From positions 1 to 37,228 of the forward strand of contig JAQGHV010000167.1 in NCBI GenBank assembly GCA_028288785.1: 37,228 bases of DNA, in the 5' to 3' direction. This DNA comes from Rhodospirillales bacterium. GTDB lineage: Bacteria > Pseudomonadota > Alphaproteobacteria > Acetobacterales > Acetobacteraceae. Both the position numbers and the translations under genes were made by a program. This document shows, piece by piece, positions 1 to 37,228 of this stretch (the stretch's first letter is position 1; every line of letters starts with the position of its first letter). The notes below the pieces were generated by a model that saw only the letters and a list, made by a program, of their open reading frames with translations, was not told the origin of the DNA and did no database searches.

Positions 1-101
1 TGAGGCGCGCCTTGCGGGAAGCCGCGCACAAATTCATGATCTTCCCTTCAAGACATTCGATCACCGGCGCCACCGCCTGTCGCAAGGATACTCGCCTTCC
101 C

Positions 102-1280
102 ATGCAGCCCCAGAACGCGCTCCTCTCCGCCACCGGCACGACCATCTTCACGGTGATGAGCGCGCTCGCCACCGAGCACGGCGCCATCAACCTCGGCCAG
201 GGTTTTCCCGACTATGACGGGGCGCCCGATGTAATCGACGCGGCCGCGGCCGCCCTCAAGGATGGCCGCAACCAGTACCCACCGATGGCCGGCGTGCCGG
301 AACTGCGTCAGGCGGTGGCCGCGCATAACCGCCGCTTCTACAGGCTGGAGGTGGACCCGATGGCGGAAGTCATCGTCACCTCGGGCGCTACGGAGGCCAT
401 CACCGCCTGCCTGATGGCGGTGCTGAACCCCGGCGACGAGTGCGTGCTGATCGAGCCGCTCTATGACACCTACCTGCCGGTGGTGAAGCTGCTCGGCGCC
501 ATCCCGCGCCTGGTGCGCCTCACGCCACCCGAGTGGGCGCTCCCGCGCGCCGAACTGGCCGCCGCCTTCGGGCCGCGCACGAAGGCCGTCCTGCTCAACT
601 CGCCGATGAACCCCACGGGGAAGGTGTTTGACGCCGACGAGCTGGATTTCATCGCCGGCCTTGTACGGGTGCACGATGCCTACGCGATCTGCGACGAGGT
701 CTATGAGCACCTCATCTTCGACGGCACGCGCCACATCCCGCTGATGACGCTGCCGGGCATGCGGGAGCGGTGCATGCGCGTGGGCTCGGCGGGGAAGACG
801 TTTTCGCTAACGGGGTGGAAGATCGGCTACATCACTTGCGACCGCGGGCTTGCCGCCAATGTGGCCAAGGCGCACCAGAACCTCACCTTCACGACGCCGC
901 CCAACCTGCAGCGCGGGGTGGCGGTGGGGCTCGCCAAGGATGACGCCTACTTCCAAGGGCTCTCGACGCACCTGCAGGCGAAGCGGGACCTGTTGGCTTC
1001 CGGGCTGGCTGCGCTGGGTTTTGGGGTGCTGGAGACGAAGGGCAGCTATTTCATTACCGCCGATTTCCGGCCGCTGGGCTTCACCGGCGATGACGTGGCG
1101 TTCTGCCGCGCGCTGACGGTCGAGGCGAAGGTGACCCCGATCCCCGTCACCGCTTTCTACGCCAGCGCCAACCCGCCGGACCATTACGCGCGCTTCGCAT
1201 TCTGCAAGAACGAGGCTCTGCTCACCGAGGCGCTCGGCCGCATCGGAAACTGGATCGCGGCCAGTCGCGCGGTCGCCTGA
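102..1280 (+). CDS. pyridoxal-phosphate aminotransferase, class I/II
   Basis: ORF with INLGQGFPDYDGAPDVIDAAAAALKDGRNQYPP...VTSGATEAI...NSPMNPTGKVF...SAGKTFSLTGWKIGY motifs of fold-type I aminotransferases; ATG at 102 preferred over the ORF-track start at 12. Confidence 0.9.
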   Translation: MQPQNALLSATGTTIFTVMSALATEHGAINLGQGFPDYDGAPDVIDAAAAALKDGRNQYPPMAGVPELRQAVAAHNRRFYRLEVDPMAEVIVTSGATEAITACLMAVLNPGDECVLIEPLYDTYLPVVKLLGAIPRLVRLTPPEWALPRAELAAAFGPRTKAVLLNSPMNPTGKVFDADELDFIAGLVRVHDAYAICDEVYEHLIFDGTRHIPLMTLPGMRERCMRVGSAGKTFSLTGWKIGYITCDRGLAANVAKAHQNLTFTTPPNLQRGVAVGLAKDDAYFQGLSTHLQAKRDLLASGLAALGFGVLETKGSYFITADFRPLGFTGDDVAFCRALTVEAKVTPIPVTAFYASANPPDHYARFAFCKNEALLTEALGRIGNWIAASRAVA

Positions 1281-1355
1281 CGGCGAGCGGGATCATCATC
1301 GGTCGCGCTGTCGCTTGACGTAGGGGGCAGGCCCGCCCTATTTCCCCCGCTGCGT

Positions 1356-1432
1356 GGCGGCCATAGCTCAGTTGGCAGAGCGTCGGCTTGTGGTGCCGGA
1401 TGTCACGGGTTCGAGCCCCGTTGGTCGCCCCA
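1356..1432 (+). tRNA. tRNA-His (anticodon GTG), with encoded G-1 and CCA
   Basis: Cloverleaf built by eye: G-1, GCGGCCA/TGGTCGC acceptor, GCTC/GAGC D stem, TCGGC-TTGTGGT-GCCGG anticodon arm, ACGGG/CCCGT T stem, C73 and CCA. Confidence 0.95.
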
Positions 1433-1764
1433 GATATTTGATTGGTGAGTGCGGCGTCGCTGCTCTGTTGCTGGACCGGCGACAAGCGGCGATTGCACCG
1501 CCGCTGCCTCCCGCACAATTAACCGCCATTCCGATCGTCGGTTCGGCTGCTCGCAGGCAGCCAGCCGGGTTCAACCGTGCGGCCAGAACGTGGCTGCCAG
1601 TCACATTGGCAGCCTACGCACCTCCTCCTCCGTCGACCCAGGCGGTCGAGGGCAAGGCAAGTTGGTTAGGCCCGCGACATCTTGCGCGGCCACGTTGCGC
1701 TCTGAACGCATTCACCCTCGTAAGCCGCATGGTGGGTTCGGCCCGATGCTGCAAATCTACGCTC

Positions 1765-2688
1765 TCAAGGCTCGGTCTTCATAATCCAGTTCGCGCGGGC
1801 GAATCCAAAGTGCCACATCGTGGAAACCAGCAAGTCCGATTGCTGCGTGGCGAGGAACATCAGGCCCGCCGCGGCGCTCTTCAGCCAGGAAATCCCGGCA
1901 CCTGCCCTCGACGAACCATGGCCGATGACGAGACCCAATTGGCGTTGTGTCACGCCTTCCCAGAATGCCCGGTGCCTTAGCCATTCGTGCGTGCACCGTG
2001 CCTCCGGGATATGGTGGTTCACCTCCACGGAAGGATCAAAACGAAGGAGAAATCCGTATTGTACGGCGCGCGCAAACAGCAACATCTCCTCACCACCGAC
2101 GAGGTTCTTTCCGGTTCGTCCCAAGTTCGGATCGAACCCGTTCACAGCCAGCGCCAAGCTCGAACGAATGCAAAAGAATGCTCCAACACCCGGCACCTTC
2201 GTGCCGGTCAACGGTTCAGTTTGTTCAACGAGCGAGAGCAGGTTGCGCCACTTCCGTGAGTGGATGACCGTCTTTTCCCAAACCGGCACGACGCGTCCGG
2301 TCACGACGCCGACATCGGCGGCGGTACCCGTGAGGGATACGCGCAGCGCCTCGGCCCAGTTTGGCGGAACGGTCGTGTCGTCATCAAGGAAGACGACCCA
2401 ATCCGAGTCCCTGGCCGCCTGTATTCCGGCGTTGCGCGCGTTCGAGAGTCCCAGTACCGGAACGTGTACGAATTGAGCGGCCGGGTCGCAGATCGCACCC
2501 GCTGCGGCCACGCGCTGAAACTCTGCTTCGTCCTTCTCATTCACGCAAACGACCACGGAAAGGCTGCTTCTCCCCGCACTGCGCGCAATGGATAAAAGGC
2601 ACGGACCAAGATCCGCAACCCGCTTGTGGGAGCAGATAACAGCAGAAATTTTGATGCTCTGAGACTGTGGTCTGCTCACATCGACCAA
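1765..2688 (-). CDS. glycosyltransferase family 2
   Basis: ISAVICSHKRVADLGPCLLSI...LGLSNARNAGIQAARDSDWVVFLDDDTTVPPNWAEAL is the GT-A/GT2 signature. Confidence 0.85.
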   Translation of the reverse strand: MVDVSRPQSQSIKISAVICSHKRVADLGPCLLSIARSAGRSSLSVVVCVNEKDEAEFQRVAAAGAICDPAAQFVHVPVLGLSNARNAGIQAARDSDWVVFLDDDTTVPPNWAEALRVSLTGTAADVGVVTGRVVPVWEKTVIHSRKWRNLLSLVEQTEPLTGTKVPGVGAFFCIRSSLALAVNGFDPNLGRTGKNLVGGEEMLLFARAVQYGFLLRFDPSVEVNHHIPEARCTHEWLRHRAFWEGVTQRQLGLVIGHGSSRAGAGISWLKSAAAGLMFLATQQSDLLVSTMWHFGFARANWIMKTEP

Positions 2689-3214
2689 ACCTTTCGTGTC
2701 CTTCGGGCTGAAGGCGCCCCGCAGAAATCGAGATATGGACAGGAAGTTTATACCGACGAGCCTTGAGGCGACTACACGATATTGAAATTACAGAATTTCG
2801 ATCCGAGGCTCGAACGTCTGCGGCGTATGCTGCTCGGGTTTTACCAGCTGCCCGCCACGCAATGAGCCCATGAAGTCATCATCCTGATCCGGCGCGCCGG
2901 CGAGGATTGTGACGTCATGGTTCGTGGTCGGAGGTTCTCCGGTAATGATGGGTCACCGCGGACTGCTCGTACCTTGCCGCGCGAGCCGCTTCCCATCTTG
3001 GCTGTCCCTACTGTCGCGCCGGCACAGGTCGGCGCCGCCGGGATGCATGCCTATCCGCCCCGCCTGCTCCATGGAACGCAGCACTTGATGCCAGGCTCGT
3101 CCCGCGATACCGAAGGTGGAGTGTTGGGGTTACTCGGGCCCGCATCGCTGATGAGACGAGGTCTCACCCATAGATCTGAAGCCCAATGCGGCCAGCGTTC
3201 GGAGGATTGAAACG

Positions 3215-4144
3215 ATGCGGGTATCCTTCGTCTACGTCGCCGATCACAGGATACTCCTCATGGCCCAGTACGCGGTCATGTCAGCCGCATTGTCCCAGCC
3301 AGCAGGACGAGATTATCACCTCTTTTGCCATCATTTCACGCCCGGAAGCGAAGTTGAGCCCTTCGCTGCCGCCGTCAGCGCGGCGGGCGGGCGCTTGCAC
3401 CTCCACACGATCGAGGATGACACCTTTTCGCATATCCGCACCTTCGGGCACATCAGCAGTGCCTGTTTCCTGCGCATCGCCGCGGTAAGCGAAGTGGTCG
3501 CATCGGCCGATCGTGTCATCTACATGGATACCGACACGCTGGTCTTTGAAGATCTGGCCATTGAGCAGCTCGACCTGCAGGGGCGATCGATCGCGGCAGT
3601 GCTCGACATGGACCTGAGCGATGCGGGGCCATTTCCCGATTTCGTCCGCCAAGGTGCACTCGATCCATCCATTCGGTCGCGCTACTTCAACTCGGGAATG
3701 ATGGTGATCGACCCGAAACGCTGGCAACGGGAGGCATTTCTCCATCGCTTCGCCGAGGCTCTGGTGGATCAGGAAAGTGGCTGCCGGTACAAGCCAAATT
3801 GCCCGCCGAACGACCAGTGTGCGTGCAACACCCTCTTTGCCGATGATTGGACGCCGCTGCCTTTCACCTACAATTTTCAGGCAAGTGGAAAATTCACGGA
3901 AGGCTGGCAAACAGCCAAGGTTCGCCACTACTGCGGCGGGGCGAAGTTCCTGCCGGTGACCCTGCGTCGCAACGATCGTCGCGACCTGGCTCTGATCGGC
4001 GAAATCAGCCGAAGGCTGGGCCAGCGTGGACCAAGGCTGCCGGCGCTTTACGAACTCGCATTCCGGATGAATGTGCTTCGGAACCGCAGCTACGCGGAGC
4101 AGATGCGGCGCTTCATCCAGTTTGCGGAGCCGCTCCAAGCTTGA
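3215..4144 (+). CDS. glycosyltransferase family 8-like (LPS-type)
   Basis: VIYMDTDTLVFEDL (DxD motif) and RYFNSGMMVIDPKRW, PPNDQCACNTLFADDWTPLPFTYNF typical of GT8. Confidence 0.85.
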   Translation: MRVSFVYVADHRILLMAQYAVMSAALSQPAGRDYHLFCHHFTPGSEVEPFAAAVSAAGGRLHLHTIEDDTFSHIRTFGHISSACFLRIAAVSEVVASADRVIYMDTDTLVFEDLAIEQLDLQGRSIAAVLDMDLSDAGPFPDFVRQGALDPSIRSRYFNSGMMVIDPKRWQREAFLHRFAEALVDQESGCRYKPNCPPNDQCACNTLFADDWTPLPFTYNFQASGKFTEGWQTAKVRHYCGGAKFLPVTLRRNDRRDLALIGEISRRLGQRGPRLPALYELAFRMNVLRNRSYAEQMRRFIQFAEPLQA

Positions 4145-4206
4145 ACGACCAGCCTTGACGCCGGGCACGTCCCGTTGCGCAGTGCCGCCAAAGCGGAGGC
4201 ACGAAC

Positions 4207-4980
4207 ATGAACGACCAACTCACCGGGCGCACGGCGCTCATTACCGGCGGCTCCAAGGGGCTCGGCCTCGCGATGGCGACGGCGTTCGCGAAGGCTGGCG
4301 CCGCGGTCGCCATCGTGGCACGTGGCACCGAGGCCTTGTCGACCGCCGAAGCGACCATCAAGGCGGCCACGCCGGGTGCGCGGGTCATCACGATCGCCGC
4401 CGATGTCGGCAGCGTCGAGGGCTGCGCGCACGCGGCCGAGATGGCGGGCGCGGTCGACATCCTCATCAACAATGCCGGGACATCGCAGCGTGGGCCCTTC
4501 CTGGAGCAGACTGATGCCTTCTGGCAGTCCGACCTGGACCTGAAGCTGTTTGCCGCGATCCGGCTCTGCCGCGCCGTGTTGCCGGGCATGCGGGAGCGCC
4601 GTTGGGGCCGCATCATCAACGTGCTGAACATCGGCGCGAAGGCCCCGGCCGCGACCAGCGCGCCGACCTCGGTCAGCCGCGCCGCCGGCATGGCGCTGAC
4701 GAAGGCTCTGGCCAATGAATTCGCGCCCGACAACGTGCTGGTCAACGCCCTGCTCGTCGGCATCATCGAGAGCGACCAGTGGGTGCGCCGCCATGCGAAT
4801 GAGAAGCGCAACATCACCTGGGACGAATGGAAAGCCGAGCAGGGAAAGGCCGTGCCGCTGGGGCGACTCGGCCGCGCCGAGGAGTTCGCGGCGACCGCGC
4901 TGTTCCTGTGCTCGGAAGGCGGCGGCTACATCACCGGCACGGCGCTGAATGTGGATGGCGGAAAAAGCCCGGTCGTCTGA
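4207..4980 (+). CDS. short-chain dehydrogenase/reductase (SDR)
   Basis: TALITGGSKGLGLAMATAFAKAGA (Rossmann GxxxGxG), NNAGTS and C-terminal ITGTALNVDGGKSP. Confidence 0.9.
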   Translation: MNDQLTGRTALITGGSKGLGLAMATAFAKAGAAVAIVARGTEALSTAEATIKAATPGARVITIAADVGSVEGCAHAAEMAGAVDILINNAGTSQRGPFLEQTDAFWQSDLDLKLFAAIRLCRAVLPGMRERRWGRIINVLNIGAKAPAATSAPTSVSRAAGMALTKALANEFAPDNVLVNALLVGIIESDQWVRRHANEKRNITWDEWKAEQGKAVPLGRLGRAEEFAATALFLCSEGGGYITGTALNVDGGKSPVV

Positions 4981-5037
4981 GCGGCCTTTCGGGCATCGGG
5001 CTTGCATATCGCCTGGCCGTTCAGAGACCAAGCGATG

Positions 5038-5479
5038 TCGTGTGAGCAGAACCTGTCTTGGAAGGACATCGGCGAGGAGATCGGCGGCGTATCGTCGACC
5101 CTTATCGGGGGTGCGCAGCTTGGGCGGTTGAAACCGGTGAAGCACCTCGCCGCAAGGCCGCCAAGCTGTTCGGCCTCAGCGAGGCGGAGGAGCGCATGCT
5201 CAACGAGGCGCCCTATCGCGGCACCACCATGCCGCCGACCGCCCCCCTGATCTACCGCTTCTACGAGATGGTGATGGTCAACGACCCGCCTGGAAGGCCC
5301 TGATCGAGGAGGAGTTCGGCGACGGCATCGTGTCCGCCATCGACTTCTCGTTCGACTTCGAGCGTGAGCCGAACCCGAAGAGCGACTGCGCGAAGATCTC
5401 CATGAGTGGCAAGTTCCTGCCCTACAAGTATTATGGCGCCGAACAGGGTATCCCGGAATACGGGTTCAAGGAGGACTGA
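5038..5479 (+). pseudogene. cynS: cyanate hydratase (cyanase), split across three frames by two apparent 1-nt deletions
   Basis: Frame 1: NLSWKDIGEEIGGVSSTLIGGAQLG; frame 3: RKAAKLFGLSEAEERMLNEAPYRGTTMPPTAPLIYRFYEMVMVNDPP; frame 2: WKALIEEEFGDGIVSAIDFSFDFEREPNPKSDCAKISMSGKFLPYKYYG...GFKED*. Concatenated these match the cyanase family. Confidence 0.8.
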
Positions 5480-5480
5480 C

Positions 5481-6287
5481 GTGGCGTTGAAAGTCGGTAT
5501 TGCGGGTCTCGGCGCCATTGGGCTGCACCTCGCGCGCGCACTCGATCGCGGCGTCGAGGGGCTGGAGCTCGTAGCGGTCGCGGCGCGCGACCACGCCAAG
5601 GCGGCGGACAACCTCGCGGGGTTCGCGAAGCCACCGGCGATCACCTCGCTCGCCGGCCTCGCGGATGTCGCGGATATCGTGGTCGAGGCGGCGCCCGCTT
5701 CGGTGTTCGAGGAGGTCGCCGCCGCCGCCATCGCGCGTGGCCGAATCTTCGTGCCTTCCTCCTGCGGCGCGCTGCTGCCGCGCATGCATCTTGTGGAGCA
5801 GGCCCGTGCGAGCGGGGCGCGCATCATCATCCCGACCGGCGCATTGCTCGGCCTCGACGCGGTGCGTGCTGCGGCCGAGGGCACCGTCTCCTCCGTCACC
5901 ATCGAGACGCGGAAGCCTCCGGGAGGGCTGGTCGGCGCGCCCTACCTCGCGACGCACGGGATCGATGTCCTGGCCGTGACGGAGGCCACGCTGATCTTCA
6001 AGGGCAACGCGTTCGACGCGGCGCAGGGCTTCCCGGCCAACGTGAATGTGGCCGCGGCGCTTGCACTCGCCGGCATTGGGCCCGAGCGCACCATGGTCGA
6101 AATCTGGGCCGACCCCGTGGTCACCCGCAACACCCACACTATCCGCGTCGAAGCCGATGAAGTGCGGCTGATCATGACCATCGAGAACGTCCCCTCGGTT
6201 GAGAACCCGCGTACCGGCCGGATCACGCCGCTGTCCATCCTCGCCTGTCTCCGAGGCCTGGTGAGCACGCTGAAGGTCGGCAGCTGA
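5481..6287 (+). CDS. nadX: aspartate dehydrogenase
   Basis: GTG start; VGIAGLGAIGLHLARAL N-terminal Rossmann motif, PSSCGALL...RIIIPTGALLGLDAVRAA, GNAFDAAQGFPANVNVAAALALAGIGPERTMVEIWADP typical of L-aspartate dehydrogenase. Confidence 0.85.
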   Translation: MALKVGIAGLGAIGLHLARALDRGVEGLELVAVAARDHAKAADNLAGFAKPPAITSLAGLADVADIVVEAAPASVFEEVAAAAIARGRIFVPSSCGALLPRMHLVEQARASGARIIIPTGALLGLDAVRAAAEGTVSSVTIETRKPPGGLVGAPYLATHGIDVLAVTEATLIFKGNAFDAAQGFPANVNVAAALALAGIGPERTMVEIWADPVVTRNTHTIRVEADEVRLIMTIENVPSVENPRTGRITPLSILACLRGLVSTLKVGS

Positions 6288-6345
6288 GGCTTTTGCGCGT
6301 AGCGCCTGCCGTGCTTATGCTGGCAGCGCAATGGAGGATAATTAA

Positions 6346-7575
6346 ATGACCATCTCCCGACGCGGTGCCCTGGCGGCCGGTGCCGGCACGCTGGCCGGCC
6401 TGCCCTTCACCCGCGCCAGTGCGCAGGCGGCCAATACCATCAAGATCGGCGTGCTGAACGACCAGAGCGGCACCTATCGCGACCTCTCCGGCCCCGGCTC
6501 CACCATCTGCGTGCGCCAGGCGATCAGCGAGCTCGGTCAGCTCGGCTTCAATGTCGAGGTCGTGCAGGCGGACCACCAGAATCGCCCGGATGTGGGCTCC
6601 ACCATCGCGCGCACCTGGTTCGACCGCGATGGCGTCGACGCCATCCTCGACGTGCCGACGAGCTCGGTCGCACTCGCCGTCGCCGGTGTCGCGCGCGAGA
6701 AGAACAAGATCATGCTGAACTCCGGCGCCGCGGCCTCCGATCTCACCGGCGCGCAGTGCAGCCCGAACCCGATCCACTGGACCTATGACACCTGGATGCT
6801 CGCGAAGGGCACCGGTGGCGCGATGGTGCGCGCCGGGGGCGACAGCTGGTTCTTCATCACCGCGGACTATGCCTTCGGCCATGCGCTCGAACGCGACACG
6901 TCGAACTTCATCCGCCAGGCCGGCGGGCGCGTGCTTGGCCAGGTCCGCACGCCGTTCCCCGGCACGACGGATTTCTCGAGCTACCTGGTGCAGGCGCAGG
7001 CGAGCCGCGCCAAGGTGATCGGCCTCGCCAATGCTGGCGCGGACACGATCAACAGCATCAAGCAGGCAGCGGAATTCGGCATCACGCGTCGTGGCGTGAA
7101 GCTCGCCGGCCTGCTCGTCTTCATCACCGACGTCCATTCGCTGGGCCTGCCGACGGCGCAGGGCCTGGTCCTGACCGAGACCTTCTACTGGGACCTGAAC
7201 GAGCGGACCCGCGCGCTGACTCAGCGTGTGCGTGGCAACATGCCGAACAACCAGCCGCCCACGATGGTGCAGGCCGGCTGCTACTCGGCGGCGATGCACT
7301 ACCTGAAGACGGTCAAGGACATGGGCGTGGTCGCGGCCAAGGCCGATGGCGCCGCCACCGTGGCGCGGATGAAGGCGATGCCGGCCGAGGATGACGCGTT
7401 CGGCGCCGGCTCCATCCGGCCCGACGGCCGCAAGATCCACCCGGCCTACCTGTTCGAGGTGAAGCCCCCCGAGGAAAGCCGCGCGCCCTGGGACTACTAC
7501 AAGCTGCTGCAGACGGTCGCGACCGACGACGCCTTCCGCCCGGTGGCCGAAGGCGGCTGCACGCTGGTACGCTGA
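6346..7575 (+). CDS. ABC transporter substrate-binding protein, branched-chain amino acid/amide type (Tat-like signal), orphan
   Basis: SRRGALAAGAGTLAGLPFTRASAQA export signal followed by NTIKIGVLNDQSGTYRD; periplasmic binding protein type 1 (livK-like); paralogous to the two SBPs at 21257 and 22519. Confidence 0.9.
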   Translation: MTISRRGALAAGAGTLAGLPFTRASAQAANTIKIGVLNDQSGTYRDLSGPGSTICVRQAISELGQLGFNVEVVQADHQNRPDVGSTIARTWFDRDGVDAILDVPTSSVALAVAGVAREKNKIMLNSGAAASDLTGAQCSPNPIHWTYDTWMLAKGTGGAMVRAGGDSWFFITADYAFGHALERDTSNFIRQAGGRVLGQVRTPFPGTTDFSSYLVQAQASRAKVIGLANAGADTINSIKQAAEFGITRRGVKLAGLLVFITDVHSLGLPTAQGLVLTETFYWDLNERTRALTQRVRGNMPNNQPPTMVQAGCYSAAMHYLKTVKDMGVVAAKADGAATVARMKAMPAEDDAFGAGSIRPDGRKIHPAYLFEVKPPEESRAPWDYYKLLQTVATDDAFRPVAEGGCTLVR

Positions 7576-7623
7576 AGACGGCGTCCGCTAAGCCGGCCCT
7601 TCACCGAGGCACAGAATCCGCTA

Positions 7624-7651
7624 GGCTCTCCCGGCCTATTCCGGGAGAGCC
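7624..7651 (+). promoter_or_regulatory. perfect 11-bp hairpin occluding the likely Shine-Dalgarno of the downstream gene
   Basis: GGCTCTCCCGG-CCTATT-CCGGGAGAGCC; the GGGAGAG purine run sits in the 3' arm and the GTG start is at 7655. Confidence 0.6.
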
Positions 7652-7654
7652 TGC

Positions 7655-8917
7655 GTGCAGCCTGATCTGATCCTTCGCGATATCCGCCTGCCCGATGCGG
7701 TGCCCGGCGCCCCCACCATGGACCTCGCGGTGTTCGCGGGGCGCATCGTGGACATCGCGCCGCGCATCGACGCGACCGCACGCGAGGAGGTTCGTGCCGG
7801 TGGCCGCGTCGTCGCCGGCGGCTTCGTCGAGACGCATATCCACCTCGACAAAGCCTGCATCCTCGGGCGGTGTGAGTGCGAGAAGACGCGCAACCCGCAC
7901 CGCGCGATGGAGCGTGTCTCGGCCGTGAAGGGCACCTTCACCGTCGAGGACGTCACCGCCCGCGCCGCCGCCACCATCGAGAAGTGCATCAGCCACGGAA
8001 CCATGCGCATGCGCACCCACTGCGAGGTCGACCCGTTGGTCGGCCTGCGCGGGTTCGAGGGCGTGCTGGCGCTGCGGGAGCGCTACGCCTGGGCCATCGA
8101 CCTCGAAATCTGCGTGATGCCGCAGGAGGGCCTGCTCAACAATCCCGGCACAGACGAGCTGATGCTGGCGGCGCTTCGTGGCGGCGCCCGCGTGGTGGGT
8201 GCGGCGCCCAACTACGACAGCGACCGCGCCGGGCAGATCCGCCGCGTCTTCGAGATGGCGCGCGAGTTCGACGCCGATATCGACATGCACCTGGATAGCG
8301 GTGCCACGGCATCGGAGCTCGACACGCTGCTGGTCTGCGATCTCGCGGAGAAATACGGCTGGCAGGGGCGCGTTGCCATCGGCCACGTGACCAAGCTCGC
8401 GACCATGCCGATCGCGGCGATGGAGGATGTCGCGCGTCGCATGGCGGCGGCCGGCGTGGCGCTGACGCCGCTGGTCGCGACCGACCTCTACCTCGGCGGC
8501 CGGCACAAGGAATTCGACGTGCCGCGCGCCGTGGTGGACGCGAACCGCTTCGCTGATCTTGGTGTGCTGTGTTCCATCGCGTCGAACAACATCCTGAACC
8601 CCTTCACGCCCTTCGGTGACGGGCAGTTGCTGCGCCAGGCGAACATGCACGCCATCGTCTGCCAGCGCGGAAATGAGCGCGATGTCGCCGCCATCTTCCG
8701 CATGATCACGGCGGATGCCGCGCGCCTGCTGCGCCAGGATGACTACGGCGTGGCGGTGGGCAAGCCGGCCGACCTGATCGTGCTGGACGCGCCCGACGCA
8801 GTGATGGCGCTGCGCACCACTGCCCCCGTCCTGCACGCCTTCAAGCGCGGCGTCCGCACCGTGACGCGCGCGCCGGTGCAGCTTCACCGCCCGAAGGGTT
8901 TCGGCGCATCAGCCTGA
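7655..8917 (+). CDS. amidohydrolase family protein, cytosine deaminase-like
   Basis: GGFVETHIHLDKACILGRC, HGTMRMRTHCEVDP, DMHLDSGATASELDTLLV and SNNILNPFTPFGDGQLLRQANMHA resemble the CodA-type amidohydrolases. Confidence 0.85.
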   Translation: MQPDLILRDIRLPDAVPGAPTMDLAVFAGRIVDIAPRIDATAREEVRAGGRVVAGGFVETHIHLDKACILGRCECEKTRNPHRAMERVSAVKGTFTVEDVTARAAATIEKCISHGTMRMRTHCEVDPLVGLRGFEGVLALRERYAWAIDLEICVMPQEGLLNNPGTDELMLAALRGGARVVGAAPNYDSDRAGQIRRVFEMAREFDADIDMHLDSGATASELDTLLVCDLAEKYGWQGRVAIGHVTKLATMPIAAMEDVARRMAAAGVALTPLVATDLYLGGRHKEFDVPRAVVDANRFADLGVLCSIASNNILNPFTPFGDGQLLRQANMHAIVCQRGNERDVAAIFRMITADAARLLRQDDYGVAVGKPADLIVLDAPDAVMALRTTAPVLHAFKRGVRTVTRAPVQLHRPKGFGASA

Positions 8918-8951
8918 CCCGACGTTCGAGAAGGTTGAGCGGCGCCGCCGC

Positions 8952-10169
8952 TCAGCTCATGCTCTCGATCATCTCGCGCACCTTCGGGTAGATCTCGTTC
9001 TGCCAGCGTCGGCCGCTGAACACCCCGTAATGGCCGACGCCGGTCTGCAGGTGATAGTGCCGCATGTTGACTGGAATTCCCGAGCACAGGTCCAGCGCCG
9101 CCATCGTCTGGCCGACCGAGCAGATATCGTCCCGCTCACCCTCGACCACCATCAGCGCGCAGCGACGGATGAGTTCGGGCCGCACGCGCCGGCCCTGGTA
9201 TTCGAGCAGACCGGTTGCGAGCTCGTGGCGCTTGAAGATGCGGTCCACGGTCTCGAGGAAGAATTCTGCCGACAAATCCATGACGGAGAAATACTCCTCA
9301 TAGAAATGGCGGTGTGCCTCGGTGGCGGCAGCGTCGGCGGTTGCGACGTTCTTGATCTGCCCGACATGGCCGCCGATGTGGCGCCCGATATTCATCGCCA
9401 TGAAGGCGGAAAGCTGGGTGGCGCCGGGATAGACGCGGCGTCCCGCGCCCGCGAACTGGTACGGTACCTTCTGGATCAGGTTCTTCTCGAACCAGGCCAT
9501 TTCCTTCTGCGCGGCGAATTCATTGACCTTGGTGGGTGCGATGCGCGTGTCGATGGGGCCCGCCATCAGCGTCATGCTGCGCGGCTGCGCGCGGTCGCAG
9601 TCCTCGGCCATGATCGCGGCGGCCGCGAGCACTGGCACGGAGGGCTGGCACACCGCCAGCACATGCGAACCTGGTCCCATTTTGCGGAGGAAATCAATGA
9701 TGTGCGTGATGTAGTCGTCGAAGCCGAAGGCGCCGTCGCCGACGGGCACGTCGCGCGGATTGTGCCAGTCGGTCACATGCACATCGAAGTCGGGGAGCAT
9801 CGTCTCGACGGTGCCGCGCAGCAGCGTCGCGAAATGGCCGGACATCGGGGCGGTCACCAGCACCTTGGGCTGCGGCTTCACGCCTTCCTTGACGAAGCGC
9901 AGCAGCGTGGCGAAGGGCGTCGACGCGACCACCTCCTCGCGCACCGCGACATTGCTGTTGTCCACCAGTGCAGTGGTGAAGCCGAAGGTCGGGCGATGGT
10001 GCAGCACCGCGGCGCGCCCGGCGACATCGAGCGCGCCGGCCAGGTAGCGCGCGGGGAAGTTCTGCGGCGCGTCGCCTGCGGCCGCCAGCAGCATCCGCGC
10101 GGATGCCAGCGCCATGCGCCGGAACGGCGCCGTGAACTCTTCCTGCATGGCGGTCAAGCTGTAGAGCAT
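8952..10169 (-). CDS. phaZ: intracellular polyhydroxyalkanoate (PHB) depolymerase
   Basis: MLYSLTAMQEEFTAPFRRMA..., KVLVTAPMSGHFATLLRGTVETMLPDFDVHVTDWHNPRDVPV...GFDDYITHIIDFLRKMG...AVCQPSVPVLAA and C-terminal GVGHYGVFSGRRWQNEIYP typical of PhaZ; start trimmed from 10289 to 10169. Confidence 0.9.
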   Translation of the reverse strand: MLYSLTAMQEEFTAPFRRMALASARMLLAAAGDAPQNFPARYLAGALDVAGRAAVLHHRPTFGFTTALVDNSNVAVREEVVASTPFATLLRFVKEGVKPQPKVLVTAPMSGHFATLLRGTVETMLPDFDVHVTDWHNPRDVPVGDGAFGFDDYITHIIDFLRKMGPGSHVLAVCQPSVPVLAAAAIMAEDCDRAQPRSMTLMAGPIDTRIAPTKVNEFAAQKEMAWFEKNLIQKVPYQFAGAGRRVYPGATQLSAFMAMNIGRHIGGHVGQIKNVATADAAATEAHRHFYEEYFSVMDLSAEFFLETVDRIFKRHELATGLLEYQGRRVRPELIRRCALMVVEGERDDICSVGQTMAALDLCSGIPVNMRHYHLQTGVGHYGVFSGRRWQNEIYPKVREMIESMS

Positions 10170-10263
10170 CGGCGACGCTTCTCCGCGGAATAGTGCAGTG
10201 CAGCGTATCTCGCGTCGCAATGAATTGATATGCTCCTCGCTTGGCGACGAAAGGATCGGGCCC

Positions 10264-10920
10264 ATGGCGGAAGCTGTCTTGTTCATCACGAGCCGGAACT
10301 ACTCCTCCTGGTCGCTGCGTGGCTGGCTGCTCTGCCGCATCGCCGGGCTGCCGTTCCGCGCGGAGCCGATCTCGCCGGACGATCCCCGCGTGAAGGAGGA
10401 GCTGCTGATGCGCGCATCCTCTATCCGCTATCCCGCGCTCGTGCATGGCGACGTGAAGGTCTGGGATACGTTCGGCATCGCTGAATACCTCAACGAGGCA
10501 TTCCCCGGTGCCCACATGCTGCCCGAAGAAAAGCAGGCGCGCGCGCTGTGCCGCTCGATCTCCGGCGAGATGCATTCGGGCTTTTCGGCGCTGCGTTCGT
10601 CGCTGCCGATGAACATCCGCGCCAGCCGTCCAGGCTTCCGCATCTGGACCGGGCCGCGCGCCGACATCGCTGCGGTGAACGCCATCTGGGAGGATTGCAT
10701 CGCGCGCTCCGGTGGCCCGTTCCTGTTCGGGAAGACGCCGTGCATTGCGGATGCAATGTTCGCGCCCGTGGTCAGCCGCTACGTCACCTACGACGTGACG
10801 ATGGAAGGTGCCTGCCGCGTCTTCGCCGATGCGGTGCTCGGCTGGGATGCGATGCAGGACTGGATGCGCGACGCGCTCGAGGAGCCCGAGGAAATCGCGG
10901 AGCTCGATATCGAGTTCTGA
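10264..10920 (+). CDS. glutathione S-transferase family protein
   Basis: LFITSRNYSSWSLRGWLLCRIAGLPF...KVWDTFGIAEYLNEAFPG N-terminal thioredoxin-like GST fold motifs. Confidence 0.85.
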   Translation: MAEAVLFITSRNYSSWSLRGWLLCRIAGLPFRAEPISPDDPRVKEELLMRASSIRYPALVHGDVKVWDTFGIAEYLNEAFPGAHMLPEEKQARALCRSISGEMHSGFSALRSSLPMNIRASRPGFRIWTGPRADIAAVNAIWEDCIARSGGPFLFGKTPCIADAMFAPVVSRYVTYDVTMEGACRVFADAVLGWDAMQDWMRDALEEPEEIAELDIEF

Positions 10921-10939
10921 AGGGAGCCTCCTTGTTTCC

Positions 10940-11107
10940 TCAGGCGCCAGGCGCACGCTTGCCGTGCAGCGGGTTCCAACCGGCCATGGCCAGTCAGCTT
11001 TGCAGCAGCACGACCTCCGCAAAGGAGCTCCGCAGCCCGTCGTGCCGCCACGGCGTATCCGCCGGCTTCACATGCGAGAAATGGTTGACGATCGGTCGGT
11101 CGAGCAT
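10940..11107 (-). pseudogene. possible short relic ORF interrupted by an in-frame TGA (cupin-like N-terminus, tentative)
   Basis: Minus strand: MLDRPIVNHFSHVKPADTPWRHDGLRSSFAEVVLLQS-TGA-LAMAGWNPLHGKRAPGA-TGA, same frame, preceded by GGAGG at SD spacing. Confidence 0.3.
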
Positions 11108-11300
11108 GGTCGCGCCTCCGTCCGCGGGGCACATAGGCCGCCGCGCTGTTCGGTTTGCCGGTTGGCGCTCCTCATCGTTTCGATGGTGGGGTGACGCTGC
11201 GGTGCAATAAAAACCGGATTCATGACCGCGGAATCGCCTGGGACTTCCGGTGGATCGCTGCCCACCCTATCCTGCGGCCTGCAAGACCAGGATGAAACGT

Positions 11301-13685
11301 ATGACCATGCAGGGCAAGCCAGGGCTGGCGGCGCCAACCGATGCGGCCTCACGCATCCGGATGCTCAAGGCCATCGAGAGGAAGCTGCTCTGGCTCTCGG
11401 CCTGGATGATCCATACGGCGAACCACGTCCGGCCCAACAAGGATGGCCTGAAGGTCGGCGGCCACCAGGCCTCCTGCGCCTCCATCATCTCGGTGATGAC
11501 GGCGCTGTATTTCGACATGCTCAAGCCATCCGACCGCGTCGCGGTGAAGCCGCATGCCGGGCCGGTATTCCACGCGATCAACTACCTGCTGGGACGCCAG
11601 ACGCTCGAGAAGATGTCCACGCTGCGGGAATTCGGCGGCATCCAGCCCTATCCGAGCCGCGTGAAGGATGGCGCTGAGGTCGATTTCTCCACCGGCTCCG
11701 TGGGCCTGGGCGTCGCACTCACCACCTTCGGCTCGCTGGTGCAGGACTACGTCCACTTGCACGGTCTGGGGCGGGCGGATGTGCCGCGTGGCCGCCACGT
11801 CGCGCTGGTGGGCGATGCCGAGCTCGACGAGGGCAATATCTACGAGGCGCTGCTCGAAGGCTGGAAGCATGATGTCCGCGATGTCTGGTGGGTGATCGAC
11901 TACAACCGCCAGAGCCTGGATTCCGTCGTGCCGGATCGCCTGTTCGGCCGCATCGAGGGCCTGTTCCGCGACATGGGCTGGAACGTCGTCACCCTCAAAT
12001 ACGGGCGCAAACTGCTCGCCGCTTTCGCGCGGGAGGAGGGCGATACGCTGCGCCGCTGGATCGACGATTGCCCCAACAGCCTCTACGCCGCGCTCACCTT
12101 CCAAGGCGGTGCCGCCTGGCGCAACGCGCTGCTTTCAGAGCTTGGGCGGGTGCCCGGCGTGCGCGCCATCATCGACCCGCTTTCCGATGACGAGCTCTCG
12201 GACCTGATGACCAATCTCGGCGGCCACGACATCGAGACGATGTGCGAGGCCTTCCGCACCCAAGACGCCGAGGGTGACCAGCCGACCTGCTTCATCGCCT
12301 ACACCATCAAGGGCATGGGGCTGCCCTTCGCGGGCCACAAGGACAACCACTCCGGCCTGATGACGCGCGAGCAGATGGACATCTTCCGCACGTCGATGAA
12401 CATCCGCCCCGGCCATGAATGGGACTTTTTCGAAGGGCTGGACGTGCCGGAGGCGGAGCTGCGCGCCTTCATTGCCGGCGTGCCTTTTGCCGAGCCGCTC
12501 GCGCCCGAGGGCCGCGCGCTGGCCTCGCCGACCATCCATGTGCCGGCGATGCTGCCCACACCCGGTGCCGCGCCCGGGCGCGTGGTGTCTACCCAGGCGG
12601 TGTTCGGCGAGATGCTCGCCGAGATCGGGCGCGGCAATGGCGAGTGCGCCGACCTCGCCTCGCGCATCGTGACGACCAGCCCGGATGTGACGGTCTCAAC
12701 CAATCTTGGGCCGTGGGTGAATCGGCGCGGCATCTTCGACCGGCACAAGAAGAACGACGTGTTCCGCGACGCCAAGCTCGCCTCTGCGCAACGCTGGGGC
12801 ATGTCGCCGGAAGGGCAGCATGTCGAGCTCGGCATCGCCGAGCAGAACCTGTTCCTGGTGCTGGCCGCGCTCGGCCTTTCGCACAGCCTGTATGGGGCGC
12901 GGCTGCTGCCGATCGGCACGGTCTATGATCCGTTCGTCAATCGCGGCCTCGATGCGATGATCTACGGCTGCTACCAGGATGCGCGCTTCATGCTGGTGAG
13001 CACGCCATCCGGCATCACGCTCGCACCCGAGGGCGGGCAACACCAGTCCATCAACACCCCGTTGCTCGGCATGGCGCAGGACCGTATCGCGGCGTTCGAG
13101 CCGGCGCACGCGGATGAGCTCGCGATCCTGATGCGGCACGGCTTCGCCCATATGCAGGCGCCGCAGGGGTCCTCCGTCTGGCTGCGGCTTTCGACGCGTA
13201 CGCTGACCCAGCCGGACCGCGCGATCGACCCGGCCGCGGTTATCGCGGGCGCGCACTGGGTGGTGCCGCCGGCAGAAGGCGCCCGCATCGCCATCGCCTA
13301 CCAGGGACCGGTCGCGCCGGAGGCCACGGCCGCCTTCGCCGAACTACGCGCGGAGGAACCGGGCGCGGGGTTGCTCGCCATAACCTCGCCCGACCGGCTG
13401 CATGCGGAGTGGCTGAAGGCCCGCCGCGCGGGACGGGGAGGGGAGCGGTTCGTCTCCCATATTGAGGGACTGCTGGCGCCGATGGCTCCGGGGTCGTCGT
13501 TGGTGACGATCCTCGATGGCCATCCCGCGGCCCATGCTTGGCTCGGCGCGGTCCGCGGGCAGCGTGTGGTGCCGCTCGGCGTGGACCGGTTCGGGCAGGC
13601 GGGGGATATCCCGGCTCTTTATGCCGAGTACGGGTTGGATGAGAGCGCGATCCTGGATGCCTGCGCGGAGGCGTTGTTGGGCTGA
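11301..13685 (+). CDS. transketolase / homodimeric pyruvate dehydrogenase E1-like protein
   Basis: VGGHQASCASIISVMTALYF, ALVGDAELDEGNIYEALLEGWKHDVRDVWWVIDYNRQSLD (ThDP-binding GDxxLxEG...N), FIAYTIKGMGLPFAGHKDNHSGLM and AEQNLFLVLAALGLS. Confidence 0.85.
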   Translation: MTMQGKPGLAAPTDAASRIRMLKAIERKLLWLSAWMIHTANHVRPNKDGLKVGGHQASCASIISVMTALYFDMLKPSDRVAVKPHAGPVFHAINYLLGRQTLEKMSTLREFGGIQPYPSRVKDGAEVDFSTGSVGLGVALTTFGSLVQDYVHLHGLGRADVPRGRHVALVGDAELDEGNIYEALLEGWKHDVRDVWWVIDYNRQSLDSVVPDRLFGRIEGLFRDMGWNVVTLKYGRKLLAAFAREEGDTLRRWIDDCPNSLYAALTFQGGAAWRNALLSELGRVPGVRAIIDPLSDDELSDLMTNLGGHDIETMCEAFRTQDAEGDQPTCFIAYTIKGMGLPFAGHKDNHSGLMTREQMDIFRTSMNIRPGHEWDFFEGLDVPEAELRAFIAGVPFAEPLAPEGRALASPTIHVPAMLPTPGAAPGRVVSTQAVFGEMLAEIGRGNGECADLASRIVTTSPDVTVSTNLGPWVNRRGIFDRHKKNDVFRDAKLASAQRWGMSPEGQHVELGIAEQNLFLVLAALGLSHSLYGARLLPIGTVYDPFVNRGLDAMIYGCYQDARFMLVSTPSGITLAPEGGQHQSINTPLLGMAQDRIAAFEPAHADELAILMRHGFAHMQAPQGSSVWLRLSTRTLTQPDRAIDPAAVIAGAHWVVPPAEGARIAIAYQGPVAPEATAAFAELRAEEPGAGLLAITSPDRLHAEWLKARRAGRGGERFVSHIEGLLAPMAPGSSLVTILDGHPAAHAWLGAVRGQRVVPLGVDRFGQAGDIPALYAEYGLDESAILDACAEALLG

Positions 13686-13698
13686 GGAAGGTTGGGAG

Positions 13699-13732
13699 AA
13701 AAGAATTTCCCCCAAACCCCCATTCTTTCATT
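13699..13732 (-). repeat. C/G-tract stem-loop repeat, copy 1 (inverted relative to copies 2 and 3)
   Basis: AAAAGAATTTCCCCCAAACCCCCATTCTTTCATTTTT: 7-bp arms AAAGAAT/ATTCTTT around a C-tract loop; located just after the stop at 13685. Confidence 0.6.
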
Positions 13733-13806
13733 TTTAGATGACTGGTCCGGGGCTCACAGGTTGCGTTCGATGAGCGTGCGCTGAGCAGGCAGCACCTAAC
13801 AATTCA

Positions 13807-13847
13807 TAAAATATGAAAGATTGGGGTCGGGGGAATTCTTTTCCTCC
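13807..13847 (+). repeat. C/G-tract stem-loop repeat, copy 2
   Basis: TAAAATATGAAAGATTGGGGTCGGGGGAATTCTTTTCCTCC is nearly the reverse complement of copy 1. Confidence 0.6.
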
Positions 13848-14005
13848 AATCCGTCGTCGGCACTGCCTCGCCAGCCTCAAGGATGCACAGGTGCCGCCCG
13901 CGCCTTAAGCAGCCGCCGTTCCGATGCGCGAAGTTTCGCCGTCGCACCCGGTTTACCGGGCTACCCACATCGACCTAGCCTCTCCCCGTATCCATCGGGG
14001 GGAAT

Positions 14006-15574
14006 TTGAGCGTGCCGCATTATCGCAACCGCCTTGCCCTCGCTCTTGTCCTTCTCGCCGGGCTTTGGGTGGCCCCCGCCCCCGCGCAAACCGTGACTGC
14101 CGTGTTGGAAGCGGAGATCGTCACGCTCGATCCGCATTTCACGCCGGCCTACATCTCCCGCACCTTTGGCTACATGGTGTTCGACACCTTGTTCGCGATG
14201 GATGCCGAGGGCCGCGTCCAGCCGCAGATGGTCGAGTCGTGGACGGCATCGCCGGATGGCCTCACCTGGTCCTTCACCCTGCGCGAGGGCCTGCTATGGC
14301 ATGACGGCACGCCCGTCACCGCGGCCGATTGCGTGGCCTCGATCCGCCGCTGGGGTCCGCGCAGCTCGATAGGCGCGCGCCTGATTGCCGCCACTGCCAG
14401 CATCGAGGCCAATGACGCCCGCCGCTTCACCCTGACGCTGAAGGAGCCCTTCGGCCTGGTGCTGGACACCCTCGGCACCACGTCGTCTCCGGTGCCGTTC
14501 ATGCTGCCGTCGCGCCTGGCTACCACGCCGGGGACGGACCGCATCACCGACATCATGGGCTCCGGCCCGTTCATCTATGACCGCGCACAGCATCGCACCG
14601 GCGATCGCATGACGCTCCGCCGCAACGCGCGCTACGTGCCGCGCACCGAGCCGGCCAGTGGGCTCGCCGGCGGCAAGCGCGTGGGCATCGAGGCGTTGGA
14701 AATCCGCATCGTGGCGGACGGCGCGACGGCCGTCGCCGCAATGCGCGCCGGCGAGATCGACTACATGCAATACGCCCCCTTCGACTTGCTGCCGGCGCTG
14801 GAGCGCGACCGCCGCGTGCGTGTCATGGGCTTCACCGGGCTCAACATGTTCACCGGCCACTACCGCATGAACGCCGCCACCGGCCCCTTCGCCGACTCCG
14901 CCATCCGACGCGTGCTGCTGCACCTGGTGGACCAAGGCGAGGTGATGGCCGGCATGGGCCTGACGGGCACCTTCTCGCGCACCTGCAACGCCTTCTTCAT
15001 CTGCGGCTCGCCCTACGAAATCGACGTCGCGACCGAGCCGATGCGCACCCCCTCGATCGAGGCCGCGCGCGCCGCACTCCAGCAGACCCGCTACGCCGGC
15101 GAGCCGGTGATCGTGCTGGTCGCCAACGACCTCGAGGCGCCGCGCATCTCGTCGGAAATTTTCGCCGACCGGCTCCGTCGCGCGGGCTTCAACGTGGACA
15201 TGCAGGTGATGGATTGGGCGTCCGTCCTCGCCCGCCGCACGCGCCGCGATGGCTGGAGCGTGTTCGGCGTGCACGCGCTGGGTGTCGACCTGCACTCGCC
15301 GCTGACGAACTCCGTGGTGGGCTTCAACTGCACCAACGCGATGACCGGCGGCTTCCACTGCCAGGAGGCGCTGACGCCGCTGTTCGGCGCCTTCGCCGCG
15401 GCGCCGACGCTCGAAGCGCGCCAAGCGATCGTCGCGCAGATGCAAACCATCATCTACGGCGAGGCGATGGCTGTGCCGTTCGGGCAGTTTGCGCAGCCGG
15501 CCGCCTATCGCGCGCAGCTCGACGGGCTGCTGCCTTCGGCCATCCCGATCTTCTGGAACGTGACGAAGCGGTAG
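14006..15574 (+). CDS. ABC transporter substrate-binding protein, peptide/nickel type (SBP_bac_5)
   Basis: Signal peptide then TVTAVLEAEIVTLDPHFTPAYISRTFGYMVFDTLFAMDAEGRVQPQMVESWTASPDGLTWSFTLREGLLWHDGTPVTAADCVAS; start is TTG 14006 or GTG 14012. Confidence 0.9.
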   Translation: MSVPHYRNRLALALVLLAGLWVAPAPAQTVTAVLEAEIVTLDPHFTPAYISRTFGYMVFDTLFAMDAEGRVQPQMVESWTASPDGLTWSFTLREGLLWHDGTPVTAADCVASIRRWGPRSSIGARLIAATASIEANDARRFTLTLKEPFGLVLDTLGTTSSPVPFMLPSRLATTPGTDRITDIMGSGPFIYDRAQHRTGDRMTLRRNARYVPRTEPASGLAGGKRVGIEALEIRIVADGATAVAAMRAGEIDYMQYAPFDLLPALERDRRVRVMGFTGLNMFTGHYRMNAATGPFADSAIRRVLLHLVDQGEVMAGMGLTGTFSRTCNAFFICGSPYEIDVATEPMRTPSIEAARAALQQTRYAGEPVIVLVANDLEAPRISSEIFADRLRRAGFNVDMQVMDWASVLARRTRRDGWSVFGVHALGVDLHSPLTNSVVGFNCTNAMTGGFHCQEALTPLFGAFAAAPTLEARQAIVAQMQTIIYGEAMAVPFGQFAQPAAYRAQLDGLLPSAIPIFWNVTKR

Positions 15575-15681
15575 GAGCAGATCGCGGATGACTCGCATCA
15601 TCAGGAGCGTGAATCGGCGCGTCAAACACGCGGCTGTCGCAGCTGGAGCGAACGCAGTGACGCGAAAGGCGCGATAACCCC

Positions 15682-17259
15682 ATGTACGACGTGATCGTGG
15701 TGGGGGCCGGTTCCGCCGGCGCCCCACTCGCCGCCCGCCTTTCCGAGGATGGGCGTCGCCGCGTGCTGCTGCTGGAGGCCGGGCGCGACTGGCGCTCGGC
15801 CGAAGCGCCGGCCGCGCTGCGCAGTGCCAACATCATCCCCTTCATGCACGATCCCGCGCACCAAGCGCAGTGGCAATGGCCGGGCCTGATGACCCGGCGA
15901 ACCGCCGCGCAGGAGCCGCGCTTCTACTGGCGCGGCAAGGCCATGGGTGGGTCCTCCGCGGTCAATGCGCAGATCGCGATTCGTGGTGTCCCCGCGGCCT
16001 TCGATTCATGGGCGGAGGCCGGTTGCGAAGGCTGGTCCGCGCGCGATGTGCTGCCGCTCTACGACGCCATCGAGGATGATGCCGACACCGGCACCGCGCC
16101 GGGCATCCGGCAAGGCGGCCCGCTGCCGGTCTTCCGCATGCCGCAGGATCAGTGGGGCGCGGTGGACCGGGCCCTGCGCGATGCTGCCCTGGCCGCCGGC
16201 TACCCGTGGAAGGACAACCTGAACGCGCCGGAAGGCGAGGGCATCTCCTGCAACCCGATCAACCTGCGCGACGGCCAGCGCGTCACTACCAATGATGGCT
16301 ACCTGGAGCCCGCGCGCGGCCGTGAAAACCTCACCATCCGCGGCGGCGCCATGGTGGACCGCGTGTTGTTCGAGGGGAGCCGCGCCCGCGCCGTTCGGGT
16401 CCGCTTCGAGGGCGAGGCGGACTGGCAGGAAGTTGCCGGGCGCGAGATCGTACTGTGCGCCGGCGCCATCCATTCCCCCACCATCCTGCTGCGCTCCGGC
16501 ATCGGTCCCGCCGCCGAGTTGGCCGCCCTCGGCATCGCCATCCAGCACGATCTGCCCGCGGTCGGCCGCCACCTGATGGACCACCCCATCCTGCGCGCCA
16601 GCATCAACCTGAACGAGGCCAACCGCGCCCACGGCGCCGATGCCCGCCACACCAATTGCTGCCTCACCTACAGCAGCAAGCTCGGCGGTGGCGGCGAGCG
16701 CGACATGATCATGATCGCCTACAACCACCGCGGCCTCTCGCCCCGCGCCGAGCCCTTGCCGCAGGGCGCAGTCGGTGTCGCCCTCTACGACGCCTTCTCC
16801 CGCGGCAGCCTCCGCCTCGTCAGCGCCGACCCCGAAGCCCAGCCGATCGTCGACGAGAACATGCTCGACGACCCGCGCGACCGCCTGCGCCTGCGCGACG
16901 GCGTTCGCCGGCTTGCGCGCCTCACCGCGCTGGATCCCCTGAACGGCATCGCCACCAGCATCGAATTCGGCGAATCCGGCCTCTCCATGGTCGACGCCGC
17001 CGCCCTGTCGGATGACGAACTCGACACCATCATGCTGCGCGAGGCCGGCGACATCCAACACGCCGCCGGAACCTGTAAAATGACCGCCCACGAAGAACCC
17101 CGCGGCGTCGTCGATCCCGACCTTAAGGTCCGCGGCGTCACCGGCCTGCGCGTCGCAGACGCCTCCATCATGCCCACCGACTGCCGCGCCAACCTGCATT
17201 TCACCTGCGTGATGATCGGCGAGGCGCTGGCACGGCGAATGCGAGGGGCAGGGGGGTAG
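15682..17259 (+). CDS. GMC family oxidoreductase (choline dehydrogenase-like)
   Basis: YDVIVVGAGSAGAPLAARLSEDGRRRVLLLEAG, GKAMGGSSAVNAQIAIRG and C-terminal MPTDCRANLHFTCVMIGEALA. Confidence 0.95.
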   Translation: MYDVIVVGAGSAGAPLAARLSEDGRRRVLLLEAGRDWRSAEAPAALRSANIIPFMHDPAHQAQWQWPGLMTRRTAAQEPRFYWRGKAMGGSSAVNAQIAIRGVPAAFDSWAEAGCEGWSARDVLPLYDAIEDDADTGTAPGIRQGGPLPVFRMPQDQWGAVDRALRDAALAAGYPWKDNLNAPEGEGISCNPINLRDGQRVTTNDGYLEPARGRENLTIRGGAMVDRVLFEGSRARAVRVRFEGEADWQEVAGREIVLCAGAIHSPTILLRSGIGPAAELAALGIAIQHDLPAVGRHLMDHPILRASINLNEANRAHGADARHTNCCLTYSSKLGGGGERDMIMIAYNHRGLSPRAEPLPQGAVGVALYDAFSRGSLRLVSADPEAQPIVDENMLDDPRDRLRLRDGVRRLARLTALDPLNGIATSIEFGESGLSMVDAAALSDDELDTIMLREAGDIQHAAGTCKMTAHEEPRGVVDPDLKVRGVTGLRVADASIMPTDCRANLHFTCVMIGEALARRMRGAGG

Positions 17260-17268
17260 AGCGAGTCA

Positions 17269-17549
17269 GGCGAGGGGCTTTGCCCCTCGACCCCTACGAG
17301 GGGCAGGGCGCCCGGACCGCCTTTATTGGTGCTGGATTTGAGAGGTGAGTTTTTCGGCCATTGGCCTTGTGCCTTTCATCGGGAGTGGGTGGCCGGAGGG
17401 ATGCCCCCGCCATGAAAGCGCGACCTCCAGGCCACCCACTCCCGATGAAAGGCTCTGATTAAAGACCAAGACCACTTCCCGGACCCAACACCCAATGAAG
17501 CGGTTCAGGGGCGCTGCCCCTGGTGAGGTCGAGGGGCGAAGCCCTTGCC
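17269..17549. repeat. large nested palindromic element with a perfect 24-bp inverted core
   Basis: Core arms GCCTTTCATCGGGAGTGGGTGGCC (17371-17394) and GGCCACCCACTCCCGATGAAAGGC (17430-17453) are perfect reverse complements; outer arms GGCGAGGGGCTTTGCCCCTCGACCCC and GTGAGGTCGAGGGGCGAAGCCCTTGCC are also inverted relatives. Confidence 0.85.
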
Positions 17550-17631
17550 TTAATCACCTTCCCCCGCCCTCGCATTTGCCGTGTCGGTGCAACCGCGCTA
17601 CACGCCCCCTCTTCTCGGCCGCAGGCGCTAC

Positions 17632-17716
17632 GCGGGCGTGGTGGAATTGGCAGACACGCTGGATTTAGGTTCCAGTGGCGCAAGCCGTGGGGGTTCAAAT
17701 CCCTCCGCCCGCACCA
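17632..17716 (+). tRNA. tRNA-Leu (anticodon TAG)
   Basis: GCGGGCG...CGCCCGC-A-CCA acceptor, CTGGA-TTTAGGT-TCCAG anticodon arm, long variable arm, GGGGG-TTCAAAT-CCCTC-type T arm. Confidence 0.95.
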
Positions 17717-17766
17717 GCGCCCACCTGCGGCTTTCCGGTGTTTTCAGCGAATAGGTGTGACGTCCG

Positions 17767-19527
17767 ATGCAGGTGACCGAAGTTGCGAACGAAGGCCTCA
17801 AGCGGGCTTTTTCCATCACGGTTTCGGCGACCTCCATCGCCGCCGATCGCGACAAGCGCCTGGCGGTGCTCGGCCGTGACATGAAGCTGCCGGGCTTCCG
17901 CCCCGGCAAGGTGCCCGCCCATATCGTCAAGCAGCGCTACGGCCAGGCCGTCATGGGTGAGGTGCTCGAGCAGTCGGTCGAGGAAGCCTCGCGCCAAGTC
18001 GTGACCGACCGGGGCCTGCGCCCCGCGCAGCAGCCCAAGATCGAGGTGGTGAACTTCGCCGATGGCGCCGACCTGGAATTCCGAATGGATTTCGAGATCC
18101 TGCCGGAAATTCCGATGCCTGACTTCTCGTCCATCGCGATCGAGCGCCTGAAGGCGGAGCCGAGCGAGGAGGCGATTCACAAGGCCCTGGAGAACATCGC
18201 CAGCCGCAATCGTGGCTTCGAGGATGTCGAGGAAGTTCGCCCGGCCGTCGTGGGCGACGTCGTCTCCGCCGATTTCGTGGGCCGCGTGGTGCCGAACCTG
18301 ATTGCCAATCCCGGCGTCGAGGGCGCCGGCGCGCCGGCGACGCTGCCGACCGGTTTCGAGGCAGTCGACGGCGCGAGCGTGACTGTTATCGGCACCGGCC
18401 GTGACGGTGGCTTCGCCTATGTCGACCTGCAGCTGGCCGATGGCGCCGTGGCGCTGGGTGGCGCCGTTGAGCTCACTTCCGGAGAGGGCGTGCTGTCGGC
18501 CCGACTATCGGTCCAGGATGGCAGCGCCGAGATCGCCTTCGGCGTGCAGGAAATTGGCGCCGAGGGCATCCTCCGCACCCTGACCACCGCGCTGGCACCG
18601 TTCGGCGCCGACCGCGCCGAGGCACGCTTCACGCTGACCGGCGACGCGACAGCGACTCGTCCCTTGCTGATCGTGACGGGTGGCCCGGTGACGCTGCGCG
18701 TCGCGCTGCCGCGCTACATGGCCGGTGACGCCGTGCTGGCCGAGCCCTTCCCCGGCGGCACCGCCGAGGATGCGCCCATCGAGATCGGTGGCGGCAACTT
18801 CATCCCCGGTTTCGCCGAGCAGCTCGAGGGCATCAGCCCCGGTGAGCAGCGCGACGTGCTGGTGGCCTTCCCGGTGGCCTACGGTTCCAAGGATTTGGCC
18901 GGCAAGGAAGCCGTCTTCGCGATCACCGCGAAGGGCCTCAAGCGCGCGGTGACCAAGCCGATCGACGACGAGCTCGCCAAGGGCATCGGCTTCGAGGGGC
19001 TGGACCCGCTGAAGAACGTGATCCGCGAGCAGCTGCAGCGCGAATACGACCAGATGAGCCGCATGCGGGTGAAGCGCCTGCTGCTCGACAAGCTGGCCGA
19101 GCAGGCGAACTTCGCGGTGCCCGAAGGCATGGTCGAGGCCGAGTTCAAGGCGATCTGGGATCGCATCGAGGAAGACCGCAAGGCGGGCAATGTCGACTCC
19201 GACGATGCCGGCAAGGATGACGACGCGCTCAAGGCCGAATACCGCACCATCGCCGAGCGCCGCATCCGCCTGGGCCTGATGCTCTCCGAGATTGGGCGCA
19301 CCAACAACGTCCAGGTTTCCGCCGAGGAAATGCAGCGGGCGATGCGCCAGGAAGCCGGCAAGTACCCGGGCCAGGAGCAGATGGTGATCGACTTCTTCCG
19401 CAAGAATCCGCAGGCGGCCGAGGGTCTTCGCGCCCCGATCTTCGAGGAGAAGGTGGTCGACTTCATGCTGGAGCTGGCCCAGGTGACCGACCGCGTCGTG
19501 CCGCCCGAGGAAATCGCGGCGACCTAG
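17767..19527 (+). CDS. tig: trigger factor with a large in-frame insertion in the PPIase domain
   Basis: MQVTEVANEGLKRAFSITV...LPGFRPGKVPAHIVKQRYG (ribosome-binding signature), split PPIase VVSADFVGRV//PFPGGTAEDAPIEIGGGNFIPGFAEQLEGISPGEQRDVLVAFPVAYGSKDLAGKEAVFAI, C-terminal chaperone domain ending FEEKVVDFMLELAQVTDRVV. Confidence 0.95.
   Translation: MQVTEVANEGLKRAFSITVSATSIAADRDKRLAVLGRDMKLPGFRPGKVPAHIVKQRYGQAVMGEVLEQSVEEASRQVVTDRGLRPAQQPKIEVVNFADGADLEFRMDFEILPEIPMPDFSSIAIERLKAEPSEEAIHKALENIASRNRGFEDVEEVRPAVVGDVVSADFVGRVVPNLIANPGVEGAGAPATLPTGFEAVDGASVTVIGTGRDGGFAYVDLQLADGAVALGGAVELTSGEGVLSARLSVQDGSAEIAFGVQEIGAEGILRTLTTALAPFGADRAEARFTLTGDATATRPLLIVTGGPVTLRVALPRYMAGDAVLAEPFPGGTAEDAPIEIGGGNFIPGFAEQLEGISPGEQRDVLVAFPVAYGSKDLAGKEAVFAITAKGLKRAVTKPIDDELAKGIGFEGLDPLKNVIREQLQREYDQMSRMRVKRLLLDKLAEQANFAVPEGMVEAEFKAIWDRIEEDRKAGNVDSDDAGKDDDALKAEYRTIAERRIRLGLMLSEIGRTNNVQVSAEEMQRAMRQEAGKYPGQEQMVIDFFRKNPQAAEGLRAPIFEEKVVDFMLELAQVTDRVVPPEEIAAT
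18289..18744 (+). other. inserted jelly-roll/CBM-like domain within trigger factor (approximate residues 175-326)
   Basis: VPNLIANPGVEGAGAPATLPTGFEAVDGASVTVIGTGRDGGFAYVDLQLAD...GPVTLRVALPRYMAGDAVLAE lies between the two halves of the FKBP-like domain and is absent from canonical trigger factors such as that of E. coli (SVDGEEFEGG). Confidence 0.8.
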
Positions 19528-19536
19528 TTGCCGAAG

Positions 19537-19564
19537 GGCTCCGGCGCCACGCGGCGCCGGAGCC
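19537..19564 (+). terminator. perfect 12-bp GC hairpin after tig
   Basis: GGCTCCGGCGCC-ACGC-GGCGCCGGAGCC, about 10 nt after the stop; no T-tract. Confidence 0.6.
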
Positions 19565-19744
19565 GCAATACTGGCGTGCATTGCGGCAGAGCGATGCGAA
19601 ATCCTCCCGCACGGCATCGCCGAAACGCCATGCGTAAATATCTCAGCGCGAACGCATAGCCGCCTTGCGCTGTACGCGCGGCACCGCCATAGATCACAAC
19701 GAGATCCGGCGCACCGACGCTGGACGTAAGGGGAAGGAGGGCGC

Positions 19745-20521
19745 GTGTCTGACATCATTCTCGAGACCGTGGGCCTGTCGAAGGAATTCCGGGGTTTCGT
19801 TGCGGTCAGCGATGTGAGCCTGCGCGTGAAGCGCGGCACCATCCACGGGCTGATCGGTCCAAATGGCGCCGGCAAGACCACCTTCTTCAATTTGCTCACC
19901 AAGTTCCTGCCGCCGACGCGCGGGACCATCACCTATAACGGTCGCGACATCACCGCCATGAAGTCGGCCGATGTGGCGCGACTCGGCCTGGTCCGAAGCT
20001 TCCAGATCTCCGCGGTGTTCCCGCATTTGACGCTGCTGGAGAATGTGCGGGTCGCGCTGCAGCGCCAGCGCGGTGGCAGCTTCGATTTCTGGCGGGCCCA
20101 GGGCCTGCTTCGCCGCTACGACGAGCGCGCCCGCGAGCTGCTGGAGGATGTCGGCCTCACCCCCTGGGCGACCATCACCGCCGGCGAGCTGCCCTATGGC
20201 CGCAAGCGCGCGCTGGAAATTGCGACAACCCTCGCGCTAGACCCGGTGATGATGCTGCTTGATGAGCCGACGGCTGGCATGGCGCATGAGGATGTCGACC
20301 GCATCGTGGCGCTGGTGAAGCGCGTGGCCATCGGGCGCACGGTCCTGCTGGTGGAGCACAATCTGAAGGTCGTCGCGGGTCTGTGCGACCAGATTACGGT
20401 GCTCACGCGGGGCCGCATCCTGGCTGAGGGCGACTACGCCGCGGTCTCGCGCAACCCGGAGGTCATCGCCGCCTACCTCGGCACCGAGACCGACACTGTG
20501 GGAGTCACGGCGCATGGCTGA
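19745..20521 (+). CDS. livG: branched-chain amino acid-type ABC transporter ATP-binding protein (LivG-like)
   Basis: GLIGPNGAGKTTFFNLLTKFLPPTRG Walker A, LPYGRKRALEIATTLALDPVMMLLDEPTAGM Walker B; GTG start. Confidence 0.9.
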   Translation: MSDIILETVGLSKEFRGFVAVSDVSLRVKRGTIHGLIGPNGAGKTTFFNLLTKFLPPTRGTITYNGRDITAMKSADVARLGLVRSFQISAVFPHLTLLENVRVALQRQRGGSFDFWRAQGLLRRYDERARELLEDVGLTPWATITAGELPYGRKRALEIATTLALDPVMMLLDEPTAGMAHEDVDRIVALVKRVAIGRTVLLVEHNLKVVAGLCDQITVLTRGRILAEGDYAAVSRNPEVIAAYLGTETDTVGVTAHG

Positions 20522-21242
20522 CGGCATGATCCGCGCCGATGCGGACGCCCTGCTCGCGCTGCGCGGGCTCGAGGCCTGGTACGGCGAGAGCCACGTCCTG
20601 CACGGTGTCGATATCGACATCAAGCCGGGCGAGGTCGTGACGCTGCTCGGCCGCAACGGCGCGGGCAAGACCACGACGCTGCGCGCGATCATGGGCCTGG
20701 TCGGACGTCGCGCCGGTTCCATCCGCCACAATGGCGTGGAGCTGATCTCCGCGAGATCCGACGTCATCGCGCGCAAGGGCATTGGCTATTGCCCTGAGGA
20801 GCGCGGCATCTTCGCCTCGCTCGACGTGACCGAGAACCTGATGCTGCCTCCGGTCGTCATGCCGGGCGGCCTCAGCCTCGACGAGATCTACACGCTGTTT
20901 CCGAACCTGAAGGAGCGCGCGCGCAGCCAGGGCACCAAGCTCTCGGGTGGCGAGCAGCAGATGCTGGCGATCGCGCGCATCCTGCGGACCGGGGCCAAGC
21001 TGCTACTGCTCGACGAGCCCTCCGAGGGTCTCGCGCCGGTCATCGTGCAGCAGATCGGCCGCATGATCCGGGAGATCAAGTCGCGTGGCTTCACCGTGCT
21101 CCTGGTCGAGCAGAATTTCCGTTTTGCGCAGACCGTCGCGGACCGGCACTACGTCATGGAGCACGGCCGCATTGTCGACATGGTGAAGAACGAGGAACTG
21201 CTGACCTCGCTCGACCGCCTGCACCAATACCTCGGCGTGTGA
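20514..21242 (+). CDS. livF: branched-chain amino acid-type ABC transporter ATP-binding protein (LivF-like)
   Basis: LLGRNGAGKTTTLRAIMGLV and LSGGEQQMLAIARILRTGAKLLLLDEPSEGLAPVIV; overlaps livG stop. Confidence 0.92.
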   Translation: MADGMIRADADALLALRGLEAWYGESHVLHGVDIDIKPGEVVTLLGRNGAGKTTTLRAIMGLVGRRAGSIRHNGVELISARSDVIARKGIGYCPEERGIFASLDVTENLMLPPVVMPGGLSLDEIYTLFPNLKERARSQGTKLSGGEQQMLAIARILRTGAKLLLLDEPSEGLAPVIVQQIGRMIREIKSRGFTVLLVEQNFRFAQTVADRHYVMEHGRIVDMVKNEELLTSLDRLHQYLGV

Positions 21243-21256
21243 GAAGGAACGGAACA

Positions 21257-22477
21257 ATGGATCGCAGGAGCCTGATCGCCGGTGCCGCCATCCTCGGCGC
21301 GGCACCGCTCGCACGCGCCAGGGCGCAGGCCGCCAACACCGTCAAGATCGGCGTGCTGAACGACCAGTCCGGCACCTATCGCGACATTTCCGGCCCCAAC
21401 GCCGTCGCCTGCGCCCGTCAGGCGGTGGCCGATTTCGGCCCGCGCGGCTTCAACGTCGAGATCGTCTTCGCCGACCACCAGAACCGCCCCGATGTCGGCG
21501 CCAACATCGCCCGGCAATGGATCGACCGCGACGGCGTCGATGTCCTGCTCGACGTCACCACCTCCTCGGTGGCGCTCGCCGTCAACGACATCTGCCGCGA
21601 GAAGAACAAGGTCCACATCAACAGCACCGCTGCCACCTCGGACCTCACCGGCGCACGCTGCGCGCCCACCACGGTGCACTGGACCTACGACACCTACATG
21701 CTGGCGAAGTCCACCGGTGGTGCGATGGTGCGCGCCGGCGGCGACAGCTGGTTCTTCATCACCGCCGACTATGCCTTTGGCCACGCGCTCGAGCGCGACA
21801 CCGGCGAATTCGTCCGCCAAGCCGGCGGCCGCGTGCTCAATGCGGTGCGCACGCCGTTTCCCGGCACGACCGATTTCTCCGCCTTCCTGGTGCAGGCCCA
21901 GGCGAGCCGCTGCAAGGTCATCGGCCTCGCCAATGCTGGGTCGGACACCACCAACTGCATCAAGCAGGCCGCCGAATTCGGCATCACCAGGCGCGGCGTG
22001 AAGCTCGCCGCCCTGCTGATGCTGATCCCTGATGTCCATGCTCTCGGCCTGGAAACCGCCCAAGGGCTCGTCTGCTCCGAGACCTTCTACTGGGATCTGA
22101 ACGACCGTACCCGCGCCTTCTCCAACCGCGTCGCGCCTACCTTGGGCGGCATGCGCCCGGCCAGCACCCAGGCCGGCTGCTACGCCGGCGTGTTGCACTA
22201 CCTCAAGGCGGTGCAGGACATGGGCGTCCCCGCTGCCAAGGCCTCCGGCATCGAGGCGGTCAACCGCATGAAGGCGATGCCAACCGAGGATGACTGCTTC
22301 GGCGCCGGTTCGATCCGGGCCGACGGTCGCAAGATCCATCCCTCCTACCTGTTCGAGGTCAAGGCTCCGGCCGAAAGCCGTGCGCCGTGGGACTACTACA
22401 AGCTGCTCCAGACCACCCCGGCTGAGGAGGCCTTCCGCCCCCTCGCCGCCGGCGGCTGCCCGCTGATCCGCAGCTAG
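21257..22477 (+). CDS. ABC transporter substrate-binding protein (tandem paralogue A)
   Basis: Signal MDRRSLIAGAAILGAAPLARARAQA then NTVKIGVLNDQSGTYRDISGPN; near-identical blocks with 6346-7575 and 22519-23751. Confidence 0.92.
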   Translation: MDRRSLIAGAAILGAAPLARARAQAANTVKIGVLNDQSGTYRDISGPNAVACARQAVADFGPRGFNVEIVFADHQNRPDVGANIARQWIDRDGVDVLLDVTTSSVALAVNDICREKNKVHINSTAATSDLTGARCAPTTVHWTYDTYMLAKSTGGAMVRAGGDSWFFITADYAFGHALERDTGEFVRQAGGRVLNAVRTPFPGTTDFSAFLVQAQASRCKVIGLANAGSDTTNCIKQAAEFGITRRGVKLAALLMLIPDVHALGLETAQGLVCSETFYWDLNDRTRAFSNRVAPTLGGMRPASTQAGCYAGVLHYLKAVQDMGVPAAKASGIEAVNRMKAMPTEDDCFGAGSIRADGRKIHPSYLFEVKAPAESRAPWDYYKLLQTTPAEEAFRPLAAGGCPLIRS

Positions 22478-22518
22478 CCGCGACTGCGCGGCCAAGAAAT
22501 TCGTAAGGGAGAACAAAA

Positions 22519-23751
22519 ATGACGACGACACGACGCACTCTCCTCTCCGGCGCCGCCGGCACTGCCGCCCTTGGGGGACTGCCCTTCAGCTCCGCCCGTG
22601 CCCAGGCGGCGAACACGATCAAGATCGGCGTGCTGAACGACCAGTCCGGCACATACCGCGACATCTCCGGCCCCTATGGTGTGGAATGCACCCGGCAGGC
22701 GGTGGCCGAGTTCGGCGCCCAGGGCTTCAATGTCGAAGTCATCGTGGCGGACCACCAGAACCGCCCGGATGTCGGCGTGAACATTTCCCGCCAATGGTAC
22801 GACCAGGGCGTGGACATGATCCTGGACGTGCCGACCTCGTCGGTGGGCCTCGCGGTCAACACGGTCGCGCGCGAGAAGAACAAGGCCTACATCAACACTG
22901 GTTCGGCCACCTCCGATCTCACCGGTACGGCGTGCTCGCCCAACACCATCCACTGGATGTACGACACCTACATGCTGGCCAAGTCGACCGGCGGTGCGAT
23001 GGTGCGCGCGGGCGGCGACAGCTGGTTCTTCATCACCGCCGACTACGCCTTCGGCCATGCGCTGGAGCGTGACACCGGCAATTTCGTTCGCGCCGCCGGC
23101 GGCCGCGTGCTGGGCAATGTCCGTTATCCGTTTCCGGCGACCTCCGATTTCTCCTCCTTCCTCGTGCAGGCCCAGGCCAGCCGCGCCAAGGTGATCGGCC
23201 TCGCGAATGCGGGGGCGGACACCATCAACTCCGTGAAGCAGGCCGCCGAGTTCGGCATCACCCGCCGAGGCGTGAAGCTGGCGGCGCTGCTAATGTTCCT
23301 GCCCGACGTCCACGCCATCGGCCTTGAGACCGCGCAGGGCTTGGTCCTCACCGAGAGCTTCTATTGGGACCTCAACGACCGCACCCGTGCGATCACCACG
23401 CGCCTGCAGCCGCGCCTGCGCGACATCAAGCCGAATATGGCGTCGATCGCGAACTACTCGGCCGCGCTGCACTACCTGAAGGCGATCAAGGACATGGGCG
23501 TCGCGGCGTCGAAGGCCTCGGGGATCGAGGTCATCAACCGCATGAAGGCAATGCCCTGCGACGATGACGCGTTCGGCGCCGGTTCGATCCGCCCGGATGG
23601 CCGCAAGCTCTGTCCGTCGTACCTGTTCGAGGTGAAGTCGCCGGCCGAAAGCCGCGCGCCGTGGGACTACTACAAGCTGCTCCAGACCACCCCCGCCGAG
23701 GAAGCTTTTCGCCCCTTGAACGAGGGCAACTGCCCCCTGGTGCGCAGCTAA
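22519..23751 (+). CDS. ABC transporter substrate-binding protein (tandem paralogue B)
   Basis: Signal MTTTRRTLLSGAAGTAALGGLPFSSARAQA then NTIKIGVLNDQSGTYRDISGPYG. Confidence 0.92.
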   Translation: MTTTRRTLLSGAAGTAALGGLPFSSARAQAANTIKIGVLNDQSGTYRDISGPYGVECTRQAVAEFGAQGFNVEVIVADHQNRPDVGVNISRQWYDQGVDMILDVPTSSVGLAVNTVAREKNKAYINTGSATSDLTGTACSPNTIHWMYDTYMLAKSTGGAMVRAGGDSWFFITADYAFGHALERDTGNFVRAAGGRVLGNVRYPFPATSDFSSFLVQAQASRAKVIGLANAGADTINSVKQAAEFGITRRGVKLAALLMFLPDVHAIGLETAQGLVLTESFYWDLNDRTRAITTRLQPRLRDIKPNMASIANYSAALHYLKAIKDMGVAASKASGIEVINRMKAMPCDDDAFGAGSIRPDGRKLCPSYLFEVKSPAESRAPWDYYKLLQTTPAEEAFRPLNEGNCPLVRS

Positions 23752-23759
23752 CGCCGCGT

Positions 23760-23783
23760 GGTGCTGGCCCCCCAGCCAGCACC
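23760..23783 (+). terminator. perfect 9-bp hairpin between SBP B and livH
   Basis: GGTGCTGGC-CCCCCA-GCCAGCACC directly after the SBP stop. Confidence 0.5.
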
Positions 23784-23788
23784 AACAG

Positions 23789-23827
23789 TTAAAAATAAAA
23801 GAATGGGGCCTGGGGAAATTCCTTTCA
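23789..23827 (+). repeat. C/G-tract stem-loop repeat, copy 3
   Basis: GTTAAAAATAAAAGAATGGGGCCTGGGGAAATTCCTTTC resembles 13807-13847. Confidence 0.6.
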
Positions 23828-23861
23828 CCAGCCTGGCTTCTCCTCCGAGGAACCACCCGCG

Positions 23862-24749
23862 ATGGACGAACTCTTCGGCATCCCGCTCCCCCTGCTGTTC
23901 GGGCAGCTCCTGCTCGGCCTGATCAATGGCGCCTTCTACGCCATGCTCTCGCTCGGGCTTGCGGTGATCTTCGGCCTGCTGAACGTGATCAACTTCACCC
24001 ATGGCGCGCAGTTCATGATGGGCGCCTTCGCGGCCTGGATGCTGCTGAACTGGTTCGGCGTGAACTACTGGTTCGCGCTGATCCTGGTGCCGATCATCAT
24101 CGGCGCGACCGGCATCGTGCTGGAGAAGCTGATGATCAGCCGGCTGTACAAGCTGGACCACCTCTATGGCCTGCTGCTGACCTTCGGCATCGGCCTGGTG
24201 ATCGAGGGCGTGTTCCGCAATGAATTCGGCTCCTCCGGCTTGCCGTACCGGATCCCACCCGAGCTTTCCGGGGCCTGGGACCTCGGCTTCATGTTCATGC
24301 CGGTCTACCGCGGCTGGGTGGTGGTGTTCGCCGCCGCCGTGTGCCTCGCGACTTGGCTGGTGATCGAGAAGACGAGCCTCGGCGCCAACCTGCGCGCCGC
24401 CACCGAGAACCCGGCCCTGGTGCAGGCCTTCGGCATCAACGTGCCGCGTATGGTGACGCTGACCTATGGCGCCGGCGTGGCCTTGGCCGCACTTGGCGGA
24501 GTGCTGGCGGCGCCGATCTACTCGGTCAATCCGCAGATGGGGTCGAACCTCATCATCGTGGTCTTCGCGGTGGTGGTGATCGGCGGGATGGGGTCAATCC
24601 TGGGCTCGGTCATCACTGGCTTCGGGCTCGGCATCGTGGAAGGCCTGACCAAGGTGTTTTATCCTGAGGCATCCGCTACCGTGATTTTCGTCATCATGAT
24701 CATCGTACTGCTGGCACGTCCCGCCGGCCTGTTCGGGAGGACCGCCTGA
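23862..24749 (+). CDS. livH: branched-chain amino acid-type ABC transporter permease (LivH-like)
   Basis: QLLLGLINGAFYAMLSLGLAVIFGLLNVINFTHGAQFMMGAF is the LivH signature. Confidence 0.93.
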   Translation: MDELFGIPLPLLFGQLLLGLINGAFYAMLSLGLAVIFGLLNVINFTHGAQFMMGAFAAWMLLNWFGVNYWFALILVPIIIGATGIVLEKLMISRLYKLDHLYGLLLTFGIGLVIEGVFRNEFGSSGLPYRIPPELSGAWDLGFMFMPVYRGWVVVFAAAVCLATWLVIEKTSLGANLRAATENPALVQAFGINVPRMVTLTYGAGVALAALGGVLAAPIYSVNPQMGSNLIIVVFAVVVIGGMGSILGSVITGFGLGIVEGLTKVFYPEASATVIFVIMIIVLLARPAGLFGRTA

Positions 24750-25747
24750 TGGCCTCGGAAACCACCGCTACCGGTATCGTCGCGATCCCGGAACCGACAA
24801 GCGACGGAAGCCTCTGGGGCTTCTCCCGCCCGCAGCGCATCGCCTTCATCGTCCTGCTGGTTTTCCTGGGCGTGGCGCCCTTCGCGGGGCTGTACCCCGT
24901 CTTCTTGATGAAGCTGCTGTGCTTTGGGTTGTTTGCCTGCGCCTTCAACCTGCTGATCGGCTATGTCGGGCTGCTGAGCTTCGGCCACGCCGCCTATTTC
25001 GGCATGGGCGGCTACATCGCCGGCCACACCGCCAAGGTGATGGGCGTGCCGCCGGAACTCGCGATCATTCTGGGCGGCGTGGTGGGTGCGGCGCTGGGCG
25101 CGGTGTTCGGCTGGGTCGCGATCCGGCGCCAGGGCATCTACTTCGCCATGATCACGCTGGCCCTGTCGCAGCTGGTCTATTTCGTCTGCGTCCAGGCACC
25201 CTTCACGGGCGGCGAGGACGGCATCCAGGCGATCCCGCGCGGCAAGCTATTCGGCATCATCGATCTCAGCCCCGATCTCTCGATGTACTGGGTGGTGGCC
25301 ACCGTCTTCGTCATCGGCTTCCTGCTCGTGCACCGTATCGTCCATTCGCCGTTCGGGATGGTGATGAAGGCGATCAAGGAGAATGAGCCGCGCGCGACAT
25401 CGCTCGGCTATCGGACCGATGACTACAAGCTGCTGGCTTTTATCCTCTCCGCGGGGCTCGCGGGCGTCGCGGGTGCGACGAAGTCACTGGTCTTCGGCAT
25501 CGCGACGCTCACCGACGTGCATTGGTCGATGTCAGGTGAGGTCGTGCTGATGACGCTGGTGGGCGGGCTCGGGACGGTGTTCGGGCCGCTGGTCGGCGCG
25601 GCGGTGATCGTCACCATGCAGAACTACCTGGCCGAATGGGGCGCCTGGGTGACAGTGATCCAAGGCGGCATCTTCGTGGCCTGCGTGCTGGCGTTCCGGC
25701 GCGGCATCGTGGGCGAGATCGGCGCGCTGCTGCGGGTGAAGTTGTAG
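24749..25747 (+). CDS. livM: branched-chain amino acid-type ABC transporter permease (LivM-like)
   Basis: CAFNLLIGYVGLLSFGHAAYFGMGGYIAGH and VLMTLVGGLGTVFGPLVGAAVIV; coupled to livH. Confidence 0.93.
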   Translation: MASETTATGIVAIPEPTSDGSLWGFSRPQRIAFIVLLVFLGVAPFAGLYPVFLMKLLCFGLFACAFNLLIGYVGLLSFGHAAYFGMGGYIAGHTAKVMGVPPELAIILGGVVGAALGAVFGWVAIRRQGIYFAMITLALSQLVYFVCVQAPFTGGEDGIQAIPRGKLFGIIDLSPDLSMYWVVATVFVIGFLLVHRIVHSPFGMVMKAIKENEPRATSLGYRTDDYKLLAFILSAGLAGVAGATKSLVFGIATLTDVHWSMSGEVVLMTLVGGLGTVFGPLVGAAVIVTMQNYLAEWGAWVTVIQGGIFVACVLAFRRGIVGEIGALLRVKL

Positions 25748-25860
25748 CTGCGGCGGTCACGAAGGATGACCGGCGCCGCTACGAATTTTATGTGCCCTTA
25801 AGCGCCGGGCGCAGCCTTCGGCCGCTTGGCTCGCCAGACGACCGGCGGCGCCTGTTCAGG
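25744..25860 (+). repeat. operon-end hairpin element, copy A
   Basis: GTAGCTGCGGCGGTCA-CGAAGGA-TGACCGGCGCCGCTAC (14 of 16 pairs), starting inside the livM stop codon; about 110 bp align with 32781-32902. Confidence 0.65.
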
Positions 25861-25987
25861 CTTGCTGCCCGCGGTTCTGGCCGGCGAGCGATTGAGGGGC
25901 AGGTAGTTTGAGCTTGCCGCAAGTCGGGCACTCGGCTCGGCAGCTGAGGTCAGAGGTCAGAGGTCAAAGGTTCCCAGCCGCGCGGCC

Positions 25988-26449
25988 TCAGAGCGGGTGG
26001 CGATAGACGAGGAAGCCGGACTCCTCGGCCACCTTGTCGTACAGCAAGCGTGCGGTCGCGTTCGTGTTGTGGGTCAGCCAGTAGACCCGGGCGGCACGCG
26101 CCTCCCGCGCCTTCGCGTACACCGCCTCGATCAGCGCCCGGCCGATGCCCTTGCCGCGCGCGCCCTCGCTGGTGAACAGGTCGTGCAGGTAGCAGTAGGG
26201 CGCGAGCGACAGGGTGGTGCGGTGGTACAGGTAGTGCACCAGGCCGAGCAGCTGGCCATCCTGCTCCGCGACAAGAGCATGCATCGGCTCATACCCGTCG
26301 AAGAAGCGGGCCCAGGTCATGGCGGTGATCTCCGGGGCGAGCGCCGTAACACCTGCGCGGCCGTAGAAGGCGTTGTAGCCATCCCACAGCGTCAGCCACT
26401 GCGCGTGATCCTCCGGGCGCACCGGGCGTATGGTGGGTGTGGCGCTCAT
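25988..26449 (-). CDS. GNAT family N-acetyltransferase
   Basis: [25 protein letters not shown]...[30 protein letters not shown] (acetyl-CoA binding R/QxxGxG/A). Confidence 0.9.
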
Positions 26450-26641
26450 CGGTGATCCTCCAGGCGCGGCGATCGTGCCGCTGATGGAGCCACCCTCCAC
26501 CGTTTTGCCGCCGCAAGACCAGCCCGGAATGCTCTCGGCCCGGTCATCCCTGCCAATGATTTAGGCCTCCGGCGTCCACTGTGCGGATTTTCGGAGCGTG
26601 AGTGCCCTTGCGGCGCGCGCCCAAAATTGGTTTCTGTCTCC

Positions 26642-27610
26642 ATGGTCCTGGCCATCGACGATCTCACCGTGGATTTCACCACGGACCGAGGCACCCTCCG
26701 CGCCGTCGACGGCGTGAGCCTCGCCGTAGCCTCTGGCCGGACGCTCGCCGTGGTCGGCGAGAGCGGGTCGGGCAAGTCCGTCACGGCACTCGCCGCCGTG
26801 GGGCTGCTGCCAGGCAGTGCGCGCATCGGCGGCCGCATCGCGCTCGACGGAGAACCCCTGACCCCGGACCGCCAGCGCGCGCTTCGCGGCGGCGCCATGG
26901 CGATGATCTTCCAGGAGCCGATGACCAGCCTCAACCCCGCCTTCACCGCCGGCGAGCAGGTCGCCGAGGCGCTGCGCATCCATCGCGGCTTACCCCCGCG
27001 GGCGGCGTTCGAGGCCGGCGTCGCCATGCTCGACCGCGTGCGCATTCCGGATGCGGAGCGCCGTGCGCGACAGTATCCGCACCAGTTCTCCGGCGGCATG
27101 CGGCAGCGCGTGATGATCGCCATCGCGCTCGCCTGCGCCCCGCGCCTGCTGCTGGCCGACGAGCCGACCACCGCGCTCGACGTCACGGTGCAGGCGCAGA
27201 TCCTGGCGCTGCTCGACACGTTGAAGCGCGAGACCGGCACCGCCGTGGTGCTGATCACCCACGACCTCGGCGTGGTCGCCGACCACGCCGACGACGTCGC
27301 CGTCATGTATGCCGGCCGCGTGGTGGAGCGCGCGCCCGCCGCGCGGCTGTTTGCCCAGCCCGAGCATCCCTACACGGTGGGCCTCCTCGGCGCGGTGCCG
27401 AAACTCGCGGGCGGGGCAGGGCGCCTGGCCTCCATCGCGGGGACGGTGCCGGACATGCGCAGCCCGCCGCGGGGTTGCCGCTTCGCGCCACGCTGCCCCT
27501 TCGTCATTGCTCGCTGCGTGGCCGAGGCGCCGCCTCTGATGGAGATGGCGCCGGGTCATGCCAGCGCCTGCTGGCGCGCGCCGCTGAGTCAGGTGCTGGA
27601 GGCGGCGTGA
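26642..27610 (+). CDS. dipeptide/oligopeptide ABC transporter ATP-binding protein (DppD/OppD-like)
   Basis: [75 protein letters not shown] and [10 protein letters not shown]. Confidence 0.93.
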
Positions 27611-27626
27611 TGCCCATTACGCAACC

Positions 27627-28619
27627 ATGATGCTCGCCCTGGAAGATGTCGCCCGGCGCTTCGGCACGGTTCGCGCGGTCGATGGCGTGACGCTGTCCGT
27701 GGCGCAGGGCCAGGTGCTTGCCGTCGTGGGCGAATCCGGCTGCGGGAAATCGACGCTTGGGCGCCTCGCGCTGCGGCTCATCGAGCCGGATCGGGGGCGC
27801 ATCCGCTTCGCAGGCGAGGATCTCGGCAAGCTCTCGCCGCGCGCGCTGCGGGCGCGTAGGCGCGACATGCAGCTCATCTTCCAGGACCCCTTTGGCAGCC
27901 TCGACCCGCGCATGACGGTCGAGCAGGCAGTCGCCGAGCCGCTCATCCTGCATAATATCGTCCCGCGCGCGAAGGTGCGCGAGCGGGTGGCGGAAATGCT
28001 CACCCGCGTCGGGCTGCGGCCGGAACTCGCGACCCGCTGGCCGCATGAATTCTCCGGCGGGCAGCGCCAGCGCATTGCCATCGCACGGGCACTCGCGAGC
28101 GGCCCCAAGCTGGTGATCGGCGACGAGCCGGTGAGCGCGCTCGACGTCTCGGTGCAGGCGCAGGTGGTGAACCTGCTGCAGGACCTGATCCGCGACCTCG
28201 GCCTCACCTTCATCCTGATCAGCCACGACCTCGGCGTGGTGCGCCACATCGCGGACCGCGTCGCCGTGATGTACCTCGGCCGCATCGTCGAGGAAGGCAC
28301 GACCGCTGCCATCTTCACAGCACCCCGCCACCCTTACACCCGCGCGTTGCTGGCCGCGGTCCCCGGCCAGGGTGGTGGCGCCCCGCCACTCGAAGGCGAT
28401 GTGCCGAGCCCGAGCAACCCGCCGCCGGGCTGCCATTTCCACACGCGATGCCCCTTTGCGGAGGCGATCTGCCGCGTGGAAAGCCCGGCGCTGGAGGGCG
28501 GCGTCGCCTGCCACCTGGCGGATCGCTTGCCGCCAGCAGTCGCGATGGCGGAAGCTGAACCAGGCGGCGCGCGTCTCGCGCGACTGCAGGAATTCTTCAA
28601 GGACGGAGCACGGGCATGA
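27627..28619 (+). CDS. dipeptide/oligopeptide ABC transporter ATP-binding protein (DppF/OppF-like)
   Basis: VVGESGCGKSTLGRLALRLIEPDRG, FQDPFGSLDPRMTVEQAV, FSGGQRQRIAIARALASGPKLVIGDEPVSALDVSVQ and GCHFHTRCPFA. Confidence 0.93.
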   Translation: MMLALEDVARRFGTVRAVDGVTLSVAQGQVLAVVGESGCGKSTLGRLALRLIEPDRGRIRFAGEDLGKLSPRALRARRRDMQLIFQDPFGSLDPRMTVEQAVAEPLILHNIVPRAKVRERVAEMLTRVGLRPELATRWPHEFSGGQRQRIAIARALASGPKLVIGDEPVSALDVSVQAQVVNLLQDLIRDLGLTFILISHDLGVVRHIADRVAVMYLGRIVEEGTTAAIFTAPRHPYTRALLAAVPGQGGGAPPLEGDVPSPSNPPPGCHFHTRCPFAEAICRVESPALEGGVACHLADRLPPAVAMAEAEPGGARLARLQEFFKDGARA

Positions 28620-28759
28620 CACCACCGCCCCATTTCAGCGATCCGCAATCCGCATCGCGGGACGAGTGGCCGGACGGCCGCCACCAGCAGTCCGGCGAGG
28701 CCAGTGGCCGGAAGCCAGGCCCGCCGCTTGAGGGCACAAAAAGCCAGCGGCCATCCATC

Positions 28760-30256
28760 ATGGCGGCATTCTGGCTCGTGCTGGCGATGCTCGCGGCTGG
28801 CAGTGCTAGTGCTCAGAACCTTCGCATCGGGCTGCGCGAGGACCCCGACATCCTGGACCCGACCCTCTCGCGCACCTATGTCGGCCGCATCGTCTACATG
28901 TCGCTCTGCGACAAGCTGTTCGACATCAACGAGCGCCTGGAAGTGGTGCCGCAGCTCGCCACCGGCTTCACCTGGGAAGACCCGCGCACCCTGCGCATCG
29001 CGCTGCGCGAGGGCGTCACCTTTCATGACGGAGAGCGGATGGACGCCGCGGCCGTCGTCTATTCGCTCAACCGCCACATGACGATGCAGGGCAGCTTCCG
29101 CCGCAGCGAGATCAGCGAGATCGAGACGCTCGAGATCGTCGATCCCCTGACCGTCCGCATCCGGCTGAAAAGCCCCTCGGCCGCGTTCATGGCGCAGCTC
29201 ACCGATCGCGCCGGTATGATCGTGTCGCCGCGCGCCGCGGAAGCCCTGGGCCGCAATTTTGGCACCCGCCCGGTTTGCGCCGGCCCCTTCCGCTTCGTCG
29301 AGCGCGTGGCGCAGGAGCGCATCGTGGTCGAGCGCTTCGAACAATACTGGAACCGCGCGAATATCCACTTCCAGCGCGTCACCTACCTGCCGATCCCGGA
29401 CAACAACGTCCGCCTCGCGAACCTGCAATCCAATGCCATCGAGTTCGGCGAGCGGATGGAACCCGACGACGTCCGCACCGCGCAGCGCAGCCGCAACCTG
29501 GTCGTCGTTCCCGTCGAGGAGATCGGCTACCAGGGCATCACCATCAACCTCGGGCGCGGCCCCGGTGCGACCAATGCGCTGGCGCGGGACGCCCGCATCC
29601 GCCGAGCCTTCGAACTCAGCATCGATCGCGCCGCCGTCAACCAGGTGGTCTATGAGGGAATGTACACGCCGACGCGGCAGCCGCTGCCACCCGCCAATCC
29701 CTTCCACGCGCGCGACTTCGCCCCGCCTGGGCGCGACATTCCCCGCGCCCGCACGCTGCTGCGCGAGGCCGGCGTCACCGGGCCGCTCACCGTCGAGATG
29801 ATTGTGCCGAACAACCCCGATCTTCGACAGGTGGGCGAAGTGATCCAGTCCATGGTGCGCGAGGCCGGCTTCGAGCTGCGCCTGCGCGCGATGGAATACG
29901 CCTCCGCCCTGCAGGCAGCGACGCGCGGTGAATACGAGACCTTCCTCACGGGCTGGTCGGGCCGCACCGATCCGGACGGCAACATGTACACCTTCATGCG
30001 CACCGGCGGCGGGCAGAATGACGGCGACTACTCGAACCCCGCGGTGGACCGGCTACTCGACGCGGCGCGGATCGAGATGGATGTGGAGCGGCGCTTGGCG
30101 CTCTATGCCGACATCATGCGCATCGCGATCGGCGAGGATGCCAGTCGCGTCTACCTGTGGCACCGCAAGAACATCATGATCCACAACACGCGCCTGACCG
30201 GCTACGCGCCAGTGCCGGATGGGCTGGTGCGGCTGCAGGGGATGCGACTGCGCTGA
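28760..30256 (+). CDS. ABC transporter substrate-binding protein, dipeptide type (SBP_bac_5)
   Basis: Signal MAAFWLVLAMLAAGSASAQNL then RIGLREDPDILDPTLSRTYVGRIVYMSLCDKLFDIN; frame is open from 28616, so an earlier start is possible. Confidence 0.9.
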   Translation: MAAFWLVLAMLAAGSASAQNLRIGLREDPDILDPTLSRTYVGRIVYMSLCDKLFDINERLEVVPQLATGFTWEDPRTLRIALREGVTFHDGERMDAAAVVYSLNRHMTMQGSFRRSEISEIETLEIVDPLTVRIRLKSPSAAFMAQLTDRAGMIVSPRAAEALGRNFGTRPVCAGPFRFVERVAQERIVVERFEQYWNRANIHFQRVTYLPIPDNNVRLANLQSNAIEFGERMEPDDVRTAQRSRNLVVVPVEEIGYQGITINLGRGPGATNALARDARIRRAFELSIDRAAVNQVVYEGMYTPTRQPLPPANPFHARDFAPPGRDIPRARTLLREAGVTGPLTVEMIVPNNPDLRQVGEVIQSMVREAGFELRLRAMEYASALQAATRGEYETFLTGWSGRTDPDGNMYTFMRTGGGQNDGDYSNPAVDRLLDAARIEMDVERRLALYADIMRIAIGEDASRVYLWHRKNIMIHNTRLTGYAPVPDGLVRLQGMRLR

Positions 30257-31203
30257 TGCTCCGCTGGCTCGCCCGCCGCTTCGCGCAGATCATCCCGACG
30301 CTCATCGTGCTGTCGATGCTGATCTTCGGGCTGCAGCAGCTGATGCCCGGCGACCCCGCGATGATCCTCGCCGGCGAGGAGCGTGGGGACCCGGTGGTGC
30401 TCGCGCAGATCCGCGCCGAGTTGCGGCTCGACAGGTCCTTGCCGGAGCAATACCTGCACTGGATCGGCAATGTGCTGGTGGGCGATTTCGGCTTCTCGTG
30501 GCGCATTCGCGAACCGGTCGCGAACCTCATCCTGCAAAAGCTTCCGGTGACCTTCCAGCTATCGGCGATGGCCTTCATCATCGCCGTGCTGATCGGGGTG
30601 CCGGCGGGCATTCTCTCCGCCACTCACCGCGACACGCCGACGGATTGGGTCGCCAACGGCATCGCGCTTTTCGGCATTTCCATGCCGAACTTCTGGCTCG
30701 GCATCATGATGATCCTGCTGTTCAGCGTGGAGCTCGGCTGGCTGCCGCCTTCGGGCTACGTGCCGATCACCGAGGATTTCTGGCAGTCCATCGCGACCAC
30801 GATCATGCCCGCCTTCGTGCTCGGCACCGGTGTTGCCGGCGTGCTGATGCGGCACACGCGCGCGGCGATGCTGGGTGCGCTGGCGCAGGATTATGTGCGC
30901 ACCGCACGCGCAAAGGGAGTGGCCGAGCGCGTGGTCGTCTGGAAGCATGCGCTGCGCAATGCGCTCATCCCGGTCGTGACACTTGGAACCATCGAATTCG
31001 GCCGCCTGCTGGCGGGCGCGGTGCTCACGGAGCAGATATTCACCATCCCCGGCTTCGGGAAGCTGATCGTGGATGCCGTGTTCAATCGCGACTACCCTGT
31101 GGTGCAGGGCGTGGTGCTCGCGACCGCGCTGATTTTCGTGGGCCTCAGCCTGGTCGCGGATTTGCTCTACATGGCGGTGAACCCGCGGATGCGACAGGCA
31201 TGA
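30256..31203 (+). CDS. ABC transporter permease (DppB-like)
   Basis: MLRWLARRFAQIIPTLIVLSMLIFGLQQLMPGDPA and EFGRLLAGAVLTEQIFTIPGFGKLIVDAVFNRDYPVVQG; ATG overlaps the preceding TGA. Confidence 0.93.
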   Translation: MLRWLARRFAQIIPTLIVLSMLIFGLQQLMPGDPAMILAGEERGDPVVLAQIRAELRLDRSLPEQYLHWIGNVLVGDFGFSWRIREPVANLILQKLPVTFQLSAMAFIIAVLIGVPAGILSATHRDTPTDWVANGIALFGISMPNFWLGIMMILLFSVELGWLPPSGYVPITEDFWQSIATTIMPAFVLGTGVAGVLMRHTRAAMLGALAQDYVRTARAKGVAERVVVWKHALRNALIPVVTLGTIEFGRLLAGAVLTEQIFTIPGFGKLIVDAVFNRDYPVVQGVVLATALIFVGLSLVADLLYMAVNPRMRQA

Positions 31204-32090
31204 ACGCGATCCCGCCCGAGCCCCTCGCCACGGCGCCCGCCGTTCGGCAATCCCCCATGCGCCTGGCGCTGCGGCGCTTCCTGCGGCACCGGCTGGCGGT
31301 CGCGGGCCTCGTCATCGTGGTGCTGTTCGTGCTGGGCGCCGCGCTCGCGCCGCTGATCGCGACGGCCGACCCCAACGCCACGTCATGGAGCGCGATCCGC
31401 CGCGAGCCCTCGGCCACCTACTTCTTCGGGACCGACGAGAATGGCCGCGACGTCTTCTCGCGCGTTATCTGGGGTGCGCGGGCGAGCCTCGCCGCGGGCT
31501 TCCTCTCGGTGGCGGTGGCGCTGTTCATCGGTGTGCCGATCGGCCTGCTCGCAGGCCTCGCCGGCGGCTGGGTGGATGCGCTGATCTCCCGCATCGCCGA
31601 TGCCATGCTCTCAGTGCCTTTCCTGATCCTGGCAATCGCACTGGCCGCCTTCCTGGGGCCGGCGCTGGAGAACGCCATGATCGCCATCGCGATCAGCGCC
31701 TCGCCGGTGTTCGTGCGCCTCTCACGCGGCATGGCGCTGGAGGCGAATGCGACCGATTGGGTGGAAGCCGCGCGTGCGCTCGGCAACCCGCCATGGCGCC
31801 TCGGGCTGCTCCATGTGCTGCCCAACATCATCCCGCCGCTGCTGGTCCAGGCGACGCTCTCCATCGCCGAGGCGATCATCGCGGAGGCGTCGCTGTCCTT
31901 CCTCGGCCTTGGGCAGCAGCCGCCGGCGCCGTCCTGGGGCTCCATGCTCAACTCGGCGCAGCGCTTCCTGACGCAGGCACCCTGGCTCGCGATCTTCCCG
32001 GGCCTCGCGATCTTCCTCGTGGTGCTCGCCTTCAACCTGGTGGGCGACGGGCTGCGCGACGCGCTCGACCCGCGCAGCGAAAAGCGATGA
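31200..32090 (+). CDS. ABC transporter permease (DppC-like)
   Basis: RFLRHRLAVAGLVIVVLFVLGAALAPLIA, TYFFGTDENGRDVFSRVIWGARASL and EASLSFLGLGQQPPAPSWGSML. Confidence 0.93.
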   Translation: MNAIPPEPLATAPAVRQSPMRLALRRFLRHRLAVAGLVIVVLFVLGAALAPLIATADPNATSWSAIRREPSATYFFGTDENGRDVFSRVIWGARASLAAGFLSVAVALFIGVPIGLLAGLAGGWVDALISRIADAMLSVPFLILAIALAAFLGPALENAMIAIAISASPVFVRLSRGMALEANATDWVEAARALGNPPWRLGLLHVLPNIIPPLLVQATLSIAEAIIAEASLSFLGLGQQPPAPSWGSMLNSAQRFLTQAPWLAIFPGLAIFLVVLAFNLVGDGLRDALDPRSEKR

Positions 32091-32779
32091 TCGCCTGGCA
32101 GGATGCACCAGCAAGCCTGCCCGAGGGGGAGCGCATCTACGCCATTCCGGACATCCACGGTGCGCTGAGCAAGCTCCGCGCCTTGCATGGAATGATCGCC
32201 GCCGACCTGGTTGAGCGCCCTGTCGAGCAGCCTCTTCTGGTCCATCTTGGCGACTATGTTGACAAGGGCCCGAACAGCCGTGGCGTGGTCGAATTCCTGA
32301 TGGCCGGCTCGCCCTGCGCCGCGTTGCACCTGCGCGGCAACCACGAGGACATGATGCTGGCCGCACTCGCTCGCGAACCCGGCGCCGAGATGGACTGGCT
32401 GTGGTGCGGCGGCCGCGCCACGCTCGCGAGCTGGGGCGCCACCGAAGAAGACTGGGTGGATGCTGTCACGGCACCTCAGCGCGATTTCCTGAACGCGACC
32501 ATCTTCTGGCACCGGGCGGGAGGCTACTTCTTCACCCATGCGGGCATCCGCCCTGGCGTGCCGCTGGACGCTCAGGCGCCGGACGACCTCATGCGCATCA
32601 GAAGCGAATTCCTGAGCAGCGAGCGGGATCACGGCGCCGTCATCGTTCATGGCCACACCGCCGGGTTCGACGCGGTGATTCGCCCCAACCGCATCTGCCT
32701 CGACACCGCGGCCTGGAGCGGCGGCCCGCTGACCTGCGGCGTGTTCGAGGGTGACCGCCTGGGCCTGCTGCGCGCCTGA
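32087..32779 (+). CDS. metallophosphoesterase, serine/threonine protein phosphatase-like
   Basis: IYAIPDIHGALSKL, LVHLGDYVDKGPNSRGVVEFL, LRGNHEDMML and VIVHGHTAG; ATGA overlap with the DppC stop. Confidence 0.9.
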   Translation: MIAWQDAPASLPEGERIYAIPDIHGALSKLRALHGMIAADLVERPVEQPLLVHLGDYVDKGPNSRGVVEFLMAGSPCAALHLRGNHEDMMLAALAREPGAEMDWLWCGGRATLASWGATEEDWVDAVTAPQRDFLNATIFWHRAGGYFFTHAGIRPGVPLDAQAPDDLMRIRSEFLSSERDHGAVIVHGHTAGFDAVIRPNRICLDTAAWSGGPLTCGVFEGDRLGLLRA

Positions 32780-32780
32780 C

Positions 32781-32829
32781 GCCGAATGGCGGCGGTCATG
32801 AAGAATGATCGTCGCTATTCGGCTTTTTT
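32781..32829 (+). terminator. intrinsic terminator: 18-bp stem, 7-nt loop, T6
   Basis: GCCGAATGGCGGCGGTCA-TGAAGAA-TGATCGTCGCTATTCGGC-TTTTTT; the three mismatches are G-U wobbles in RNA. Confidence 0.85.
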
Positions 32830-32902
32830 CATGCCCTCAGACGCCGGGCGCGAACCTCCGGTCCGCTTGGCTTCGCCGGACTGCCGGCGGCCGCCATTCG
32901 GC
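32781..32902 (+). repeat. operon-end hairpin element, copy B
   Basis: Shares about 110 bp with 25744-25860; also carries a 13-bp inverted repeat GCCGAATGGCGGC (32781-32793)/GCCGCCATTCGGC (32890-32902). Confidence 0.65.
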
Positions 32903-33001
32903 CGCTCGGAGCGAGTAGAGCACCCACTTCATTGGTATAAGGCCCCCTTGTACCTCCCCGCCCTTGATCGGGAGCGGTGGATCGCCGATCTACACCGCAT
33001 C

Positions 33002-33160
33002 ATGGGCAAACGTAGAAAACGCGCGGAGCGACACGGTATGTTGGCAGGCTACGACCGCACCCTGCTGAGCGTGGTGCCGACGCCGATCCGGCGCATGGTC
33101 GGGCTTTGGCTGCTTGGCCTGTCGCTTGGACTGCCCGCCTTCATGGCGGTTTTCCGCTGA
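33002..33160 (+). CDS. small basic protein with one predicted transmembrane helix
   Basis: MGKRRKRAERHGMLAGYDRTLLSVVPTPIRRMVGLWLLGLSLGLPAFMAVFR; TGATG overlap with the next gene suggests translational coupling. Confidence 0.55.
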   Translation: MGKRRKRAERHGMLAGYDRTLLSVVPTPIRRMVGLWLLGLSLGLPAFMAVFR

Positions 33161-33942
33161 TGGAGCGCGCCGGTGCGCCTGGTTGGGGCGTGATGATGCA
33201 GCGCTTCCGTGACGGTATTCGAGGTCTGGGCCTACCCCTCCTCGTGGCACCGCTATGGTTCGACCTCCTGATCGAGATGTTCTCGAACCGGCCGAGCCGC
33301 ATCGTGGGCGATGCGCTTGGGATCGGGCTCGTCTGGCTCGCCGTCGCCATGCTGCGGCGGGGCGGTGCTGGCGATACGAGGCGTGCCGCCGCCGTGGTCG
33401 GGCTTGCCGCCGGCCTTACCGCAGGGCTGGCCGCGCATGTCGGCTGGCTGCCATCCGTGATGGCAGGGTTCGGCGCCTATGTAGGCATGCGGCTGCTCTA
33501 TGATGGCAGCTTCGTGGAAGCGCCGCCGCCGCCCGAGCCCATCGTCGAAGCACCCCCCGCGCCGCCCACGCCCGTGAGCATCGTGATCGGCGAGGCCGAG
33601 GCCCGGCTGACGCGTCTGCGCGCAACTGCGGCACGCCTCTCTGCGCCCAGCCTGACGCGCGTCGCGGATGCCATGGGCGCCGTGCTCGATGACCTCCGTG
33701 CCCGACCGGACCGACTGCCGCTCGCGCGCCGCTTCCTGGTCGTCCACCTCGATGGTGTGGACCGCATTGCGGACCGCATGGTCGCCGGCGCCGAGGCGCC
33801 CGAGACGCTCGGACCGCTGCTCGGTGAGCTGGAACGAACCGCTGGCGAATTGCGTTCCCATCTGCGCGCCGAGGAGAATGCGGCGCTCGAGGTTCAGGTC
33901 AAGGTCCTGTCGGACCGCTTGCGCGAGGAGGGCTACCGATGA
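33160..33942 (+). CDS. 5-bromo-4-chloroindolyl phosphate hydrolysis (XpaC)-like membrane protein
   Basis: N-terminal hydrophobic helices, Pro-rich linker, helical C-terminus with RRFLVVHLDGVDRIADRM; immediately upstream of telA as in xpaC-telA pairs. Confidence 0.65.
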   Translation: MERAGAPGWGVMMQRFRDGIRGLGLPLLVAPLWFDLLIEMFSNRPSRIVGDALGIGLVWLAVAMLRRGGAGDTRRAAAVVGLAAGLTAGLAAHVGWLPSVMAGFGAYVGMRLLYDGSFVEAPPPPEPIVEAPPAPPTPVSIVIGEAEARLTRLRATAARLSAPSLTRVADAMGAVLDDLRARPDRLPLARRFLVVHLDGVDRIADRMVAGAEAPETLGPLLGELERTAGELRSHLRAEENAALEVQVKVLSDRLREEGYR

Positions 33943-35012
33943 GCGACATCACCGCCACCGACAAGGCGACCCGCGAGGCCGCAGTCACCCGGCTATCTCA
34001 GGCACTCGACATCGCCGATCCGGGATCGATCCTGCGTTTCGGGCAGGAAGCGCAGAACCGCGCGACGTCGGCCGCCGACGCCATGCTCGAAGGTGCCCGC
34101 AACCGCGAAGCCGGGGAGGCTGGGCAGACGCTGTCCACGCTGCTCGCGACGCTGCGCGGCTTCGATATCTCGGCTTTCGGTGAAAAGCCGGGCCTGTTCG
34201 CGCGCATGTTCCGCAAGGCCGCGGCCGAGACACATGCCGTCGTCAGCAAGTACGAGGATATTCGCGGCCAGGTGGAGTCGGTCGGCGACCGGCTCGACAC
34301 CCACCGCACCCGGCTACTGGAGGATGTGGAGAAGCTGGAGCGCCTCTACACTGCAACGCTCGATTGGTTCCATGCGCTCGGTGACCATGTCGCCGCCGGC
34401 GAAGTGGTGTTGACGCGGGTGGACAGTGCCGATCTCCCGGCGCTCACCAACGAGGTCCAGGGCGGCGATTCCGTAGCCGCGCAACGCCTGCGTGATCTGC
34501 GCGCCGCGCGCGACGAGCTCGACCGCCGCATTCATGATTTGCGCCTGACGCGCCAGGTGGCGATGCAGGCGCTGCCGTCGATCCGCCTGATCCAGGAGAA
34601 CGACAAGGCGCTCGCCGCGAAGATCCAGAGCGTGATCGCCAACACCGTGCCGCTGTGGCGCCAGCAGCTTGCCCAGGCGCTGGCGATTGGCCGCATGCGG
34701 GAGGCGGGATCGACGCTGAAGGAAGCCACCGACCTTACCAACGAGTTGCTGACCGCCAATGCGGAGCGGCTGCGGCAGGGCAACGCCGAAGCGCGGGTGC
34801 AGCTAGAGCGCGGCGTGTTCGACATCTCCGCGGTGAAGCAGGCGAACGCTGCGCTCGTCGCGACCATCGAGGACAGCCTGCGTATCGCCGAGGAAGCGCA
34901 GGTCAGCCGCAAGGCCGCGGCGAAGGAGCTGGAAGCGGCCGAGACGGAGATCCGCCGCGCGCTGACCAAGGCGCGTGCAACGCCGTTGCCGGCGGGGTCG
35001 CCGCCGAGGTGA
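33939..35012 (+). CDS. telA: toxic anion resistance (TelA) family protein
   Basis: KYEDIRGQVESVGDRLDTHRTRLLEDVEKLERLYTATLDWFHALGDHVAAGE...ALPSIRLIQENDKALAAKIQSVIANTVPLWRQQLAQALA is the TelA signature region. Confidence 0.9.
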   Translation: MSDITATDKATREAAVTRLSQALDIADPGSILRFGQEAQNRATSAADAMLEGARNREAGEAGQTLSTLLATLRGFDISAFGEKPGLFARMFRKAAAETHAVVSKYEDIRGQVESVGDRLDTHRTRLLEDVEKLERLYTATLDWFHALGDHVAAGEVVLTRVDSADLPALTNEVQGGDSVAAQRLRDLRAARDELDRRIHDLRLTRQVAMQALPSIRLIQENDKALAAKIQSVIANTVPLWRQQLAQALAIGRMREAGSTLKEATDLTNELLTANAERLRQGNAEARVQLERGVFDISAVKQANAALVATIEDSLRIAEEAQVSRKAAAKELEAAETEIRRALTKARATPLPAGSPPR

Positions 35013-35327
35013 AGGGCGGCGGTCGTGAAAGCGATCGACCGGATGTTTACGCCCACAAGCGCGTCGTGCTGAAAACACCTTTGGTGTGACGTGCCGCCTC
35101 CGGCGGGCGGGCTCGCCTGATGACCGGCGGATCGGCCTCTCGGGATAATGCTGGTGATGGGGTTTTCGCCAGTCCTGCGGCGAGACAAGTCGCCTGAGGC
35201 AACGCCCGCGACCTGAGTTGGACTGACGCTGCGGTCAGCGAAGTCACGCTGCGACGCCAGCGGCAGAGTCCGAAGGAGCGCCGCTGGTACAGCGGCGAGG
35301 CAGGTGGCCGCAGGCGACCGCCGGTCA

Positions 35328-35353
35328 GATGAGGGCCCCGAAGGGCCCTCATC
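35328..35353. terminator. perfect 11-bp hairpin with TTCG loop on the minus strand, between convergent genes
   Basis: GATGAGGGCCC-CGAA-GGGCCCTCATC between telA (+) and the ketopantoate reductase gene (-). Confidence 0.75.
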
Positions 35354-35371
35354 CGCTATCGCCGTCGGATG

Positions 35372-36286
35372 TTACCGAACGCGCTCGGCCGAATACGCCA
35401 TCAGGTGCGTGAACACGGTGCGCAGCAGCGGCACCGGGCCGGTCGCGCGGGCGATCATATCGCCGATGACATGCTCAGCCTCGACGGCCGCACCCCGCAG
35501 GATGTCCCGGAACATCGAAGCGGTGGCGCGTGATCCCTTCGCCTCAAGCATCCCGCGCAGGCGCCCCAGATGTGCCTCGCCCGGCGGATGCCCGGCAGCG
35601 GCGGCAACACTCGAGCATTCCGCCATGATGCCTGCGAGGAATTCCGTCCCGCCCGGCGCGGCGTTGATGGCGCCGAGTGGGGCGCGCATCAGCGACGTGC
35701 TGCCGGCGATGCTGGCCAGCAGGACCCACTTCTCCCACATGTCCTGCATGATGCGTGGGCTCGCGGTGAAATCGAAGCCGCACCCCGTGCAATCGGCGGC
35801 GAAGGCCTCGACGCGCGGCGAGATGCTGCCGTCGCGCTCGCCGAACTTCATCTCCGCATAGGGTGCCAGGTGGATCACCTCGCCGGCCTCGCCCAGCGTC
35901 GTCGCGATGCCGGCGAGCCCGCCGAGCACCGCGCCGGCGCCGAAGCGTTCCTCGAGCATGGTGAGGTGTCGCATGCCGTTCAGCATCGGAAGGATGGCGG
36001 TGCCGGGGCCGACCGCGGGCGCGATATCGGTCATCGCGCTGTCGAGGTCATAGGCCTTGCAGCTGAGCAGGATGAGGTCGTAGCCGCCGCCTAGCTTGTC
36101 CGCGGTTACGGTCGGCGGGGAGGGCAGGGTCACATCGCCGGCCGGGCTCTTCACGATCAGCCCGTGTTCGGCGAGGATCGCGGCGCGCTTCGGCCGCACG
36201 AGGAAGGTGACATCGCGCTGTTGCTGCAAAACCCGCGCGCCGAAATAGCCACCGATCGCGCCGGCGCCGACCACCAAGATCTTCAT
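35372..36286 (-). CDS. 2-dehydropantoate 2-reductase (ketopantoate reductase family)
   Basis: MKILVVGAGAIGGYFGARVLQQQRDVTFLVRPKR, ILLSCKAYDLDSAM and ILPMLNGMRHLTML. Confidence 0.9.
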   Translation of the reverse strand: MKILVVGAGAIGGYFGARVLQQQRDVTFLVRPKRAAILAEHGLIVKSPAGDVTLPSPPTVTADKLGGGYDLILLSCKAYDLDSAMTDIAPAVGPGTAILPMLNGMRHLTMLEERFGAGAVLGGLAGIATTLGEAGEVIHLAPYAEMKFGERDGSISPRVEAFAADCTGCGFDFTASPRIMQDMWEKWVLLASIAGSTSLMRAPLGAINAAPGGTEFLAGIMAECSSVAAAAGHPPGEAHLGRLRGMLEAKGSRATASMFRDILRGAAVEAEHVIGDMIARATGPVPLLRTVFTHLMAYSAERVR

Positions 36287-36603
36287 CGCTCAAATCCTTG
36301 TTGCTGGGCCTCTTATCGACCGGAGTGCCCGCCTGCGCCACGGGCAGACTTCCGAAGTGGCCCCATCGGGAGGCCGGCGAGCCAAGGGGCGTGGTGGAGC
36401 AAGCGTTCCGGCGGTGGGAGCCTCGCGTCCCTGGCCGCCAGACGCCGGGAGGTGCTCATTCCGGGCAGCGGCGCCGCTATGTTTTCTTCCCGGTACGCGG
36501 GCGCTTGGCATGCCCGCGCAAGTCATCGTGGAGCGGGTGCCTTCGTCGCGTGATCTGCGTGATCGTTCCGGCGCCCGGAACAACTCGCTATCCGCCGCGC
36601 TGC

Positions 36604-37176
36604 TCAGCCGGCTCGCAGCACCGTCACAGCGCCGGCGCCGTGTGCGCGGGTCGCCAACACCTGCCAGCCAGGCGCGCTGCCCTCGGCGAGCGCGGGCACG
36701 CAGTCTTCACCGCGCGGGTGCTCGGCGACCACCACTGCGGCCCGCGTGATCCAGCCCGCTTGGTGCAGCGCCCCGAGCGTGCGCAGGATCAGCCCGGCGG
36801 CGTAGGGAGGATCGAGGAAGATGAGCCCGCACGGTGCCGTGGCACGCGGTGGCCGCGTCGCGTCGCATGCCATGACAATGGCATCGGCGCCGCAGGACGC
36901 GACATTCGCGCGGAGTGCCGCCAGCGCCGCGCGATCCTTTTCGAAGAACACCGCACTCGCGGCGCCGCGCGACAGCGCCTCCAGCCCCATGGCGCCGGTG
37001 CCGGCGAAGGCATCGAGCACGCGCTGTGTCCCGAGCCACTCCCGCCCGCCCCACTCCGCGTGCCAGAGCATGTCGAACAGCGCTTGGCGCAGGCGTTCGG
37101 ACGTAGGCCGCGTCGAACTTCCTGCCGGCGAGGCCAGGTTCCGCCCGCGCCACTGCCCCGCGATGATGCGCGGCAA
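36604..37176 (-). CDS. rsmD: 16S rRNA (guanine(966)-N(2))-methyltransferase RsmD
   Basis: MPRIIAGQWRGRNLASPAGSSTRPTSERLRQALFDML...VLDAFAGTGAMGLEALSRGA...LIFLDPPYA (DPPY motif). Confidence 0.92.
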   Translation of the reverse strand: MPRIIAGQWRGRNLASPAGSSTRPTSERLRQALFDMLWHAEWGGREWLGTQRVLDAFAGTGAMGLEALSRGAASAVFFEKDRAALAALRANVASCGADAIVMACDATRPPRATAPCGLIFLDPPYAAGLILRTLGALHQAGWITRAAVVVAEHPRGEDCVPALAEGSAPGWQVLATRAHGAGAVTVLRAG

Positions 37177-37182
37177 GGGCTG

Positions 37183-37228
37183 CTACTCGTCCCGCCGCCG
37201 CCCACGCGCGGCGGGGCCGGCATTGCGG
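37183..37228 (-). CDS. C-terminal fragment of an upstream gene, possibly a 23S rRNA pseudouridine synthase
   Basis: Minus frame ends RNAGPAARGRRRDE*, 6 nt before rsmD; the basic tail and rsmD neighbourhood suggest an RluB-like protein. Confidence 0.35.
   Translation of the reverse strand, partial: RNAGPAARGRRRDE

Follow-up and report, generated by a model that had tools for sequence, protein, structure and literature searches.

Trigger factor, a chaperone of three domains, is considered highly conserved. The tig gene located in the analyzed window, a stretch of 37,228 nucleotides from a bacterium of the Acetobacteraceae, raises the question of how such a protein has come to carry an additional domain within its prolyl isomerase (PPIase) domain, from where this domain could originate, and which role, if any, it might play there. 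The preliminary description of this locus reported a 586-codon open reading frame whose PPIase domain is interrupted by a segment of ~150 residues. The segment was likened to jelly-roll modules of the carbohydrate-binding (CBM) and phage-tail types and was placed in a loop different from that occupied by the insert-in-flap (IF) domain of SlyD.

An Intact Trigger Factor with an Interrupted PPIase Domain

The reading frame was recovered as described, with the sequence quoted earlier (Table 1). It scored 369.8 bits against the NCBIfam equivalog model of tig (cut-off 180.2), and the Pfam domains Trigger_N, FKBP_C, and Trigger_C followed one another in the order typical of trigger factors, with FKBP_C matching only the later part of its domain (residues 327–387, i.e., positions 24–92 of the 94-position profile). 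The G-F-R-P-G-K motif (G43–K48), aligned to the GFRKGK loop of E. coli, is invariant in 48 relatives, as are F345, I346, F349, Y372, and F384, while F328 is nearly so; these six residues align to the FKBP domain of E. coli and presumably line the hydrophobic pocket of the PPIase. Judged by its sequence, the window ORF is a genuine trigger factor whose ribosome-binding and PPIase residues are retained despite the insert.

Table 1. Features of the tig locus in the window (positions are those of the whole stretch).
Feature	Position	Strand	Residues	Basis and remarks
tRNA-Leu (tag)	17632..17716	+		ARAGORN; immediately precedes tig, listed for context
tig, trigger factor with internal domain insertion	17767..19527	+	586 aa ORF	Pfam and NCBIfam
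Trigger_N, ribosome-binding domain	17767..18198	+	1–144	Pfam, E 1.3e-37
G-F-R-P-G-K ribosome-binding signature	17893–17910	+	43–48	Within Trigger_N
FKBP (PPIase) domain, first part	18214..18285	+	Ends ...VVSADFVGR	Alignment with insert-free relatives and E. coli trigger factor
Inserted beta-sandwich domain (predicted fold)	18286..18747	+	174–327	Length comparison, hhalign, AlphaFold2, Foldseek
FKBP (PPIase) domain, second part	18748..18951	+	F328-P-G-G to ~395	FKBP_C profile 24–92; E. coli alignment
Trigger_C, C-terminal chaperone domain	19000..19473	+	412–569	Pfam, E 1.4e-36

Comparison with relatives delimited an insert of ~154 residues between G172-R173 and F328-P-G-G, at a beta-hairpin turn of the FKBP domain that comprises 5 to 15 residues in the relatives; the boundaries proposed previously (18289–18744) are correct to about one codon on either side. 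The interruption of the PPIase domain was confirmed by this alignment as well as by the lengths at the insertion site, which are distinctly bimodal across 109 distinct trigger factors of the Acetobacteraceae: 5–14 residues (64 proteins) or at least 154 residues (45 proteins), with no protein featuring a length between 20 and 100 residues. The inserts span 154–184 residues in the listed set and 158 residues in one protein added later. In the canonical trigger factors of E. coli and Vibrio, the alignment runs to G-x-V and restarts at x-F-x-G-G, in agreement with the short turn formerly ascribed to the E. coli protein, and most bacterial trigger factors are devoid of the insert.

The tRNA-Leu gene precedes the start codon of tig by 50 bases, and in several relatives the frames ahead of tig look tRNA-like as well. 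Downstream of tig, the window harbors two genes of a branched-chain amino acid ABC transporter (19745–21242). In the regions compared (L091–L170), the same two genes follow tig in Plastoroseomonas and Neoroseomonas, and the usual tig–clpP–clpX order is encountered in Belnapia and Siccirubricoccus. Hence, the ancestral order was broken in the Plastoroseomonas/Neoroseomonas branch.

A second, diverged trigger-factor-like paralog was also detected in P. arctica (L171:1043-3010), in the genome of the window itself (L175, minus strand, and L176; contigs C69 and C348), and in a Neoroseomonas-like genus, g71 (L172, L173, and L174). In Plastoroseomonas, the paralog has lost both GFRPGK and a recognizable FKBP match. 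The tail-type domain described below is present in the paralog of P. arctica and in the L172–L174 copies; the copy from the genome of the window is without it and reads ...WAEPDPLSAAPAPHPALRAERF.

Predicted Fold of the Insert

Modeled with AlphaFold2 from 48 sequences, the whole protein reached a mean pLDDT of 89, with the insert predicted to be all-beta. When the insert was modeled alone (39 sequences), its core displayed a pLDDT of 90–96 at a pTM of 0.78. A Foldseek search of the PDB retrieved trigger factor together with CBM22, CBM61, CBM16, CBM4, a hyaluronan-binding module, and phage tailspikes, and the search of a viral library retrieved phage tail proteins. The matches to the sugar-binding modules had a probability of 1.00 and an E-value of about 1e-5 at 9–19% identity, with TM-scores of up to about 0.6, a moderate level at which the matches speak to the fold class. 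According to these models, the insert is a confidently predicted separate beta-sandwich of a CBM-like fold, neither disordered nor part of the FKBP fold. Searched alone, it had no match in Pfam, NCBIfam, or PHROGs even at an E-value of 10, and the sequence search of the PDB yielded chance-level matches only.

Kinship with Phage Tail and Baseplate Proteins

The sequence groups the insert with a domain, as yet without a name, that occurs in phage tail and baseplate proteins. In hhalign, the profile of this tail domain (nine sequences) was aligned to that of the insert (thirteen sequences) over 168 columns with a probability of 99.8% and an E-value of 2.6e-28; the divergent inserts of Roseomonas and Siccirubricoccus were aligned to the tail profile as well (E 6.7e-15 and 3.7e-12). 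In hmmsearch, the tail profile matched nearly all of the inserts, down to 3e-26, and produced zero matches in 9,609 shuffled ORFs and zero in insert-free trigger factors. Applied to the window insert alone, it scored 40.7 bits with the alignment covering residues 4–60 of 154; the insert of P. hellenica was aligned along nearly its full length.

Elsewhere in the Acetobacteraceae, the insert has weak matches that share the same starting residue and lie inside prophage-like tail proteins, which display the motif N-L-x-R-N-P-R-A-E-G-A-x-x-G-T-P-G-T-x-P-T-x-W ... V-x-G-T-G ... G-x-P-Y-[VI]-D-x-R ... T-L-R-[IV]-x-x-P-Q-L-E. One of the tail domains is 39.7% identical to an annotated tail protein of Azospirillum phage Cd. 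Other domain-bearing relatives belong to PHROG tail families (5939, 1419), adjoin a tape-measure gene, or are fusions with Mu gp46 or gp48, and large viral proteins contain up to seven repeats of the domain. Searches of viral contigs starting from insert or tail-domain sequences gave no confirmed match; the tail sample was collected from them with a DNA pattern for N-P-R-A-E-G-A and is therefore biased to domains with that motif. Many weak matches in unrelated Acetobacteraceae ORFs (e.g., L042, L046, L048, L055, L061) were rejected as chance hits, these ORFs being alanine-rich and not tail proteins.

Two further loci (L043:1123-2430 and L198:5362-7734) encode baseplate proteins of the Mu gp48 type that are split by the same domain, so that Pfam Phage_Mu_Gp48 is matched in two separate stretches. 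The domain thus tolerates splicing into hairpins or loops.

Overall, the early guess of a jelly-roll of the CBM or phage-tail type is supported along three independent lines, namely the profile alignments, the all-beta models, and the structural matches; both likenesses have stood, the direct link to phage tail proteins being stronger than the generic one to CBMs. At the same time, the domain of the window does not reside in a virion protein: it is encoded within the gene of a housekeeping chaperone, the neighboring genes examined include none of phage type, and a tail copy of the domain was sought but not found in the genome of the window (assembly ~91% complete). The window insert is a homologue of the tail domain and not itself a tail protein. 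A 158-residue insert found at the same site in another genome (L088, G181) had no significant match to the tail profile, which points either to very strong divergence or to replacement by a different sequence.

Distribution of the Insert

A profile built from five insert-bearing proteins was searched in 398 Acetobacteraceae genomes, 373 of which gave a trigger factor match. A full-length match including the insert at the same site was obtained in 28 of these 373 genomes, representing 8 of 97 genera, and the named carriers include Plastoroseomonas, Neoroseomonas, Pararoseomonas, Humitalea, Siccirubricoccus, Roseomonas rosea, R. aerilata, and a Belnapia MAG. Among 60 relatives, the insert was present in three genomes of the genus of the window (its own included) and in two others (G005, G007); in the other alphaproteobacterial families among the 60, the halves of the trigger factor abut wherever both were matched. 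In 385 genomes drawn from the class, the insert profile matched no trigger factor except that of the window. The same search revealed a match at 7.7e-18 in a 402-aa frame from another alphaproteobacterial family (L241, G582:C37), which is probably another tail-type protein.

The insert is, therefore, not strain-specific, and within the sampled Alphaproteobacteria the trigger-factor insert is confined to the Acetobacteraceae. Its occurrence in at least eight genera shows that it is no local oddity. A literature search, with subscription journals mostly outside its coverage, returned no paper that connects trigger factor to Roseomonas or to an insert of the CBM type; the insertion is undescribed in the literature searched, and its carriers constitute one branch of acetic-acid-type bacteria.

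Selection on the Insert and Its Possible Role

In close pairs of sequences, dN/dS amounts to 0.10–0.42 for the insert vs. 0.05–0.23 for the core, i.e., the insert is under purifying selection and evolves faster than the core. The scenario that we prefer starts with the in-frame capture of a complete beta-sandwich of the phage tail/baseplate type by the FKBP domain, at the tip of its beta2–beta3 hairpin. The autonomous folding of the insert would let the FKBP domain close around it. Upon adaptation to the cytosol, with aromatic and S/T/N residues becoming scarcer and charged residues more abundant, the reading of glycans would probably have been lost, and the insert may now serve as an accessory surface holding clients or a partner beside the prolyl isomerase, in parallel with the unrelated IF domain of SlyD. 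FKBP12 is documented to become an efficient folding catalyst when chaperone domains are grafted into one of its loops close to the active site (PMC11013033). The combination of capture, cytosolic adaptation, and an accessory client- or partner-binding surface in trigger factor is assigned a probability of roughly 0.5.

A dN/dS below 1 would also be expected from selection merely for a folded and soluble insert. The main rival explanation accordingly holds that a tail domain captured by accident, folding autonomously and doing little harm, is simply tolerated, with selection maintaining its folding and solubility only. The faster evolution of the insert is in line with this explanation, as is its patchy loss or absence in near-sister species (L117 vs. 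L138, L067 vs. L130, L095 vs. L140), which indicates that the insert is dispensable; the degenerate paralog, lacking the domain in the genome of the window and possessing it in P. arctica, points in the same direction. In the most divergent Roseomonas pairs, the inserts are 30–36% identical at a core identity of 89–96%, and the dN/dS of the insert is near 1. Such an extreme divergence makes a conserved binding role doubtful, and the difference of the insertion loop from the flap also speaks against this role. On the other hand, a mere passenger would hardly be expected to persist in all 27 of the 27 sampled rows of the tree belonging to the diverse Plastoroseomonas/Neoroseomonas branch, or to be constrained down to a dN/dS of 0.10; moreover, its host is a housekeeping gene, the sole trigger factor found in the genome of the window to carry the ribosome-binding motif. 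Passive tolerance is judged somewhat unlikely, and an accessory binding surface remains the preferred interpretation.

Evolutionary History

A different kind of alternative concerns the history of the insert and not its function: the domain may have been captured repeatedly and independently or may represent a cassette exchanged between tig alleles by recombination. On the core tree, parsimony requires 10 changes of the insert state, with near-sisters differing from each other, and the inserts of close Roseomonas relatives are as dissimilar as stated above. In some pairs, the silent-site divergence of the insert far exceeds that of the core (0.51 vs. 0.20, p = 1e-5; 0.56 vs. 0.16, p = 5e-5), suggesting that insert exchange between lineages is likely in places; in other pairs, the silent-site divergence of the insert and the core is equal, contrary to this alternative. 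In the unrooted insert tree, all of the trigger-factor inserts branch apart from all of the 58 tail domains with a support of 91 (not above 95), and the sub-branches mirror the core tree. Both features favor one capture with losses, and repeated recent captures from tails are disfavored by this tree; being unrooted, it is compatible with two independent captures. Furthermore, clade members without the insert often retain a lengthened linker of 10–14 residues (e.g., LVEGEGDEATVGEP) resembling both ends of the inserts of their sisters, as expected of a scar left by a loss.

Repeated capture or cassette exchange as the principal history is considered unlikely. Most simply, the sequences are explained by a single capture, probably in an ancestor of the Roseomonas-type Acetobacteraceae, after which the domain was lost several times and/or tig alleles were exchanged.

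Proposed Adaptation to the Cytosol

Relative to tail domains found in the same family of bacteria, the inserts are enriched in acidic residues (10.8 vs. 6.2%) and, likewise, in basic ones, and depleted of S/T/N (13.2 vs. 22.7%, ~60% of the tail level) and aromatics (5.4 vs. 7.1%); the insert of the window has no Trp. This shift fits a move from the virion surface to the cytosol and argues against glycan binding. One could still suppose that the insert binds a carbohydrate or a ligand resembling a glycan and so links trigger factor to virion proteins or to a partner that bears sugars, given its CBM-like fold, the Foldseek probability of 1.00 to sugar-binding modules, and its derivation from tail proteins, which in many cases attach to glycans of the host. 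This supposition seems highly improbable, since trigger factor is cytosolic by family, the aromatic and Trp content is reduced, and many CBM-like folds of phages are structural. Finally, the view of the segment as a disordered stretch, a part of the FKBP fold, or an artefact of assembly or frameshift is refuted by the confident all-beta models, by the same-place insert in independent isolates and MAGs, e.g., Plastoroseomonas arctica (core 94%, insert 84% identical to the window) and P. hellenica, and by the FKBP domain of the relatives, which is complete without the insert.

Implications and Comparison with Known Systems

A phage-tail-type domain is built into the isomerase domain of trigger factor in at least eight genera, where it is under purifying selection, and has apparently been lost in close relatives. 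These bacteria offer natural pairs of one chaperone with and without the domain, suited to testing the effect of an added domain on co-translational folding. The insert suggests that the core machinery of the cell can take up a virion module, and it exemplifies a natural insertion site of the FKBP domain other than the flap, which can be of use in protein design.

The canonical trigger factor (Tig of E. coli, PDB 1w26) shares with the window protein the Trigger_N–FKBP–Trigger_C order, the GFRxGK loop, and the PPIase core residues; the window protein differs by the additional ~154-residue beta-sandwich (as predicted) in the beta2–beta3 turn of the FKBP domain. With the phage tail/baseplate domain, the insert has in common the motifs N-L-x-x-N-P-x-x-E-G-A, P-T-x-W/F, V-x-G-x-G, G-x-x-Y-V-D-L, and T-L-R-[IV]-x-x-P, the length range, and even the habit of being inserted, as in gp48. 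Unlike its phage counterparts, it resides in a cytosolic chaperone, is single and not tandem, is more charged, and has fewer aromatic and S/T/N residues. The likeness to CBM22, CBM16, CBM61, CBM4, and the binding module of hyaluronate lyase lies in the beta-sandwich fold found with Foldseek; it is known from the predicted fold, at 9–19% identity, and no curated CBM profile of Pfam matched the insert at E-values up to 10. One tail relative matched CBM_4_9 at E 0.02, below the cut-off.

The nearest parallel in design is the IF domain of SlyD, which likewise represents a whole domain placed in a loop of the FKBP domain and a plausible client-binding add-on near the PPIase site. The IF domain, of about 65 residues, has another fold and another origin, and its site is the flap, defined as the position between A-Y-G and L-x-F (PMC11013033). 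As anticipated in the preliminary description, the loop used in the window protein is a different one: its insert starts at residue 174, and its flap is short and normal (A371-Y-G-S-K-D-L-A-G-K-E-A-V-F384). One may tentatively think of the insert as a virion-derived beta-sandwich that now works as a client- or partner-binding module, fast-diverging or swapped between lineages. If true, it would represent a second evolutionary route to the SlyD design, i.e., an FKBP domain with an inserted chaperone domain, achieved in another loop and from a viral source.
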